Notes under the pieces: model-generated
Database searches by the model: none
What the model saw: only the letters and a program-made list of their open reading frames with translations
Told to the model about the DNA's origin: nothing
In this document: positions 1-64,000 of the stretch, in pieces
Layout of the letters: every line of letters starts with the position of its first letter
How positions within the stretch are numbered: the stretch's first letter is position 1
Position numbers and translations under genes: made by a program
NCBI RefSeq assembly: GCF_000285835.1
Contig: NZ_HE978607.1
Span: forward strand, 37,351-101,350
Reading direction: 5' to 3'
DNA: 64,000 nucleotides
Source: Brevibacterium senegalense
GTDB lineage: Bacteria > Actinomycetota > Actinomycetes > Actinomycetales > Brevibacteriaceae

Positions 1-125
1 TCCTCGACCAGGCCGGCGATCGCCGCGCGGTGCTCGCCCGCTTCCTGGGCACCGTCTCGCTGTCCGATACCGCGTTCCTGCGCGGCGTCCTGGATTCGCG
101 CCTGCGCCGCACCGAAGTGGGCTGA
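1..125 (+). CDS. C-terminal end of probable BlaI/MecI-family repressor (partial)
   Basis: Only the last 40 codons are in the window; the frame ends with TGA at 123-125. The visible tail (AVLARFLGTVSLSD...LRGVLDSRL) resembles the dimerisation helices at the C terminus of BlaI/CopY winged-helix repressors. The following gene is an M56 (BlaR1/MecR1-type) metallopeptidase, the usual partner of such a repressor, which is the main support. The DNA-binding domain lies outside the window, so the family call is inference. Confidence 0.5.
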   Translation, partial: LDQAGDRRAVLARFLGTVSLSDTAFLRGVLDSRLRRTEVG

Positions 126-219
126 TCCGCGTGCGGACGGCCCCGCGGCTGCCCGGCCCCGCTCGCCCCCACCCGCATCGCGCTCACCCGGACTCGACCG
201 GACTCGCTCTCCCGCTCCC

Positions 220-1110
220 ATGACCGTCGTCGGACTGGCCCTCCTCGTCCTGGCCGCCGTGCTCGCCTGGCCCGTCCCGGTCGCCATCGCGGCCTCGCAG
301 CAGCGCCACCGCCGTGCGGCGGACCCCGTCGCGTCGATCATCGTCTGGCAGGCGGTGGGACTGGCCGGCGGCTTCTCCCTCATCTCCGCCTGCATCGCCT
401 TCGCCCTGGCCCCGCTGCTGTCCGCCACCTCCGGACCCGTGACCCAGGTAATGCGCTGGTGGCACTGGGTGCCGCTGGTGGCGGGCCTGGGGCTCCTGCT
501 CCTGCTGCTGGCGTCCCTGGCCTGGGAAGCGCGGAAGGCTCAGATCCTGCGCAGCCGGCACCGCGAGGCCCTGGCCCTCGTCTCCAGCTCCCGCGGCGGC
601 CAGCCGGAGACCCGGGTCATCGACACGGACCACGCGATCGCCTACTCCGTGGCCGGCGGCGCGGGAACGACCGTCATCTCCACCGGTCTGCTGCAGCTGC
701 TCACCGACGATGAGCGCGAGGCGGTCCTGGCCCACGAGCGCCAGCATCTGCACCTGCGGCACAACCTCCTGACCCTGCCGTTCGCCTCGTGGCACCGGAC
801 CCTGCCGCTCCTCCCGGCCACGTCGACGGCGCTCGAGTCCGTGAGCGCGGCGATCGAGATCATGGCCGACGACGCCGCGCGCCGCACGGTCTCCGAGGAT
901 GCGTTCGTCCGGGCGCTCACGAAGGTCGCCGACGGACAGGACGGCTCGACCCGGCACCACGACGTGCAGCTGACGAACGTCCGGATCGAGCGCCTGTCGC
1001 AGCCGCTGGACCCGGACACGGCGCGCCCGCGGATCCGGGCCTCGATCTACGCCGTCTGCCTCGCCGCGGTCCCCCCGCTCATCCTCATCGGGACGATCGT
1101 CTACAGCTGA
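220..1110 (+). CDS. M56-family membrane zinc metallopeptidase (BlaR1/MecR1-like)
   Basis: 296 residues. Hydrophobic segments at about 4-24, 40-66, 82-101 and 278-294 make it a polytopic membrane protein. The zinc site HERQH (HExxH) is at residues 172-176 in the context LAHERQHLHLRHN, as in M56 peptidases. It lacks the extracellular penicillin-binding sensor domain of true BlaR1, so it belongs to the short actinobacterial form of unknown signal. It follows a probable BlaI-type repressor by 94 bases, and in the family the peptidase inactivates that repressor. No clear ribosome binding site precedes the ATG. Its 3' end converges on parE with only 6 bases between them. Confidence 0.8.
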   Translation: MTVVGLALLVLAAVLAWPVPVAIAASQQRHRRAADPVASIIVWQAVGLAGGFSLISACIAFALAPLLSATSGPVTQVMRWWHWVPLVAGLGLLLLLLASLAWEARKAQILRSRHREALALVSSSRGGQPETRVIDTDHAIAYSVAGGAGTTVISTGLLQLLTDDEREAVLAHERQHLHLRHNLLTLPFASWHRTLPLLPATSTALESVSAAIEIMADDAARRTVSEDAFVRALTKVADGQDGSTRHHDVQLTNVRIERLSQPLDPDTARPRIRASIYAVCLAAVPPLILIGTIVYS

Positions 1111-1116
1111 GACGGC

Positions 1117-3249
<2,133 letters not shown>

Positions 3250-3354
3250 CGACACTCCTCTCCCCCGTGGAACCGACGCCTCATTCTAGTGGGGTGAGGG
3301 CGTGGGACCGCGGATCGGGTGGGCCGTGGCGCGCCGCCACCGGCAGTCATGCGG

Positions 3355-3360
3355 CATACT
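3355..3360 (+). promoter_or_regulatory. -10 element CATACT of amidase gene (leaderless candidate)
   Basis: CATACT ends seven bases before the GTG at 3368, so transcription starting at the usual distance would begin at or next to the start codon. No -35 match is visible and no Shine-Dalgarno sequence lies at a normal distance. A leaderless transcript is inferred. Confidence 0.4.
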
Positions 3361-3367
3361 GCGAGGC

Positions 3368-4306
3368 GTGGACCCCACCGCTCCCGCCCGCACTCCGCAC
3401 CGTCGCCGAGGCCGCCGTCGCCCGCCGCGGTCGCGTCGCGGCCCGCTGTCGTCGGCCCTCCCCGCGCTCGTCCTCGCACTGACCGTCACCGCGTGCGGAT
3501 CCGGGCCGAGCGGCGACGAGGGCGACGGCCCCTCCTCGGAGGGGTCTGCGGAGACCGCCTCGTCGGAGTCCGCATCCGGACAGCCCACCGCGGACGAGCA
3601 CGAGACCACGGCCTCGGCGCCGGCGTCCCCCAGCGCGGAGGCGGCTACCCTCGACGGACTCGTCATCGCCGTGGACCCCGGGCACAACGGGGGCAACAGC
3701 GGCGACCCCGCGGCGATCAACGCGCCCGTGCCGGATGGGCGCGGCGGCACGAAGGCGTGCAACACCGTGGGGACGCAGACTGACGACGGATACCCGGAGC
3801 ACCGCTTCAACTGGGAGACCGCGCAGGTCCTCACCGACGCGCTCGAGGAGACGGGGGCGACGGTGGTGCTGAGTCGTGACTCCGACGACGGGGTGGGCCC
3901 GTGCGTCGACGAGCGCGGGACGTTCGCGGACGACGCGGACGCCCTCGTCAGCCTGCACGCGAACGGGACCGAGGACCGCTCGGCCCGCGGGTTCCACGTC
4001 ATCGCGGCTCCGGCCGGCGACCGCGGCGACGAGGGCACGGCGGAGGTGTCGGAGGAGCTGGGCGGCGCACTCGTCGAGGAGCTCGAGGCGCAGGACTTCA
4101 CGGGCAACCCGGCCTACGACAGCCCCGTCGTCCGCGACGATCTGGCGACGCTCAACCACGCATCGGTGCCCGCCGTCATGCTGGAGGCCGGCGAGATGCG
4201 CAGCGCGGAGGACGCCACGCTGCTGGCGTCCGAGGCCGGGCAGGAGCGGATCGCAGCGGCGATCGTCGCGGCGCTCACCGACACCCTCGTCACGCAGGAG
4301 CCCTAG
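3368..4306 (+). CDS. N-acetylmuramoyl-L-alanine amidase, Amidase_3 type, lipoprotein
   Basis: 312 residues. A zinc amidase that cuts the bond between N-acetylmuramic acid and the stem peptide. The N terminus is Arg-rich, followed by a hydrophobic stretch and a lipobox VTAC with the lipidated Cys at residue 43, so it is probably anchored outside the membrane. A Ser/Thr/Ala/Glu linker follows. The catalytic domain shows the family zinc ligands and catalytic Glu: VDPGHNGG (His), NWETA (Glu), SLHANG (His) and MLEAGEM (Glu). I prefer the GTG at 3368 to the one at 3302 because it gives a normal lipoprotein signal and sits just after a -10 element. It is transcribed away from parE. Confidence 0.85.
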   Translation: MDPTAPARTPHRRRGRRRPPRSRRGPLSSALPALVLALTVTACGSGPSGDEGDGPSSEGSAETASSESASGQPTADEHETTASAPASPSAEAATLDGLVIAVDPGHNGGNSGDPAAINAPVPDGRGGTKACNTVGTQTDDGYPEHRFNWETAQVLTDALEETGATVVLSRDSDDGVGPCVDERGTFADDADALVSLHANGTEDRSARGFHVIAAPAGDRGDEGTAEVSEELGGALVEELEAQDFTGNPAYDSPVVRDDLATLNHASVPAVMLEAGEMRSAEDATLLASEAGQERIAAAIVAALTDTLVTQEP

Positions 4307-4349
4307 ACTGGCACACCGATCACCACCCCCGACCGCAGCAGGAGACAGA

Positions 4350-5117
4350 GTGACGCAGCCACCCCCCTTCGACCCGCCCGTGGGCACCACCTGCTGGTTC
4401 GAGCTCAGCTCGCCCGCTCCGGACGCGGCGCGGGAGTTCTACTCCGCGCTGCTGGGGTGGGAGTTCTCCGGCAGCGGGCCGCTGGGACTGGGGTCCGCGG
4501 CACACGCGGACGGCCACCGGGTCGCGGGCGTGAGTGAGCAGCCGCCCGGTCAGCAGGGACCCGCCTTCTGGTCCGTGTACTTCCGGGTCGAGGACCTGTC
4601 CGCGCACCTGGCGGCGGTCGACGATGCGGGCGGGCAGGCGCTCATGGCGATCCCCGAGTTCGACGGCACCGCGGGTGTCGCGCTCGTCGCGGACCCCGCC
4701 GGCACCGCCTTCGGCGTGCTCGAGTACGACGACGACCGGGCACTGCAGGCGCACGGGACGCCCGGGGCGGTCGCGTGGGCGGAGCTGTTCGCCGGCTCGC
4801 CGGACGTCCGCGACTTCTACACCGCGGTCTTCGACTGGGAGGTGCCGGCTCTGTCGACGCAGGCGGAGCAGGGCTACTGGGCGATCGACCGCGCGGGGAG
4901 GCGCGTGGGCGGGATCTTCGACGCGACGGGGGTGTCCGTCCCGCCGCACTGGGAGGCGCACATCCTGGTCGACGACGTCGATGCGCTCGTCGAGCGGGTG
5001 CAGGAGCTGGGCGGTGACGTCCTGGCCCCGCCCCACGATTCGCACCACGGCCGCGTGGGTCGCTTCATCGACGCGCAGAACGCCGCGTTCACGCTCGTGA
5101 CCCCGGCGCGGGACTGA
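4350..5117 (+). CDS. VOC-superfamily (glyoxalase/bleomycin-resistance fold) protein, two domains
   Basis: 255 residues made of two similar betaalphabetabetabeta units (about 8-122 and 130-252). Each starts with the pattern W.EL...DA..FY.A..GWE typical of VOC proteins (TTCWFELSSPAPDAAREFYS and AVAWAELFAGSPDVRDFYTA). Proteins of this type include dioxygenases and hydroxylases as well as many of unknown function; the substrate cannot be told from sequence. The GTG start is preceded by AGGAG at 4340-4344 with a five-base spacer. It stands alone, 43 bases after the amidase gene, and ends at a strong bidirectional terminator shared with rpoD. Confidence 0.75.
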   Translation: MTQPPPFDPPVGTTCWFELSSPAPDAAREFYSALLGWEFSGSGPLGLGSAAHADGHRVAGVSEQPPGQQGPAFWSVYFRVEDLSAHLAAVDDAGGQALMAIPEFDGTAGVALVADPAGTAFGVLEYDDDRALQAHGTPGAVAWAELFAGSPDVRDFYTAVFDWEVPALSTQAEQGYWAIDRAGRRVGGIFDATGVSVPPHWEAHILVDDVDALVERVQELGGDVLAPPHDSHHGRVGRFIDAQNAAFTLVTPARD

Positions 5118-5151
5118 CACCCCACCCCCACGCCGCGCCCGGATCCCCGAC

Positions 5152-5193
5152 GCGACGAGCCCTGCACCCGGGCCGGGGTGCAGGGCTCGTCGC
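5152..5193. terminator. Bidirectional intrinsic terminator between VOC gene and rpoD
   Basis: A perfect 18-bp inverted repeat (5152-5169 with 5176-5193) around a six-base loop lies between two convergent genes. There is no T-tract, as is common for GC-rich actinobacterial terminators. Confidence 0.8.
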
Positions 5194-5216
5194 CTGCGGA
5201 GCGTTGCGCGGACGGG

Positions 5217-6686
5217 TCAGTCGAGGTAGTCGCGCAGGACCTGCGAGCGCGACGGGTGGCGCAACTTCGCCATCGTCTTCGACTCGATCTGGCGGATGCG
5301 CTCACGCGTCACGCCGTAGACCTTGCCGATCTCGTCGAGGGTCTTCGGCTGGCCGTCGTTGAGGCCGAACCGCATCGAGACGACACCGGCCTCGCGCTCG
5401 GAGAGCGTGTCGAGGACGGAGTGCAGCTGCTCCTGCAGGAGTGTGAAGCTCACGGAGTCCGCCGGCACGACCGCCTCGGAGTCCTCGATGAGATCGCCGA
5501 ACTCGGAGTCGCCGTCCTCACCCAGGGGCGTGTGGAGCGAGATGGGCTCGCGACCGTACTTCTGGACCTCGATGACGCGCTCCGGCGTCATGTCGAGCTC
5601 CTTCGCCAGCTCCTCCGGCGTGGGCTCCCGACCCAGATCCTGCAGCATCTGGCGCTGGACGCGCGCCAGCTTGTTGATGACCTCGACCATGTGGACGGGG
5701 ATGCGGATCGTCCGGGCCTGGTCCGCCATCGCGCGGGTGATCGCCTGACGGATCCACCACGTCGCGTACGTGGAGAACTTGAAGCCCTTCGTGTAGTCGA
5801 ACTTCTCGACCGCACGGATGAGTCCCAGGTTGCCCTCCTGGATGAGATCCAGGAACAGCATGCCGCGGCCCGTGTAGCGCTTGGCCAGCGACACGACCAG
5901 ACGGAGGTTGGCCTCGAGGAGGTGGTTCTTCGCGATGCGGCCGTCGTGGATGATCCACTGGTACTCGCGCACCAGCTTGGGCTCCGAGACCTCGCCCTGC
6001 TTGACGAGGTGGTCCGCGTACATGCCCGCCTCGATGCGCTTCGCAAGGTCGACCTCCTCCGCCGCATTCAGCAGCGCGACCTTGCCGATCTGCTTCAGGT
6101 AGTCCTTGACCGGGTCAGCGGTCGCCCCTGCGGAGACGACCTGCTGAGCGGGCTGGTCGTCGTCGTCTGCGTCCGAGACGATGAAGCCGCCAGCCTCCTT
6201 GACCTCCTCGTCCTTCTCCTCCTCGACCGCGTTCTTGGTCTCCGTCGCCTCGTCCGGGTGGACCTCGTCCGCCACGAGATCGACGGTCGCGGTCGTCGCG
6301 ACCTCGTCACCGTCCTTCTCCGGGGCGGCCTTCGCATCCGTCGTCGTGGGCTTCTTCGCGGCGGTCGTCTTCTTCGCGGCGGTGGCCTTGGAAGCAGTCG
6401 TCTTCTTCGCGGCGGTGGCCTTGGAAGCAGTCGTCTTCTTCGCGGCCGTCGACTTCGCCGCGGTCGTCGTGGACTTCGCCGGCGACGACTTCACGGCAGT
6501 GGACTTCGCGGCCGTCGCGGTCGTCTTCGCGGTCGACGTCTTCTTCGCGGTTGACGTCTTCTTCGCCGCGGTCGTGGTGGTCTTCTTCGCGGTTGACGTC
6601 TTCTTCGCAGCGGTCGTGCGCGTCGTCGTACCAGCCCCGTCACTGCTGGTCTGAGCGCTCGAGCTTCCCGTATCCTTCGTGGGCAC
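5217..6686 (-). CDS. rpoD: RNA polymerase principal sigma factor (RpoD/SigA/HrdB)
   Basis: 489 residues. The housekeeping group 1 sigma-70 factor. The first 185 or so residues form a variable extension: residues 15-115 are a low-complexity Lys/Ala/Thr tract of AAKKT-type repeats, followed by an acidic stretch. The conserved core begins with [16 protein letters not shown] (region 1.2) and continues through region 2 ([29 protein letters not shown]), region 3 and region 4 ([20 protein letters not shown]). The GTG start at 6686 gives [10 protein letters not shown] and is preceded by GAAAGG at seven bases; the frame stays open further upstream but that part is not sigma-like. A SigR/SigH-type promoter lies about 115 bases upstream. 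Confidence 0.95.
6364..6429. repeat. Perfect 33-bp tandem duplication in the rpoD N-terminal coding region
   Basis: Positions 6364-6396 and 6397-6429 are identical; the next 17 bases begin a third copy. Each unit encodes 11 residues of the Lys/Ala/Thr tract, so change in copy number would keep the frame. Confidence 0.9.
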
Positions 6687-6800
6687 GTGCGAACCTTTCG
6701 GCAGAGAGCGGAGGGCCACCGGTCCCCTCACGGGCACCAGTAAGACCCAAGTCAAACTGCGCGGAGGAATGGACCTCCGGCAATCGTGTTCGACCGGGTC

Positions 6801-6826
6801 AACACTCCATCCTTGCACGGTATTCC
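6801..6826 (-). promoter_or_regulatory. SigR/SigH-type promoter of rpoD (GGAAT-N18-GTT)
   Basis: On the minus strand GGAAT (6826-6822) is followed after exactly 18 bases by GTT (6803-6801). This matches the GGAAT-N18/19-GTT consensus known for the redox and heat ECF sigma factors SigR of Streptomyces and SigH of mycobacteria. The predicted start lies about 110 bases before the rpoD start codon. No housekeeping promoter of comparable quality was seen in the 217-base gap 6687-6903. Confidence 0.6.
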
Positions 6827-6903
6827 CCCGCACCCAAATCGAAGGACCTTCACGGAGCACGGAACCGCTCCCACGGTACCGGTACCGCGGCACGTCCCGC
6901 CCG

Positions 6904-8070
6904 TCAGAGCTCCCGCAGCCACCGCGGCGGCATGCCGGTGCCGGCCGCGGTCCGCAGCATGCCCGCCAGCCGATGGTCCTCCTGCTCCTCACAGGCGCAC
7001 TCCGCGTAGTGCTGCGCGAACGACATGCGTCCGCGTGCCCACTCGAACCAGGCGAGCAGCGCCAGCACGTCCGCGCGCGCTTCGGCTCCCACCAGCTCCG
7101 CGCATCGGCGCAGCCACTCGATCGACTCCGCCAACGACGCCTGACGCGGCGGGTGCGGGGACAGACCGGCCGCCTGCGCCGCAGCGGTCCCGTCCGCGAG
7201 GATCCCCCGTGCATACCCCAGGAACTCCCCCGGCGCCAGATCGCGCAGACTCCACGGATCGAAGTCCGGATGATCGCCGGACAGCAGCAGCTGGATGATG
7301 TCCCGGTCCCGGCCCCGGTCGCACAGCCGCTCCACCGCCAGCACGGCCAGCGGATCGGGCACCAGGACGTCCTCCGGGGGCAGGAACTCCTCGCGCATCA
7401 ACGCGCGCGCCTCCAGCAGGAGCGCCTCCGCCAGCAGTCCGTCGGCGCATTCGCCGTCGGTGAAGGCCTCACGGCGCAGCGCCTCGACCGCCGCGCGCAG
7501 ACCCGCATCCGGCTCCGGCAGCCGCACGCTGTCCTCGAAGCTCGCCGCCACTGCGACGCCCGGTCCGCCGCCGGATTGCGGCGGTCCCGCACTCGCCAGG
7601 TCCACGTTCCTCTCCGTCATCTCCGGCCTGCGGAGGCCGCCGGTCGCGGAGCACCCGGCCCACAGCGCGTCCTGCACGCGGTATCCGCTGTCCTCCAGGA
7701 CGACCCGCAGTCGGCGGAGCGCATCACTGACGACGTCGATGAAGCCCAGCTCCTCGTCGTGGGCCGGATCCCGCTCGTCCCAGTCGAGGTGGAAGCGGGC
7801 CACTGGATCGCTGAAGACGACGGGGTGGATCATGTCCGCCCGGGTGAGGGTCCGCACCTGCTCGAGGCAGTTCCGGACCGCCGTCGCTGTGAAGTCGCGG
7901 ACGTCGAGGGGTCCGAAGTCGAACCGCAGGCTGGGTCCCACGACTCCCTCCCTCCCGCCGGGAGCCACCTCCACGGTCACGAGGACCAGGGAGTCGCGGG
8001 GCACGTATCCCAGCGCGGGAGGGATCGTGCCGATGAGTTGGGTGCCGGGTGTGATTCTCTGTGCGTCCAT
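6904..8070 (-). CDS. DUF4192 family protein
   Basis: 388 residues. The N-terminal part has the DUF4192 family opening ([20 protein letters not shown], then LVLVTV), followed by an acidic middle region and an alpha-helical, Leu/Ala-rich C-terminal half ending in an [25 protein letters not shown] segment. DUF4192 proteins are actinobacteria-specific, cytoplasmic and of unknown function; they often lie next to the principal sigma gene, as here, where rpoD is downstream on the same strand. The ATG at 8070 is the first plausible start, without a visible ribosome binding site; longer versions would add an Arg-rich, atypical N terminus. Confidence 0.75.
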
Positions 8071-8203
8071 GCCGCAAGTCCACGCCGTCCACCGGCGCCG
8101 GCGGAGGATCCGCCCCGGCTGTGGATCGGCCCCCGGTGCTCCCCCGCACCGTGTGCGCACCCCGGACCGCGGAAGGCCCGCGCCGTGACGCACGGCGGCG
8201 GGC

Positions 8204-8209
8204 TACCCT
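8204..8209 (+). promoter_or_regulatory. -10 element TACCCT (leaderless candidate)
   Basis: TACCCT matches TAnnnT and ends six bases before the GTG start at 8216. No Shine-Dalgarno sequence is present, so a leaderless mRNA is inferred. Confidence 0.5.
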
Positions 8210-8215
8210 GGTCCG

Positions 8216-9037
8216 GTGTCCGCCCGTCGTCCCCGCACCCGCTCCCGGGACCGGCCCCCGCCGCCCACCGGCCCGATCCCGGTCGACACCGGGACCGCCT
8301 CGTTCGACGCGGTCCCGGGCACCGTCGACCAGTACGTCCTCACCGTCAACGGCGTCCCGTCCTCGCCGTACCGCGCGACCGACCCCCGCGCGCTGGACTT
8401 CGACTACCTGCGGTGGATCGCCGCGGCGCTCGACGCGACGCATCCCGGCGGGGCCTCCGTGCGCGCCGTCCACATCGGGGGCGCCGCGTGCGCGCTGGCG
8501 CGATATCTCGACCAGGCCCGTCCCGGCTCGCGGCAGACCGTCGTCGAGATCGACGCGGCGCTCGTGGAGTGGGTGCGCACCCACCTCGATCTGCCCCGCG
8601 CACCCGGGCTCGCCATCCGTGCGGCCGACGGCGCTGCGGAGATCGCCCGATTCCGTCCGCAGAGCCTCGACGTCGTCGTCCGCGACGCGTTCGCCGGCGA
8701 CACCACGCCCGCGGCGCTCACGACCACGGAGTGGTTCGACAGCGCCCGTTCCGCGCTCAAGCCGACGGGCGCGTACGTCGCGAACGTGGCCGACGACCCG
8801 CGGCGCAGCGCCCTCCGCACGGAGGTGGACGGCCTGCGCACGCGGTTCTCCCGCGTCGCGGCGCTGGTCGACCCCACCCGCTTCCGCAGGCGTCGCCGCG
8901 GCAACGTCGTCGTGGTCGCCACGGACGCGGACATCGACCTCGACGCGCTGGGCCGCGCCGCGCGCAGAGCCGACTGCGAGGTCCGCACCGGGGCACGACT
9001 GCTGTCGCACCTGGGGCCGACTGAACCCGGCCGTTGA
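8216..9037 (+). CDS. Spermidine synthase-like class I methyltransferase-fold protein
   Basis: 273 residues. It has the Rossmann-fold elements of the spermidine synthase family: a glycine-rich loop (AVHIGGAACALARYL, residues about 84-98), the acidic strand end VVEIDAALVEW, and DVVVRDAFAGDTTPAAL, where family members carry the gatekeeping loop. Such stand-alone actinobacterial proteins rarely have the full polyamine-site residues, so true aminopropyltransferase activity is doubtful; they are usually annotated as spermidine synthase-like or fused-MFS spermidine synthase. The first 25 residues are Arg/Pro-rich. The GTG start is chosen because a TACCCT element lies immediately upstream. The next gene, helR, follows after 120 bases on the same strand. 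Confidence 0.7.
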   Translation: MSARRPRTRSRDRPPPPTGPIPVDTGTASFDAVPGTVDQYVLTVNGVPSSPYRATDPRALDFDYLRWIAAALDATHPGGASVRAVHIGGAACALARYLDQARPGSRQTVVEIDAALVEWVRTHLDLPRAPGLAIRAADGAAEIARFRPQSLDVVVRDAFAGDTTPAALTTTEWFDSARSALKPTGAYVANVADDPRRSALRTEVDGLRTRFSRVAALVDPTRFRRRRRGNVVVVATDADIDLDALGRAARRADCEVRTGARLLSHLGPTEPGR

Positions 9038-9157
9038 GGCGTGTCGACAGCCTCCCAGTGGACAACGGGTGAATTCCCGATCCCACTGCGCCGCCCGGGC
9101 ACCGACCCACTGGACACGTGCGGGATAATGGACTGCCCGAATCGTCAGAAAGGCGCT

Positions 9158-11443
9158 ATGACTGAGCGACGCGAGATCGCGCACGAGCAGGTGCGGATCG
9201 ACACCCTGTACGGCAGGCTCGATGAGCTGCGCGCGGAGACGCGCGCGTCCCTGGACGCCGTCCGCCGTGCGAAGGTGGGCGGCCACCACCAGAACCGCTC
9301 CGAGCGGGACGCCTTCGCCACCATGTACGAGGACACGCTCATCCGCTACCAGTCCGCGGAGGAGGGGCTGTGCTTCGGACGCATCGACACGGCGTCCGGC
9401 GAGACGACGTACGTGGGGCGGATCGGCCTCTCCGATGCCCACCGGCAGCAGATGCTCATGGACTGGAGGGCACCGGCCTCGGAGCCGTTCTACCGGGCCA
9501 CGCCCGCCCAGCCCGCCGGGCTGACCCGACGCCGCCACATCGCCACCCGCGGTCGCACGGTCACCGGAGTCGAGGACCAGGTCCTGGACGCAGCGGGTCT
9601 GACCGAGGACGAGCGCAGCGGCCTGCAGGGCGAGGGCGCGCTCATGGCCGCCCTGGGTGCGCGCCGCACGGGTCGCATGGGCGATATCGTCGCGACGATC
9701 CAGGGGGAGCAGGACGCGATCATCCGCCGGGACCTCGCGGGCACGCTCGTCGTGCAGGGCGGTCCGGGCACCGGCAAGACCGCCGTGGCGCTGCACCGCG
9801 CCGCCTACCTCCTCTACCGCCACCGCGAGCGGATCGCCAAGTCCGGTGTGCTCCTCGTGGGCCCCTCCCCGGTCTTCCTCCGCTACATCGAGCGCGTCCT
9901 CCCCTCGCTGGGCGAGACGGGTGCCGTGCTCCTGACCCCCGGACAGCTCACGCCCGGCGTCGACACGACGCTGCGGGACGCCCCCGCAGTCGCCGCCGTC
10001 AAGGGCGATCTGCGGATGGTCGACGTCATCCGGCGCATGGTGCGCTCGTACCAGCGGGTGCCCGGCGAGGATCAGCAGCTGAAGGTGGGACCGTACACGA
10101 TCGTCCTCACACCCGCCGACGTGCGCTCTGCGCGCGAGCGCGCCCGCCGCACCGGCGACGTCCACAACGCCGCGCGCACGGCCTTCGTGCAGGCCCTGCT
10201 GCGGACGCTCGCGGACAGACTGGCGCACGCCCAGGGCATGGACTCCCCCGGAGAGCGCCTCCCGGAGCTGCTGGACGATCTGCGCGCCGCCCGCGACGTC
10301 CGCGTCGCCGTCAACCTGTGCTGGCTGCCGCTCACCCCGGCGGGCGTGCTGGACGCCCTCCTGTCGAAGCAGCACCGCCTGACGCATGCGACCTCCGGTG
10401 TGCTCCGCGCGGCGGAGACGCGTGCGCTGCTGCGGCCCAAGGGCGCGCCGATCACGGTCGAGGACGTTCCACTGCTGGACGAGATCGCGGAGCTCATCGG
10501 CACCGAGTCCGCGCCCACCGCCAATCGCGAGGACGCCGAGCGCGAGTACGCCGAGGCCGTCGTCGAGATGACGGGCACGGGTGCCATGGTGGGCGCCGAG
10601 CAGCTCGCACAGCGCTACGCGGGTGCGGATCCCGCGCAGGCGATCGCGGATCGTGCGGCGCACGACCGCGAATGGACGTTCGGCCACCTCGTGGCGGATG
10701 AGGCGCAGGAGCTCAGCCCCATGCAGCTGCGGCTCCTCTTCCGGCGCGTGCCCAGCAAGTCCGCCACGCTCGTGGGCGACCTGGCGCAGGCCACCGCCGC
10801 AGATCCGACGCGCACGTGGCACACGATCCTGGCCCCGCACGTGGGCGACCGGTTCGGCCTCGAGGAGCTCACCGTCTCGTACCGCACCCCGCGGTCCATC
10901 ATGCGGCCGGCGAATGCGCTGCTGGCGGACCGGTTCCCGGACCTCGCCCTGCCCGCATCGGTCCGCGAGGGCGACAGCGAACCCCGGCTGCTGCGGTACG
11001 ACTCCGTCTCCGGTCTGGCGGACACGCTGCCGCGGATCCTCGCGGAGGAGGCCCGCGCCGTCGCGGGCGGTCGAGTCGCCGTCATCGTCCCCGACGGGCT
11101 CCTGGAGCTCGTCGAGCACACGCTCGCGGCGTCGCTGCCCCCGGTCGCGGACGGCGCTGCGGAGGACGTCCTGCAGGCCGCGCATGTGGGTTACGGACCC
11201 ACTGCGATCGATCGTCGGGTCGCAGTGCTGACCCCGCACGAGGTCAAGGGACTGGAGTTCGATGCGGTGCTGGTCGTCGAGCCCGCGCTCATCGCGCCGG
11301 GCTCCGAGGGCGGCGACACCCCGACGGACTCCGGCGTGGGCGCCCTCTACGTCGCGCTGACCCGCTCGATGTCGCGACTGGTCATCCTGGCTGCGAACCC
11401 GTCGCTGCTGGACTCCTACTTCGAGGACACTCCGGCTGAATGA
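9158..11443 (+). CDS. helR: HelR-like RNA polymerase recycling motor ATPase (UvrD-type fold)
   Basis: 761 residues. HelD/HelR proteins bind RNA polymerase, remove it from stalled complexes and, in the actinobacterial HelR class, can displace rifamycins. The N-terminal arm is helical (residues 1-60), followed by the conserved FGRID...YVGRIGL...MDWRAPASEPFY segment. The helicase motifs follow: Walker A GGPGTGKTAVALH near residue 203, VDEAQELSPMQLR written here as ADEAQELSP, SYRTPRSI, HEVKGLEFDAV and YVALTRSMSRL. The ATG at 9158 has AGAAAGG upstream. A GATAAT element at 9124-9129 may be its -10 box. I did not see a rifamycin-associated palindrome upstream. Confidence 0.85.
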   Translation: MTERREIAHEQVRIDTLYGRLDELRAETRASLDAVRRAKVGGHHQNRSERDAFATMYEDTLIRYQSAEEGLCFGRIDTASGETTYVGRIGLSDAHRQQMLMDWRAPASEPFYRATPAQPAGLTRRRHIATRGRTVTGVEDQVLDAAGLTEDERSGLQGEGALMAALGARRTGRMGDIVATIQGEQDAIIRRDLAGTLVVQGGPGTGKTAVALHRAAYLLYRHRERIAKSGVLLVGPSPVFLRYIERVLPSLGETGAVLLTPGQLTPGVDTTLRDAPAVAAVKGDLRMVDVIRRMVRSYQRVPGEDQQLKVGPYTIVLTPADVRSARERARRTGDVHNAARTAFVQALLRTLADRLAHAQGMDSPGERLPELLDDLRAARDVRVAVNLCWLPLTPAGVLDALLSKQHRLTHATSGVLRAAETRALLRPKGAPITVEDVPLLDEIAELIGTESAPTANREDAEREYAEAVVEMTGTGAMVGAEQLAQRYAGADPAQAIADRAAHDREWTFGHLVADEAQELSPMQLRLLFRRVPSKSATLVGDLAQATAADPTRTWHTILAPHVGDRFGLEELTVSYRTPRSIMRPANALLADRFPDLALPASVREGDSEPRLLRYDSVSGLADTLPRILAEEARAVAGGRVAVIVPDGLLELVEHTLAASLPPVADGAAEDVLQAAHVGYGPTAIDRRVAVLTPHEVKGLEFDAVLVVEPALIAPGSEGGDTPTDSGVGALYVALTRSMSRLVILAANPSLLDSYFEDTPAE

Positions 11444-11446
11444 GAA

Positions 11447-11486
11447 CCGCCGGCGGCGTCGGCTTCCCCTCCGATGCCGCCGGCGG
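11447..11486. terminator. Terminator hairpin between helR and nrdR (first)
   Basis: A 16-bp stem (11447-11462 with 11471-11486, one G-T wobble) with an eight-base loop begins three bases after the helR stop. The genes converge, so it can serve both. Confidence 0.75.
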
Positions 11487-11489
11487 CGG

Positions 11490-11506
11490 GCGCACCGTCG
11501 GTGCGC
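11490..11506. terminator. Terminator hairpin between helR and nrdR (second)
   Basis: GCGCAC / GTGCGC with a five-base loop, followed by GGTTTCATCTT, a weak T-rich tail in the helR direction. Confidence 0.55.
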
Positions 11507-11556
11507 GGTTTCATCTTACACACACCTGCGCCCGTTTTCGCACCTGCGGGCCCAGG

Positions 11557-12042
11557 TCATCCGTCGGACGTCGCCGCGGACTCCTCCGCACGCACCTGGA
11601 GGTCCCTGCGGAGCGACGCGATCGCGGCCTCGAAGTCCTCGAGGGAATCGAAGCCCTGGTACACGCTGGCGAAGCGCAGGTAGGCGATCTGATCGAGTTC
11701 GCGCAACGGCTCGAGGATCGCGAGCCCCACTTCATCGGCATCGATCTCCGCGACACCCAGCCCCCGGATCTTCTCCTCCACCCGCTGTGCGAGCTTCGCC
11801 AGATCGTCGTCACCCACCGGTCGACCCTGGCAGGCCTTGCGCACGCCGGTCACGATCTTCTGCCGGGAGAACTCCTCGGACACCCCGGACCGCTTGATGA
11901 CGGACAGGCTCGTGGCCTCCATCGTCGTGAACCGCCTGCCGCACTGCGGGCACTGGCGACGGCGGCGGATGGACGAGCCGTCCTCCGCAGTGCGCGAGTC
12001 GACGACCCGGGAGTCGGGGTGGCGGCAGAACGGGCAGTGCAT
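11557..12042 (-). CDS. nrdR: Transcriptional repressor NrdR
   Basis: 161 residues. NrdR represses ribonucleotide reductase genes in response to nucleotide binding. The N-terminal zinc ribbon has four cysteines, MHCPFC (3, 6) and CPQC (31, 34), around an Arg-rich loop. An ATP-cone domain follows ([20 protein letters not shown]...). The length is close to the usual 150-160. The ATG starts three bases after the hisD stop and uses GGAGGG inside the hisD end as ribosome binding site, so hisD and nrdR are one transcription unit. The C-terminal 15 residues are variable and acidic. Confidence 0.95.
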
Positions 12043-12045
12043 GTC

Positions 12046-13413
12046 TCAGCCCTCCGGGGTCGTGGCGGTGAACCGCGCGCGTACGGACGCGCCGTGCGCG
12101 GGCAGGTTCTCCGCCTCCGCGAGCGCGGTGATGTGGTCCGCGACCTGGGCCAGCGCATCGCGCGAGTACTCGATGACCTGGCTGACGCGCAGGAACGCGT
12201 GGACGGACAGGCAGTCGCCGAAGGCGGCGGTGCCCAACGTGGGCAGGACGTGGTTGGAGCCGGCGATGTAGTCGCCCAGCGCCACCGGGGAATGGGCGCC
12301 CACGAAGACCGCTCCCCCGTTCGTGATCCGGGCGGCGACCGCCGCCGGGTCCGCGACGTGCAGCTCGACGTGCTCACCGGCGTACGCGTTCACGACCGTC
12401 TCGCCGGCCTGGAGCGAGTCGACGAGGACGATGCCGGACTGGGCCCCGGAGAGACTCGTGCGGATCCTCTCCGCGTGGACGGCCCGGTCCATCGCCTCCC
12501 CCAGCGCCTCATCGACCGCGCGGGCCAGCTCCACGGACTCCGTCACGAGGACGGCGGCGGCCAGCGGGTCGTGCTCCGCCTGGCTGACGAGGTCCGCCGC
12601 GACGAGCAGCGGATCCGCCGCGGCATCCGCCAGCACGATGATCTCCGTGGGCCCCGCGACCGCGTCGATGCCCACCCGGTCGCGGACGAGCGACTTCGCC
12701 GTCGCGACGTAGGCGTTGCCCGGCCCGGTGATGATGTCGACGGGCTCCAGCGCCTCCGCACTGTCCTGCCGGCCGTCCGCATCCGCGAAGCCGTAGGCGA
12801 AGGCGCCGATCGCCTGCGCACCGCCGATCGCCCACACCTCGTCGAGTCCCAGCAGGTGCGCGGCGGCCAGAACCGTGGGGTGCGGCAGGCCCGTCTCCCG
12901 CTGCGGCGGGGACGCGAGCGCAATCGAGCCGACCCCAGCCTCCTGCGCGGGGACCGTGTTCATGACGACCGACGAGGGGTACACGGCCAGGCCGCCGGGG
13001 ACGTAGAGCCCCACCCGGTCCGCGGGCAGGTGGCGCGTCGTGACGCGCGCGCCGGTGGCGACCTCCACCGTCCGCGGCGCGGGGACCTCGGCGGCGGACA
13101 CCACGCGGACCCGCGCGATCGCCTCGTCCAGACCCGCTCGCACGGCCGGGTCCAACCGGCGGGCTGCCTCCCGCAGAGCATCCGCGGGGACGCGGAACGA
13201 GCCGGTCTCAACCCCGTCGAAACGGGCCGTCGCCTCCGCGACCGCGGGACGGCCTCGCTCGCGGATGTCGTCCAGCAGCGGACGCACGGTCTCGACGGGT
13301 GCGTTCTGCGACGCCTGGGCGCGCGGCAGGCGGGCGCGCAGCGCGCGGCGGTCCAGGGCGGAGCCGCGCAGGTCGATGAGCGGGGTGTGCACGAGTGGTT
13401 CCACCCGCACCAT
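12046..13413 (-). CDS. hisD: Histidinol dehydrogenase
   Basis: 455 residues. Catalyses the last two NAD-dependent oxidations of histidine biosynthesis, L-histidinol to L-histidine, with a zinc ion. Recognisable blocks are LYVPGGLAVYPSSVVMNTVP, GPTEIIVLADAAADP, SQAEHDP with the catalytic Glu-His pair, and GSNHVLPTLGTAAFGDCLSV. No other his gene is visible here; the gene lies between dnaE upstream and nrdR downstream. The ATG at 13413 has no Shine-Dalgarno sequence. A TAGGAT element (13417-13412) overlaps it, so a leaderless start at the GTG at 13404 (MEPLVHTP) is equally plausible. Confidence 0.93.
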   Translation of the reverse strand: MVRVEPLVHTPLIDLRGSALDRRALRARLPRAQASQNAPVETVRPLLDDIRERGRPAVAEATARFDGVETGSFRVPADALREAARRLDPAVRAGLDEAIARVRVVSAAEVPAPRTVEVATGARVTTRHLPADRVGLYVPGGLAVYPSSVVMNTVPAQEAGVGSIALASPPQRETGLPHPTVLAAAHLLGLDEVWAIGGAQAIGAFAYGFADADGRQDSAEALEPVDIITGPGNAYVATAKSLVRDRVGIDAVAGPTEIIVLADAAADPLLVAADLVSQAEHDPLAAAVLVTESVELARAVDEALGEAMDRAVHAERIRTSLSGAQSGIVLVDSLQAGETVVNAYAGEHVELHVADPAAVAARITNGGAVFVGAHSPVALGDYIAGSNHVLPTLGTAAFGDCLSVHAFLRVSQVIEYSRDALAQVADHITALAEAENLPAHGASVRARFTATTPEG

Positions 13414-13417
13414 CCTA
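13412..13417 (-). promoter_or_regulatory. -10 element TAGGAT upstream of/overlapping the hisD start
   Basis: TAGGAT fits TAnnnT and ends seven bases before the GTG at 13404, as expected for a leaderless hisD-nrdR transcript. A -35 box would lie in the dnaE 3' end and is not recognisable. Confidence 0.4.
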
Positions 13418-13433
13418 GTGCCCCGGTCCGCGC

Positions 13434-16400
13434 TCACTGCAGGCAGTTGGGTCCCAGGAGGGCCTTGAGGTCCCCGAACAGACTGGGCCCCAGGTCGACG
13501 CGGTAGCGACGGTCCAGGCGCATGACGCACCGGCGGCCCGGACGGGTGAGCGTGAGACGGACCTCCGTGGGCCCCCGGTGGGAGTCGAGGATCGCGCCCA
13601 GGCGCTCGATGACCGGCTCCGTGCACCTCTCCATGGGCATCGAGATCGACAGCGGCCGGTCCGCGGGATCGGTCACGTCCGGGATCGTCATCGACTGCGC
13701 CATGATGCTGAGCGGACGGTCGTCCGAGGTGCGGACCCGACCCGTCACGGCGATGACGAGGTCGGTCGCGAGGATGCCCGCGACCGGCTCGTAGGCGTCG
13801 CCGAAGAACATGATCTCCACGGACGCCTCGAGGTCCTCGACGGTCACGATCGCGTAGGGGCGACCGTTGTTCTTCGACACCTTCCGCTGGACGTCCGTGA
13901 TCATCCCGCAGACCGTCACCTGCGACCGATCGGGGCGACCGCCGTCCGGGTCGATGAGCTCCGCGATCGACACGTCCGACTCCGACGCGAGGACGCCCGC
14001 CAGACCGTTGAGAGGGTGGTCGGACACGTAGAGCCCGATCATCTCCCGCTCGAACGCGAGCTTCTCCTTCTTCTCCCACTCCGGCCGCTGCGGCACCGGC
14101 ACCGTGAAGTCGGAACCGGAGTCGTCATCACCGCCCAGACCCGCGAACAGGTCGAACTGCCCGTGCGCCTCCTGCCGCTTGACGCCGATGACCGCGTCGA
14201 CCGCCTCCTCGTGCACCTCGACGAGGGCACGGCGGGAATCGCCCAGCGAGTCGAAGGCCCCCGACTTGATGAGCGACTCGATCGTGCGCTTGTTGCACAC
14301 GTGCGCCGGCACCTTGTCCAGGAAGTCGCCGAAGGTCGTGAACGAGCCCTTGTCCCCGCGGGCCGTGACGATCCCCTCGACCACGTTCTGCCCCACATTG
14401 CGCACCGCGCCCATGCCGAAGCGGATGTCCGAGCCGACCGGGGTGAAGTTCGAGTGGGACTCGTTGACGTCCGGGGGCAGCACCGTGATGTGCAGGCGAC
14501 GGCACTCGTTCAGGTAGAGCGCCAGCTTGTCCTTGTTGTCGCCCACGGACGTGAGCAGTGCGGCCATGTACTCAGCCGGGTAGTGCGCCTTGAGGTAGGC
14601 GGTCCAGTACGACACCACGCCGTACGCGGCGGAGTGGGCCTTGTTGAACGCGTAGTCGGAGAACGGGAGCAGGATGTCCCAGAGCGCCTGCGCGGCGGCT
14701 TCGGAGTATCCGTTGTCCTTCATACCGCCGAAGAAGCCGGCCTGCTGCTTGTCGAGCTCCGCCTTCTTCTTCTTGCCCATCGCGCGGCGGAGGATGTCCG
14801 CCTGGCCCAGGCTGTAGCCCGCGACCTTCTGCGCGATCGCCATCACCTGCTCCTGGTAGATGATGAGGCCGTAAGTGGTGTCGAGGATCTCCGCCAGGGG
14901 CTCTGCGAGCTCCGGGTGGATGGGCGTGATCTCCTGGCGCCCGTTCTTGCGCAGCGCGTAATTCGTGTGCGAGTCCGCGCCCATGGGGCCCGGGCGGTAG
15001 AGGGCCAGGGTCGCGGAGATGTCCTCGAAGTTGTCCGGCTGCATGAGCCGCAACAGGCCCTGCAGGCCACCGCCGTCCAGCTGGAAGACGCCCAGCGTGT
15101 CGCCGCGCGCCAGAAGCCGGTAGGCCTCCGGATCGTCCAGCTCCAGATTCTCCAGGTCGAGTTCGGTGTCCCGATTGTGCCGGATGTTCTCGATCGCGTC
15201 GGAGATGATCGTGAGATTGCGCAGCCCCAGGAAGTCCATCTTGATGAGGCCCAGGCCCTCGGACGTGGGGTAGTCGAACTGCGTGATGACCTGGCCGTCC
15301 TGGAAGCGGCGCATGATGGGGATGACGTCGATGATCGGTTCCGAGGACATGATGACGCCGGCGGCGTGGACGCCCCACTGGCGCTTCAGCCCCTCCAGTC
15401 CCTTCGCCGTCTCGTAGACCTCCCGGGCCTCCGCGTCCGTCTCCAGGAGGCCGCGGAATTCGCCGGCCTCGTTGTAGCGGGGCGCCTTCGTGTCCTCGAT
15501 GTCCTTGAGAGGGATGTCCTTGGCCATGACGGCCGGTGGCAGCGCCTTCGTCAGCTGCTCGCCCATGCTGAAGGGCTTGCCCAGCACGCGCGCGGAGTCC
15601 TTGAGCGCCTGCTTCGTCTTGATCGTGCCGTACGTGACGATCATCGACACGTACTCCGAGCCGTACTTGCGCGTCACGTACTCGATGACCTCGCCGCGGC
15701 GGCGATCATCGAAATCCACGTCGAAGTCGGGCATCGAGACGCGCTCCGGGTTGAGGAAGCGCTCGAAGATGAGGCCGTGCTGCAGCGGGTCCAGGTCCGT
15801 GATGCGCATCGCGTAGGCGACCATCGAGCCGGCGCCGGAGCCGCGGCCCGGCCCCACGCGGATCCCGTTGTCCTTCGACCAGTTGATGAAGTCCGCGACG
15901 ACCAGGAAGTAGCCGGGGAAGCCCATCCCGATGATGACGTCCAGCTCGTAGTCCGCCTGCTTGCGGACCTCGTCCGGGATCCCGCCGGGGTACCGGTAGT
16001 GGAGTCCGCGGTCGACCTCCTTGATGAGCCACGACGTCTCGTCCTCGCCCTCGGGCGTGGGGAACTTGGGCATGTAGTTGGCGCTCGTGTCGAAGGAGAC
16101 CTCGCACATGTCCGCGACGAGGAGCGTGTTGTCGCACGCCTGCGGCAGCTCGCGGAAGAGGCTGCGCATCTCGGCCGCGGATTTGAGGTAGTACCCGGTC
16201 CCGGAGAAGGCGAAGCGCGACCCGCCCTGGTCGTACGTGGGCTCGATGAGCTTCGAGCCGGACTGGATCGCCAGCAGCGCCTCGTGCGCCTTCGCATCCG
16301 ACTCGTTCGTGTAGTGGAGGTCGTTCGTCGCCAGCAGGGGCAGATCAAGCTCGTCCGCAAGGCGCAGCAGGTCCTTCGTCACGCGCTTCTCGATGCTGAG

Positions 16401-16988
16401 ACCGTGGTCCATGAGCTCGAGGAAGTAGTTCTCCGCGCCGAACAGGTCGCGGTACTCCCCCGCCGCCCGCTTCGCCTCGTCGTACTGACCCAGCCGCAGG
16501 CGGGTCTGGATCTCGCCGGATGGGCAGCCCGTCGTCGCGATGAGGCCCTCCGAGTACGTGCTCAGCAGCTCCCGGTCCAGGCGGGGCCACTTGCCGAACG
16601 CGGAGTCGAGCGAGGCCAGCGATGAGGCGCGGAACAGATTCTGCATGCCCGTGTTGTTCTTCGACAGCAGCGTCATGTGCGTGTAGGCACCGCCACCGGA
16701 GACGTCGTCGCCCTTCTGCGACTCGTCCGTGCGCCACTTGACGCGCGTCTTGTCTGTCCGCGCGGTGCCGGGCGTCACGTACGCCTCGACGCCGATGATC
16801 GGCTTGATCCCCGCGTTCGTCGCCTGCTGCCAGAAGTCGAAGGCGCCGAACAGGTAGCCGTGGTCCGTCGTGGCCAGTGCCGACTGGCCCTGCGCCTTGA
16901 CGGCGGCCATGAGGTCGCCCAACCGGGCGGCCCCGTCCAGCATCGAATACTCCGTGTGGACGTGGAGGTGGACGAAATCCGAGCTCAT
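13434..16988 (-). CDS. dnaE: DNA polymerase III alpha subunit
   Basis: 1184 residues, the normal length for DnaE1. The replicative polymerase catalytic subunit. The PHP domain opens with HLHVHTEYSMLDGAARL; the palm motif PDFDVDFDDRRRGEVIEYV (near residue 420) holds the catalytic aspartates. The middle has the conserved GPGRGSGAGSMVAYA and the tract ending MGKKKKAELDK. The C-terminal OB domain is seen in TVCGMITDVQRKVSKNNGRP. The ATG at 16988 begins directly with the PHP motif. It follows the RluA-family gene by 59 bases on the same strand and is followed closely by hisD. Confidence 0.97.
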   Translation of the reverse strand: MSSDFVHLHVHTEYSMLDGAARLGDLMAAVKAQGQSALATTDHGYLFGAFDFWQQATNAGIKPIIGVEAYVTPGTARTDKTRVKWRTDESQKGDDVSGGGAYTHMTLLSKNNTGMQNLFRASSLASLDSAFGKWPRLDRELLSTYSEGLIATTGCPSGEIQTRLRLGQYDEAKRAAGEYRDLFGAENYFLELMDHGLSIEKRVTKDLLRLADELDLPLLATNDLHYTNESDAKAHEALLAIQSGSKLIEPTYDQGGSRFAFSGTGYYLKSAAEMRSLFRELPQACDNTLLVADMCEVSFDTSANYMPKFPTPEGEDETSWLIKEVDRGLHYRYPGGIPDEVRKQADYELDVIIGMGFPGYFLVVADFINWSKDNGIRVGPGRGSGAGSMVAYAMRITDLDPLQHGLIFERFLNPERVSMPDFDVDFDDRRRGEVIEYVTRKYGSEYVSMIVTYGTIKTKQALKDSARVLGKPFSMGEQLTKALPPAVMAKDIPLKDIEDTKAPRYNEAGEFRGLLETDAEAREVYETAKGLEGLKRQWGVHAAGVIMSSEPIIDVIPIMRRFQDGQVITQFDYPTSEGLGLIKMDFLGLRNLTIISDAIENIRHNRDTELDLENLELDDPEAYRLLARGDTLGVFQLDGGGLQGLLRLMQPDNFEDISATLALYRPGPMGADSHTNYALRKNGRQEITPIHPELAEPLAEILDTTYGLIIYQEQVMAIAQKVAGYSLGQADILRRAMGKKKKAELDKQQAGFFGGMKDNGYSEAAAQALWDILLPFSDYAFNKAHSAAYGVVSYWTAYLKAHYPAEYMAALLTSVGDNKDKLALYLNECRRLHITVLPPDVNESHSNFTPVGSDIRFGMGAVRNVGQNVVEGIVTARGDKGSFTTFGDFLDKVPAHVCNKRTIESLIKSGAFDSLGDSRRALVEVHEEAVDAVIGVKRQEAHGQFDLFAGLGGDDDSGSDFTVPVPQRPEWEKKEKLAFEREMIGLYVSDHPLNGLAGVLASESDVSIAELIDPDGGRPDRSQVTVCGMITDVQRKVSKNNGRPYAIVTVEDLEASVEIMFFGDAYEPVAGILATDLVIAVTGRVRTSDDRPLSIMAQSMTIPDVTDPADRPLSISMPMERCTEPVIERLGAILDSHRGPTEVRLTLTRPGRRCVMRLDRRYRVDLGPSLFGDLKALLGPNCLQ

Positions 16989-17047
16989 CGCGTCGAACCC
17001 TTCACTCGATCGTGTCTGCTGCCGTGTGCGCCCGCGTCACGAGCGGC

Positions 17048-17977
17048 TCATCCCTGGTCCGCCTCCAGCACATCGAGGGCGTGCTGGAGGTCGTCCGGAT
17101 ATGGACTCTCGAACTCGACGTACTCGCCGGACTCCGGATGTTCGAACCCCAGGCGCACCGCGTGCAGCCACTGCCTTTCGAGACCCAGCCGCGCCGCCAG
17201 CACGGGGTCCGCGTGGTACGGCAGGTCGCCGCAGCACGGATGCTTGGTCGCCGACATGTGGACGCGGATCTGGTGGGTGCGGCCTGTTTCCAGATCGACC
17301 TCGAGCAGACTCGCGGACCGGAACGCCTCGAGCACCTGGTAGTGCGTGACCGCCTCCTTGCCGTCGCTGCGCACCGCATACAGGCCGTCGCGGCGGGGGT
17401 TGCGCCCGATCGGCGCGTCGATCGTCCCCACGACCGGATCCGGCAGCCCCTGCACCAGCGCGTGGTACGTCTTCGACACGGTGCGCTCCTTGAAGGCCCG
17501 CTTGAGCACGGAGTACGCGTGCTCGCCCTTCGCCACGACCATGACGCCCGAGGTCCCCACATCCAGCCGGGACACGATCCCCTGCCGCTCCGCCGCCCCG
17601 GACGTCGCGATCGTGTGGCCGGCCGCGGCGAGTCCGCCGATGACGGTGGGGCCGCTCCAGCCGGCGGCCGCGTGGGCGGCGACGCCCACCGGCTTGTCGA
17701 CGACGATGATCGCCTCGTCCTCGTGGATGATCGACATGCCGGCGACGGGCTCCGGCACGATCTCCAGCGGACGGGCGGGCTCCGGCAGCACGACGTCCAG
17801 ACGCGATCCGGCCAACACTCGGTCGGATTTGCCCAACGGCGCACCGTCCTGCTCGACGCCCCCGTCCTCTGCGATCTGGGCGGCTGCGGTCCGTGAGAGT
17901 CCCAGCGCCCGGGAGAGCGCGACGTCGACCCGTTCACCGTCGAGCCCCTCCGGCACCAGCAGGGAACGTGTGGTCAT
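17048..17977 (-). CDS. RluA-family pseudouridine synthase (RluD-like)
   Basis: 309 residues. Isomerises uridine to pseudouridine, most likely in 23S rRNA. An N-terminal S4 RNA-binding domain ([22 protein letters not shown], then a beta strand) precedes the catalytic domain, in which [18 protein letters not shown] contains the catalytic Asp; the usual HRLD is SRLD here. Further family motifs are ALVQGLP..., [14 protein letters not shown] and HPCCGDLPY. The ATG overlaps the lspA stop (ATGA), the classical lspA-rluD pair. The exact target position in rRNA cannot be assigned from sequence. Confidence 0.9.
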
Positions 17978-18555
17978 GAGCGGTCCTCCAATTCCGCGCC
18001 CCGCGCGGCGGGCGCCTGCCCGGCGGAGCCGTCGCGGTCGGCCTCCAGCCGTCCGTCCAGTCCGATCCCACGGAACGACACGACGATGAGGACGCAGGCC
18101 GCGCCCGTGATCGCGATGTCCGCGATGTTGCACACGAAGAAGTAGAGGTCGATAAAATCGACCACTGCGCCGTGGAAGAACTCCGGCGGGCGCACGAGGC
18201 GGTCGATGAGGTTCCCCGTCAGACCGCCCAGCAGAAGTCCCAGCGCCCAGGCCCACGCGGTCGAACCAAGACGCCGTCCCGCCCACAGGATCACGACGAA
18301 CACCACAAGGGCAATGACGGTGAACACCCACGTGGCGTTCGACCCCATCCCGAAGGCCGCGCCGTCGTTGCGCAGGAATTGGAAACCCACCAGGTCGCCC
18401 ACGATGGGGATCCGCGGCCGTCCCTCCAGTGCGGCGACCGCGATCTGCTTCGTGATCTGGTCGAGCACGACGACCAGCACCGCCGCGCAGTACAGCAGTG
18501 CGCGCAGGCGCCCACCGGACCGGGGGGCCGCGGCGCGCTGGGGGGCGGGTGTCAT
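17974..18555 (-). CDS. lspA: Lipoprotein signal peptidase II
   Basis: 193 residues. The membrane aspartyl protease that removes signal peptides from diacylglyceryl-modified prolipoproteins such as the two in this window. Four membrane helices. Family motifs are [34 protein letters not shown] and [10 protein letters not shown]...NIADIAI; the two catalytic aspartates are in the last two blocks. The second block has FGMG where many members have FS. The start at 18555 is chosen for the AGAGGA ribosome binding site; a longer form from 18582 has none. The last 25 residues are a charged tail. Coupled to the RluA-family gene by ATGA. Confidence 0.93.
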
Positions 18556-18668
18556 CGGGGTCCTCTCGTGGGGTGCCGGCACGACCGGGGACGGACGCGC
18601 GGGAACAGTCTAGGCGGGATGCACGACGGAGTGCCGCATGGTGCGGCGTCCGGGCATGAATGGGCGAA

Positions 18669-18694
18669 GGCCCCGGCCGACTGGGGCCGGGACC
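18669..18694 (-). terminator. Probable terminator downstream of divIVA
   Basis: A ten-base stem with one mismatch (18669-18678 with 18685-18694) and a six-base loop in the 175-base gap between divIVA and lspA. A second small stem GGGGAG/CTCCCC is at 18705-18720. Confidence 0.5.
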
Positions 18695-18730
18695 TCCGTC
18701 CGGTGGGGAGTGGGCTCCCCGGAGCTGCGA

Positions 18731-19513
18731 TCAGATCGAGCGGCGTGCGCTGTCTCCGCTGAGCGTCTCCGGTGCGAGCGATCCGGAGTTCTCCAGGTCG
18801 CGCAGCTGATCCGTGAGGTAGCTCTTGAGGCGCGTGCGGTACTGGCGCTCGAAGTTCTGCAGGGTGTCGATCTCGCGCTGGAGGTCCGACTTCTGCGTCT
18901 CCAGCGCGGTGAGCGTCGCGTCGCGCTTCTTCTCCGCCTCGCCCACGATGGACGACGCGCGGGCCTCCGCCTCTGCGATGAGCTCGTCGCGACGACGCTC
19001 GCCCTCAGCCACGTGCTCATCGTGCACGCGCTGCGCGAGTGCGATGAGACCGTGCGAGGAGTCGCCGTGACCGGCGAGCGGCGCGGCGGACTCGGTGTCG
19101 ACCGGCTGCTCCTCCGCGGCTGCGGCGGGCGTTGCGGCCGGCGCGGCCGGGATCTCCTGCGACTGTGCGGGCTCCTGCGGAGCGACGAGCGGCGTGGCCG
19201 GGGCCTCCGGCTGCGCGGCGGGAGCCTCACCCCAGGCCGGGGCTGCGTTCTCCTCAGCCGGCACCGCGGCCGGCATCGCCTGCGTGGCGGCCGGATCCTG
19301 CGCGGGCGCGTCCGTCGTCGCGGTCTCCGTGCCCTCCAGGCGCGCCTCCGCAGCGGACAGCTTCTGCTTCAGCTCGTCGTTCTCCTGGTAGAGACGACGC
19401 AGTTCGACGACGACCTCGTCGAGGAAGTCATCGACTTCGTCCTGGTCGTATCCGTCGCGGAACTTGACGTGCTGGAACCGCTTATTCACTACGTCTTCAG
19501 GCGTGAGCGCCAT
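18731..19513 (-). CDS. divIVA: DivIVA/Wag31 polar growth and septum-site protein
   Basis: 260 residues. A coiled-coil scaffold that gathers at negatively curved membrane at poles and septa and directs cell wall growth. The lipid-binding N-terminal domain is highly conserved (ALTPEDVVNKRFQHVKFRDG, then YDQDEVDDFLDEVV) and runs into a coiled coil to about residue 70. An Ala/Pro/Glu-rich linker of about 80 residues follows, then a second long coiled coil (about 165-240). The ATG at 19513 has AAGAGG upstream. It sits between yggT and lspA, as in other Micrococcales. Actinobacterial homologues are kinase substrates; I cannot identify the site here. Confidence 0.95.
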   Translation of the reverse strand: MALTPEDVVNKRFQHVKFRDGYDQDEVDDFLDEVVVELRRLYQENDELKQKLSAAEARLEGTETATTDAPAQDPAATQAMPAAVPAEENAAPAWGEAPAAQPEAPATPLVAPQEPAQSQEIPAAPAATPAAAAEEQPVDTESAAPLAGHGDSSHGLIALAQRVHDEHVAEGERRRDELIAEAEARASSIVGEAEKKRDATLTALETQKSDLQREIDTLQNFERQYRTRLKSYLTDQLRDLENSGSLAPETLSGDSARRSI

Positions 19514-19641
19514 GAGGCCAACCTCTTCTCGACAACAATGTGGCACTTCGACTGCGGACAGCCGAGCTGATGGTCACGATACCGCATCGATGCGCGTGTG
19601 TCGCGCGCCGCGCAGTGGGTTTCCGCGCGCCTCGTCCCCGG

Positions 19642-19941
19642 TCAGAGCACCGCGGCCAGGTAGAACAGCCAGCTGGCGAGGAACTGGACGCCGATGAACA
19701 CGATGATGAAGCCCAGGTCCAGTGCGACGCCGCCCAGCCGCAGAGGCGGGATGAACCGGCGGACGAACTTGACCGGCGGGTCCGTCAGGGTGAACACGAG
19801 CTCGCACAGGACCAGCACGAAGCCGGTGGGTCGCCAATCGCGCGCGAACACCTGGATGAGGTCGATGACGACCCGGGCCAGCAGCACGAAGACGTAGAGG
19901 TTCAGCAGGGTCCCGGCGAGGTTGAGGAGGGTGCTGAGCAC
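19642..19941 (-). CDS. YggT family small membrane protein
   Basis: 99 residues with two hydrophobic segments (about 3-30 and 70-96) separated by the family block LTDPPVKFVRRFIPPLRLGGVA. YggT proteins lie next to sepF and divIVA across actinobacteria and firmicutes and are thought to assist division or osmotic adaptation; the molecular role is not established. The start is taken at the GTG at 19941 (MLSTLLNLAG), which gives the usual family length; the frame stays open a little further upstream. Confidence 0.88.
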   Translation of the reverse strand: MLSTLLNLAGTLLNLYVFVLLARVVIDLIQVFARDWRPTGFVLVLCELVFTLTDPPVKFVRRFIPPLRLGGVALDLGFIIVFIGVQFLASWLFYLAAVL

Positions 19942-20071
19942 GGTGTCACTTTCAATCGGAGTGCGGACGAGCAACGCCGGCGCCCGCGCACGGCGGTCCG
20001 GCGACGCTGCTGGTGCCCCACTCTACGGGGGCAACCTGGGAGGCGGCGAAGGTGGGCGGCCGCTCCCGGAG

Positions 20072-20587
20072 TCAGCTCTGGTTGAAGAAGCTGGCCTGCT
20101 CGTCCTCGCGCTCCTGGGTCTCCGTCGAGACGGAGATCTGCTCCGGGGTGAGCAGGAAGACGCTGCCGGTCACCTTCTCGATCGAGCCGTGGAGGCCGAA
20201 GATGAGACCGGCGGAGAAGTCGACGAGTCGCTTCGAGTTCGCCTCGTCCATCGCGGAGAGGTCCATGATGACCGGCACACCGTCGCGGAACGCCTGGCCG
20301 ATCGCCTTCGCGTCGTTGTAGCTGCGCGGGTGGATCGTGCGGATTGTGCGCAACGAGCCAGCGGGGGCCGTCTCGACGGGACGCACCGACGTCCGGATGG
20401 GTGAGACGGTTGCGGGTGCGGACTGGACCACCGGACGGTTCTCCTCCTCGAAGCCGTCGTAGTCGTCCGCACCGAACTCGTCGTCGTGGACATCGTAGCC
20501 GTCGCGGGCCTCACGTCCGCGGACGTGCTGCTCCTCTTCCTCCTCGACGAAGCCGAGGTAACTGGCGACCTTGCGCATTGCGGACAT
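20072..20587 (-). CDS. sepF: Cell division protein SepF
   Basis: 171 residues. Links FtsZ to the membrane and bundles its filaments; in actinobacteria it is the main FtsZ anchor. The N terminus (MRKVASYLGFVEEEEE) is the amphipathic membrane-binding helix, followed by a disordered acidic linker to about residue 80 and the globular DUF552 domain (RTIHPRSYNDAKAIGQAFRD, VIMDLSAMDE, RLVDFSAGLIFGL). The ATG at 20587 follows GAAGGAG at a five-base spacing. It lies between pgeF and yggT. No yggS (PLP-binding) gene is present between sepF and pgeF, where many relatives have one. Confidence 0.95.
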   Translation of the reverse strand: MSAMRKVASYLGFVEEEEEQHVRGREARDGYDVHDDEFGADDYDGFEEENRPVVQSAPATVSPIRTSVRPVETAPAGSLRTIRTIHPRSYNDAKAIGQAFRDGVPVIMDLSAMDEANSKRLVDFSAGLIFGLHGSIEKVTGSVFLLTPEQISVSTETQEREDEQASFFNQS

Positions 20588-20625
20588 ATCGTCTCCTTCG
20601 GCTGTGCTCGTGCCGAGCCCTGTGC

Positions 20626-21450
20626 TCACTCTCTGACGAAACTACCGGAGGGGCGGCCCGTCGGAGCTGAGGCGCGCGGGTGTGTCGCGGTTTCCGCGGG
20701 CGTGAACCACACGACACCCGCGAACCGTCCGGTCGTGCCGTCGCGGCGATAGGAGAACAGGTCGGAGGACTCCGCCGTGCACGCCCCGGACCAGTGCGCG
20801 ATCCCCACGCCGGCGCTGCGCAGCTGTTCCGCCACTCCCCCCGCCACGTCCAGTGCGGGCGTGCCCCACCGGGTCACCGAGGCCGTCACCGGGTGCGCGG
20901 CCGCGACCTCGTCCCGCAGATCCAGGGGCACCTCGTAGCTGCGGGGCCCGATCGACGGACCGATCGCCGCCTCGATCCGCGTGGCTCCGCGCTCGCGCAT
21001 CGCGCGTACGGTCGCGCCGACGACGCCGCCGGCCATGCCCTGCCGCCCCGCGTGGACGGCGGCGACGACGCCCTCGTCAGGTGCCGCCAGCAGGACCGGC
21101 GTGCAGTCCGCCACGAGGATCGCGAGGCCGACCCCCGGCAGCGTCGTCACCTGCGCGTCCGCCTGCGGGGGTGGGGCGTCGCCGGATCCGGCCGAGTCTC
21201 CGGTGTCCGTGTCCGCGGTGACCGGGTGCACGGTCGTGCCGTGGACCTGGTCGACGTAGCTGATGCGGTCGAGGCCCAGCGCCTGACCGAGCAGTGCACG
21301 GTTGGCGGCAACCGTCGACGGTTCGTCGCCCACGTGCAGCGCCAGGTTGAAGCTGCCGTAGGGGCCCGCACCGTATCCGCCGTGGCGATCGGTGAAGGCA
21401 AGATGGGCGCGACCGGCCGCGCCCACCAGATCCAGGCGGTGTCCCAGCAC
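20626..21450 (-). CDS. pgeF: Peptidoglycan editing factor PgeF (YfiH/multicopper oxidase-like fold)
   Basis: 274 residues from the GTG at 21450. The family removes wrongly incorporated L-Ser from UDP-MurNAc and was earlier annotated as polyphenol oxidase or laccase. Motifs are AFTDRHGGYGAGPYGSFNLA, VDQVHGTTV, VADCTPVLLA with VVAAVHAGRQG, IGPSIGPRSYEV and the C-terminal WSGACTAESSDLFSYRR; the Cys and His residues in the middle block are the zinc/active-site set. I choose 21450 because GGGAGG lies four bases upstream; a GTG at 21507, overlapping the ftsZ stop as GTGA, would add 19 residues and is the alternative. Confidence 0.9.
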   Translation of the reverse strand: MLGHRLDLVGAAGRAHLAFTDRHGGYGAGPYGSFNLALHVGDEPSTVAANRALLGQALGLDRISYVDQVHGTTVHPVTADTDTGDSAGSGDAPPPQADAQVTTLPGVGLAILVADCTPVLLAAPDEGVVAAVHAGRQGMAGGVVGATVRAMRERGATRIEAAIGPSIGPRSYEVPLDLRDEVAAAHPVTASVTRWGTPALDVAGGVAEQLRSAGVGIAHWSGACTAESSDLFSYRRDGTTGRFAGVVWFTPAETATHPRASAPTGRPSGSFVRE

Positions 21451-21503
21451 TGCGCCTCCCTCTGCGACGCGAGCGCCCTCCGTGCGGAGCGCTCGCGCGC
21501 GTG

Positions 21504-22676
21504 TCACTTCAGGAAATCGGGGATGTCCAGGTCGGAGCTGTCGTAGCGCGACTCGTCCGGCAGGGACTGCGGCAGGTCATCCGTGCGCGCCGGCGCGGGG
21601 CGCAGCGGGGTGGGAGCGTCCTCGCCCTGCAGGACGGCGGGCTCCTCCGCCGCGCGCTCCTGGGTCTGCTCGACCGCGGCGCGCGGCTCCTCCGCACGGC
21701 CGACGGCCGGGGCGTCGCGCGTCTCCGAAGCCGGCACGTCGAAGCCGGCTGCGATGACCGTGATGCGGCACTCGTCGCCCAGATTGTCGTCGATGACCGC
21801 ACCGAAGATGATGTTGGCCTCCGGATGCGCTGCCTCCTGCACGAGTCGTGCGGCCTCGTTCACCTCGAAGATGCCCAGGTCGGACCCGCCCTGCACGTAG
21901 AACAGCACGCCGTGGGCGCCTTCGATGCTGGCTTCCAGCAGCGGCGAGGCGATCGCGGCCTCCGCCGCCTGCACCGCCCGGTCCTCGCCGGTCGCGGCGC
22001 CGATGCCCATGAGCGCGGTGCCCGCGTTCTGCATGACCGCCTTCACGTCCGCGAAGTCGAGGTTGATGATGCCGGGGACGGCGATGACGTCCGTGATGCC
22101 CTGGACGCCGGAGCGCAGGACCTCGTCCGCCGAGTTGAAGGCGTCCAGCAGCGACACGTTGCGGTCGGAGATGGACAGCAGTCGGTCGTTGGGGATGACG
22201 ATGAGGGTGTCGACCTCTTCGCGCAGCGTGCGGATGCCCGCCTCCGCCTGCGCGGACCGGCGGCGGCCCTCGAACGTGAAGGGGCGGGTCACGATGCCGA
22301 TCGTGAGCGCGCCCAGCGACCGGGCGATGCGGGCGACGACGGGAGCGGATCCCGTGCCCGTGCCGCCGCCCTCGCCGGCGGTCACGAAGACCATGTCGGC
22401 GCCCTCGAGCGCCTCGCGGATCGCGTCCTCGGAGTCCTCGGCGGCCTTGCGGCCCACCTCCGGATCCGCGCCGGCGCCCAGACCGCGGGTCAGTTCGCGG
22501 CCGATCTCCAGCTTGAGATCCGCCTCGGACAGCAGCAGTGCCTGCGCGTCTGTGTTGATCGCGATGAACTCGACGCCGCGCAGGCCCACGTCGATCATCC
22601 GCTGGACGGCGTTGACGCCGCCGCCGCCGCAGCCGGCGACCTTGATGTCAGCTCCTGCGCTCTGGAATTCAGCCAC
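21504..22676 (-). CDS. ftsZ: Cell division GTPase FtsZ
   Basis: 390 residues. The tubulin-like protein that forms the Z ring. Nucleotide-binding motifs are [14 protein letters not shown] (N-terminal glycine loop), [12 protein letters not shown] and the tubulin signature [16 protein letters not shown]7-loop residues lie in [16 protein letters not shown]. After about residue 315 comes a Pro/Glu-rich linker and the conserved C-terminal tail DLDIPDFLK that binds SepF and other partners. In the first loop a Cys stands where most FtsZ have Val or Ile. The GTG at 22676 has AGAGGAA upstream. The 126-base gap before it contains a good promoter. Confidence 0.97.
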
Positions 22677-22726
22677 GTCGGTTCCTCTTTCGACCCTGGG
22701 GATGGGCATAGCTCGATATGGGGTCG

Positions 22727-22755
22727 ACGCTATTGGTCCAGCCCTCCGAGTGCAA
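22727..22755 (-). promoter_or_regulatory. Housekeeping promoter of ftsZ
   Basis: TTGCAC (22755-22750), a 17-base spacer and TAGCGT (22732-22727) lie about 50 bases before the ftsZ start in the only sizeable gap of the cluster between ftsL and pgeF. Confidence 0.55.
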
Positions 22756-22802
22756 CGACTGGGGCCGGAGTGTCGGACGGCGATCCTCCGGAGACGCGCC
22801 GT

Positions 22803-23528
22803 TCAACCGGCGACGGGGACGTCCGGCACGGACACGTCGACCGTCTCGTTCCCCTCCTCCAGGAGGATCGCGGCGATCCGCGCCTTGCGCGCACCGTCCT
22901 CAGCGGATCCGAACATGATGAGGGCCTCCCCCTCGTCCGTGCGCACCCGCATCTCGAACTCGCCGTCCGCGGTGGCGCGCAGCTCCTCGACCGGGGCCGG
23001 GATCGCTCCATCGATCTGGGTGAGGAGGGCCGCCCCGTCGCGCGCGGCGGACGAGCCGTCGACGCCCTCGTCCGCGCGCAGGACCGGCAGTTCCAGACCG
23101 TCTGCGGGCACCTCGTCGATCCGCACGCCGCCCCCGTCGAACCGGGTGGCGGTCCCGCCCTCGACGATTGCGATGACCGGGGTGCGGTCGACGACCTCGA
23201 TCCGCAGTGCGCGGGGGCCCGCGTACTCGATCGCGATCGATTCCGCTGCCGTGTGCGCCTCCTCCAGCCGGGTGCTGAGACGCTCGCGTCGCACCTGCGG
23301 CAGAGGGACGCCCAGCACCTGCTCCTCGGCGTCCGCCCGCACGGCGTCCCGGTCGACCAGTTCACCGCCGGTCACCGTCACCTCGTCGACCTCGAGCAGC
23401 GGGGAGAACCAGGCCACCGCCGCGATCGCGACGAGCGCGCCCACGATCCCCAGCGCCGTGGCCCAGCGGACCGTGCGCGCCCGCAGACGGCTGCGACGGA
23501 GATCCCGGAGGTCATCCGCTCCGCTCAT
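22803..23528 (-). CDS. ftsQ: Cell division protein FtsQ
   Basis: 241 residues. Bitopic divisome protein: an Arg-rich cytoplasmic start, one membrane helix (about 24-43), then the POTRA domain (LLEVDEVTVTGGELVDRDAV) and the beta domain with RIEVVDRTPVIAIVEGG. It recruits FtsL/FtsB-type proteins and, through them, FtsWI. Sequence conservation is low as usual, but position between murC and ftsZ and the domain pattern make the call safe. The ATG overlaps the murC stop (ATGA). Confidence 0.93.
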   Translation of the reverse strand: MSGADDLRDLRRSRLRARTVRWATALGIVGALVAIAAVAWFSPLLEVDEVTVTGGELVDRDAVRADAEEQVLGVPLPQVRRERLSTRLEEAHTAAESIAIEYAGPRALRIEVVDRTPVIAIVEGGTATRFDGGGVRIDEVPADGLELPVLRADEGVDGSSAARDGAALLTQIDGAIPAPVEELRATADGEFEMRVRTDEGEALIMFGSAEDGARKARIAAILLEEGNETVDVSVPDVPVAG

Positions 23529-24958
23529 GCCCCGCCCAGGGCCTCGACGATCTCCGGTCCCAGCACGGTGACGTCGCCGGCGCCCACCGTCAGCACGATG
23601 TCGCCGGGCCGCACCCGGTCCAGCAGGTGCGGGACGACCTGGGTGAAGGCGGGCAGGAACGCGACGGAGTCGTGTGGGACCTCGTCTGCGACGATCGCGC
23701 CGGTGACGCCGGGGACGGGGTCCTCGCGGGCGGGGAACACGTCGAGCACGACGACGTCGTCCGCGATGCCCAGCGCCCGGCCGAACTCCTCGCGGAAGTT
23801 CTGCGTCCGCGAGAAGAGATGGGGCTGGAAGACGACGTGCACGCGCCCGCCGGGGTCCACGACGTCCTTCGCGGCGGTCAGCAGCGCCGTGATCTCCGTG
23901 GGGTGGTGCGCGTAGTCGTCGTAGACGCGCACGCCCGCGGCCTGCCCGCGGAACTCGAAGCGGCGGCGGGTGCCGTGGAATCCGCTCAGGCCGGCGGCGG
24001 CCTGAGCGGGGTCGTAGCCCAGTGCGGCCGCGGTGCAGACAGCGGCCGCGGCGTTGAGCGCGTTGTACCCGCCCGGCTGGTTGAGCCGCACGGCGATATC
24101 GTCGCCGTCCAGGGTCAGCGTGAACGTCTGGCTCTGCCCCCGCGCCTCGACGGGGACGACGCGGGCGGTGCGGAACGACGCCGAGGCCGCGGCCGGGTCC
24201 TGCTGCGCCGTCCCGTAGCCGATGACGTCCGCACCGCGGGCCGCGGCGGCGTGGGCGATCGCGCGGGCGCCGGGGTCGTCGAGGCACGCGACGAGGGTGC
24301 CGCCGGAGTCCGCGACGCGGCGGGCGAACGCGTGGAACGCCTCATCCACGGCCTCGGCGGTCCCGTAGTGGTCCAGGTGGTCGGCCTCGACGTTCGTGAC
24401 GATGCCGACGGCCGGCGAGTACAGGAGGAACGAGCCGTCTGACTCGTCCGCCTCCGCGACGAACACGTCGCCGGTGCCCTCGTGGGCGTTCGCACCCGTC
24501 GCGGTGAGGATGCCGCCGATCACGAACGACGGGTCCGCCGCGCACGCCTGGAGCGCGACGGTCGTCATCGAGGTCGTCGTCGTCTTGCCGTGGGTGCCCG
24601 CGACCGCGACGGCCCGCCGGTCGGTCATGAGTGCGCCCAGGGCCGCCGAGCGGTGGATGATCCGAAGCCCCCGCTCCCGTGCGCGGGTGAGCTCCGGGTT
24701 GTCCGCGCGGATCGCGGAGGACACGACGACCGTCTGCGCCGCGTCGACCGCGTCACCCGCGTGGCCGATGTCGACGTGCGCGCCCAGGGCCCGCAGGCCG
24801 GTGACGACATCGGAGTCGCGGGCGTCGCTGCCGGACACCTCGATCCCGCGCGCCAGCATGACCCGGGCGATGCCGGACATCCCCGCGCCGCCGATCCCGA
24901 TGAAGTGGACGCGCCCCAACCGGGCCGCCGGGACGATGGCGTCCGCCGCTTCCGTCAT
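23525..24958 (-). CDS. murC: UDP-N-acetylmuramate--L-alanine ligase
   Basis: 477 residues. Adds L-Ala to UDP-MurNAc, the first step of stem peptide assembly in the cytoplasm. The N-terminal Rossmann domain has HFIGIGGAGMSGIA; the central ATPase domain has GTHGKTTTTSMT; the ligase C-terminal region has RRFEFRG and YDDYAHHPTEI. The start ATG lies two bases after the murG stop and is preceded by GGGGAG. Length is typical. It is followed by ftsQ with a four-base overlap. Confidence 0.97.
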   Translation of the reverse strand: MTEAADAIVPAARLGRVHFIGIGGAGMSGIARVMLARGIEVSGSDARDSDVVTGLRALGAHVDIGHAGDAVDAAQTVVVSSAIRADNPELTRARERGLRIIHRSAALGALMTDRRAVAVAGTHGKTTTTSMTTVALQACAADPSFVIGGILTATGANAHEGTGDVFVAEADESDGSFLLYSPAVGIVTNVEADHLDHYGTAEAVDEAFHAFARRVADSGGTLVACLDDPGARAIAHAAAARGADVIGYGTAQQDPAAASASFRTARVVPVEARGQSQTFTLTLDGDDIAVRLNQPGGYNALNAAAAVCTAAALGYDPAQAAAGLSGFHGTRRRFEFRGQAAGVRVYDDYAHHPTEITALLTAAKDVVDPGGRVHVVFQPHLFSRTQNFREEFGRALGIADDVVVLDVFPAREDPVPGVTGAIVADEVPHDSVAFLPAFTQVVPHLLDRVRPGDIVLTVGAGDVTVLGPEIVEALGGA

Positions 24959-24960
24959 GC

Positions 24961-26133
24961 TCACTCCCCACCTGTCCGATAGAACCGCTCGTGCTTCGTC
25001 CACTGCTGTGGCCCGTACTCGCGGCCGGGGTGCTCGATGCCCGCCGCGTCGTAGACCATGTGGGTCATCGTGCGCGCGGCGGTGCCGGGGAAGGACTCCC
25101 GGCGCGCGGCCTCGCGCATGGCCGTCAATCGTTCGTCGTCCGTGACGAGCGGCAGGACCGTCTCCCGGACGAGGTCCCCGGTGAAGTCTGCGTCGTCGAT
25201 GAGGAGCGCCGCACCGGCGTCCACGTGCGCGGCGGCGTTGAGCCTCTGCTCGCCGTTGCCGATCGCCAGGGGGACGAAGACCGCGGGCACCCACATGACG
25301 CTCACCTCTGCGACCGTGCCCGCCCCCGCGCGGCACACGAGGAGGTCCGCGGCGAGGTACGCGTTCTCCATCCCGTCGACGTAGTCGCGGACGTGGTAGT
25401 GCGGCTGGTCCGCGACGGCCTCGCGCAGCGCCTCGCCCTTGCCGGCCCCCGTGATGTGGAGGACCTGGACGCCTGCCTCCCCGATCGACTGCGCGGCGGC
25501 GGCCAGCGCGTCGTTGAGCGACTGGGCGCCCAGCGAACCGCCGGTCACGACGAGGGTGGGGAGCTCCTCATCGAGCTCGAGCGCGCGGCGCGCGGCGCGG
25601 CGCTGCTCCTCCTCGTCGTAGTCGACGGCCTCGATCCGGGCGCGCATGGGCATGCCCACGTGCCGGCCCTTCAGCGGGGTCCCCGCGAACGCGTAGCCCA
25701 CGAGGTCGGACCGCGTGAGGAGTGCGCCCACGCGGTTCGCCAGGCCCGGGCGCGCGTTCGCCTCATGGACGACGATGGGCGTGCCCGTACGCCGCGCGGC
25801 CAGGTAGGCCGGCGTCGAGACGTATCCGCCCACCCCCAGCACCACGTCGACGCTGCGCTCGCGCAGCAGCTGGACGACCTGGGACACGGCCCCGCGGAAG
25901 CGGCCGGGGAACCGCAGCGCGTCTGCGTTCGGGCGGCGCGGCATCGGCACCTTGGCGATGGTCTCGAGGTCGTAGCCGGCGGCCGGCACCAGGCGGGTCT
26001 CGAGACCCTCCTGCGTGCCCAGCACGACGATGTCCGCGTCCGGTTCCTGGAACCGGATGTCGTCGGCGATCGCCAGCAGCGGCGAGACGTGGCCGGCGGT
26101 GCCGCCGCCGGCCAGCAGTACGGACAGCGTCAT
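24961..26133 (-). CDS. murG: UDP-GlcNAc--undecaprenyl-diphospho-MurNAc-pentapeptide GlcNAc transferase
   Basis: 390 residues. Converts lipid I to lipid II at the inner face of the membrane. GT-B fold: N-terminal LLAGGGTAGHVSPLLAIAD, the acceptor-site LGVGGYVSTPAYLAA and HEANARPGLANRV; C-terminal VTGGSLGAQSLND, CRAGAGTVAEVS and the UDP-GlcNAc site with NGEQRLNAA. The ATG overlaps the ftsW stop and has CGGAGG seven bases upstream. It lies at the standard place between ftsW and murC. Confidence 0.97.
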   Translation of the reverse strand: MTLSVLLAGGGTAGHVSPLLAIADDIRFQEPDADIVVLGTQEGLETRLVPAAGYDLETIAKVPMPRRPNADALRFPGRFRGAVSQVVQLLRERSVDVVLGVGGYVSTPAYLAARRTGTPIVVHEANARPGLANRVGALLTRSDLVGYAFAGTPLKGRHVGMPMRARIEAVDYDEEEQRRAARRALELDEELPTLVVTGGSLGAQSLNDALAAAAQSIGEAGVQVLHITGAGKGEALREAVADQPHYHVRDYVDGMENAYLAADLLVCRAGAGTVAEVSVMWVPAVFVPLAIGNGEQRLNAAAHVDAGAALLIDDADFTGDLVRETVLPLVTDDERLTAMREAARRESFPGTAARTMTHMVYDAAGIEHPGREYGPQQWTKHERFYRTGGE

Positions 26134-27422
26134 GGGCGACCTCCGGAGGTGCGAGCGAGGATGGACAGAGAGCGACGGCGGCGGCGCGGGCGCAGCGCGT
26201 CGCGCGCGCCCGGCTCCTGGCGCGCGAACGCGAGGACGACGCCGGCGGCCAGGAGGTTCGCGACGAGCGCGGATCCACCGTACGACACGAACGGCAGCGG
26301 CACGCCGATGACGGGCAGCAGCTTGACGACGACGGAGATGTTGACGGCCGCCTGGCCGATGATCCACATGAAGACCGCCATCGTCGTCACGCGCATGAGC
26401 GGGTCGCGCGCGCGCAGCGAGACGCGCAGCAGGCCCCACGCCAGCGCGGCGAAGAGAGCGATGACGAGCAGCGTGCCCGCCAGCCCCAGCTCCTCGCCGA
26501 TGATCGCGAAGATGAAGTCGTTGTGCGCCTCCGGCAGCCACGACCACTTCTCGCGGCTGGCGCCCAGTCCCACCCCGAAGAGTCCGCCGGAGGCCAGCGC
26601 GTACTCGCCGTGGGACGACTGCCAGTGCGTCCCCAGCATGTCGTCGGCGGAGGCGCCCTCGTGCCCGCTCACCGACGCGAGGACGCGCTGGAGCCGGTTG
26701 GGGCTCGTGATGACGAAGAGGCCCACCGCGACCGCACCTGCGGCCGCGGTGCCGAAGACCGTGCCGACCGGCAGATCGGAGACGAAGAGGGCCCCCAGGA
26801 AGAGGAGGAAGACGATGATCGCGGTGCCCAGGTCGCGTCCGGCCATGATGAGGCCTCCGGCGGCCACGAGTCCGGCAAGTGCGATCCCCCACGACCGCCA
26901 CACGTGCTGACGGACGTCGTTGCGTCCCAGTTCGGCGCCCAGCCACAAGGCGAAGGCGATCTTGAGCAGCTCCGCCGGCTGCAGACGCAGCGAGCCCACG
27001 ACTGCGATCCAGCTGCGCGAACCGTTCACCTCGACGCCCAGCGGGGTGAGTGTGAGGGACTGCAGCGCCAGCGCCAGGAGGAACCCGATCCAGGCGAGCG
27101 GTCTCCACCACCCCGGTCCCAGCCGCGAGAGCGCCATCATCCCGATGACGCCCGCGACCGCGAACATCGCCTGCCGTGCGAAAATCCCGAACGAATTCCC
27201 CTCACCGCCGTCGTACGCGGTGATCGAGGACGCGGACAGCACCATGATGAGGCCGAAGCCGGTGAGTGAGAGGACGCTCACGAGGATGACGACGTAGCTG
27301 GTCGCCGGAAGCTCCAGGACGCGCTTGAGTCCCGCGACCGGGCCCAGACCGGCGGATGCGCCGTCCGTCCCCCGCTCACGGGTCGCAGTCGTCTCCTCGC
27401 CCACGACCGCCGGCCCCCTCAT
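26130..27422 (-). CDS. ftsW: Peptidoglycan polymerase FtsW (SEDS family)
   Basis: 430 residues with about ten membrane helices. The septal glycosyltransferase that works with the transpeptidase FtsI encoded upstream in the same unit. Family motifs are NGSRSWI (loop with catalytic region), LQPAELLKIAFALWLG, AGRDLGTAIIVFL, PEAHNDFIFAIIGEELG and the signature PLPFVSYGGSALVANLLAAG. The C-terminal 35 residues are an Arg-rich cytoplasmic tail. The ATG overlaps the murD stop and its own stop overlaps the murG ATG. Confidence 0.95.
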   Translation of the reverse strand: MRGPAVVGEETTATRERGTDGASAGLGPVAGLKRVLELPATSYVVILVSVLSLTGFGLIMVLSASSITAYDGGEGNSFGIFARQAMFAVAGVIGMMALSRLGPGWWRPLAWIGFLLALALQSLTLTPLGVEVNGSRSWIAVVGSLRLQPAELLKIAFALWLGAELGRNDVRQHVWRSWGIALAGLVAAGGLIMAGRDLGTAIIVFLLFLGALFVSDLPVGTVFGTAAAGAVAVGLFVITSPNRLQRVLASVSGHEGASADDMLGTHWQSSHGEYALASGGLFGVGLGASREKWSWLPEAHNDFIFAIIGEELGLAGTLLVIALFAALAWGLLRVSLRARDPLMRVTTMAVFMWIIGQAAVNISVVVKLLPVIGVPLPFVSYGGSALVANLLAAGVVLAFARQEPGARDALRPRRRRRSLSILARTSGGRP

Positions 27423-29005
27423 CCGTCCGCGGCTGCCGGGTGCGACAGGAGGTGGGCGCGCACGGCCTCGCCGAAGCGCTCGCCGCGGGCCCGGTAGTCG
27501 ACGAACTGGTCCATGCTCGCGGCCGCCGGGGCCAGCAGCACGGTGTCGCCCGGCTGCGCTGCCTGCGCAGCCAGTTCGACGGCCCGCCGGGCGACGGCGT
27601 CTTCCCGCTGCGGCCCGGAGGGGACCGCGGAGTCCACAACGACCTCGGCGACGGGGACCTCCGGGGCGTGTCGGGCGAGGGCCTCACGCAGGGCGGTGCG
27701 GTCCTCGCCGATCAGCACGGCGGAGCGCAGCCGCGGCGCGACCCGGGAGACCAGATCGTCGACGGACGCGCCCTTGAGGAGCCCGCCCGCGATCCAGACG
27801 GCGGAGTCGCAGGCAGCCAGTGCCGCGGCGGCGGCGTGCGGGTTCGTCGCCTTCGAGTCATCCACCCACCGGATGCCGTCCGCCTCCGCGAGGAGGCGCG
27901 ACCGGTGGTCGCCGGGCGCGTGCGCGCGCAGGCCGTCGCGGACCGCACCCGTGGGCACGTCCACGGACCGGGCCAGCGCAGCGGCCGCCAGCGCGTCCGC
28001 GATGTGGTGGGGGCCCGGATCGTCGGTTCCCACGGCGGCCGCGACATCGGCCAGCGAGCCCAGCTCGGCGGCGGACGAATAGCGCTGCGGGATGAAGGCG
28101 CGGTCGACGAGCACGTCCTCGACGAGCCCCAGTGAGCCGGGACCGAGCACGCCCAGCGTGAAACCCACCGCGCGGGCGCCCTCGACGACGTCCGCGTCCT
28201 CCACGAGTGTGCGGGTGGCGGGGTCCTCGACGTTGTAGACGCAGGCGCGGACGACGTTCTCATACGCGCGGCCCTTGTCCGCGCGGTACGCCTGCGCCCC
28301 GCCGTGCCAGTCCAGGTGGTCGTCCGCGATGTTGAGGACGGCGGCGGCGTGCGCACCCATCGAGAACTGCCAGTGCAGCTGGAAGCTGGACAGCTCGATC
28401 GCCAGGACGTCCAGCTCCGGATCCAGCACGGCCTCGAGGAGGGGATCGCCGATGTTGCCGCACGGACGGGTCCGCAGACCCGCGGCGGTGAGCATCGACG
28501 CGAGCATCGTCGTCGTGGTCGTCTTCCCGTTCGTGCCGGTCACGACCAGCCACGGCGCGCTGTTCGCGCCGCGCACCCGCCAGGCCAGCTCGACCTCGCC
28601 GATGACGGGGATGCCGGCGGCGCGGGCACCTGCGAGCACGGGTGAGTCGGGACGCCAGCCGGGCGACGTGACGACGAGGTCGAACAGCCCCCCGTCGCGG
28701 GGCTGGGGCAGCGCCTCGACGTGCTGCGGTCCGCGCCGCACGTCGACGTCGAAGACCTCGAGGATGCGGATGCGCTCCGACTCGTCGCGGCGCGTGTCGC
28801 CGTCGACCAGCGTGACGGCGGCACCGCGCTCCCCCAGGTGGGCCGCGACCGGGAACCCGGACACGCCCAGCCCGGTGACGAGGATCCGCAGACCGTCCAG
28901 CGACGAGTCCGGTCCCTGCAGGGCGGCGGGCACGCGGTCCGCGTGCGGGTAGGACTCCGCGAGTGCGGACGCGCGCGCGGCCGGGGCGGGGACGGGATCA
29001 GTCAA
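27419..29005 (-). CDS. murD: UDP-N-acetylmuramoyl-L-alanine--D-glutamate ligase
   Basis: 528 residues, somewhat longer than usual because of a variable first 40. Adds D-Glu to UDP-MurNAc-L-Ala. Motifs are [44 protein letters not shown] and [17 protein letters not shown]. No ATG or GTG start with a ribosome binding site is visible in the N-terminal part; the best start is a TTG at 29005 that overlaps the mraY stop by several bases, implying translation by coupling. The stop overlaps the ftsW ATG. Confidence 0.93.
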
Positions 29006-30086
29006 GGTGCGCCAGCCATTCCGCGTAGAACAGGGCGACGCCGCCGATCACGAAGAGGACGGCGATGATCCAGAAGCGCACGACGATCGTGACCTCCGCC
29101 CAGCCCTTCAACTCGAAGTGGTGCTGCAGGGGCGCCATCCGGAACACGCGCTTGCCGGTCGTCTTGAACGACGCAACCTGGATGATGACGGACAGCGTGA
29201 TGATGACGAAGAGTCCGCCCAGGACAACCAGCAGGAGCTCCGTGCGCGAGAGGATCGCGATGCCCGCCAGGGCGCCGCCGATCGCCAGCGAGCCGGTGTC
29301 GCCCATGAAGATCTTGGCCGGAGAGGTGTTCCACCAGAGGAAGCCCAGGCAGGCCGCGGTCATGGCCGCACCCACCATTGCCAGGTCGCGCGGGTCGCGG
29401 ACCTCGTAGCAGCCGGCGGCCGCGGTGGTCTGCAGAGCGCAGTTCTGCGTCGACTGCCAGAGCGTGATGATGATGTATCCCGTGAAGACGACGACGGCGG
29501 ACCCGGCCGCCAGCCCGTCCAGGCCGTCCGTGAGGTTCACGGCGTTCGACACGGCGGTGACGATGAGGTTCGCCCACAGGATGAAGAGGATGAAGCCCAC
29601 AGCGGCGCCCGCGAACGCCAGATCGATCGGCAGGTCCCGGGCGAAGGAGATCGCCGTCGACGCCGGCGTGCTGCCGGACTCGTTGGGGAACAGCAGCGCC
29701 AGGACGGCGAACGAGACGCCCACGAAGCCCTGTCCCAGGATCTTCCCCAGCGGGCGCAGACCCAGGCTGCGCTGCTTCGACACCTTGATGTAGTCGTCCA
29801 GGAATCCGACCGTGCCCAGTCCCACCGCCAGCCAGAGGACCAGCAGTCCGGACACGGTGGGGACGGAGCCGGTGAGCAGGTGTCCCAGGAAGTAGGCGAG
29901 GACGGCGGAGCCGATGATGACGACGCCGCCCATCGTGGGCGTGCCCCGCTTGGTCGCATGGGACTTGGGTCCGTCGTCGCGGATGAACTGGCCGTAGCCG
30001 CGCTTGACGAGGACGCCGATGAAGGCAGGGGTGCCGACGAGGGCGAAGACGAGCGCGAAGACCGCGGCGAGGATGACGGCGATCAT
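28998..30086 (-). CDS. mraY: Phospho-N-acetylmuramoyl-pentapeptide transferase
   Basis: 362 residues, ten membrane helices. Transfers phospho-MurNAc-pentapeptide to undecaprenyl phosphate, giving lipid I. The three conserved acidic sites are seen as [31 protein letters not shown] and [30 protein letters not shown] is also characteristic. The ATG overlaps the murF stop (ATGA) and the end is fused by overlap to murD. Confidence 0.97.
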
Positions 30087-31546
30087 GACGTGACCGTCAC
30101 TCCGGCGATCTCATCGCCCAGGAACCGCAGACCCACGTCGTTCGACGACTTGAAGAGCACGAGGTCGCCCGGCTGCAGCTCCGCCTTGAGCAGATCGCGG
30201 GCCTCGGCGACGGTGGGGACCCACACGGCCTCGTTGCCCCACGAGCCCTCGAGCTCGGCGGCCTGGAAGGCCGGGCGCGCGCCCTCGCCCACGACGACCG
30301 TGCGGTCGATGTTGAGGCGGACGACCAGCTCGCCGATGTCCGCGTGCGCCTGGCGGGACTCCTCCCCCAGCTCCAGCATCTCGCCGATGACGGCGATCGT
30401 GCGGCGGGACGGGCTCTCCTCGTCCCCGCGGCCCATGGCCGCGAGCGTCTTGAGGGCCGACCGCATCGAGTCCGGGTTCGCGTTGTACGCGTCATTGAGC
30501 ACCGTGATGCCGCTGGGCGAATCGATGAGCTCCATCCGCCAGCGGCTGGCGGCACCGGAGGTCGCCAGGGTCGTGACGATCGACCGTGCGGAGAGGCCGC
30601 AGCTGTGCGCGACCGCCGCGGCCGCCAGCGCGTTCGACACATGGTGCTCGCCCACGAGCGCCAGCTCGACGTCCGCGGGGTCCGCGCCCGGCACGTGCAG
30701 CGCGAAGCGGGGACGGCCGGAGGCGGCCGTGACGACCCCCTCCGCAAACACGACCGGGGCGTCCGATCCGTCGACGCTCGTACGGCCGGAGGCGGAGAAC
30801 CAGAGGACGTCGACGCCCTCGCCCAGCACGTCCGCCATCGCGCGCACGCGCGGGTCGTCGGCATTCAGCACCGCCACACCGCCGGGACGCAGCGACTCGA
30901 CCAGCTCCGCCTTCGCGCGGGCGGTGTTCTCGATCGACCCGAAGACGCCGGAGTGCGCCGTGCCGACCATGAGTTCGACGGCGACGTCCGGTGTCACGAG
31001 AGAGGTGAGGTAGGTGAGGTTGCCGATCGAGCGGGCGCCCATCTCCAGCACGAGGAAGCGGGTCGACTCGTCCGCCCGCAGCGCGGTCAGGGGCACGCCC
31101 ACCTCGTTGTTGAACGACTTGGGCGGCCACACCGTCTCGCCGGCGGACGACAGCAGGTCGCCCACGAGGTCCTTGACGGTCGTCTTGCCGGCGGACCCGG
31201 TGATCGCGACGACGGTCAGATCGCCCGCCTCCCGCAGGGCCTCGACGTTGAGTCGCGCGAGCCTGCCCAGCGCCTCCGTCGCGTCCTGCACCACCAGGGT
31301 GGGCAGGTGCTCCCCGTCGACGGTGGGCACCGCCTCCGCCACGATGAGGGAGGCGCCGGCGGCCAGGGCGGCCGGGGCGAAGTCGAGTCCGTCGCGCTGA
31401 TCGCCCCGCCGGGCTACGTAGATGTCACCGGTCGAGACGTCGCGGGAGTCCGTCACGACTCCGGCGGAGAGCTGTGCGTCCGGTGCGATGCCGTAGAGCT
31501 CACCGCTCGTGGCATCGGCCAGATCCTGTGCTGAGAAAGGCTTCAT
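30083..31546 (-). CDS. murF: UDP-N-acetylmuramoyl-tripeptide--D-alanyl-D-alanine ligase
   Basis: 487 residues. Adds D-Ala-D-Ala to complete the pentapeptide precursor. Mur ligase motifs are [37 protein letters not shown] and the C-terminal [16 protein letters not shown] with [13 protein letters not shown]. The ATG at 31546 is one base after the murE stop and has AGGA at a five-base distance. The next gene, mraY, overlaps by four bases. Confidence 0.97.
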
Positions 31547-31547
31547 A

Positions 31548-33080
31548 TCAATCCTGAACTCTACCGGCTGCGCGGTGGCCCGGATGCGAGGCGATCGCCT
31601 CGCGTGTCCGCTCCCGGTCGTCGAACGGGTGGACCTCACCGGCGATCTCCTGGCCCGTCTCGTGCCCCTTCCCGGCGACCAGGACCGTGCCCGTGCCGCC
31701 CGCCCGGCGGACCGCCTCGATGATCGCGTCCGCGCGGGAGGCGCACTCCTGAAGGTCCTCCACCGCGGTGCGCGCATCCCCCGCCGCGATCGCGTCTCGG
31801 GCACCCGCCAGGACCGCCTCGCGGATCGTCGCCGGATCCTCCGAGCGGGGGTTGTCGTCCGTGACGATCACCACGTCCGCGCGGCGCACCGCGACGGCCC
31901 CCATCGCATGTCGCTTCGACGCGTCGCGGTCGCCGCCGGCCCCCACGACCAGCACGAGCGGCGAACCGGTCCCGTCCAGGCCGCCCAGCACCTTGTCGAG
32001 CGCGTCCGGGGTGTGCGAGTAGTCGACGACTGCCAGCGGACCGGCCTCGTGGACGCGCTCCATGCGGCCGGGGACCACCACCGCGAGGTCGTCGGCGGCC
32101 TCGGTCAGCCGCTCCGCCGTCTCTCCCGCCGCGTGCAGCATCGCGAGAGCCAGCGCCGTGTTCGTGCGGTTGAAGTCCCCCGGCAGGGGTGAGCGGGCCG
32201 GGACCCGCCCGCCGTCCGGCAGGTGGAGGACGAAGTCCTCAGGGGCCTCGGACCTCTCCAGCCGGTAGTCAGGGGTCCGCGCGGGGTCCGCGGACAGCGA
32301 CCGGACGGGCACCGTCGCCGCGCGCAGCATCCGCTCGCCCCACTCGTCGTCGACGACGACCACTCCGGCGCGCGCGTGCGCGGGGGTGAACAGCGTCGCC
32401 TTCGCCGCGAAGTAGTCGTCCATCGTGGGGTGGAAGTCCAGGTGGTCCTGACTCAGGTTCGTGAAGCCCGCGACCCGGAACAGCGCGCCGTCCGCGCGGT
32501 GCTGCGCCAGCGCGTGCGAGGACACCTCCATCGTGCAGGCGTCGACGCCCCGGTCGCGCATCCGACGGAAGAGGCGGTGCAGGTCCGGCGCCTCCGGCGT
32601 CGTCCGCACGCTCGGCTCGCGGACCCCGGCGATCGTCGTCTCGACGGTTCCGATGAGCCCGGTCGTCCGCCCCAGCCGGCGCAGCAGCGCGTCGAGGATG
32701 AAGGCGGTCGTCGTCTTCCCGTTCGTGCCGGTCAGTCCGTACAGGTGCGGGGACTCCGGATCCGTGCCGAAGACCTGTGCAGAGATCCCTCCCAGCACCG
32801 TGCGCGGCTCCTCGACGAGGACGACGGAGAGATCGCCGAGGACGATCTCGCCCGCGCGCAGGAGGTCCAGTCCGCGGGTGTCGGTGAGCACGGCGCGGAC
32901 GCCGCGGGCCAGCACATCCGCCGCGAACTCCGCGCCGTGCACGCGAGCGCCCGGCAGCGCCGCCCACAGGTCTCCCGCGGCGGCCTGGCGGGAGTCTTGC
33001 GACACCCCGTCGACGGCGCGGTCCGGATCCCCCAGGATCCGGGCGGCGGACGGCAGGTCGAGGTCGGAGAGCTTCATCAT
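31548..33080 (-). CDS. murE: UDP-MurNAc-L-Ala-D-Glu ligase for the third residue (probably meso-DAP)
   Basis: 510 residues. Adds the diamino acid to the stem peptide. Motifs are [50 protein letters not shown] and DDNPRSEDPATI. The DNPR block is the one that binds meso-diaminopimelate in characterised enzymes; Lys-adding enzymes usually differ there. This suggests mDAP-type peptidoglycan. Three ATG codons cluster at 33086, 33080 and 33077; I choose 33080, which overlaps the ftsI stop as ATGA. Confidence 0.94.
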   Translation of the reverse strand: MMKLSDLDLPSAARILGDPDRAVDGVSQDSRQAAAGDLWAALPGARVHGAEFAADVLARGVRAVLTDTRGLDLLRAGEIVLGDLSVVLVEEPRTVLGGISAQVFGTDPESPHLYGLTGTNGKTTTAFILDALLRRLGRTTGLIGTVETTIAGVREPSVRTTPEAPDLHRLFRRMRDRGVDACTMEVSSHALAQHRADGALFRVAGFTNLSQDHLDFHPTMDDYFAAKATLFTPAHARAGVVVVDDEWGERMLRAATVPVRSLSADPARTPDYRLERSEAPEDFVLHLPDGGRVPARSPLPGDFNRTNTALALAMLHAAGETAERLTEAADDLAVVVPGRMERVHEAGPLAVVDYSHTPDALDKVLGGLDGTGSPLVLVVGAGGDRDASKRHAMGAVAVRRADVVIVTDDNPRSEDPATIREAVLAGARDAIAAGDARTAVEDLQECASRADAIIEAVRRAGGTGTVLVAGKGHETGQEIAGEVHPFDDRERTREAIASHPGHRAAGRVQD

Positions 33081-34849
33081 TCCCATTCGGTCGGTGTGTC
33101 GGAGGGTTCACCGGTGGACAGCGGCACCCGCAGATGACGGAGTGCGAATCCCGTCACATCGGAGAACACCGGAGCGGCGGACTGTCCACCGTAGTAACCC
33201 TTGCGGGGTCGCTGCAGTGTGACGGACACCGCGATGCGCGGATCTTCGGCGGGGGCGACACCCACGAACGAAGCGGTGTAGCCATCGTAGCCGCCGCCCT
33301 CCTCCGCGGGAGCCTGCGCGGTGCCGGTCTTGCCCGCCACCCGATAGCCGGGCACGGCCGCGTTCCCGGCAGTGCCGTCCACCACCACGTGCTCGAGCAT
33401 GTCGAGCACCTGGTCCGCGGTCTCCTCAGACACGACCCGCGTCCCCGCGGTCGTCTCCGCCGGCGTGAAGCGGCCGGACGCGTCGACGGTGCCGTCGACC
33501 AACTGCGTCTGGGGCAGCACACCGCCGTTCGCGATCGCGGCCATCGCCGCGGTCGTCTGCACGGCGGTCGCGGTCATGCCCTGCCCGAACATGACCGTGT
33601 ACTTCGTGCGGCCGTCCCACTCGTCGACGGGGTGGACGACGCCTGAGGATTCACCGGGGAAGCCCACGGCGGTGGCCTCTCCGAATCCGAACCGGGTGAA
33701 GTACTCGTACCGCTGGTCGGAGGACAGCTTGTCACCGGCCAGGATCGTGCCGGTGTTCGACGACTGCGCGAGGATCCCGGTGAGTGTGAGCTTCTGATCC
33801 TCGTGGGCGGACGAGTCGCGGAACTCCTCGTCATTGGGCGCGGTCCATCGGTCCGGCACCGTGAACTCGTCCGTGGGGGTGTGCAGGCCCTCCTCCAGGA
33901 GTGCGGCGACCGTGATCATCTTGGCGGTGGACCCCGGCTCGAAGGCGGCGGTGAAGACGCGGGCACCGCGGTCCTCCGCGTCGACCGCGGACGGATCGTT
34001 GGGGTCGACGCTGGGCGACTCCGCCGCTGCGAGGAGCTTCCCGGTCTTCACGTCCGTCATGACGATCGAGGCCCACTCCGCCTCGTGCTCGTCCGCCGCC
34101 TCCGCCGCGGCCTCCTGCAGGTAGTGCTGGATGGTCGGATCGATCGTGAGGCGGATGCCGGTGCCGTCGACTGCCGGGGTGATGCTCGTGTCGCCCAGCG
34201 GGATCCGCTCGCCGCGCAGTCCGCGCTCGTACTGCTGCACACCGTCGACGCCCGCCAGCTGATCGTCGTACCTGTACTCGAGGCCCGCCAGCGGCTCGCC
34301 GTCCGAACCCACGAATCCCACGAGGCTGCCGGCGACCGCGCCGGAGGGGTAGGACCGGATCGCGTACTCCTCGAACGTGATGCCGGGGATGTCGAGGGCT
34401 GCGATCTCGTCCCGCACCTCGCTGGTGAGTCCCGTCGCCACGACGTTCCACCGACGGTCGCCGTCCAGCTTGGGGTGGAGGAGCCCCGGATCCGTGTCGA
34501 GCACGGTCGCGAGGTCCTGCGCGGCCCCCCACGCCCCCAGCGGCTCACCGTCCTCGTCCGCGTAGTCGGCCACGTTCTGCTGGTCGACCACGACGCGGAA
34601 CCGCGCGGCGTTGCTGGCGAGGGTCGTCCCGTCCGCCGTCTGGATGACGCCGCGGTGCGCGGGGATCGCGACCTCCGTGAGGCGTCCCTCCAGCGCGCGT
34701 TGGGCCGCCTGCTGCTGGTCGACGCCCTGGATCGCGACGAGGTTCCACAGGACGAGGCAGAGGATGCCCACCGAGGCGACGCCCACGAGACGGATCCGAC
34801 CGGCCGGGGAGAGCCTCCATCGCCTCCGAGTGCGGGGCGCCTGTCCCAT
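33077..34849 (-). CDS. ftsI: Septal penicillin-binding transpeptidase FtsI (PBP3/PBPB)
   Basis: 590 residues. Class B PBP that cross-links septal peptidoglycan with FtsW. One N-terminal membrane helix (about 18-40), a dimerisation/pedestal domain (IPAHRGVIQTADGTTLASNA) and the transpeptidase domain with the active-site triad: EPGSTAKM (S*xxK), QSSNTG (SxN) and VAGKTGTAQ (KTG). No PASTA domain is present. The ATG has GGAGGAG seven bases upstream. It follows ftsL by 36 bases and overlaps murE. Confidence 0.95.
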   Translation of the reverse strand: MGQAPRTRRRWRLSPAGRIRLVGVASVGILCLVLWNLVAIQGVDQQQAAQRALEGRLTEVAIPAHRGVIQTADGTTLASNAARFRVVVDQQNVADYADEDGEPLGAWGAAQDLATVLDTDPGLLHPKLDGDRRWNVVATGLTSEVRDEIAALDIPGITFEEYAIRSYPSGAVAGSLVGFVGSDGEPLAGLEYRYDDQLAGVDGVQQYERGLRGERIPLGDTSITPAVDGTGIRLTIDPTIQHYLQEAAAEAADEHEAEWASIVMTDVKTGKLLAAAESPSVDPNDPSAVDAEDRGARVFTAAFEPGSTAKMITVAALLEEGLHTPTDEFTVPDRWTAPNDEEFRDSSAHEDQKLTLTGILAQSSNTGTILAGDKLSSDQRYEYFTRFGFGEATAVGFPGESSGVVHPVDEWDGRTKYTVMFGQGMTATAVQTTAAMAAIANGGVLPQTQLVDGTVDASGRFTPAETTAGTRVVSEETADQVLDMLEHVVVDGTAGNAAVPGYRVAGKTGTAQAPAEEGGGYDGYTASFVGVAPAEDPRIAVSVTLQRPRKGYYGGQSAAPVFSDVTGFALRHLRVPLSTGEPSDTPTEWE

Positions 34850-34885
34850 CCGGTCTCCTCCCGTCCTGTCTGCGTCGTCTCCGGG

Positions 34886-35455
34886 TCAGCCCCCCGGCGG
34901 GGTCTGGGCCGGAGCGGTGAATTCCCCTGCGTCGCCGCCCACCACGGGCAGACGCTCCGGCGAGCGTAGATTGGGTCGGACGTCCTCGCGCGCATCGGCA
35001 CGCGGTCCCGGGATCCTCACAGGAGATTCCTCTGCGGGATCCGCCCCGCCCGCCTGCTCCGGGGTGAGGATCTCCCCCGTCGACAGATCGACGAACTGCG
35101 GCGAGGTGTCGCGCTTCATCCCGTTCTCCTCCGCGAACGACGCGATGTTCTGCGGACTCTCGCGGTAGGCGATGTCCTCCGACAGTCGGTCCCGCTGGTC
35201 CTGGAGCGCCGTCTGCTGGTCCGTGAGCTCCTGCACCTTGAACGTCGTGTGCGACACGAGGATGTTGGCGACGAGGCCCACGACCACTCCCACGAGGACG
35301 ATGAGGAGGACCTGGACGGCCGTGGACACGCGTGGGCGTGCCGGCTCCGGCAGCACCAGCCGCAGCCGGCGCTGGGTCCGCCGGGCGGGGACGACCGGCG
35401 ACCGGCGCGGCGCGGCGGTCGCGCGCGGGGGCATCGTGCGGACGGGTGCGCTCAT
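34886..35455 (-). CDS. ftsL: FtsL-like bitopic cell division protein
   Basis: 189 residues. An Arg/Pro-rich cytoplasmic start of about 45 residues, one membrane helix (VQVLLIVLVGVVVGLVANIL), then a short coiled coil (ELTDQQTALQDQRDRLSEDI) and a disordered, Pro/Glu-rich extracellular tail. In the family it joins FtsQ and FtsB and helps activate FtsWI. Identification rests on position between rsmH and ftsI and on topology, because FtsL sequences diverge quickly; the DUF/septum-formation-initiator fold could also be named. The ATG overlaps the rsmH stop and has GAGAGG upstream. Confidence 0.85.
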   Translation of the reverse strand: MSAPVRTMPPRATAAPRRSPVVPARRTQRRLRLVLPEPARPRVSTAVQVLLIVLVGVVVGLVANILVSHTTFKVQELTDQQTALQDQRDRLSEDIAYRESPQNIASFAEENGMKRDTSPQFVDLSTGEILTPEQAGGADPAEESPVRIPGPRADAREDVRPNLRSPERLPVVGGDAGEFTAPAQTPPGG

Positions 35456-36423
35456 CGTGCCTCTCCGATCTTCTGGACGGCCCGCAGCCGGACGCTGGCG
35501 GAACGCGGGTTGCTCTCGATCTCCTGAGCGGACGCCTTCTCCGCACCGCGCGTGAGGGGACGCAGCCAGGCCTGCAGCTCCGGCGGGACGACCGGCAGCT
35601 CGGGCGGAGCCTGGTCCGTCGTCCCGTCCGCGAAGATGCGCTTGACGATGACGTCCTCGAGTGACTGGTAGGACTCGATGACCGCGGTGCCGCCCAGGTG
35701 GAGGCGCCGCAGCGCGGCGGGGAGCGCGGTGGAGAGGGAGTCCAGCTCGCGGTTCACCTCGATCCGCAGCGCCTGGAACGTGCGCTTCGCCGGGTGCGAT
35801 CGCTTCCGCTTCGCCGGCCCGTCGCCCACGACGCGCTCCAGGAGTCCTGCGAGCTGCTGGGACGTCTCCCACGGGCGCTCAGCGCGGTCCGCGACGACCG
35901 CGCGGGCGATGCGGCGGGCCTGCCTCTCCTCGCCGTAGTCCCGGATCACGCGCACCAGCTCGTCCTCGTCGTACGTGTTGAGGACGTCCGCCGCGGTGAG
36001 CCCGCGGGTCTGGTCCATCCGCATGTCCAGCGGCGCGGGACGCGAGTAGGAGAACCCGCGCTCGTCCTCGTCCAGCTGGAGGGAGGAGACGCCCAGGTCC
36101 AGGAGCAGGGAGCTGATGGCGTCCACTCCCAGGTCGTCCAGCACCGCTTCCAGCTCGTCGTCGACCGCGTGGACCGCGATGAGCCTGTCGCCGAAGCGCG
36201 CCAGCCGCTCCCCCGCCCGTGCGAGCGCGTCCGGGTCCCGGTCGAGCCCGATGACGCGCGCATCCGGGTGGGCCTCGAGGATGCCCTCCGCGTGTCCGCC
36301 CATCCCCAGGGTCCCGTCGACGACGTAGGGGGTCGTCCCCGCCTCCCGTGCGGCGGCGACACCGACGCCCACGAGTTCCACGCAGCGCTCGAGGAGCACC
36401 GGGGTGTGGGCGAACCGGTCCAT
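35452..36423 (-). CDS. rsmH: 16S rRNA (cytosine1402-N4)-methyltransferase
   Basis: 323 residues. Methylates C1402 in the decoding centre. Motifs are HTPVLLERCVELV, VDGTLGMGGHAEGIL (SAM loop), GLDRDPDALA, LLDLGVSSLQLDEDERGFSY, RMDQTRGLTAADVLN and ALRIEVNRELDSL, with the C-terminal RSASVRLRAVQK. The ATG at 36423 gives MDRFAHTPVL, the family start, with GGAAGGA upstream. A 199-base gap with a strong hairpin separates it from mraZ. Confidence 0.96.
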   Translation of the reverse strand: MDRFAHTPVLLERCVELVGVGVAAAREAGTTPYVVDGTLGMGGHAEGILEAHPDARVIGLDRDPDALARAGERLARFGDRLIAVHAVDDELEAVLDDLGVDAISSLLLDLGVSSLQLDEDERGFSYSRPAPLDMRMDQTRGLTAADVLNTYDEDELVRVIRDYGEERQARRIARAVVADRAERPWETSQQLAGLLERVVGDGPAKRKRSHPAKRTFQALRIEVNRELDSLSTALPAALRRLHLGGTAVIESYQSLEDVIVKRIFADGTTDQAPPELPVVPPELQAWLRPLTRGAEKASAQEIESNPRSASVRLRAVQKIGEAR

Positions 36424-36459
36424 GTCGCGCGTCCTTCCGGTCGGGTCCGTCTGAGGGGT

Positions 36460-36487
36460 GCGAACCGCGGGGGATGCCGCGGTTCGC
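36460..36487 (-). terminator. Hairpin between mraZ and rsmH (possible attenuator)
   Basis: A perfect 11-bp stem (36460-36470 with 36477-36487) with a six-base loop lies 37 bases before the rsmH start, inside what should be one transcript. No T-run follows. It may reduce read-through from the mraZ promoter or protect an mRNA end. Confidence 0.45.
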
Positions 36488-36529
36488 GTGCTGCGCTGGG
36501 TCCAGAACCCCGTCCGCCCGCGCCCTGCC

Positions 36530-36576
36530 ACCGGGGAAGTGCGTCAGGACCTGCAGGCTTCGGAACCGGGGAAGTG
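36530..36576. repeat. Direct repeat ACCGGGGAAGTG, two copies
   Basis: Identical 12-base copies at 36530-36541 and 36565-36576, 35 bases apart, in the mraZ-rsmH gap. Nothing else recognisable lies in this gap apart from the hairpin. Confidence 0.6.
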
Positions 36577-36622
36577 CCCCGAAACCACAGGCGGGCGAGG
36601 ATCTCGATCCAGCGCTCGAGGA

Positions 36623-37054
36623 TCAGATGACTCCGGGGATCACCTCGTCCGAGCGATCCGAGAAGCCCTGCTCCGTCTCCGCCAGGTACTGCTCCCACGT
36701 GGGGGCATCCCAGATCTCCGCACGGTTGCCCATGCCGATCACGGCGACGTCGCGATCCAGCCCTGCGTACTGCCGCAGGGCCTGCGGAACCGTGACCCGA
36801 CTCTGCTTGTCGGGCTGCTCCGCCGACGCCCCCGAGAGGAACACGCGCAGGTAGTCCCTCGCCTGCCGGCTCGTCATGGGCGCCGCCCGCATCTGCTCGT
36901 GGACGCTCTCGAACTCGCTCGTGGAGAACACGGTGAGGCAGCGCTCCTGCCCTCGTGTCAGCACCAGCCCGTCCGACAGCTCCTCACGGAACTTCGCGGG
37001 GAGGATGAGGCGGCCCTTGTCGTCCAGCCGCTGCATGTGCGTGCCGAGGAACAC
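36623..37054 (-). CDS. mraZ: Transcriptional regulator MraZ
   Basis: 143 residues. A ring-forming DNA-binding protein that represses its own division/cell wall operon. Two SpoVT-AbrB-type repeats are seen: [19 protein letters not shown] with AKFRE, and [19 protein letters not shown]. The GTG at 37054 gives the family start (MFLGTH) and has AGGGGG upstream. It is the first gene of the division cluster. Its own operator, ten-base-spaced GTGGRG boxes, lies directly upstream. Confidence 0.95.
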
Positions 37055-37095
37055 GGTGCCCCACCCCCTTCGGATCCCCTGGGGGCTCCGATGGC

Positions 37096-37121
37096 TCCCA
37101 CTGTACTCCACTTGCCTCCAC
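37096..37121 (-). promoter_or_regulatory. MraZ operator: three GTGGRG boxes at ten-base spacing
   Basis: Reading the minus strand, GTGGAG (37121-37116), GTGGAG (37111-37106) and GTGGGA (37101-37096) repeat exactly every ten bases, with a degenerate fourth copy TCGGAG at 37091-37086. TGGGN-type direct repeats with a five-base spacer are the known MraZ target. They lie just downstream of the CATTAT element, a repressing position. Confidence 0.75.
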
Positions 37122-37180
37122 ATAATGCCGGATCCAACGCGTGTTTGACCAGAAGAACATTGTTTCCGCAGGTCAGATAG

Positions 37181-37196
37181 GTGGAGGAAAGTGGTG
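37181..37196 (+). promoter_or_regulatory. MraZ-box-like pair on the plus strand
   Basis: GTGGAG at 37181 and GTGGTG at 37191, again ten bases apart and oriented toward moxR. Confidence 0.5.
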
Positions 37197-37294
37197 GCGG
37201 CGCCTCGATCCGCGTGTCACGGCGCGTCGCTCCGGGGGCGTCACGGCACCAGCAAAGGCCCTGATCCGCGGTCCTGCGGCACGGAAACGGGCCC

Positions 37295-37356
37295 GTGGAG
37301 GGACGTGGGGAGACCGGGTGGAGGGAAGTGGGGAGACCCGGTGGAGGAGGGTGGGG
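37295..37356 (+). repeat. Tandem array of MraZ-like boxes (23-base period, three units)
   Basis: Each unit has GTGGAG and, ten bases later, GTGGGG: 37295/37305, 37318/37328 and 37341/37351. Unit-to-unit distance is 23 bases, and the sequence between boxes (AGACC-type) is conserved too. The array lies 61-122 bases upstream of the moxR start. Confidence 0.75.
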
Positions 37357-37404
37357 CGGAGTGCGGAGAACCTCGCTGAGTGGTGTCGCGGCGACCGGGT
37401 GGGT

Positions 37405-37410
37405 GAGAAT
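37405..37410 (+). promoter_or_regulatory. -10-like GAGAAT just before moxR
   Basis: GAGAAT ends six bases before the ATG at 37417. GTGGGT (37399) and ATGGGG (37409), ten bases apart, overlap it. A leaderless start, or a GGGGG Shine-Dalgarno very close to the ATG, are both possible. Confidence 0.35.
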
Positions 37411-37416
37411 GGGGGC

Positions 37417-38367
37417 ATGACCGCGCTCGGGAACGACCACATCACCCACATCCAGGCCATCGCGCAGAAGTCGCGATCGGCGATGAACACGGTGCTCGAC
37501 GGCAAGGACCACGCCGTCCGCACGGCGCTCATCACCCTCTTCGCCGGCGGCCACCTCCTCCTGGAGGACGTGCCGGGAGTGGGCAAGACCCTGCTCGCGA
37601 AGGCGCTGGGCCGCGTGGTCGGGGGCAGCGTCCGCCGCATCCAGTTCACCCCGGACCTGCTGCCGTCGGACGTCGTGGGCGTGAGCATCTTCAACCAGGA
37701 GACCCGCGCCTTCGAGTTCCGCGCGGGGCCGGTGTTCGCGAACGTGGTCATCGCGGACGAGATCAACCGCGCCTCCCCCAAGACCCAGTCGGCGATGCTC
37801 GAGTGCATGGCGGAGAACCAGGCGAGCGTCGACGGCACCACGTACCGCATGCCGCAGCCGTTCATGGTCGTCGCGACGCAGAACCCCGTCGACATGGAGG
37901 GGACCTACACCCTGCCCGAGGCGCAGCGCGACCGCTTCACCGCACGCATCTCGATCGGCTATCCGTCGACACAGGCGGAGATGGACATGCTCGACCACCA
38001 CGTCGACCACGACCCGCTCTCCCGGACCCCCGCGGTCACGACCCTCGACGAGGTGACGCAGGCGCGCGACCTCATCCGCCACGTGTCCGCCAGCCCGGAG
38101 CTGCGCGCGTACGTCGTCTCGCTGCTGGACGCCACGCGCGCGGACCCCGCCGTGTCCCTGGGCGCCTCCCCGCGCGCGGGCGTGCAGCTGCTGCGCACCG
38201 CGAAGGTCATGGCCGTGCTGGCCGGGCGCGGCTACGCGACGCCGGACGATATCCAGGCGCTCGCGGTCGACGTCCTCGCCCACCGCATCGTCCCGCGCGA
38301 GGGCGACGACCCGCAGCTGGCCGCGTCCCTCGTCCGCGACATCCTCCGCCGCGTGCCGGTGCGCTGA
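37417..38367 (+). CDS. MoxR-family AAA+ ATPase
   Basis: 316 residues. MoxR ATPases act as chaperones, usually with a VWA or DUF58 partner. Walker A is EDVPGVGKTLLAKAL, Walker B VVIADEINRASPKTQSAML; further family blocks are FTPDLLPSDVVGVSI, GPVFAN, QNPVDMEGTYTLPEAQRDRF and the C-terminal lid GASPRAGVQLLRTAKV. The frame is open for 276 bases upstream but that part is repeat-rich control DNA, so I start at the ATG at 37417 (MTALGNDH). Its stop overlaps the start of the DUF58 gene, forming a three-gene operon. Confidence 0.92.
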   Translation: MTALGNDHITHIQAIAQKSRSAMNTVLDGKDHAVRTALITLFAGGHLLLEDVPGVGKTLLAKALGRVVGGSVRRIQFTPDLLPSDVVGVSIFNQETRAFEFRAGPVFANVVIADEINRASPKTQSAMLECMAENQASVDGTTYRMPQPFMVVATQNPVDMEGTYTLPEAQRDRFTARISIGYPSTQAEMDMLDHHVDHDPLSRTPAVTTLDEVTQARDLIRHVSASPELRAYVVSLLDATRADPAVSLGASPRAGVQLLRTAKVMAVLAGRGYATPDDIQALAVDVLAHRIVPREGDDPQLAASLVRDILRRVPVR

Positions 38368-39512
38368 TGCGCCCCACCGCCTCCGGGATCGTCTTCCTCC
38401 TCCTCGGAGCGGCACTGGCGATCGCGGCCTATCGTTTCTCGCTTCCGGGCATGCTGCCAGCGGGCATCCTCCTCGTGGGCCTCGTCGTCGTGTCCGCGCT
38501 CGTCGTGCTGCTGGCCTCCGGGCGGATCGAGGTCTCCCTCTCCTCCCGCTCGCGCCGCGTCGACGGCACGGCGCTCACCGCGGTGGGGGCGGAGACCCCG
38601 ATCGACGTCCACGTCCGCAACCGGACCCCGCTGCCGATCGGCTCGTTCGCCGTGGAGATCGCGATGGAGGACGGGTTCGGACCGGACCGCAGCCTGCGCA
38701 TGCCGGGCCTGTCCGCCCGTGCCCACGACGCCGCTCCCCTCGTCGTCTCGCCCACGCGCCGCGGCATGAGCGGTGTGGTGGACGTGCACATCCGCATCGA
38801 CGGACCGTTCGGCCTCGTCACGCGGACGCGGAAGACGGGCTGCCGCCTGCCCGTCGCGGTCGCGGTGCCCGACCAGCGGCTGCCGCTGACCGGATCGCCC
38901 CGGTCCTCCGCGCAGCCCATGGACTCCCGGCACCTCATGCGGGGCACGTCGACCCTCGACTTCCACACGCGCGAGTACGTCCCCGGCGACGACATCCGCC
39001 ACATCCACTGGGCCTCGACCGCACGCCTGGGCGAACTCATGGTGCGCGAGCGCGCGCACGAGGAGACGCCGCTGGCCGTCGTCCTGCTCGACACGCTGGG
39101 ACCGGACCCGGACGGGCACGGGGCGGACATCGCCGTGACCGCGGCCGCGGCGGCCGCGATGCAGCAGCTCGATCGCGACGCGGATCTCATCCTGCATTCC
39201 GGGGACGTCCGCGTGAACGCGTCGGGAGGTCGCGGACGCGACGCGGTCCGCCTGGAATCCGCCCGCCATTCCGCAGGCGCGCAAGTTCCCGACGATGTGC
39301 GGGTGCCCGCCACCGCATGGCACGTGACCATCTGCGCCCTCACGACGGACCGGGCGGACGCCCTCACCCGGATCCTGCCCAAGGGCGTCGCCCGCTCCCG
39401 CTTCGTCGTCGAGGAGCTCCCCGACCCCGGCGTCGGCCTCGACACCGCACTGTTCGGCGGCGCCCTCACCCTCCCGCACGAATGGCGCAGCGGCACAGGA
39501 GGCACCCGATGA
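38367..39512 (+). CDS. DUF58 domain-containing membrane protein
   Basis: 381 residues. Two membrane helices near the N terminus (about 7-50), a beta-rich region (RNRTPLPIGSFAVEI) and the DUF58 core with the signature FHTREYVPGDDIRHIHWASTA, after which a VWA-like fold begins (PLAVVLLDTLGPD). DUF58 proteins are partners of MoxR ATPases and are often beside transglutaminases; the biochemical role is unknown. TGATG overlap with moxR and ATGA overlap with the next gene show tight coupling. Confidence 0.88.
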   Translation: MRPTASGIVFLLLGAALAIAAYRFSLPGMLPAGILLVGLVVVSALVVLLASGRIEVSLSSRSRRVDGTALTAVGAETPIDVHVRNRTPLPIGSFAVEIAMEDGFGPDRSLRMPGLSARAHDAAPLVVSPTRRGMSGVVDVHIRIDGPFGLVTRTRKTGCRLPVAVAVPDQRLPLTGSPRSSAQPMDSRHLMRGTSTLDFHTREYVPGDDIRHIHWASTARLGELMVRERAHEETPLAVVLLDTLGPDPDGHGADIAVTAAAAAAMQQLDRDADLILHSGDVRVNASGGRGRDAVRLESARHSAGAQVPDDVRVPATAWHVTICALTTDRADALTRILPKGVARSRFVVEELPDPGVGLDTALFGGALTLPHEWRSGTGGTR

Positions 39513-41782
39513 CAGCGACCGCACACGCCCCCGCTCCGCAGCAGCCCGCACCGCCGCACTCCCACGAGTCCGGCGGTGCGGAGACCGTGGCTCCCTGGGT
39601 CGCCGCCATCGCCACCGCGGTGGCGATGACGCTGGCGGCCGTGAGCGTGAGCGCCGTCTTCGCGGACTGGGCCTGGTTCACCCCCACCGTCGTCATGATC
39701 CTGCTGGTCGTCGTGAGCGGCGCACTGCTGCGCGCCGTGCCGGCGATCCGCGCCACCGGCTCCGCCGTGCTGGGGCAGTGCCTCGTGGGAGTCGTCGGTG
39801 CGCTCTACCTGTGCGTACCGTCCGCCATGCCCTTCGGCCTGCCCACGCCCGTCGCGTTCGGCGAGCTCTTCTCCCTGCTGGGCCAGGGCGTCGACGACAT
39901 CTACTCGACGATCGCGCCCGCTCCCTCCACGCCGGGCTTCACCGCGATCCTCGTCGTGGGGATCGGTCTCATCACGATCCTCATCGACGGTCTGGTCTCC
40001 GATCTGCGCGCCCCCAAGATGGGCGGCATCCTCCTGCTCCTCATCTGGGTCATCCCCGTCATCGTCGCGGGTCCCCAGCTGCAGTGGTTCCACTTCGCTG
40101 CGATCGGCCTGGCGTTCGTCGTCCTCATGCTGTCCCGGTACCTCGCCCAGCGCGTGCGGAGGGCCGCCGCCTTCTCCGTCCTGGCGGGCGCGCTGGCGCT
40201 GCTGCTGGGCGTGGGTCTGCCCTTGGTCCTGCCGCCGGTCGACCAGCGCCCGCAGCAGCCGCTGGGGACGCCGGAGGACATCACCGTCGTGAATCCGTTC
40301 CTGGATCTGCACGCGGACCTCGACCCGTCCAACGACGACGTCGTCCTCACCTACTCCTCCGACGACCCGCTGGCCCCTCCCCTGCGCCTCACCAGTGTGA
40401 GCGCCTTCGACGGGACGACGTGGATGCCGGAGCCCTTCGACATCGACCCGTTCGCGGTCGCGGTCGACGGGATGCCGCGCCCGGAGGGCGTTGCGGCGGA
40501 CACGCCGGTCGTCGAGCGCACGGCGGAGATCGCCGTCCAGGGACTCGACGAGCAGCACCTGCCCTCCCCCTACTCGCCGGCCACCGTCGACGGTGTCGAG
40601 CGACGCTGGATCTACGACCCGTCCACCCTCACGATCGTGGGCAACGGGGTGCTCTCGACGGACGCCCAGTACACGATCGGCTACCGCTCGATCGAGCCCA
40701 CACCGGCCCAGCTGGCCCAGGCCCAGCCGGTCGACGCGGAGCAGTTCGAGTCCACTCTGGCGCTGCCGAACGACGTGCCGGAGGTGATCGGACAGACGGC
40801 GGAGGAGGTGACCGCCGGGTCGGAGAACCAGTGGGAGGCCGCGGTCGCACTGCAGGACTGGCTGCGCAGCGACGAGTTCGAGTATTCGCTCGATGCGCCC
40901 GCGGACGCGTCCGGGTCCGCGCTGGAGGACTTCCTGCGCGACCGCCGCGGTTACTGCGTCCAGTTCTCCGGGGCCATGACGGCGATGGCTCGGTCGCTGG
41001 GCATCCCCGCCCGGATCGGCGTGGGGTTCACCGCGGGCACTCCCACCGGTGACGGTGAGTACGAGGTCCGCATGAATCAGGCGCACGCCTGGCCCGAGCT
41101 GTACTTCGAGGGCGCGGGCTGGGTCCGCTTCGAGCCCACCCCCGGCGGACCGGCCGGCGACCCGCCGCCGTGGACGACGGAGGGCTCCGCGGGCGAGGAC
41201 GAGGCCCAGGAGACCGAGGCTCCGGAGGAGGAGTCGTCGCCTCAGCCCACCCCCGGTGCGGAGGAGTCCGCACCGCAGGAGACGCAGGCCCCCGAGGCCG
41301 CGGAGGACGGCGAGCCCACCGGGGCCGGAGTGCCCCTGTGGCTGGCGGTCGCCGGCGGCGTCGTCCTCCTGCTCCTGCTGCTGGCGGTGCCCGCCCTGCT
41401 CCGTCTCCTCACGCGGCGCTCGCGCCTGTCCGGTGACGACGCCGCCCGGACCGAGGGCGTGTGGGAGGAGATCGCGGCCTCCACGATCGATGCGGGACTC
41501 CCGTGGGACCGGTCCCGGACGCTGCGGGACCAGCACGAGAGGATCGCCGCGGACCTGGAGCCGGACGACGTCCGTCTGCTGGACCAGGCGACCGAGGCCG
41601 CAGAGGCGCTGCGGTACGGGGACGGCATCCCGGAGGGGACCGCCCTGAGCGGACACGAGGCCGCCCGCCTGGTCCAGCGGGTCCGTGCGACGCAGTCGAA
41701 GGAGATCGGACCCTGGTCGCGGGTCCGAGCGGTCGTCCTGCCGCGCAGCCTCACGCAGCGTCCGCAGGCCCCGCGGACGTGA
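39509..41782 (+). CDS. Membrane transglutaminase-like protein (TgpA/DUF3488 type)
   Basis: 757 residues. The N-terminal third has about six membrane helices (residues 28-240). A large extracellular part contains the transglutaminase-like core with catalytic Cys483 (RGYCVQFSGAMTAMARSLGI), His526 (NQAHAWPEL) and RFEPTP, where Glu stands in the place often held by Asp. A Pro/Glu-rich linker, another membrane helix (VPLWLAVAGGVVLLLLLLAV) and a cytoplasmic DUF4129-like tail follow. The ATG has AGGAGG seven bases upstream. With MoxR and DUF58 it forms a conserved actinobacterial trio thought to act on the cell envelope; the substrate is unknown. Confidence 0.88.
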   Translation: MTATAHAPAPQQPAPPHSHESGGAETVAPWVAAIATAVAMTLAAVSVSAVFADWAWFTPTVVMILLVVVSGALLRAVPAIRATGSAVLGQCLVGVVGALYLCVPSAMPFGLPTPVAFGELFSLLGQGVDDIYSTIAPAPSTPGFTAILVVGIGLITILIDGLVSDLRAPKMGGILLLLIWVIPVIVAGPQLQWFHFAAIGLAFVVLMLSRYLAQRVRRAAAFSVLAGALALLLGVGLPLVLPPVDQRPQQPLGTPEDITVVNPFLDLHADLDPSNDDVVLTYSSDDPLAPPLRLTSVSAFDGTTWMPEPFDIDPFAVAVDGMPRPEGVAADTPVVERTAEIAVQGLDEQHLPSPYSPATVDGVERRWIYDPSTLTIVGNGVLSTDAQYTIGYRSIEPTPAQLAQAQPVDAEQFESTLALPNDVPEVIGQTAEEVTAGSENQWEAAVALQDWLRSDEFEYSLDAPADASGSALEDFLRDRRGYCVQFSGAMTAMARSLGIPARIGVGFTAGTPTGDGEYEVRMNQAHAWPELYFEGAGWVRFEPTPGGPAGDPPPWTTEGSAGEDEAQETEAPEEESSPQPTPGAEESAPQETQAPEAAEDGEPTGAGVPLWLAVAGGVVLLLLLLAVPALLRLLTRRSRLSGDDAARTEGVWEEIAASTIDAGLPWDRSRTLRDQHERIAADLEPDDVRLLDQATEAAEALRYGDGIPEGTALSGHEAARLVQRVRATQSKEIGPWSRVRAVVLPRSLTQRPQAPRT

Positions 41783-41802
41783 GACAGGCCCCGCGGACAT
41801 GA

Positions 41803-41841
41803 GAGGAGCCGCCCACTCGGATTCCGAGTGGGCGGCTCCTC
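41803..41841. terminator. Strong bidirectional terminator after the transglutaminase gene
   Basis: A perfect 18-bp stem (41803-41820 with 41824-41841) with a three-base loop, between convergent genes. Confidence 0.85.
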
Positions 41842-41872
41842 CTCTGCCTGCGTGGGCGGATCCTCCTCTGCC
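41829..41872. repeat. 20-base direct repeat overlapping the terminator
   Basis: 41829-41848 and 41853-41872 differ by one base; the first copy includes the right arm of the terminator. It looks like a local duplication. Confidence 0.6.
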
Positions 41873-41913
41873 GGAGACCGCCGCCGAGACCTCAGGTGCG
41901 GGTCAGCGCAGTC

Positions 41914-42333
41914 TCACTGGCCGCCGCGGCGCTTGTCCCAGCGGTCCTCCATGCGGTCCATGAAGCCGGGGCCGCGCTGCCCGCCCGAGCCGGGCTTCCG
42001 GCCGGGGCCGGACGGACCGCCGCCGGTCGCACCGCCCGGGGTGCCGGGGGCCGAGGACCCGTTGGACGTCGACGACATGGCCCAGAAGCCACCGGCGACC
42101 ATGACGACGAAGCCCAGGATCCCCAGCGGCCAGAAACCGGACCAGATCGCGCCCAGCACGATCGCGAGTCCCACCACCACACCGACCACGCCGATGACGA
42201 CGCGCGTCGCGGAGAAGCCTCCGCCGGTTCCCAGCTGCGGTTCCTCGGAGATGTTCTTGGCGAAGCTGGGGTCGTCGCGGAGCTGCTTCTCGAGCTGGTC
42301 CAGCAGCTGCTGCTCGTGGTCTGAGAGAGCCAT
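41914..42333 (-). CDS. DUF3040 domain-containing membrane protein
   Basis: 139 residues. The first 25 residues (MALSDHEQQLLDQLEKQLRD) are the DUF3040 signature; two membrane helices follow (about 48-66 and 70-88), then a Gly/Pro/Ser-rich tail ending in a basic helix (MEDRWDKRRGGQ). Function unknown; the family is actinobacterial and typically lies near mraZ and dinB, as here. The ATG has AGGAG at eight bases. Confidence 0.88.
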   Translation of the reverse strand: MALSDHEQQLLDQLEKQLRDDPSFAKNISEEPQLGTGGGFSATRVVIGVVGVVVGLAIVLGAIWSGFWPLGILGFVVMVAGGFWAMSSTSNGSSAPGTPGGATGGGPSGPGRKPGSGGQRGPGFMDRMEDRWDKRRGGQ

Positions 42334-42402
42334 CCCGATCTCCTCGCTTCGTGTTCGTCGGAGCATCTGCGGTCTCTCACCGGACCCGCTCCGGGACCTG
42401 CC

Positions 42403-42449
42403 GAGATACTCATACTCCATGATAGTCGTCAACCTGGGAAAACTCCCAG
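42403..42449 (-). promoter_or_regulatory. Possible DUF3040 promoter with adjoining inverted repeat
   Basis: TTGACG (42432-42427) and TATCTC (42408-42403) are 18 bases apart. Immediately upstream is a perfect CTGGGA-TCCCAG inverted repeat (42434-42449) with a four-base centre, possibly an operator or the end of the dinB transcript. Confidence 0.35.
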
Positions 42450-42452
42450 TCG

Positions 42453-43727
42453 TCACTCGTCTGTGAGGAAGGACGCAGGCGCGATCGAGTGGTCGCCGAA
42501 ACGGCGTCGCACCTCGTCGAGCGCCGTCTGCGCGTCCCTGGCCCCGCGCCGCTCGCCCGCGTCCTCCGCGCGGGGCGGCGACACCGCCCCGTCGCCGTCC
42601 ACGTCGAACAGCGACGCCTGGCGGCCGGACTCCGCGAGCGGCACCAGGTCGTGCGCGCGCACACCCAGCAGCCGGACGCCCTTCCGGTGCGTCCGCCGCA
42701 GGCCGCGCAGGGCGGGGAGCAGCGCCGCGTGCAGGTCGGCCGGCAGGTCCGACGGTGCGGGCAGGGTCGCGGACCGCGACAGCGTCGTGAAGTCGTCCAG
42801 CCGGTACTTGAGGCCCACGCCGCGTGCAGCGGACCCGTCCGCCCGCAGGCGGGCCGCGACGTCGTCGCACAGGCGCAGCAGCGCGTGCTCCAGCCTTCCC
42901 TGGTCCCACACGTCCTCACCGAACGTCCTCTCCGCGCTCACCGAGGGGTCCTTGGGCACGCTGTGCAGGGGGCGGTCATCGCGGCCGTGCGCGAATTCGT
43001 GGAGCCGGCGACCGTGTGCGCCGAAGGTCCGCTCGACCCACCGCGGGTCCGCGTCCGCCAGGTCCGCGACCGTGCGGATGCCGAAGCGCGCCAGGCCGCG
43101 CTGCGTGCTCTGCCCCACTCCGGGCAGCGCCTCGACCGGCAGGGGCCGCAGGAAGTCGTCGACGCGATCCACCGGGACCACCAGCATGCCGTCCGGCTTG
43201 GCCCGGGTGGACGCCAGCTTCGCGACGACCTTCGTCGACGCGACGCCCACGGACGCGGTCAGACCAGTCTCCCGCTTGATCCGCTCCCGGATCCCGGCGG
43301 CGATCCGGGCGGGAGATCCCAGCCTGCGCAGTGCCGAGGTGACGTCGACGTACCCCTCGTCGATGCTGACCCGGGAGACGTCCGGGGTGACCTGCTCGAC
43401 GATGTCGAAGACGCGACCCGACCAGAGGCTGTACTGGCCGCGCGACGGGGGGATGAGGACCGCGTTCGGGCAGAGCTGCAGTGCGCGGGAGACGGGCATC
43501 GCGGAATGGACTCCGTACGCGCGGGCCTCATAGCTGGCGGAGGCGACGACGCCCCGAGCGCCGCGTCCGCCCACGATGACGGGGAGGCCCGCGAGGTCCG
43601 GCCGGTTGAGCAGCTCCACACCCACGAAGAAGGCGTCCATGTCCAGGTGGAGGATCACGCACCCCGTGTCGTCCGTGCCCAGCCGCTCAGGATCCTCACG
43701 GCCGCGGGAAAGCTGCTTCCTGCTCAC
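42453..43727 (-). CDS. dinB: DNA polymerase IV (Y-family)
   Basis: 424 residues. Error-prone lesion-bypass polymerase. Catalytic acidic residues lie in ILHLDMDAFFVGVELL and RVSIDEGYVDVTSAL; the thumb has the HhH region LPVEALPGVGQSTQRGLARF; the little-finger domain follows. Near the C terminus QASLF is a probable beta-clamp-binding motif, and about 45 further residues (DVDGDG...) complete the tail. The GTG at 43727 is preceded by GGGGG at five bases; an overlapping GTG at 43733 would add two residues. No SOS box was seen in the 23-base gap before it. Divergent from the next gene. Confidence 0.93.
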   Translation of the reverse strand: MSRKQLSRGREDPERLGTDDTGCVILHLDMDAFFVGVELLNRPDLAGLPVIVGGRGARGVVASASYEARAYGVHSAMPVSRALQLCPNAVLIPPSRGQYSLWSGRVFDIVEQVTPDVSRVSIDEGYVDVTSALRRLGSPARIAAGIRERIKRETGLTASVGVASTKVVAKLASTRAKPDGMLVVPVDRVDDFLRPLPVEALPGVGQSTQRGLARFGIRTVADLADADPRWVERTFGAHGRRLHEFAHGRDDRPLHSVPKDPSVSAERTFGEDVWDQGRLEHALLRLCDDVAARLRADGSAARGVGLKYRLDDFTTLSRSATLPAPSDLPADLHAALLPALRGLRRTHRKGVRLLGVRAHDLVPLAESGRQASLFDVDGDGAVSPPRAEDAGERRGARDAQTALDEVRRRFGDHSIAPASFLTDE

Positions 43728-43743
43728 TCTCACCCCCGGGCTG

Positions 43744-43749
43744 TAGGCT
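43744..43749 (+). promoter_or_regulatory. -10 element TAGGCT of the lipoprotein gene
   Basis: TAGGCT (TAnnnT) ends seven bases before the ATG at 43757. The intervening GGAG is too close to the predicted start point to act in a normal leader. It lies in the 29 bases separating the divergent dinB and lipoprotein start codons. Confidence 0.45.
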
Positions 43750-43756
43750 GGAGACC

Positions 43757-44287
43757 ATGGTACTCCGCTCCACCCGGACCGCCGCCCTCGTCGCGGCGGC
43801 CGCGCTCGTCCTGTCCGCCTGCACCGCGCCCGAGTCCGGTGACCCCACCACCGCTCCCACGGACGCCGCGACCGGCACCGCGTCCGCGTCGCAGACCGCC
43901 TCCGGTGGAGCGCAGGAGCCCACGGAGGGCGGGGCGGACCCGGAGATCCGCGCGACGTCCGGAGCGATCGTCGAGGGCATGCCGTCCGTACTCGTGCCGA
44001 TGGAGGACGCGGAGATCGTCTCGTCGTCCGTCCAGCCGGCCGGCGACGGCCAGCCCGTCAGCGCGAGCATCACGATGCGCGTCGACGCGTCCGAGGACGA
44101 GGTCCTGGACTTCTACGCGGACCACTTCGAGGACACGGACTTCGAGCCCGTGGACGATCCCGCATCCGAGGACGGGATCGCGACGCAGACCTATCACGCG
44201 GACGAGGGCGGTCAGCTGGTCTCGATCAGCATCTCGGAGGATGCGGACGGCCTGCTCGTCTCCGTGGGCGGCCGGGTGCTTCCGTGA
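43757..44287 (+). CDS. Hypothetical lipoprotein
   Basis: 176 residues. A short basic start, hydrophobic core and lipobox LSAC with Cys22 give a type II signal peptide. Residues 23-60 are a Thr/Ala/Ser-rich linker. The remaining 110 residues form a compact, acidic alpha/beta-looking domain (VPMEDAEIVSSSVQP, ASEDEVLDFYADHFEDTDFE) which I do not recognise; the EVLDFYADHF segment suggests a helix like those in extracytoplasmic lipid or peptide-binding domains, but no function can be given. It is coupled to the polyprenyl synthase gene by GTGA, so a membrane-lipid connection is possible. Confidence 0.75.
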   Translation: MVLRSTRTAALVAAAALVLSACTAPESGDPTTAPTDAATGTASASQTASGGAQEPTEGGADPEIRATSGAIVEGMPSVLVPMEDAEIVSSSVQPAGDGQPVSASITMRVDASEDEVLDFYADHFEDTDFEPVDDPASEDGIATQTYHADEGGQLVSISISEDADGLLVSVGGRVLP

Positions 44288-45378
44288 CGGCAGGGACCCC
44301 ACCCGCCGTCCTCACCCCGCAGCAGGAGGTGCGCTCGCGCGTCGACGCGCGCCTGTCCGCGTTCCTCGACCGGACCCAGCGGAGCCTCGAGGACATCTCG
44401 CCGATCGCCCGCGACCTCATGGAGCCCCTGCGCGTCTTCACGGAGGGCGGCAAGCGGGTCCGCGCCGTGCTGCTGTGGTGGGGCTACGAGCTGGCCGGCG
44501 GACGGGACGCCCGCGCGATCGCCGCGGCCGCCGGATCCGTCGAACTGCTCCACGCCGCCGCACTGGTCCACGACGACATCATCGACGCCTCGGAGACCCG
44601 CCGCGGGAGACCCGCCGTCCACGCGCGCTTCCGCGACCGCCACCGGACCGCCGCGATGACCGGCGACGCGGACCTGTACGGCACCAGTGCCGGCATCATC
44701 GCGGGCGACCTGTGCCTGGCCCTCAGCGAGGAGCTGTTCGACGAGGGAGGGTTCGCGAACGCGCCCGCCGCCCGCACCGCGCACGCGGCGCTGCGCCGCG
44801 ACGTGATGCTGGGCCAGTTCCTGGATGTCGAGCTCCAGGCCGCGCGCGTCCCCCGGGAGAATCTGCGCCGGCGAGCCGACGAGGTCCTCACGCACAAGAC
44901 GGCCGCGTACACGGTCGTCCAGCCCCTGGTCCTGGGCGCCGCACTGGCAAACGCCCCGCAGGACCTCCTCGACGGACTCGCCGCGTTCGGCCTGCCGCTG
45001 GGCCGCGCGTTCCAGATGCGCGACGACGTGCTGGGCGTGTTCGGCGACCCCGCCGTCACGGGGAAGCCCGCCGGCGACGACCTGGTCCAGGGCAAGCGGA
45101 CCATCCTCGTCGCGGAGGTGCTCGACCGCGCACCGACCGCGGATGCGCGGTGGTTCGAGGAGCGCTTGGGGCACGCGGACATCACGGCGGAGGACATCGC
45201 ACGCATGACGGCGATCATCGTCGACAGCGGCGCGCTCGCGGCGTTCGAGGAGCTCATCGACCGGGAGACCGCCGCCGCCCTGCGTGCGCTCGAGGCCTTG
45301 GCGGAGCAGAGTCTGGCCCCCGCGGACATCGCGATGCTCACGCAGTTCGCCGACGCCCTCACCGACCGTCGGGCCTGA
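44284..45378 (+). CDS. Polyprenyl diphosphate synthase (GGPP/FPP type)
   Basis: 364 residues. A trans-isoprenyl diphosphate synthase that joins isopentenyl diphosphate to an allylic primer. The first Asp-rich motif is LVHDDIIDASETRRGRP, the second FQMRDDVLGVFGD, with GGKRVRAVLLWW and GDDLVQGKRTILVAEVL also conserved. Chain length cannot be told with confidence; relatives such as IdsA2 of mycobacteria make GGPP or FPP. The GTG start overlaps the lipoprotein stop. Its place beside the Rv2175c-like gene and PknL-like kinase repeats the mycobacterial idsA2 locus. Confidence 0.9.
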   Translation: MTAGTPPAVLTPQQEVRSRVDARLSAFLDRTQRSLEDISPIARDLMEPLRVFTEGGKRVRAVLLWWGYELAGGRDARAIAAAAGSVELLHAAALVHDDIIDASETRRGRPAVHARFRDRHRTAAMTGDADLYGTSAGIIAGDLCLALSEELFDEGGFANAPAARTAHAALRRDVMLGQFLDVELQAARVPRENLRRRADEVLTHKTAAYTVVQPLVLGAALANAPQDLLDGLAAFGLPLGRAFQMRDDVLGVFGDPAVTGKPAGDDLVQGKRTILVAEVLDRAPTADARWFEERLGHADITAEDIARMTAIIVDSGALAAFEELIDRETAAALRALEALAEQSLAPADIAMLTQFADALTDRRA

Positions 45379-45406
45379 CCACCGGTCGACCCGACCCCCG
45401 GGCGGC

Positions 45407-45763
45407 TCAGAGGGCCAGCGCCTGCGCCCTTCGCCGGACCTCCGTCTTGCTGCCGGAACGCAGCAGGTCGATCGGTCGTCCCGGCAGCGACTCGTCCGGA
45501 GTGAAGAGCCACACGATCGCGGCCTCGTCGTCGAAACCGGCGTCCCGCAGCGTTGTCACAGTACCGCGCAGGTGCCGGATCGGGCGCGACTCGTCGTCGA
45601 CGAACAGGGCCGGGACCTGGAAGATGTCACGGTCGGTCCGCCGGACGCCCACCAGGGAGCCGTCCTCCACGAAGCGGCGGATCTTCGAGATCCCCAGTCC
45701 GGACGCCTCCGCGATGTCAGGCAGGGGCAGCCACGCGTCTACGAGTTCATCTGAGCCATTCAC
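45407..45763 (-). CDS. Rv2175c-family DNA-binding protein
   Basis: 118 residues. A winged helix-turn-helix protein: WLPLPDIAEASGLGISKIRR looks like the recognition region, followed by VEDGSLVGVRRTDRDIFQVP and the C-terminal dimerisation part (RGTVTTLRDAGFDDEAAIVW, LFTPDESL). In M. tuberculosis Rv2175c is a substrate of PknL and phosphorylation lowers DNA binding; a PknL-like kinase is encoded just downstream on the other strand here, which supports the same pairing. The GTG start directly follows a TAGGGT element. Confidence 0.85.
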   Translation of the reverse strand: MNGSDELVDAWLPLPDIAEASGLGISKIRRFVEDGSLVGVRRTDRDIFQVPALFVDDESRPIRHLRGTVTTLRDAGFDDEAAIVWLFTPDESLPGRPIDLLRSGSKTEVRRRAQALAL

Positions 45764-45769
45764 ACCTCC

Positions 45770-45775
45770 ACCCTA
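45770..45775 (-). promoter_or_regulatory. -10 element TAGGGT of the Rv2175c-like gene (leaderless candidate)
   Basis: TAGGGT (45775-45770) ends six bases before the GTG at 45763, the spacing of a leaderless transcript. Confidence 0.5.
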
Positions 45776-45839
45776 ACGACCGCGCCGCTCCCCCGCGACA
45801 CGCCGCCCCGGGCACCGCGGATCCGCGGTCTCCGCTGGC

Positions 45840-45845
45840 TACGCT
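45840..45845 (+). promoter_or_regulatory. -10 element TACGCT upstream of the lytic transglycosylase-kinase operon
   Basis: TACGCT fits TAnnnT; it lies about 60 bases before the ATG at 45906. No -35 match. Confidence 0.35.
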
Positions 45846-45905
45846 GGTGCCGTCTGCGTGATGCCGACTTCCCCCGCTCATGACAGAGGACCACCAGCAG
45901 GACGG

Positions 45906-46982
45906 ATGACCCCAGTGCCGACGGAGCATGCATCGCCCACCCCGCGCGGCCGGCGCGGCCGCACCCGTGCCGCCCACCCGGACCCCCTGCTGGTGCCCGC
46001 CCTCCTGTCGACGCCGGCGGCGCCGGCCCGGGTCCTCGAGGACGAGCCCGCACCGGCACTGCCCATCGATGTGACGACCGGACCCGGGTTCACCGCCGGA
46101 ACGGCCTCGGCGTCCGTGCCGGCCTCCCACGGCGGGCGCACCTACCGCGTCCGCCAGGGCGACGACCTCGTGAGCGTCGCCGCCCGCTTCGGTGTCTCCG
46201 TGCCCGCACTCGTCGACCTCAACGGCCTGCGGCGGCAGCCCGCTCTGCGTTCGGGCCAGATCCTCTCGCTGCCGGAGCGGCAGGTGACGGACGGCCCGGC
46301 CACCGACCGCGTGCGCCCCGGCGACACCCTCGACTCGATCGCCGCACGCCACCGCCTCCGCCCCGCCGACCTCCAGCGGGCCAACGCGATGGGCGACTCG
46401 CAGCTGCTGATCGAGGGCGAGCTGCTGAGCCTCACGGGCACCGGCGCCGTGAGCGCCCGGCGCCGCCCCACCGCGGACGACCTGCCGCAGCTGACCGCGC
46501 CCGTCGACGGGTTCCCCCCGGAGACGGTGCAGGCGGCCCGCATCAACCGCCGCAGCCTCCTGGCGCGCCCCCAGCCCACGCGCCGTGAGGCGCGCACACT
46601 GGTCGAGGGCACGGCACTCGCCCACGACCTGTCCCCCGCGCTGGCCACCGCCGTCGCGCAGGTCGAGTCCGGCTTCAACCACGGCATCGTGAGCCCGGGC
46701 AACGCGATCGGCATCATGCAGGTGACGCCGCGCGCCGCGCACTGCGCCTCCCACGCCGTGGGCCGGTCCCTGGACGTCCTGGACCCCGCGGACAACGCGA
46801 CGGCCGGGGTCGTCATCCTCTCGACGCTGCTGGAGGCCGCGGACGACGAGGCGCAGGCGCTGGCCGGCTACTACCAGGGTCTCGCGTCCGTGCGCGCCCA
46901 CGGTCCGCACCCGGACACCAGGCGGTTCGCGGCGAACGTCCAGATCCTGGCCGACCGCACGCGATCCGAGGAGAGGTCATGA
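45906..46982 (+). CDS. LysM-domain lytic transglycosylase
   Basis: 358 residues. Two LysM peptidoglycan-binding modules (TYRVRQGDDLVSVAARFGVS at about 78, and DRVRPGDTLDSIAARHRLRP at about 136) precede a lysozyme-like transglycosylase domain with catalytic Glu in TAVAQVESGFNHGIVSPGNA and the IGIMQVTP motif. It should cleave the glycan strand outside the cell, yet the N terminus is Arg-rich with only a weak hydrophobic stretch (LLVPALL) and no clear signal peptide, which is odd. The ATG is preceded by AGGA at short spacing; other starts lie at 45858, 45861 and 45915. Its stop overlaps the kinase start (ATGA), tying a cell wall hydrolase to a PASTA kinase. Confidence 0.85.
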   Translation: MTPVPTEHASPTPRGRRGRTRAAHPDPLLVPALLSTPAAPARVLEDEPAPALPIDVTTGPGFTAGTASASVPASHGGRTYRVRQGDDLVSVAARFGVSVPALVDLNGLRRQPALRSGQILSLPERQVTDGPATDRVRPGDTLDSIAARHRLRPADLQRANAMGDSQLLIEGELLSLTGTGAVSARRRPTADDLPQLTAPVDGFPPETVQAARINRRSLLARPQPTRREARTLVEGTALAHDLSPALATAVAQVESGFNHGIVSPGNAIGIMQVTPRAAHCASHAVGRSLDVLDPADNATAGVVILSTLLEAADDEAQALAGYYQGLASVRAHGPHPDTRRFAANVQILADRTRSEERS

Positions 46983-48889
46983 CCACACTCACCGACCCCC
47001 TGCTGGGGCACGTCCTCGACGACCGCTACCGGATCGACGACCCGGTGGCCCGCGGCGGCATGGCGATGGTCTACAAGGGGACGGACCTGCGACTCGACCG
47101 CGTCGTCGCGCTCAAGGTCATGCACCGGCACCTGCTGGACGACGAGGGCTTCGTCGAGCGGTTCCAGCGGGAGGCCCGCGCAGCCGCCCACCTCATCCAC
47201 TCGAACGTCGTGGCGGTCCACGACACGGGGCGCGACGGCGACGCCGTCTACCTCGTCATGGAGTACCTGCCCAACGTGACGCTCCGCAAGGAGCTGCGCC
47301 ACCGCGGGACCCTCACGCCCCGCCAGGCGCTCATCGTCCTCGACGCGGTGCTGGCCGGTCTGGAGGCCGTGCACGCTGCCGGGATGATCCACCGCGACCT
47401 CAAGCCGGACAACGTGCTCCTGGGCGCGGACGGGCAGATCAAGCTCGCGGACTTCGGACTGGCGCGCGCCGTGAGTGCGGCGACGACGACGAAGACGCTC
47501 ATGGGCACCGTGGGTTACGTCGCCCCGGAGCTGGTCACCCGCACGGGGGCGGACGAGCGCACGGATCTCTACACGGTCGGCATCATCCTCTACGAGATGC
47601 TCACGGGCTTCCAGCCCTACACGGACGAGGTGCCCATCCAGGTCGCCTACCGGCACGTCCACGACGACGTGCCGCCACCGTCGGAGCAGCGCCCGCTGCT
47701 GAGCCCCCGCCTCGACGCGCTGGTCCTGTGGGCGACATCACGCGACCCGGAGGACCGGCCGCAGAGCGCCACCGCCCTGCGCGAGGCCCTCGCGGAGGCG
47801 CGCGCCTCCCTCACCGCGGCCGAGCTGGACCTCGACCAGGCCGACGGACCGGAGAACCCCGCGTTCGCGACCCGGCCCATCCTCGTCCCCACCGCGACGA
47901 TCTTCGAGCCCGGCGCGGACTCGGGTCCCATCCGCACGAACGCGGGCACAGACGAGATCCCGTACCTGGCGGACGAGGACCGGGAGGACACCCCCGCCGA
48001 GGCCGCACGGCATCCCGCTGCCCGCTCCGCCACCGCTGCGCCCGCCGCAGACGGCGGTGACGGATCCGCGGCCGTCGCGGCGGCCTCGGGAGCGGGCGCC
48101 GCAGGCGGGGACACGGCCCCGGGATCGGGGCGACGGTCCGGACGGCGCGGTGTCGTCATCGGGCTCGTCCTCGTGCTCGTGGCCGCACTGGGACTGGGCG
48201 GCTGGGCCCTGCTGGGCGACCGGGCCGTCGCGGTCCCGCAGTACACCGCGGGGCAGGACCCGGACGAGTACATCGCACTGCTCGAGGACGCGGGCCTGTC
48301 CGCGCAGACGGTCGACGCGCACAGCACGACGATCCCGTCCGGTCGGATCATGGAGGTGGAGCCCGGCGCGGGCGAGGAGCTGCAGCCCGGTGACTCCGTC
48401 ACCATCACCGTGTCGCAGGGTGAGGAACTCTTCGTCGTCCCGGACGTCACCGGCTCGACGGAGACGGACGCCCGGACCAGCCTCGAGTCGTCCGGCATGG
48501 TGCTGGGACGGATCACCCGCGAGTTCTCCGACGATGTGCCCGAGGGCAGCGTCATCAGCCAGGGGTCCGGCGAGGGCCCGGTGGCGAAGGGCACGCCGGT
48601 CGATCTCGTCATCTCGAAGGGCGTCGAACCCATCGAGGTGCCGATCGTGACGGGTCTCGACTACGACTCCGCGTTCGCGAAGCTGGCCCGCATGGGCTTC
48701 CGCATCTCCCGCGACGACGTCTTCGACGACGAGGTGCCCTCCGGCAAGGTCGTCTCGCAGACGCCCAAGGGCGGCGCAGACGCCCAGGACGGCGACCTCA
48801 TCATGCTGAAGGTCTCGAAGGGCAAGCAGGCGAGCGACTCCGACGACGAGCCCTCGGACGGGGATCGTGCGGGGGACGGCGAGGGCTGA
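46979..48889 (+). CDS. pknL: PknL-like Ser/Thr protein kinase with three PASTA domains
   Basis: 636 residues. Cytoplasmic Hanks-type kinase: glycine loop ARGGMAMVYKG, ATP-binding Lys46 (VVALKVM), HRDLKPDN (His138-Asp140), ADFGLA and GTVGYVAPEL. An acidic then Ala/Gly-rich juxtamembrane linker, one membrane helix (about 391-412) and three extracellular PASTA repeats starting near 419 (VPQYTAGQ), 487 (VPDVTGST) and 553 (VPIVTGLD), which in the family bind muropeptides or lipid II. The tail is acidic. The PknL label rests on synteny (idsA2-like, Rv2175c-like, class II DAHP synthase); mycobacterial PknL lacks PASTA domains, so the equivalence is not exact. Confidence 0.88.
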   Translation: MTTLTDPLLGHVLDDRYRIDDPVARGGMAMVYKGTDLRLDRVVALKVMHRHLLDDEGFVERFQREARAAAHLIHSNVVAVHDTGRDGDAVYLVMEYLPNVTLRKELRHRGTLTPRQALIVLDAVLAGLEAVHAAGMIHRDLKPDNVLLGADGQIKLADFGLARAVSAATTTKTLMGTVGYVAPELVTRTGADERTDLYTVGIILYEMLTGFQPYTDEVPIQVAYRHVHDDVPPPSEQRPLLSPRLDALVLWATSRDPEDRPQSATALREALAEARASLTAAELDLDQADGPENPAFATRPILVPTATIFEPGADSGPIRTNAGTDEIPYLADEDREDTPAEAARHPAARSATAAPAADGGDGSAAVAAASGAGAAGGDTAPGSGRRSGRRGVVIGLVLVLVAALGLGGWALLGDRAVAVPQYTAGQDPDEYIALLEDAGLSAQTVDAHSTTIPSGRIMEVEPGAGEELQPGDSVTITVSQGEELFVVPDVTGSTETDARTSLESSGMVLGRITREFSDDVPEGSVISQGSGEGPVAKGTPVDLVISKGVEPIEVPIVTGLDYDSAFAKLARMGFRISRDDVFDDEVPSGKVVSQTPKGGADAQDGDLIMLKVSKGKQASDSDDEPSDGDRAGDGEG

Positions 48890-48911
48890 TCCGCTCGACG
48901 GCCGCTCCGTC

Positions 48912-49961
48912 TCAGGCGGTTGCGGCCTGCTCTGCCAGCTCCGCCAGGATGCGCGCGGCGGTGTGCGCCTGCTCCTCCGACACGTCGAGGTGGGTCACGA
49001 GGCGGCACTCCTCCTCATTCATCGCGAGGATCCGCACGCCGCGCCGGGCCGCCGCCTGCGCGTAGTCGTCGGCTGAGACGCCGGCCCGGCCGGGTGTCAG
49101 CATGACGATGTTCGTCTGCACCGATGCCGGGTCCGCGAAGTGCGGCACGGCCCGCGCCACGGTCGCGACGATGTGGGCGGCATGCGCGTGGTCGTCGGCC
49201 AGACGGTCGATGTTCCGGTCCAGCGCGTCGTGGCCGGCGGCGGCCAGGATCCCCGCCTGTCGCATGCCTCCGCCGTAGCGCTTGCGCAGGTGGCGCGCCT
49301 CGTCGATGAGCGCGGCGCTGCCGGTCAGGACACTGCCCACCGGTGCGCCCAGGCCCTTCGAGAGGCAGATGCTGAGCGAATCGACGACCGCGCCCTGATC
49401 CGCGAAGCTCGACCCCTCCGCCACGACCGCGTTCGCGACCCGGGCACCGTCCATGTGGACGCGCACGCCGCGCTCGTCTGCGCGGGCGCGCAGCGCGCGC
49501 AACTGGTCGATCGCGGCGATCCGGCCGCCGGAGAAGTTGTGCGTGTTCTCCACCGCGATGAGCGCGGTCCCCACCTGGTTGTAACCGCGAGGCCGCTCGA
49601 CGAGGGCCACGGCGGCGTCCGCGTCGAGGGTGCCGTCCGGGGAGATCCACGTGCGACTCGTGATGCCCGCGATCGCACCGTGGCCGCCCACCTCGGAGCG
49701 CAGGATGTGCGCCCTCGATTCCGCGAGGACCTCCTCGCCGCGACCCACGGACGCGGCGACGCCCACCATGTTCGCGAGCGAGCCGGAGGCGCAGAAGAGC
49801 CCGGCCTCGTGGCCGAACATCTCCGCCACCCGCGCCTCGAGCGCGTTGACGGTGGGATCCTCCCCGTAGACGTCGTCGCCCACCGGCGCGTCCGCCATCG
49901 CCCGTCGCATCCGCGCGTCGGGCCGGGTGAGCGTGTCGGAGCGCAGATCGATGGGCTCCAC
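48912..49961 (-). CDS. ltaE: Low-specificity L-threonine aldolase
   Basis: 349 residues. PLP enzyme that splits threonine or allo-threonine to glycine and acetaldehyde. Family landmarks are IDLRSDTLTRPDARMRRAM, VGDDVYGEDPTVNALE, CASGSLANMVG, ENTHNFSGGR, VHMDGARVANAV and the PLP-binding Lys in SICLSKGLGAPVGS. The GTG start lies two bases after the stop of the DAHP synthase gene and uses GGAG eight bases upstream, so the two genes are one unit. It converges with the kinase gene with 22 bases between stops. Confidence 0.92.
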   Translation of the reverse strand: MEPIDLRSDTLTRPDARMRRAMADAPVGDDVYGEDPTVNALEARVAEMFGHEAGLFCASGSLANMVGVAASVGRGEEVLAESRAHILRSEVGGHGAIAGITSRTWISPDGTLDADAAVALVERPRGYNQVGTALIAVENTHNFSGGRIAAIDQLRALRARADERGVRVHMDGARVANAVVAEGSSFADQGAVVDSLSICLSKGLGAPVGSVLTGSAALIDEARHLRKRYGGGMRQAGILAAAGHDALDRNIDRLADDHAHAAHIVATVARAVPHFADPASVQTNIVMLTPGRAGVSADDYAQAAARRGVRILAMNEEECRLVTHLDVSEEQAHTAARILAELAEQAATA

Positions 49962-49963
49962 GC

Positions 49964-51367
49964 TCAGCTCCGCGAGGCCTTCGTCAGCAGCTCTGCGACC
50001 TGGAACGCCATCTCGAGCGACTGGTCGTGGTTGAGGCGCGGGTCGACGAGTGTCTCGTAGCGGCGGCGCAGACCCTCCTCGTCGATCTCCGCGCCTCCGC
50101 CCAGCACCTCGGTCACGTCGTCTCCGGTCAGTTCGATGTGCAGGCCGCCGGGCACGGTGCCCGCCTCCGCGTGCGCGTCGAAGAAGCCGGCGACCTCCTC
50201 GACGACGTCCTCGAAGCGGCGCGTCTTGAATCCGTTGCCGGCGGTGATGGTGTTCCCGTGCATCGGATCGCACACCCACGTGACCTGCGGGAGCTCGTGC
50301 CCCACCTGGGCCAGCAGCTCCGGGAGCCGCTCCCGGATCCGTCCGGCACCCATCCGGGTGATGAAGCTGAGGCGGCCGGGGGTGCGCTGCGGGTCCAGCT
50401 TGTCGACCAGCCGCAGGACCTCGTCCTTCGTGATCGTGGGGCCCAGCTTCACGCCGATCGGGTTGTGCACGCGGGACAGGAAGTCCACGTGCGCCCCGTC
50501 CAGATCGCGTGTGCGCTCCCCGATCCACAGGAAGTGGCCGGAGACCGCGTAGGGGTTGCCCGTGCGCGAATCGATGCGGGTGAGGGCGCGCTCGTACTCG
50601 AGGAGCAGCGCCTCGTGCGCGGCGAAGAACTCGACGGAGTTGAGCGCGTCGAAGTCCGCCCCGCAGGCGGCCATGAACTTGAGCGCCCGGTCGATCTCGC
50701 GGGCGATCTGCTCGTAGCGGTGGTAGTTGGGGTTCGATCCCAGGAAGCCGCGGTTCCAGTCGTGGACGCGGCGCAGGTCCGCGAACCCGCCCTGGGTGAA
50801 CGCGCGGATGAGATTCAGCGTCGACGCGGACACGTGGTACGCCTGCAGCAGTCGGCTGGGGTCGTGGCGGCGGGCCTCGGCGGTGAACTCGTGGCCGTTG
50901 ACGATGTCGCCGCGGTACGACGGCAGCGTGACCCCGTCGCGCGTCTCGACGTCCGAGGACCGGGGCTTCGCGAACTGTCCCGCCATCCGGCCCATCTTCA
51001 CGACGGGCACGGAACCCGCGTACGTGAGGACCGCGGCCATCTGCAGGACCGTCTGGATCCGGCGGCGGATCTTGTCCGCCTGTGCGTCCACGAAGGTCTC
51101 CGCGCAGTCGCCCCCGGCGAGGATGAAGGCACGGCCGGCCGCGGCCTCGGCGATCCTGCTGGTCAGCAGGTCCGCCTCCCCCGCGAAGATGAGCGGCGGC
51201 ACACTGGAGAGCTCGTCCAGGACGGACTGGAGCTCCGCCGGGTCCGTGTAGGTCGGCTGCTGCTGGGGCGCGAGGTCGCGCCAGTTCTCCAGGCCCTCGA
51301 GTGTCTGCGGGGTGGCCTGGACCGAGCCCATCGCCTCGAAGAAGTGCGGGTCAGCGTGGAAGCCCAT
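49964..51367 (-). CDS. aroG: Class II 3-deoxy-D-arabino-heptulosonate 7-phosphate synthase
   Basis: 467 residues. First enzyme of the shikimate pathway. Class II signature: ILAGGDCAETF with the metal-binding Cys, VVKMGRMAGQFAKPRSSD, SVEFFAAHEALLLEYE, HFLWIGERTRDLDGAH, NPIGVKLGP and VCDPMHGNT. The length and motifs match M. tuberculosis AroG (Rv2178c), which is feedback-regulated and partners chorismate mutase. The ATG at 51367 has AAAGG about ten bases upstream. It also sits close to the PknL-like kinase in mycobacteria. Confidence 0.95.
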   Translation of the reverse strand: MGFHADPHFFEAMGSVQATPQTLEGLENWRDLAPQQQPTYTDPAELQSVLDELSSVPPLIFAGEADLLTSRIAEAAAGRAFILAGGDCAETFVDAQADKIRRRIQTVLQMAAVLTYAGSVPVVKMGRMAGQFAKPRSSDVETRDGVTLPSYRGDIVNGHEFTAEARRHDPSRLLQAYHVSASTLNLIRAFTQGGFADLRRVHDWNRGFLGSNPNYHRYEQIAREIDRALKFMAACGADFDALNSVEFFAAHEALLLEYERALTRIDSRTGNPYAVSGHFLWIGERTRDLDGAHVDFLSRVHNPIGVKLGPTITKDEVLRLVDKLDPQRTPGRLSFITRMGAGRIRERLPELLAQVGHELPQVTWVCDPMHGNTITAGNGFKTRRFEDVVEEVAGFFDAHAEAGTVPGGLHIELTGDDVTEVLGGGAEIDEEGLRRRYETLVDPRLNHDQSLEMAFQVAELLTKASRS

Positions 51368-51405
51368 GGGAGGGAGCCTTTCATCTGGAGTGGGGACCGC
51401 CGCTC

Positions 51406-51945
51406 TCAGCGGGCGTCGTTCCCCTCGTCGCCCGCGTCGTCGGCGGGCGGTTCGTCGGTGGGCGGCGCGGCGTCATCCCCGCCGAAGTCCTCTGCGGACA
51501 CGTGGTCGAGGAACTCGCGGAACTCCGCGACTGCGTCCTCGTCCGGCTCCGGTGCGTCGATCCCGTCCTCGTCCAGGACGGTCTGCGACACGAAGACCGG
51601 AGCGTCCGCGGTGAGCGCCAGGAGCACGGCGTCGGACGGACGCGCGGAGATCTGCTTGCCGTCCGTCGTGTCGATGCGTGCGAAGAACGTGTGCTCCTCG
51701 CGTCGCGTCACCGTCACCCGCTCGACGCCTGACCCGTAGTGGTCGAGCACGTCCAGCAGCAGCTGATGCGTGAGCGGGCGCGCGGACACCAGTCCCCGCT
51801 GCGCCATCTGAATGAGCGCCGACTCCGACGGTCCGATCCAGATGGGCAGATATCGCGGCAGGTCGAGTGCCTTGAGCACGAGGATCGACTGGTTCGCGGG
51901 GAGCTCGATCCGGATTCCGACGACTTCGGCTTCACGATCCGTCAT
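51406..51945 (-). CDS. Bifunctional nuclease (BFN/DUF151) domain protein
   Basis: 179 residues. The BFN domain covers about 1-130: VGIRIELPANQSILVLK, YLPIWIGPSESALIQMAQ, RPLTHQLLLDVL and SARPSDAVLLAL are typical. DNase/RNase activity was shown for a plant homologue; the bacterial role is not known. The last 45 residues are very acidic and disordered. In Micrococcales the gene is regularly found beside an FHA protein and gcvH, as here; no MerR-type regulators, often present in that cluster, are seen. Confidence 0.85.
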   Translation of the reverse strand: MTDREAEVVGIRIELPANQSILVLKALDLPRYLPIWIGPSESALIQMAQRGLVSARPLTHQLLLDVLDHYGSGVERVTVTRREEHTFFARIDTTDGKQISARPSDAVLLALTADAPVFVSQTVLDEDGIDAPEPDEDAVAEFREFLDHVSAEDFGGDDAAPPTDEPPADDAGDEGNDAR

Positions 51946-51956
51946 GCAGACCGCTC

Positions 51957-52973
51957 TCAGCCGGTCCGGTGACGCTGTTGGAAGATCATCCGGAACTTCC
52001 CGATCTGCACGTCCGCACCGTTCTGCAGCTCGATCGAGTCGATGAGCTGCCGTCCCACATACGTCCCGTTGAGCGATCCGGTGTCGCGCAGGGTGAAGCC
52101 CGAAGGCGTGCGGACGAACTCCGCGTGCTTGCGCGAGACGGTCACATCGTCCAGGAAGATGTCCGCATTGGGGCTGCGGCCCACCGTCACGACGTCCGTG
52201 TCGAGCAGGATCTGAGCGCCTGCGTCCGGACCGGACACGACGACGAGCAGGGCATCGGTCTCGTCCAGGTTCTGCAGGTCGGGCACCGGGTGGATCTCGC
52301 CGGTGTGCGGGTCGAGGATGCCGGAGAACTGCGGGCTGCCCTGGCTGCCCTGCTCTTGACCCACCGGAGCCTGGGACGGATCGCGCCACTGCTGCGAAGG
52401 ACCGCCGGCCGTCTCACCCTGTGAGCCCGTGGCGTGCCCGCCCGACTGCTGCCCGAACTGCTCCTGGGCATGCTGCGGACCGGAGCCGAACGACGGCTGC
52501 GCCCACTGTGCGCCCTGGTCCGGAACGGGCTGCTGGCCGTACTGCGGCTGCTCGCCGTAGGGCTGCGGCTGCGAGCCGTATTGGGGCGCGGGATCGCCGT
52601 ACTCCGGGATCTGGCCCTGCTGCGGAGCCCACTGCTGCTGCTCCTGCGGCTGTCCCCACTGCTGCGGCTGGTTCCAGGTCTGCGGCTGTGCGCCCTGCGC
52701 CTGCGAGCCCTGCGGTTGTGCGCCCTGAGGCTGGCCCCACTGCTCCTGTCCCCACTGCTGAGGCGCGGAGCCCTGCCGGCCCGCCGCGTCATGCTGCTCC
52801 CACTGCTGCGGCTGGGATCCCTGCGGTGCCGGAGCCTGCGGTGCCGGAGCCTGCGGGGCACCCTGGCCGCCCTGTGCGGGGTCGCCGAAGGGGAAGACAT
52901 GCGGAGTGGCGGACGACGACTCCTGATCCCAGGGCTGCCGTCCGTCGGGGGTGCCGCCGTTCTGCTGGGACAT
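51957..52973 (-). CDS. GarA/OdhI-like FHA-domain protein with long Gln-rich N terminus
   Basis: 338 residues. Residues 1-235 are low-complexity, rich in Gln, Pro, Gly and Trp (QQWGQPQ-type repeats). The C-terminal 100 residues are an FHA phosphothreonine-binding domain: DALLVVVSGPDAGAQILLD, TVGRSPNADIFLDDVTVSRK, HAEFVRTPSGFTLRD and SLNGTYVGRQL, close to GarA and OdhI, which inhibit 2-oxoglutarate dehydrogenase. The ETTS-type N-terminal phosphorylation motif of GarA is not visible before the domain (the text reads NLDETDALL). The ATG overlaps the gcvH stop by one base. The PASTA kinase in the same neighbourhood is a candidate partner. Confidence 0.85.
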   Translation of the reverse strand: MSQQNGGTPDGRQPWDQESSSATPHVFPFGDPAQGGQGAPQAPAPQAPAPQGSQPQQWEQHDAAGRQGSAPQQWGQEQWGQPQGAQPQGSQAQGAQPQTWNQPQQWGQPQEQQQWAPQQGQIPEYGDPAPQYGSQPQPYGEQPQYGQQPVPDQGAQWAQPSFGSGPQHAQEQFGQQSGGHATGSQGETAGGPSQQWRDPSQAPVGQEQGSQGSPQFSGILDPHTGEIHPVPDLQNLDETDALLVVVSGPDAGAQILLDTDVVTVGRSPNADIFLDDVTVSRKHAEFVRTPSGFTLRDTGSLNGTYVGRQLIDSIELQNGADVQIGKFRMIFQQRHRTG

Positions 52974-53377
52974 CAGGCTCCTTCGCTTTCGAGTGCGGCC
53001 AGGTAGGCGTCGCGGTCCAGGAGCGCGTCGACCTCGGCCGGGTCGGACAGGCGCACATCGTAGAGCCACCCGTCCTCGTAGGGGGCGGAGTTGACCGTCT
53101 CCGGGGAGTCCTCGAGCGATTCGTTGACCGCGATGACTTCGCCGGAGACGGGCGCGATGAGGTCGCTGACGCTCTTCGTGCTCTCCACCTCGCCGCAGGA
53201 CTCACCCGCGCTGACGGAGTCGCCCACGTCGGGGATGTCGACGAACACGACTTCGCCCAGCGAGTCCTGCGCGAAGTCCGTGATCCCCACGCGCACGACC
53301 GACGCGTCATCCGTCTGCGCGACCCATTCGTGGTCCGCGGAGTACCGCAGGCCCTCGGGATAGGTGAGATCAGCCAT
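52973..53377 (-). CDS. gcvH: Glycine cleavage system H protein
   Basis: 134 residues. Lipoyl carrier protein that shuttles the aminomethyl group between P, T and L proteins. The lipoylation Lys lies in GEVESTKSVSDLIAPVSGEV; the opening YSADHEWV and GITDFAQDSLGEVVFVDIP are characteristic. The other glycine cleavage genes are not in the window. The ATG has GAGGAG at six bases. First gene of a gcvH-FHA-BFN unit. Confidence 0.95.
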   Translation of the reverse strand: MADLTYPEGLRYSADHEWVAQTDDASVVRVGITDFAQDSLGEVVFVDIPDVGDSVSAGESCGEVESTKSVSDLIAPVSGEVIAVNESLEDSPETVNSAPYEDGWLYDVRLSDPAEVDALLDRDAYLAALESEGA

Positions 53378-53410
53378 GTCAACTCCTCCATCGTCAGGAC
53401 TGTCCCCACC

Positions 53411-53416
53411 AGCATA
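53411..53416 (-). promoter_or_regulatory. -10 element TATGCT of gcvH
   Basis: TATGCT (53416-53411) lies 33 bases before the gcvH ATG. No convincing -35 box. The remainder of the 53378-53574 gap carries only a weak GATAAG element ahead of the tRNA. Confidence 0.4.
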
Positions 53417-53574
53417 ACCGCATCCGTGTCGCAGATCGCATCGGGATGCCGGGTCGGTTCGCGCACGAGCGACGACGTCGCCCGCGCACGCCGGATGGGG
53501 CGCGGATCACAGACTACCGATTTGCCCTCCCGTGCGCGCGTGGATAAGCTCATCCTCGGTCCTGAGGGGCCGGA

Positions 53575-53651
53575 CGGGCTATGGCGCAGCTTGGTAGCGC
53601 GCCTGACTGGGGGTCAGGAGGTCGTGGGTTCGAATCCCGCTAGCCCGACCA
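53575..53651 (+). tRNA. tRNA-Pro (anticodon GGG)
   Basis: 77 bases with encoded CCA. Acceptor stem CGGGCTA/TAGCCCG, anticodon stem CCTGA/TCAGG with loop CTGGGGG giving anticodon GGG, and T arm GTGGG-TTCGAAT-CCCGC. All stems pair fully. It is followed by its own terminator. Confidence 0.97.
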
Positions 53652-53672
53652 GGTGGAACAGCACAACGGGAG

Positions 53673-53696
53673 CGCCCCGAGCTTCGGCTCGGGGCG
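53673..53696 (+). terminator. Terminator after tRNA-Pro
   Basis: Ten-base stem CGCCCCGAGC/GCTCGGGGCG with a TTCG tetraloop, followed by TTCGTGCTTT. Confidence 0.8.
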
Positions 53697-53720
53697 TTCG
53701 TGCTTTCCATTCGCCGTCCG

Positions 53721-53909
53721 TCAGCCCGCGAGCGCGTAGGCCGCCGGCAGCAGGTGGTCGACGCCGTGGGCGCAGGCGAATACCGCGGAGCTCACGAGCA
53801 CCGTCGCCCAGGGGCCGCACCTGACGAGTGCGTTCACCAGCACGCCGCGGAACAGCAGTTCCTCACCCAGCGGGGTCAGCAGAGCACCCAGGACCAGGGC
53901 CGCCGTCAC
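53721..53909 (-). pseudogene. Fragment of a CPBP-family intramembrane metalloprotease
   Basis: 62 codons from a GTG at 53909, six bases after the phosphopantetheinyl transferase stop. It encodes a hydrophobic segment and the first CPBP motif, TPLGEELLFRGVLVNAL, then FACAHG, and stops at 53721. Intact CPBP proteins have several helices before this motif and a second His motif after it; both are absent. A decayed or truncated gene is the simplest reading; a tiny functional peptide is unlikely. Confidence 0.6.
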
Positions 53910-53914
53910 CCGGG

Positions 53915-54622
53915 TCAGGCCCAGTCGACGACCGTGCCCGGCCGGGTGAGGAGCAGGCACGCGTGCGTCGCCGTCTGCTGCTCGGCCGCCTCCCAGCGCT
54001 CCCCACCCGGTCCCGAGGCCGCACTCCCGGAGCCGCGCGGCCGCAGTCGCCCGCCGCGCACCCGGGACACGTCCCAGCCCAGCACCGCGTCGAGGGTGCG
54101 CCCGGTCGCCTTCACGAGCGCCTCCTTGCGCATCCACAGGCGGAGGAACTCGTCCTCAGGCACCGCCGCCGCCCCGACCCGCGCGCGCTCGCGTGGGGTG
54201 AGGACCTGCGGCAGGAGGACGGGATCCAGCGGCGCGCCCCGCGGTTCGACGTCGATCCCGCACGGGCCCGTCGCTGCGACCGCGGCCACCGCACCACCCG
54301 CGTGCGACCAGCTCACCCGGACCCCCTCGCGTCCCACCACGCGGGGGCGCCCGTGGGGGCCTCCGCATGTGGGACACGTCTGGACGAGCTCGACCTCCGT
54401 CGGGTCGCAGTCCGCCAGGCCGGCGACGGCGAGGCGGGCCAGGTGGTGCGCGGCCACGAAGTCCTCGCGCGCGGACGCGTCGTCGAACGCCTCCGCGCGT
54501 CGCCGCTCCGGCGGGGTCAGGAGGGACCGGCCGTCCGGTCCCGCGTCGAGCACCGACCGTGTGGTGCGCAGGAGCACCCGCGCGCGCCCCGCGCTCCCCA
54601 CCCGTGACCGCCGGATCCTCAT
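53915..54622 (-). CDS. Sfp-type 4'-phosphopantetheinyl transferase
   Basis: 235 residues. Transfers the phosphopantetheine arm from CoA to carrier domains. Motifs are SWSHAGGAVAAVA, CGIDVEPRG (magnesium-binding Asp and Glu) and LWMRKEALVKATGRTLD (WxxKEAxxK). The start ATG overlaps the stop of the second ABC gene. This is the broad-range Sfp class rather than the AcpS class, and the nearest carrier domain is that of the membrane NRPS 5 kb away, a likely substrate. Confidence 0.9.
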   Translation of the reverse strand: MRIRRSRVGSAGRARVLLRTTRSVLDAGPDGRSLLTPPERRRAEAFDDASAREDFVAAHHLARLAVAGLADCDPTEVELVQTCPTCGGPHGRPRVVGREGVRVSWSHAGGAVAAVAATGPCGIDVEPRGAPLDPVLLPQVLTPRERARVGAAAVPEDEFLRLWMRKEALVKATGRTLDAVLGWDVSRVRGGRLRPRGSGSAASGPGGERWEAAEQQTATHACLLLTRPGTVVDWA

Positions 54623-56433
54623 CGTGCGGCGAGGCGGGAGAGTGCGCTGCCCGGCGTCTCCAGGAGCCCGCCGGCCCGGCCCTGCTCCACGACCCGCCCG
54701 GCATCGACGACCACGACGTACGCATCCGCGGGGATCCGGTCGACCCGGTGCGTCACCTCGATCGTCGTCCGGCCGGGCCGGCGCCGCTCCAGTGCGCGCC
54801 GCACCTCCTGCGCCGTCTGCTCGTCGAGCTGGCTGAGCGCCTCGTCCAGCACCAGGACCTCCGGCTCCGCGAGCAGCGCCCGGGCCAGCGCCAAGCGCTG
54901 CAGCTGACCGCCGGACACCTCCGTGCGGCCTGCCCGCAGCGGCGCATCGAGGCCGCCGGACAGTCCGGTCGCCCACTCCTCGAGGCCCACGACGCGCAGG
55001 ACGTCGAGCACCTGCGCGTCACTCGCCTCCGGTCGGGCCAGCCGGATGTTCTCCCGCAGCGAGTCGATGAGGAGGGTCGGTCGCTGGTCGACGAGGGCGA
55101 CCCGGCCGCGCAGATCGTCGAGTCGGAGGTCCTGCACCCGCCTGCCTCCCAGTCGCACCTCGCCCTCGTCGGGATCGTGGACGCGCAGCAGCAGGGACGC
55201 GAGCGTCGACTTCCCGCTGCCGGAGACACCCACGAGGGAGGACCACTCCCCCGCGGGGAGATCGACGTCCGCGTCGGCGAGTGCCGGGCGGACAGGCTCC
55301 CCGCTGTCTGCGTCGGCGTGCGCCGGGTACGTGAGCGTCACACCGCGCAGCCGCACCGCGGGACCTGGCCGCTCCGCGTCGCCGGAATCAGCCGCGTGGT
55401 CCGCCCCGACCACGGGCTCCGTGGAGGACCGATCGGAGGCGGGGAGGGCCTCGGGGTCGGCCACCGCCGGCGGCGCCTCGACGATCGCGCGCAGCCGCTG
55501 CGCGGATGCGAGCGCGGCGTCGAGCCCGGCCATGAACGAGTCGACGCCGTTCAGCGGCCCGCGCAGGCCCACCGCGACCGCGAGGGCGAGGACGGCACCC
55601 GCGAGGCCCGCATCCGTGCGCGCCGCGACGACCAGGACGGCGATGAGAGCACCCGCGTGGAGGAGGGCGATCGCCCCCGTGCGTCCGCCCTGCACCAGAC
55701 CGGAGGCCGACCGGGCGCGCACGAGGCGGTCGTCCGCCTCGGCGAGGGAGGCGAGCCTGCGATCCTGCGCGCCTCGCTCCAGAACGTCACGTACGCCGTG
55801 GATGTCGTCGCCCAGGTGCGCGGCGACGGCGGCGCGACCGGCGGCGACGGATCGGGCCGCACGCCACACGGTGCCGGCGGACACGAGCGGGACGAGGAGT
55901 GCGGCGAGCGCGAACGGCACGAGGACGAGTGCCAGGCCCACCGGCGCCGCGGCCCCCAGCCAGACGAGCGCGACCGTGGGGACGACGAAGGCGGAGACCG
56001 CGGGCGGGAAGGTGTGGGCGAAGAAGACCTCGATGCGGTCGATGTCCCGGGTCGCGGTCGCGGTGAGGGCGGCGCCGGCACGTCCGCGGGTGGCGGCGGG
56101 CGCCTGCGGGATGAGCGCGGAGACGAAGAGCTCGCGCAGGCGCTGGAGGGCTGTGAACGCCACCCAGTGGCCCGCGTAGTGCTCCGCGTACCGCAGCGCC
56201 GCCTTGAGCAGCGCGAGGACGATGAGGACGACGGCGAGCTCCCCCGCGCGCACCTCCCCGCCGCCGGCCGCACGGACCAGCGCGGAGGCCATGACCGCGT
56301 ACAGGGCGACGCCCAGCAGCTGCGAGACGATCCGGGCGAGCGCGGATGCCACCAGTGGCATCAGCAGTCCCCAGGTGCGGGACACGAGCCAGCGCACGGT
56401 GTCGACACGGCTCTCCTGCGGCGTCTCCGTCAT
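54619..56433 (-). CDS. ABC exporter half-transporter, CydC-like
   Basis: 604 residues. A type I exporter membrane domain (five to six helices, residues 20-300) with the CydC-like LKAALRYAEHYAGHWVAFTA, then a Pro/Asp-rich linker and a nucleotide-binding domain: Walker A GVSGSGKSTLAS, signature VSGGQLQRLALARAL, Walker B VLVLDEALSQLD and H-loop VTHR. It overlaps its partner gene by four bases and the two surely form a heterodimer. CydDC exports cysteine/glutathione for cytochrome bd assembly, but no cydAB is nearby, so another substrate is possible. Confidence 0.82.
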   Translation of the reverse strand: MTETPQESRVDTVRWLVSRTWGLLMPLVASALARIVSQLLGVALYAVMASALVRAAGGGEVRAGELAVVLIVLALLKAALRYAEHYAGHWVAFTALQRLRELFVSALIPQAPAATRGRAGAALTATATRDIDRIEVFFAHTFPPAVSAFVVPTVALVWLGAAAPVGLALVLVPFALAALLVPLVSAGTVWRAARSVAAGRAAVAAHLGDDIHGVRDVLERGAQDRRLASLAEADDRLVRARSASGLVQGGRTGAIALLHAGALIAVLVVAARTDAGLAGAVLALAVAVGLRGPLNGVDSFMAGLDAALASAQRLRAIVEAPPAVADPEALPASDRSSTEPVVGADHAADSGDAERPGPAVRLRGVTLTYPAHADADSGEPVRPALADADVDLPAGEWSSLVGVSGSGKSTLASLLLRVHDPDEGEVRLGGRRVQDLRLDDLRGRVALVDQRPTLLIDSLRENIRLARPEASDAQVLDVLRVVGLEEWATGLSGGLDAPLRAGRTEVSGGQLQRLALARALLAEPEVLVLDEALSQLDEQTAQEVRRALERRRPGRTTIEVTHRVDRIPADAYVVVVDAGRVVEQGRAGGLLETPGSALSRLAAR

Positions 56434-58271
56434 CGTGCCCCCTCCCCCGCGCGCGTGGTCCCGGGTGCCTCAGCTCCCGGTCGTGCCTCTGCTTCCGGTC
56501 GTGCCTCGTCCCCCACGGCGGGCCCGGCCGGGTCGAGGCGGATGACGCGGTCGGCGGCGAGGATCGCACCGGGCCGATGCGCGATCATGAGGACCGTCCT
56601 GTCCGCGGCCAGGCGTCGGAGCGCGGCGAGGATCTGCTCCTCGGCGGCCAGGTCGACCTGCGACGTGGGCTCGTCCAGCACGAGGATCGGCGCATCCTGG
56701 AGCCAGGCCTGCGCGATCGCGAGCCGCTGGGACTGGCCGCCGGACAGCAGCGCGCCCTGTTCGCCCACCGGGGTGGCCGGTCCCGCCGGCATCGCCTCGA
56801 CGTCCGCACGGAGGCCAGCGCGCTCCAGCGCCTCCCACAGCTGCTCCTGCGTGGCCGCGGGCGCGGCCAGGCGCAGGTTGTCCTCGATCGTGCCCAGGAA
56901 GTGGAAGGCGCGCTGCTGGACGGCGGCGATGCGGGTCCGCGCCCCGGCGGGGTCCCGCACCGGGTCGATCCCGTCGACCCGCACCGTGCCGGTCCGGGCG
57001 GCGAGGTGTCCCAGCAGGAGCGAGGCGACCGTCGACTTCCCCGCCCCGCTGGGCCCCACGAGCGCGACGTGCTCGCCGCGCTCCACCCGCAGGCTCAGCC
57101 CGCTCAGGACCGTGGGGCCGTCCGGCCAGCCCGCGTCCACGTCCGCGAGCAGGAGCGCGGGGGTCCCGGCAGCGGACGGACGCCGGTCAGCTGGCGTCGG
57201 TGCGGCCTCGGGCACGGCGGAGTCCGCGACAGCGGAAGGCGCGCCGACCTCGGATGTCGGATCGGCCTCGGGCTCCCGGCCGGCCTGGGGAGCCGTCGAC
57301 GGCTCCGCCCCCAGGACCGAGCCCAGCTGGGCCTGCGACGCGCGGCCGGCGATGCCGATGTAGAAGAACTGGCCGACGACGTCGACGGGGCCGATGACGA
57401 GGGTGGACAGAAGCAGGATCGCCGTCCCGTCGCCCGCGCTCAGGTCACCGGTGCCCACCCGCACGGCGGTGAGGACGGCCGCGGCGACGACGACGCCCAG
57501 GGAGAACGCCGCGTCGACGACGAGGATGAGCAGCTGGTTGACCGCCAGCATCCGCATGAGGGACCGGCGGTGCTCCTCGCCGCGCCGGGCCAGCAGCTCC
57601 GCCCGACGGTGGGCGGCGCGGGCCAGGACGAGGGTCTCGAGCCCCTGGATCGCATCGACGAACGCGGACGTGAGGGCGGCCTGCGACCGGCGGTACCGGC
57701 CGCCCACGGGACGCACGAGCCGCTGGAAGCCGCCCACCAGCACCGGCACCAGCAGCACGAGGAGGGTGAGCACCCCGGCCGTCACGGGGTCGACGGCGAC
57801 GGCCATGACGAGGAGGACCAGCAGCGGCGTCGTGAGGGAGGCGGTGATGGGGCCCAGGAAGCCGGCCCGGTAGTGGGCGGTCTTCTCGACCGAGGTCGTG
57901 GCCGCCGCCAGCAGTCGGCCCGCCTGCGCGGACGCGCGGACCGCCCCGCCCCGGAAGACGGCGGAGACGACGGCCGCGCGCAGGTGCTTCTCCGCCTGCG
58001 CGGAGGTCCGCTCGCTCCACCACGCGCCCGCGCCCGTGCAGACGGCGACGACGAGGCCCAGGAGGACGGCCCACAGGACCCACGCGGTCGGGGCGGGTGC
58101 GGCGTCGTGGGCGGGCAGTGCGTCCGCGGCGAGGTCGTCGACGACGCGCCCCAGCAGGACGAAGAGGAGAGCACTGGCACCTGCGGCGAGCCAGCCCGTC
58201 AGCGCGGACACGGCCAGCACGCGTCGCGGTGTCGAGGCGCGCACCTGCGGGTGCACCGTCCCGGTCGTCAT
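56430..58271 (-). CDS. ABC exporter half-transporter, CydD-like
   Basis: 613 residues. Membrane domain with about six helices (residues 16-300; FVDAIQGLETLVLA is like the CydD coupling-loop region), an Ala/Pro/Glu linker of about 60 residues, and a nucleotide-binding domain with VGPSGAGKSTVASLL, LLSGGQSQRLAIAQAW, ILVLDEPTSQVD and IAHR. All catalytic residues are present. The last 25 residues are charged and Ala/Glu/Pro-rich. The ATG has GGGGAGG close upstream. First of the ABC-ABC-PPTase unit, 101 bases after the thioesterase gene. Confidence 0.82.
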   Translation of the reverse strand: MTTGTVHPQVRASTPRRVLAVSALTGWLAAGASALLFVLLGRVVDDLAADALPAHDAAPAPTAWVLWAVLLGLVVAVCTGAGAWWSERTSAQAEKHLRAAVVSAVFRGGAVRASAQAGRLLAAATTSVEKTAHYRAGFLGPITASLTTPLLVLLVMAVAVDPVTAGVLTLLVLLVPVLVGGFQRLVRPVGGRYRRSQAALTSAFVDAIQGLETLVLARAAHRRAELLARRGEEHRRSLMRMLAVNQLLILVVDAAFSLGVVVAAAVLTAVRVGTGDLSAGDGTAILLLSTLVIGPVDVVGQFFYIGIAGRASQAQLGSVLGAEPSTAPQAGREPEADPTSEVGAPSAVADSAVPEAAPTPADRRPSAAGTPALLLADVDAGWPDGPTVLSGLSLRVERGEHVALVGPSGAGKSTVASLLLGHLAARTGTVRVDGIDPVRDPAGARTRIAAVQQRAFHFLGTIEDNLRLAAPAATQEQLWEALERAGLRADVEAMPAGPATPVGEQGALLSGGQSQRLAIAQAWLQDAPILVLDEPTSQVDLAAEEQILAALRRLAADRTVLMIAHRPGAILAADRVIRLDPAGPAVGDEARPEAEARPGAEAPGTTRAGEGAR

Positions 58272-58372
58272 GGTCCTCCCCTATCACGTGGGGCCGGTTC
58301 CGGCCCGCGAGGCCGCTCCATCCTAGCCCGCGGGGGCGCAGCGGGTCCGCCGGATCAGCGCCCGCGGGCGCC

Positions 58373-59203
58373 TCAGACGCCCTTGAAGTAGACGAGCTGC
58401 GTCGTCGTGACGAGCAGGCGGCCGTCCTCGCCCCACACGTGACCCACCTGGTCGAAGAGTCCCTTGTGGAACCGCGAGGCCCGCGCCCGGCACAGCAGGT
58501 GCTCGCCCTGCTGCGCCAGCTCCTGCGGGCCAGCGTGGAAGTACGCCGTGTATGTGATCGTGCCGGCCGGGGACATCCGCCCGGTGCGGGCGAAGATCCG
58601 GGGGAAGAACGCGTCCGAGGCCGCGGCCAGCGACAGGTGGTCCCACGGACGCGGCTGGGCCTGGGCCAGCCACATGACGGTCTCCGACGAGTCCCCGGGT
58701 CGGTCCGGTCGACCCTGCAGCAGGCGGAACTCGTAGTTGTCCATCCACGGAAGACCGGCGGCGGCCATCGAGGTGGGCTCCAGGTCCTCCGGGCGGGGCA
58801 CCTCCGGCGGCAGCACCTCAGTCTCCGAGAACGTGTCCCGCGGCGTCGCGAGGAGTGCGGTGCCGGTCAGGACGACGCCCGCCTCCTGCTCGATCCGCAC
58901 CGTCCAGTGCTGGTTCGTGCGGTTCGTCCGCACGGGGTCGACGACGATCGACATCTCTCCGTCGGCCACCGGTGCGACGAAGTTGAGGGTGAGGGCGGCG
59001 GGCCGACCCTGCGCGCGCGGGTCGCCCGTGACGGCGCCCAGCGCCTGCGCGGCCGTCGCCCCGCCGTAGGGCCCCACCATGTTCGCCCACGCCGGGTGCG
59101 TGCGGGTGGTGACGGCGCGGGGTCCCCTGCTGTCAGCCGCCTGGGTCGCGGACGGGTCCTGCGGCTCCGCGAAGGTCGTGAGGGCGTCGAGAGGGTGGGA
59201 CAT
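58373..59203 (-). CDS. Thioesterase-family protein (TesB-like double hotdog)
   Basis: 276 residues. Two hotdog-like halves: HPAWANMVGPYGGATAAQAL with LTLNFVAPVADG in the first, and PWDHLSLAAASDAFFPRIFA with TITYTAYFHAGPQEL in the second, as in acyl-CoA thioesterase II-type proteins. The substrate acyl group is unknown. The ATG at 59203 has GGAGG four bases upstream; a longer start at 59263 has none. It is transcribed divergently from the Pls-family synthetase. Confidence 0.78.
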   Translation of the reverse strand: MSHPLDALTTFAEPQDPSATQAADSRGPRAVTTRTHPAWANMVGPYGGATAAQALGAVTGDPRAQGRPAALTLNFVAPVADGEMSIVVDPVRTNRTNQHWTVRIEQEAGVVLTGTALLATPRDTFSETEVLPPEVPRPEDLEPTSMAAAGLPWMDNYEFRLLQGRPDRPGDSSETVMWLAQAQPRPWDHLSLAAASDAFFPRIFARTGRMSPAGTITYTAYFHAGPQELAQQGEHLLCRARASRFHKGLFDQVGHVWGEDGRLLVTTTQLVYFKGV

Positions 59204-59358
59204 GTTGCCTCCGGGACGGGGTGGTGTCGAGCGGTCGGGGACGGGACGCGTGGCCCCGGTCACCGATCGTAGCGATCCCCCGTGACATCCCGCACATCCA
59301 CGGGCGACACGACGCCTGCCGGGTGCGCCGCCGCCATCCCGTGTTCACGGAGCGCGGC

Positions 59359-59364
59359 TATCAT
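59359..59364 (+). promoter_or_regulatory. -10 element TATCAT of the Pls-family synthetase gene
   Basis: TATCAT lies 36 bases before the GTG start; AGGAG at 59386-59390 would be the ribosome binding site. No clear -35. A small GATCG-TAG-CGATC inverted repeat is at 59265-59277 in the same 197-base divergent region. Confidence 0.45.
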
Positions 59365-59400
59365 CACCCCGTCCACCTCACCAGCAGGAGATGCCGATCC

Positions 59401-62400
59401 GTGACTGACGAACCCTCACGTCGCCCGCCCGCGCAGACCGCCGGGTCGCTCACGGCCCCGAACGGCGCCGTGCACCCACCGCAGTTCGCCTCCCGCGACC
59501 TCGCCGCTCCCCCGCGCACCCTCATCGACCTCCTCATCGCCACCGCGACCGCGCATCCGGAGGCGCCCGCGATCGACGACGGCACCGTCGTGCTGCGCTA
59601 TCGCGAGGTCCTCGACGTCATCCGCGACCGTGCGCTCGCCCTGGCGCGCGCGGGCGTGGGTCCCGGCGACCGGGTGGGCGTGCGCGTCTCCTCCGGCTCC
59701 ACGGACCTCTACACCGCGATCCTGGGCGTCCTCATGGTAGGTGCGGCGTACGTCCCCGTCGACGTCGACGACCCGGACGAGCGCGCCCGCACCGTCTTCG
59801 AGGAGGCCGACGTCCAGGCGGTCGTGACGGACGGCTTCGCGCTGGAGGTCCGCCACTCCCGCACCGCGGACCAGCAGCCGGAGCTGCGGGCGCCGGGCCT
59901 CGAGGACGATGCGTGGATCATCTTCACCTCCGGCTCGACCGGCAAGCCCAAGGGCGTCGCGGTCTCCCACCGCTCCGCGGCCGCGTTCGTCGACGCGGAG
60001 GCCCGCATCTTCTGCCAGGGCGAGCGCCTGGGCCCGGGCGACCGCGTCCTGGCCGGCCTGTCCGTCGCCTTCGACGCGAGCTGCGAGGAGATGTGGCTGG
60101 CGTGGCGGTCCGGCGCGTGCCTCGTCCCCGCCCCCCGCTCGCTCGTGAAGTCCGGCATGGATCTGGGCCCGTGGCTGGCCGGGCGCGGGATCACCGTCGT
60201 CTCGACCGTCCCCACGCTCGCGTCCCTGTGGCCGGCGGAGACCCTGGAAAACGTCCGCCTCCTCATCTTCGGCGGCGAGGCGTGCCCGCCGGAGCTGGCC
60301 GCCCGCCTCCTGGACGACGACCGGGAGGTGTGGAACACGTACGGCCCCACCGAGGCCACCGTCGTCACGTGCGCCGCACCCCTGGACGGCACGGACCCCG
60401 TGCGGATCGGCCTGCCGCTGGACGGCTGGGACATGGCCGTCGTCGACCCCGCCACCGGGATCCCCGTCGAGGACGGGCGGACCGGTGAGCTCATCATCGG
60501 CGGCGTGGGCCTGGCCCGCTACCTGGACCCGGCGAAGGACGCGGAGAAGTACGCGCCCATGCCCACCCTGGGCTGGGAGCGCGCCTACCGCTCCGGCGAC
60601 CTCGTCGTCATGGACCGCGCGGGCCTCGTCTTCGTGGGCCGCGCGGACGAGCAGGTGAAGCTGGGCGGGCGCCGCATCGAGCTGGGCGAGATCGACGCCG
60701 CCCTCCAGTCCCTGCCCGGCGTCGCCGGCGGTGCCGCCGCCGTCAAGGAGACCGCCGGCGGGATGCAGCTGCTCATCGGCTACCTCGCTCCCGAGGCCGC
60801 GGGCACCGACCGGCGCGAGTCCTGGACGGAGATCCTGCGGGAGTCCCTGCCCCCGGCCCTGGTCCCCCGCCTCGTCCTCGTCGACGATCTGCCGACCAAG
60901 ACCTCGGGCAAGGTCGACCGGAACGCCCTGCCGTGGCCGCTGCCGGGCGAGGAGACGGAGTCCGGCAGCGCGGACGACCTGCCCGCGCACGCGCACTGGT
61001 TCGCGGACCAGTGGCAGGCGGTTCTGGGCTCCTACCCCACGATGGACGCCGACTTCTTCGACTCCGGCGGCGGTTCGCTGGCGGCCGCGCAGCTCATCTC
61101 CCGCCTGCGCGCGCAGCACCCGTCCGTCACGGTGGGCGACGTGTACGCGGCCCCCCGCTTCGGTGCGCTCGTCGCGCTCGCCTCGGACACGGACGAGGCG
61201 GCCCCCGCGCGGCCGCGCCGCACGATCACCCGCACCCGCTACTCGATGCAGACGCTGCAGACCCTGCTGGGCATCCCCGTCCACGTGCTGGCCGCGATGC
61301 GCTGGGTCGTCCTGGCCCTCGTCCTCGTCAACGTCGCCGGTGCCGCCGGCGCGGACGTGCCGACGGTCAGCTGGTGGCTGATCCTCGCTCTCGTCGCCGT
61401 CTTCGTGACCCCGTGGGGCCGCATGCTCATCTCCGCCGGCGTCGCCCGCCTCCTGCTGTCCGGGGTGCGGCCGGGCACGTACCCCCGGTCCGGCTCCGTC
61501 CATCTGCGCCTGTGGCTGGCGGAGCACGTGGCGGACCTGGCCTCGGCGGTGTCCGTCGCCTCCGCCCCGTGGGTGACGTGGTACGCGCGTCTGCTGGGCA
61601 ACTCGGTGGGCCGCGACGTCGACCTGCACTCGATCCCGCCGGTCACCGGCATGCTGACCCTCGACACGGGTGCCGCGATCGAACCCGAGGTCGACCTCAA
61701 GGGCTGGTGGGTGGACGGCGACCTCGTCCACATCGGCCGCATGCGGGTGGGCAAGTACGCGGTCGTGGGCGCCCGCTCGACGCTGCTGCCGGGCGCGCAC
61801 GTGGGGGCCCGGGCCGTCGTCGAGCCCGGCTCCGCCGTCAACGGGCGCGTGCGCAAGGGACAGGTGTACTCCGGGTCCCCGGCCACCCGCGTCCGCCGCG
61901 CCGGGAACGTCGTCCCCGATCCCCCGGCCCGCCGCAGGCGGACGCCGTTCCTGCTCTACGCGATCGGCTCGCTGCTGCACGCGGCGATCCCCCTGGTCGC
62001 CTCGGTCCCCGGTCTCGCCCTGCTGGTGGCGGTGTCCGGTCCGCAGGCGATCGTCAGCCCGCTCACGCTGCTGGCCTGGTCCCCCGTCCTGGGCCTCACC
62101 TGGTTCGCGACCGTCGCCGCGCTCATCGTCGTCTCCGTGCGCACCCTGGCGATCGGCCTGCGCGAGGGCACCGTCCCCGTCCGGTCGTTCGCGGGCTACC
62201 GCGTGTGGGCGACGGAGCGGATCATGGACATGGCCCGGGACCTGCTGTTCCCCCTGTACGCCGGCATGCTCACCCCCGTGTGGCTGCGCCTGCTGGGCGC
62301 GAAGGTGGGTAAGGACGTCGAGGTGTCGACGGTCCTGCTGGTCCCGTCCATGACGACGATCGCAGACGGGGCCTTCTTGGCCGACGACACGATGGTCGCC

Positions 62401-63375
62401 AGCTACGAGCTGCGCAGCGGCTGGATGCGGATCGGCCGGGCGAAGGTGGGCAAGCGCGCTTTCCTGGGCAACTCCGGCATGGCGGCCGCCGGTCGGCGCG
62501 TGCCCAAGAACGCACTCGTCGCGGTGCTGTCCGCCGCACCCGGCAAGGCGAAGAAGGGCACCAGCTGGATCGGCTCGCCGCCGGTCGAGCTGCGCCGGTC
62601 GGAGGTCGAGGCCGACGCGGAGCTCACGTACCGTCCCAGCGCCCGCCTGCGCCGCCTGCGCGGGTTCTGGGAAACGCTGCGTCTGCTGTCCGTCGTGGCC
62701 GGCGCACTCGTCGTCACCGGCGTCATCGGCTCCCTCGTGGGGCTCCACATCGCCTTCGCCTCCCTCTCGACACCGCTGGCCGGCGCACTGGGCATGCTCG
62801 CCGTCTCCGGTGTCGTCATGATGCTCGCCGGCGCCGTGGCGGCCGGGATCGCCGTGGCCGCGAAGTGGATCTGCATCGGCCGGGTCACGGAGGGCGAGCA
62901 CCCCCTGTGGTCCTCGTTCATCTGGCGCAGCGAGCTGGCGGACACGTTCGTCGAGCTCGTCGCCGCCCCGTGGTTCGCGCGCACCGCCGTTGGGACCCCC
63001 GCCCTCGTCTGGTACCTGCGCGCGCTGGGCTCCCGGATCGGTCACGGCGTGTGGTGCGAGACCTACTGGCTGCCGGAGGCCGACCTGGTGCGCCTGGACG
63101 ACAATTCGACCGTCAACCGCGGCTGCGTCGTCCAGACGCACCTCTTCCACGACCGCGTCATGAGCCTCGACACCGTCACGCTCGACGCCGGCGCCACCCT
63201 GGGCCCCAACAGCGTCATCCTGCCGGCGGCCCACCTGGGCGACGCCGCGACCGTGGGGCCGGCGAGCCTCGTCATGCGCGGCGAGTCCGTGCCGGCCCAC
63301 GCGTACTTCATGGGCAACCCGGTCGTACCCTGGATCGATGCACCCGCACTGCCCGAGGAGGCCTTGAGTCGATGA
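59401..63375 (+). CDS. Pls/PosA-family membrane non-ribosomal peptide synthetase
   Basis: 1324 residues, nearly the length of epsilon-poly-L-lysine synthetase (about 1320). Adenylation domain about 40-515: IIFTSGSTGKPKG (A3), AFDASCEEMW (A4), NTYGPTEATV (A5), TSGKVDR (A10). Carrier domain about 530-590 with DSGGGSLAAAQL, phosphopantetheine Ser559. Then six membrane helices in three pairs (about 633-678, 851-914, 1094-1160), each pair followed by a left-handed hexapeptide-type domain, the architecture known for Pls. Specificity residues read by hand against PheA: D225 A226 E229 S268 I289 G291 T313 V321 V322 K504, similar to lysine-activating domains. No thioesterase or condensation domain is present. 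GTG start with AGGAG ten bases upstream; the stop overlaps the next ATG. Confidence 0.9.
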   Translation: MTDEPSRRPPAQTAGSLTAPNGAVHPPQFASRDLAAPPRTLIDLLIATATAHPEAPAIDDGTVVLRYREVLDVIRDRALALARAGVGPGDRVGVRVSSGSTDLYTAILGVLMVGAAYVPVDVDDPDERARTVFEEADVQAVVTDGFALEVRHSRTADQQPELRAPGLEDDAWIIFTSGSTGKPKGVAVSHRSAAAFVDAEARIFCQGERLGPGDRVLAGLSVAFDASCEEMWLAWRSGACLVPAPRSLVKSGMDLGPWLAGRGITVVSTVPTLASLWPAETLENVRLLIFGGEACPPELAARLLDDDREVWNTYGPTEATVVTCAAPLDGTDPVRIGLPLDGWDMAVVDPATGIPVEDGRTGELIIGGVGLARYLDPAKDAEKYAPMPTLGWERAYRSGDLVVMDRAGLVFVGRADEQVKLGGRRIELGEIDAALQSLPGVAGGAAAVKETAGGMQLLIGYLAPEAAGTDRRESWTEILRESLPPALVPRLVLVDDLPTKTSGKVDRNALPWPLPGEETESGSADDLPAHAHWFADQWQAVLGSYPTMDADFFDSGGGSLAAAQLISRLRAQHPSVTVGDVYAAPRFGALVALASDTDEAAPARPRRTITRTRYSMQTLQTLLGIPVHVLAAMRWVVLALVLVNVAGAAGADVPTVSWWLILALVAVFVTPWGRMLISAGVARLLLSGVRPGTYPRSGSVHLRLWLAEHVADLASAVSVASAPWVTWYARLLGNSVGRDVDLHSIPPVTGMLTLDTGAAIEPEVDLKGWWVDGDLVHIGRMRVGKYAVVGARSTLLPGAHVGARAVVEPGSAVNGRVRKGQVYSGSPATRVRRAGNVVPDPPARRRRTPFLLYAIGSLLHAAIPLVASVPGLALLVAVSGPQAIVSPLTLLAWSPVLGLTWFATVAALIVVSVRTLAIGLREGTVPVRSFAGYRVWATERIMDMARDLLFPLYAGMLTPVWLRLLGAKVGKDVEVSTVLLVPSMTTIADGAFLADDTMVASYELRSGWMRIGRAKVGKRAFLGNSGMAAAGRRVPKNALVAVLSAAPGKAKKGTSWIGSPPVELRRSEVEADAELTYRPSARLRRLRGFWETLRLLSVVAGALVVTGVIGSLVGLHIAFASLSTPLAGALGMLAVSGVVMMLAGAVAAGIAVAAKWICIGRVTEGEHPLWSSFIWRSELADTFVELVAAPWFARTAVGTPALVWYLRALGSRIGHGVWCETYWLPEADLVRLDDNSTVNRGCVVQTHLFHDRVMSLDTVTLDAGATLGPNSVILPAAHLGDAATVGPASLVMRGESVPAHAYFMGNPVVPWIDAPALPEEALSR

Positions 63376-64000
63376 CCGTGTTCGACCCCTACACACCCCA
63401 GTCGGGCAGCGCCGACTTCACCGTCGAGCACTACGACCTCGACCTCGACTACCGCCTGGGCCCCAATCGTCTGGCCGGCACCGCGACCCTGACCGTGCGG
63501 GTCCTCGAGGACCTGCGCGCGCTCACGCTGGACCTGGTGGGTCTGGGAGTCGACCGGGTGCGGGTCGAGGGGCAGCGCGCCCGGTACCGGCAGCGTGCCG
63601 GCCGTCTGCTCGTGACCCTGCCGGCGCAGCAGGCCGCGGGCGACCGGCTCACGGTCGAGGTCCGCTATTCCGGCACCCCCGCTCCCCGGATGGGTGCGTG
63701 GGGCGATGTGGGCTGGGAGGAGCTGAATGACGGATCGCTGGTCGCCGGCCAGCCCAATGGCTCCGCCACCTGGTACCCGGTCAACGACCATCCGGCGCAC
63801 AAGGCGACCTACCGCATCTCCGTCCTCACCGATGCGGATTACACCGTCATCGCCAACGGTCGGCTGGCCTCCACGACGCGCGCGTCCCGCGGGACGCGGT
63901 GGGAGTGGGTCTCCGACGTCCCGCTGGCCCCGTACGTGGCGAGCGTCCAGATCGGTCGCTTCAAGCTGTCGGATCTGCCCGGCGACGGCGAGGTGCCCCA
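63372..64000 (+). CDS. M1-family zinc aminopeptidase (partial, N-terminal part)
   Basis: 209 codons are visible before the window ends. The N-terminal beta-sandwich domain of M1 peptidases is clear: VEHYDLDLDYRLGPNRLAGT, then GQPNGSATWYPVNDHPAHKA and TYRISVLTDADYTVIANGRL, and APYVASVQIGRF. The zinc motif HEXXH would lie further downstream, so catalytic competence cannot be judged. No signal peptide at the ATG. The ATG overlaps the synthetase stop (ATGA), so the two proteins are made together; a role in trimming or degrading the synthetase product is an attractive inference. Confidence 0.88.
   Translation, partial: MTVFDPYTPQSGSADFTVEHYDLDLDYRLGPNRLAGTATLTVRVLEDLRALTLDLVGLGVDRVRVEGQRARYRQRAGRLLVTLPAQQAAGDRLTVEVRYSGTPAPRMGAWGDVGWEELNDGSLVAGQPNGSATWYPVNDHPAHKATYRISVLTDADYTVIANGRLASTTRASRGTRWEWVSDVPLAPYVASVQIGRFKLSDLPGDGEVP

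What the first reader, a model, noticed from the sequence alone, without database searches (positions are those of the whole stretch)
59401..63375. Possible poly-lysine-type synthetase outside the known producers
The protein has the full Pls layout: one adenylation domain, one carrier domain, six membrane helices and three tandem hexapeptide-type domains, with no thioesterase. My manual mapping of the ten specificity positions gives D-A-E-S-I-G-T-V-V-K. The acidic residue at the 239-equivalent (E229) suits a basic side chain, and the first six letters agree with what I recall for the lysine module of bacitracin synthetase. The product may be epsilon-poly-lysine or a related cationic homopolymer (ornithine, diaminobutyrate, diaminopropionate). 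Domain layout is seen; substrate is inference.
Basis: partly seen in the sequence, partly recalled or inferred. Interest (0 to 1): 0.85.

Follow-up and report, generated by a model that had tools for sequence, protein, structure and literature searches.

The report
Brevibacterium epsilon-polylysine synthetase with its peptidase
This is a Brevibacterium gene for the enzyme that strings lysines into the antimicrobial polymer epsilon-polylysine, sitting directly next to a gene for a matching polymer-cutting enzyme; such genes are already reported for this genus, so it is a well-supported but ordinary find.

Summary
An open frame from GTG 59401 to TGA 63375 (+) encodes 1324 aa with one adenylation domain, one carrier domain, three hydrophobic helix pairs and three mutually homologous beta-helix domains. 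It scores 662 bits (cut-off 423) for the Pls/PosA family. The next gene, an M1 zinc peptidase, overlaps the stop by 4 nt, as in an annotated Streptomyces pls pair. Epsilon-poly-L-lysine is the most likely product (about 0.9); nothing was assayed.

'Outside the known producers' does not hold. The genome is Brevibacterium, judged by 98% protein identity. Jiang et al. 2021 reported pls in 14 of 15 Brevibacterium isolates and confirmed the Corynebacterium variabile enzyme. Here 44 of 57 genomes of the genus exceed the family cut-off.

Modest extras: the window's peptidase shows no export leader, whereas the two Streptomyces copies do; among C1-C3 only C3 carries an invariant QTHL(F/Y)xDR motif; three genomes of the genus hold a second, divergent synthetase. 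New member of a known kind.

The parts
59401..63375 (+). pls: epsilon-poly-L-lysine synthetase-type gene, 1324 aa, GTG start
   Evidence: TIGR02353 662 bits, cut-off 423; best solved relative 7wew_A, 621 bits
59488..60948 (+). adenylation domain, residues 30-516
   Evidence: phmmer alignment to 7wew; 63.8% identity over 481 columns
60073..60912 (+). specificity pocket residues D225 A226 E229 S268 I289 G291 T313 V321 V322 K504 = DAESIGTVVK
   Evidence: same code in 114 of 119 aligned rows, 7wew included; coordinates
61003..61179 (+). carrier (thiolation) domain, residues 535-593; phosphopantetheine serine S559 in GGGS (61075-61077)
   Evidence: PF00550 28.8 bits, cut-off 20.8; GGGS in each of the 12 commonest carrier-motif variants, the only ones printed
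61273..61434 (+). hydrophobic (transmembrane) pair 1, residues 625-678
   Evidence: Kyte-Doolittle scan; helices in the model
61459..61923 (+). C1 domain, residues 687-841, beta-helix
   Evidence: PF00132 Hexapep; hhalign C1-C2 and C1-C3 99.7%; model
61951..62160 (+). hydrophobic (transmembrane) pair 2, residues 851-920
62161..62601 (+). C2 domain, residues 921-1067
   Evidence: hhalign to C1 and C3; model
62683..62856 (+). hydrophobic (transmembrane) pair 3, residues 1095-1152
62875..63339 (+). C3 domain, residues 1159-1313
   Evidence: hhalign to C1 and C2; model
63133..63156 (+). QTHLFHDR, residues 1245-1252, invariant QTHL(F/Y)xDR in C3: proposed catalytic motif of peptide-bond formation (inference)
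   Evidence: present in 118 of 118 family rows with letters there and in 4 of 4 further paralogs
63372..63998 (+). 5' part of the pldII-like M1 zinc peptidase gene (437 aa in all; runs off the window, complete in L004 6223-7533), ATGA overlap with the pls stop
   Evidence: PF17900 and PF01433; HELSH motif
53915..54622 (-). phosphopantetheinyl transferase of the ACPS superfamily, 235 aa, candidate activator of the carrier domain; its start overlaps the end of a CydC-like gene
   Evidence: PF01648 42.8 bits, cut-off 25, on the longer frame 53915-54976; start at 54622 chosen; no NCBIfam match at E 1e-8; second ACPS-family gene elsewhere in the genome

Best explanation
The gene is pls: a membrane-bound, single-module synthetase that makes epsilon-poly-L-lysine. 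By homology, the A domain activates L-lysine as the adenylate through D225 (alpha-amine) and E229 (epsilon-amine) and loads it on S559 of the carrier domain, once that serine carries phosphopantetheine (a candidate transferase lies at 53915-54622). The membrane part, three helix pairs with C1-C3 packed as one pseudo-trimer of beta-helices, joins the epsilon-amine of one lysine to the carboxyl of the next without condensation or thioesterase domains. I propose that the site is in C3 around H1247, since only C3 has the invariant QTHL(F/Y)xDR motif. The coupled M1 peptidase is the pldII counterpart and limits or clears the polymer. Shown here: family, pocket identity, layout, gene overlap. Inferred from characterised relatives: substrate, product, chain growth, peptidase role. 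Inferred by me: H1247 as catalyst and a cytosolic peptidase.
For: TIGR02353 662 bits; over the cut-off in only 1 of the 14 control genomes. 7wew is the top solved relative at 621 bits. The pocket is identical to that of 7wew and is shared by 112 of 117 loci; the five that differ are four distant paralogs with other codes and one truncated locus. Of the 120 protein relatives listed (of 7989 found), 118 share it and two differ by one letter. An M1 gene lies on the same strand in 113 of 119 loci, two of which are the window's own region; a start codon at a 4-nt overlap is possible in 48 of 119. The Streptomyces record annotated 'epsilon-poly-L-lysine synthase Pls' has the same gene pair with a 4-nt overlap. 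No TIGR00238 match in the genome. Published: the C. [quoted passage not shown] coelicolor (PMC8117764).
Against: No activity or product was measured. C. variabile made no detectable polymer in its own background, nor did C. glutamicum expressing the gene, so the gene may be silent here too. Ten-letter codes do not always fix the substrate: the ornithine enzyme PosA shares D, E, G, T, V and K. The M1 peptidase lacks the leader seen in the two Streptomyces copies, so its role could differ from that of PldII.
Confidence: 0.9

Rival explanations
1. The enzyme makes a homopolymer of another diamino acid (ornithine, 2,4-diaminobutyrate or 2,3-diaminopropionate).
For: Same family and layout; E229 suits any terminal amine; PosA activates lysine weakly, so pockets of this family can be loose.
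Against: The code differs from PosA (DMEHNGTVSK) and from the diaminobutyrate-type locus L119 (DFECLSAVTK). Position 226 is alanine, which the PosA paper associates with lysine enzymes. The downstream neighbour is an M1 peptidase, not a diaminobutyrate transaminase and aspartate kinase.
Confidence: 0.05
2. The polymer is made of beta-lysine.
For: A Pls homologue with an adjacent lysine 2,3-aminomutase gene is reported to go with epsilon-poly-beta-lysine (cited in PMC10522769).
Against: No TIGR00238 match in the window's genome (99% complete), while the same search rings in 9 of 14 control genomes (that TIGR00238 is the lysine 2,3-aminomutase family is recalled). Pocket identical to that of an alpha-lysine enzyme.
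Confidence: 0.01
3. The gene is silent or decaying and makes nothing in this organism.
For: C. variabile made no polymer in culture; 13 of 57 genomes of the genus have no match over the family cut-off.
Against: Open frame, pocket, carrier serine and C3 motif are intact and the gene pair is kept. The seven named Brevibacterium loci L034-L040 are 68-98% identical and share the pocket.
Confidence: 0.04

Closest known systems
epsilon-poly-L-lysine synthetase Pls of Streptomyces albulus, with PldII
   Same: Domain layout; 10 of 10 pocket residues (7wew); peptidase gene directly downstream (coupling stated for S. albulus in PMC9223678, passages seen; seen in the Streptomyces record L114)
   Different: 63.8% identity in the A domain and 49% overall to the annotated Streptomyces Pls L114; the peptidase lacks the arginine-pair hydrophobic leader of the two Streptomyces copies
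Corynebacterium variabile Pls and Brevibacterium Pls homologues (Jiang et al. 2021, PMC8117764, parts 1-3 of 4 read)
   Same: Pls in 14 of 15 Brevibacterium isolates; pockets reported as identical or highly similar to confirmed Pls; pls-peptidase operon reported for C. variabile
delta-poly-L-ornithine synthetase PosA (PMC10522769, parts 1-3 of 8, section 13 and passages read)
   Same: A-T plus membrane part, modelled with three beta-helices
   Different: Pocket DMEHNGTVSK; single-gene operon; Acinetobacter baumannii records in the plasmid collection encode a protein about 31% identical to the window's (listing)
gamma-poly-diaminobutyrate-type synthetase (L119, Streptomyces sp. NBC_01527)
   Same: TIGR02353 548 bits; C3 motif QTHLFEDR
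   Different: Code DFECLSAVTK, 32% identity; followed by diaminobutyrate transaminase and aspartate kinase genes. That it makes poly-diaminobutyrate is inferred from this context and PMC8117764 Fig. 1 legend

Membership tests
epsilon-poly-L-lysine synthetase (Pls) | Score above the curated cut-off of TIGR02353 (Pls/PosA) | tested here: met
   662 bits, cut-off 423.1
epsilon-poly-L-lysine synthetase (Pls) | One A and one T domain, no condensation and no thioesterase domain | tested here: met
   Pfam lists AMP-binding, PP-binding and Hexapep only
epsilon-poly-L-lysine synthetase (Pls) | Six transmembrane helices in three pairs with tandem domains C1-C3 | tested here: met
   Hydropathy, hhalign among C1-C3, model; membrane insertion itself not shown
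epsilon-poly-L-lysine synthetase (Pls) | Lysine pocket as in confirmed Pls | tested here: met
   10 of 10 identical to 7wew
epsilon-poly-L-lysine synthetase (Pls) | Coupled pldII-type M1 peptidase gene | tested here: met
   4-nt overlap, M1 domains
epsilon-poly-L-lysine synthetase (Pls) | Makes epsilon-poly-L-lysine | not testable with these tools
   needs enzyme assay and mass spectrometry
delta-poly-L-ornithine synthetase (PosA) | Pocket DMEHNGTVSK | tested here: not met
   DAESIGTVVK; PosA code from the paper
poly-diaminobutyrate synthetase | Pocket and transaminase/aspartate kinase neighbours as in L119 | tested here: not met
epsilon-poly-beta-lysine synthetase | Lysine 2,3-aminomutase gene beside the synthetase | tested here: not met
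   no TIGR00238 match in the genome
PldII (epsilon-polylysine-degrading enzyme) | M1 zinc peptidase with HExxH and a downstream Glu | tested here: met
   PF01433 88.2 bits; HExxH-x(17-19)-E in 113 of 113 copies
PldII (epsilon-polylysine-degrading enzyme) | Acts outside the membrane, as stated for S. albulus | tested here: inconclusive
   no hydrophobic leader in the window copy; location itself not testable here
PldII (epsilon-polylysine-degrading enzyme) | Degrades epsilon-polylysine | not testable with these tools
   needs an enzyme assay

The most novel reading that the evidence does not exclude
Outside Streptomyces the pls-peptidase pair may work differently. The coupled peptidase shows no export leader in the window copy, and a crude hydropathy scan saw one in only 2 of 113 copies, both Streptomyces, so it may be a cytosolic guard that destroys polymer failing to leave the cell, or that keeps chains short, rather than an external clearing enzyme. 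Chain growth itself may rest on one retained active site (H1247 in C3) of a degenerate beta-helix pseudo-trimer.
Probability: 0.3. Interest if true: 0.4.

Novelty: new member of a known kind. Interest (0 to 1): 0.15.

Why it matters
Epsilon-polylysine is a commercial food preservative made with Streptomyces (PMC8117764). A Brevibacterium pls gene with an intact lysine pocket and peptidase partner fits the published idea that cheese and skin coryneforms carry this pathway, and adds one more non-filamentous candidate source. The single invariant C3 motif and the leaderless peptidase give two inexpensive tests of how chains are joined and how the cell protects itself.

Tried and rejected
Considered and rejected: ornithine or diaminobutyrate as substrate (codes and neighbours differ); beta-lysine; recent acquisition by this strain (the 28 rows of the genus form one clade, SH-aLRT 100). 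An older transfer is not rejected: the Brevibacterium clade lies among Micrococcaceae rows, beside Kocuria (support 88), six rows from other families of the same order (L005, L006, L009, L010, L020, L021) branch outside the group that holds the Mycobacteriales rows, and 0 of 3 genomes from other genera of the family exceed the cut-off. The tree is the quick method, and the tool warned of long branches.

Rows dropped before counts: L001 and L004 are the window's own region and were left out of the pocket alignment but counted in the peptidase tally. L025 lacks the A domain. The tree left out 7wew and L025. The peptidase distance could be computed for 111 of 113 copies. The loci are not independent (for example L012 and L035, or L017 and L034, are near-identical). 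The structure alignment used 42 of 48 rows picked for under 80% mutual identity.
Full report

2. Substrate pocket. The closest solved relative is 7wew, the A domain of an epsilon-poly-L-lysine synthase (621 bits; named as the epsilon-PL synthetase structure in PMC10522769), 63.8% identical over 481 columns. Of 119 aligned rows (window, 7wew and 117 loci), 114 have this code. The rest are L117 and L119 (DFECLSAVTK), L118 (DFEYLGTVTK), L121 (DLEDIGSVVK) and L025, which lacks the region. Of the 120 proteins listed by the large protein search (7989 with E up to 0.001 among 7995 scored; only the best 120 listed), 118 have it and two differ by one letter. In PosA the residues equivalent to D225 and E229 are essential; the residue equivalent to A226 affects which side-chain length fits, its change to alanine raising lysine use nearly tenfold, and alanine is noted for lysine enzymes.

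3. Neighbour. The next gene starts at 63372 and overlaps the synthetase stop as ATGA. It is complete outside the window in L004 (6223-7533): 437 aa, an M1 peptidase with HELSH. An M1 gene lies on the same strand in 113 of 119 loci (111 of 117 without the window's own two); the six without are L009 and L117-L121. In five of the 113 (Tsukamurella and Williamsia) it starts 297-2106 bases away. A Streptomyces plasmid record annotated 'epsilon-poly-L-lysine synthase Pls' has the same pair, overlapping by 4 nt. In S. albulus the pair is stated to be translationally coupled and PldII to lie outside the membrane (passages of PMC9223678). The window copy shows no hydrophobic leader. In a scan of the 50 residues before the conserved fold, the two highest values among 113 copies belong to L114 and L116, both Streptomyces, which have an arginine pair followed by a hydrophobic stretch (1.59 and 1.36); the next is 1.11 and lies in sequence upstream of the likely start. 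The Kitasatospora copy (L115) has none. This test is crude: start codons were not curated and no signal-peptide predictor was run.

4. Organism and spread. I take it for Brevibacterium because its protein is 98% identical to that on a Brevibacterium senegalense MAG contig and 83% to that of B. jeotgali. In its genus, 44 of 57 genomes (own included) exceed the family cut-off and 13 do not; five of the 44 do so only with neighbouring pieces in the same frame counted, and G030 only through the divergent copy. Of the three genomes from other genera of the family, 0 of 3 do. A quick tree of 117 rows puts the 28 rows of the genus in one clade at SH-aLRT 100, beside Kocuria (support 88) and among Micrococcaceae. 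Within the genus this fits vertical descent. Deeper down the tree does not simply follow taxonomy: six rows from other families of the same order branch outside the group that includes Mycobacteriales, so older transfer, loss or duplication is possible.

5. What was known. Jiang et al. 2021 (PMC8117764, parts 1-3 of 4 read) found pls in 14 of 15 Brevibacterium isolates from cheese and skin, reported identical or highly similar pockets, and showed that the C. variabile gene makes epsilon-polylysine of 26-35 residues in S. coelicolor, while neither C. variabile nor C. glutamicum carrying the gene made any in culture. Two later Brevibacterium genome papers list an epsilon-poly-L-lysine cluster (passages only). 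The claim of a find outside the known producers therefore fails if 'producers' means carriers. That any Brevibacterium makes the polymer I did not find reported; I saw the listings of searches and the papers and passages named here, in an open-licence library only.

6. Mechanism. Lysine is adenylated, loaded on S559 and polymerised by the membrane part. A phosphopantetheinyl transferase of the ACPS superfamily lies in the window at 53915-54622 on the other strand (42.8 bits, cut-off 25; no NCBIfam match at E 1e-8); a second ACPS-family gene is elsewhere. The motif QTHL(F/Y)xDR (residues 1245-1252) occurs in C3 in 118 of 118 family rows with letters there and in four further paralogs. C1 and C2 have other residues at the aligned place in the 18 rows printed with those regions. 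I infer that C3 holds the bond-forming site of a degenerate pseudo-trimer. That is a proposal: no catalytic test was possible and model coordinates were not at hand.

7. Verdict. A well-supported epsilon-poly-L-lysine synthetase with its peptidase, in a genus where it is already reported: new member of a known kind, low interest, with two small testable extras.

Noticed in passing
L122 (G030), L123 (G050), L125 (G020): Three genomes of the window's genus carry a second-type, divergent synthetase (about 44-45% identical to the window's, code DAESIGTVIK or DAESIGSVIK) with no M1 peptidase hit in the fetched stretch; in G030 it is the only copy over the cut-off, and the L125 copy has an in-frame stop.
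   Followed up: partly
L123:2848-4203 (-): An ORF near the second synthetase of G050 has an ACPS-like stretch at 24.0 bits, just under the 25-bit cut-off; possibly a dedicated phosphopantetheinyl transferase.
   Followed up: no
window 53915-54622 (-): Phosphopantetheinyl transferase whose start overlaps the end of a CydC-like ABC transporter gene (CydC and CydD models match below their cut-offs); candidate activator of the pls carrier domain.
   Followed up: partly
window 63372 onward and L004:6223-7533: The window's M1 peptidase lacks the arginine-pair hydrophobic leader found in the two Streptomyces copies L114 and L116.
   Followed up: partly
G064: C14:1819-3177, C1:867334-868701 and others: One genome of the same order shows, besides a full-length copy, several partial matches to the Pls/PosA family on two contigs.
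   Followed up: no
L124 (G068): A same-order genome has a distant synthetase (33% identical) with code DFEYNGTVTK, a pocket unlike that of the lysine enzymes.
   Followed up: no
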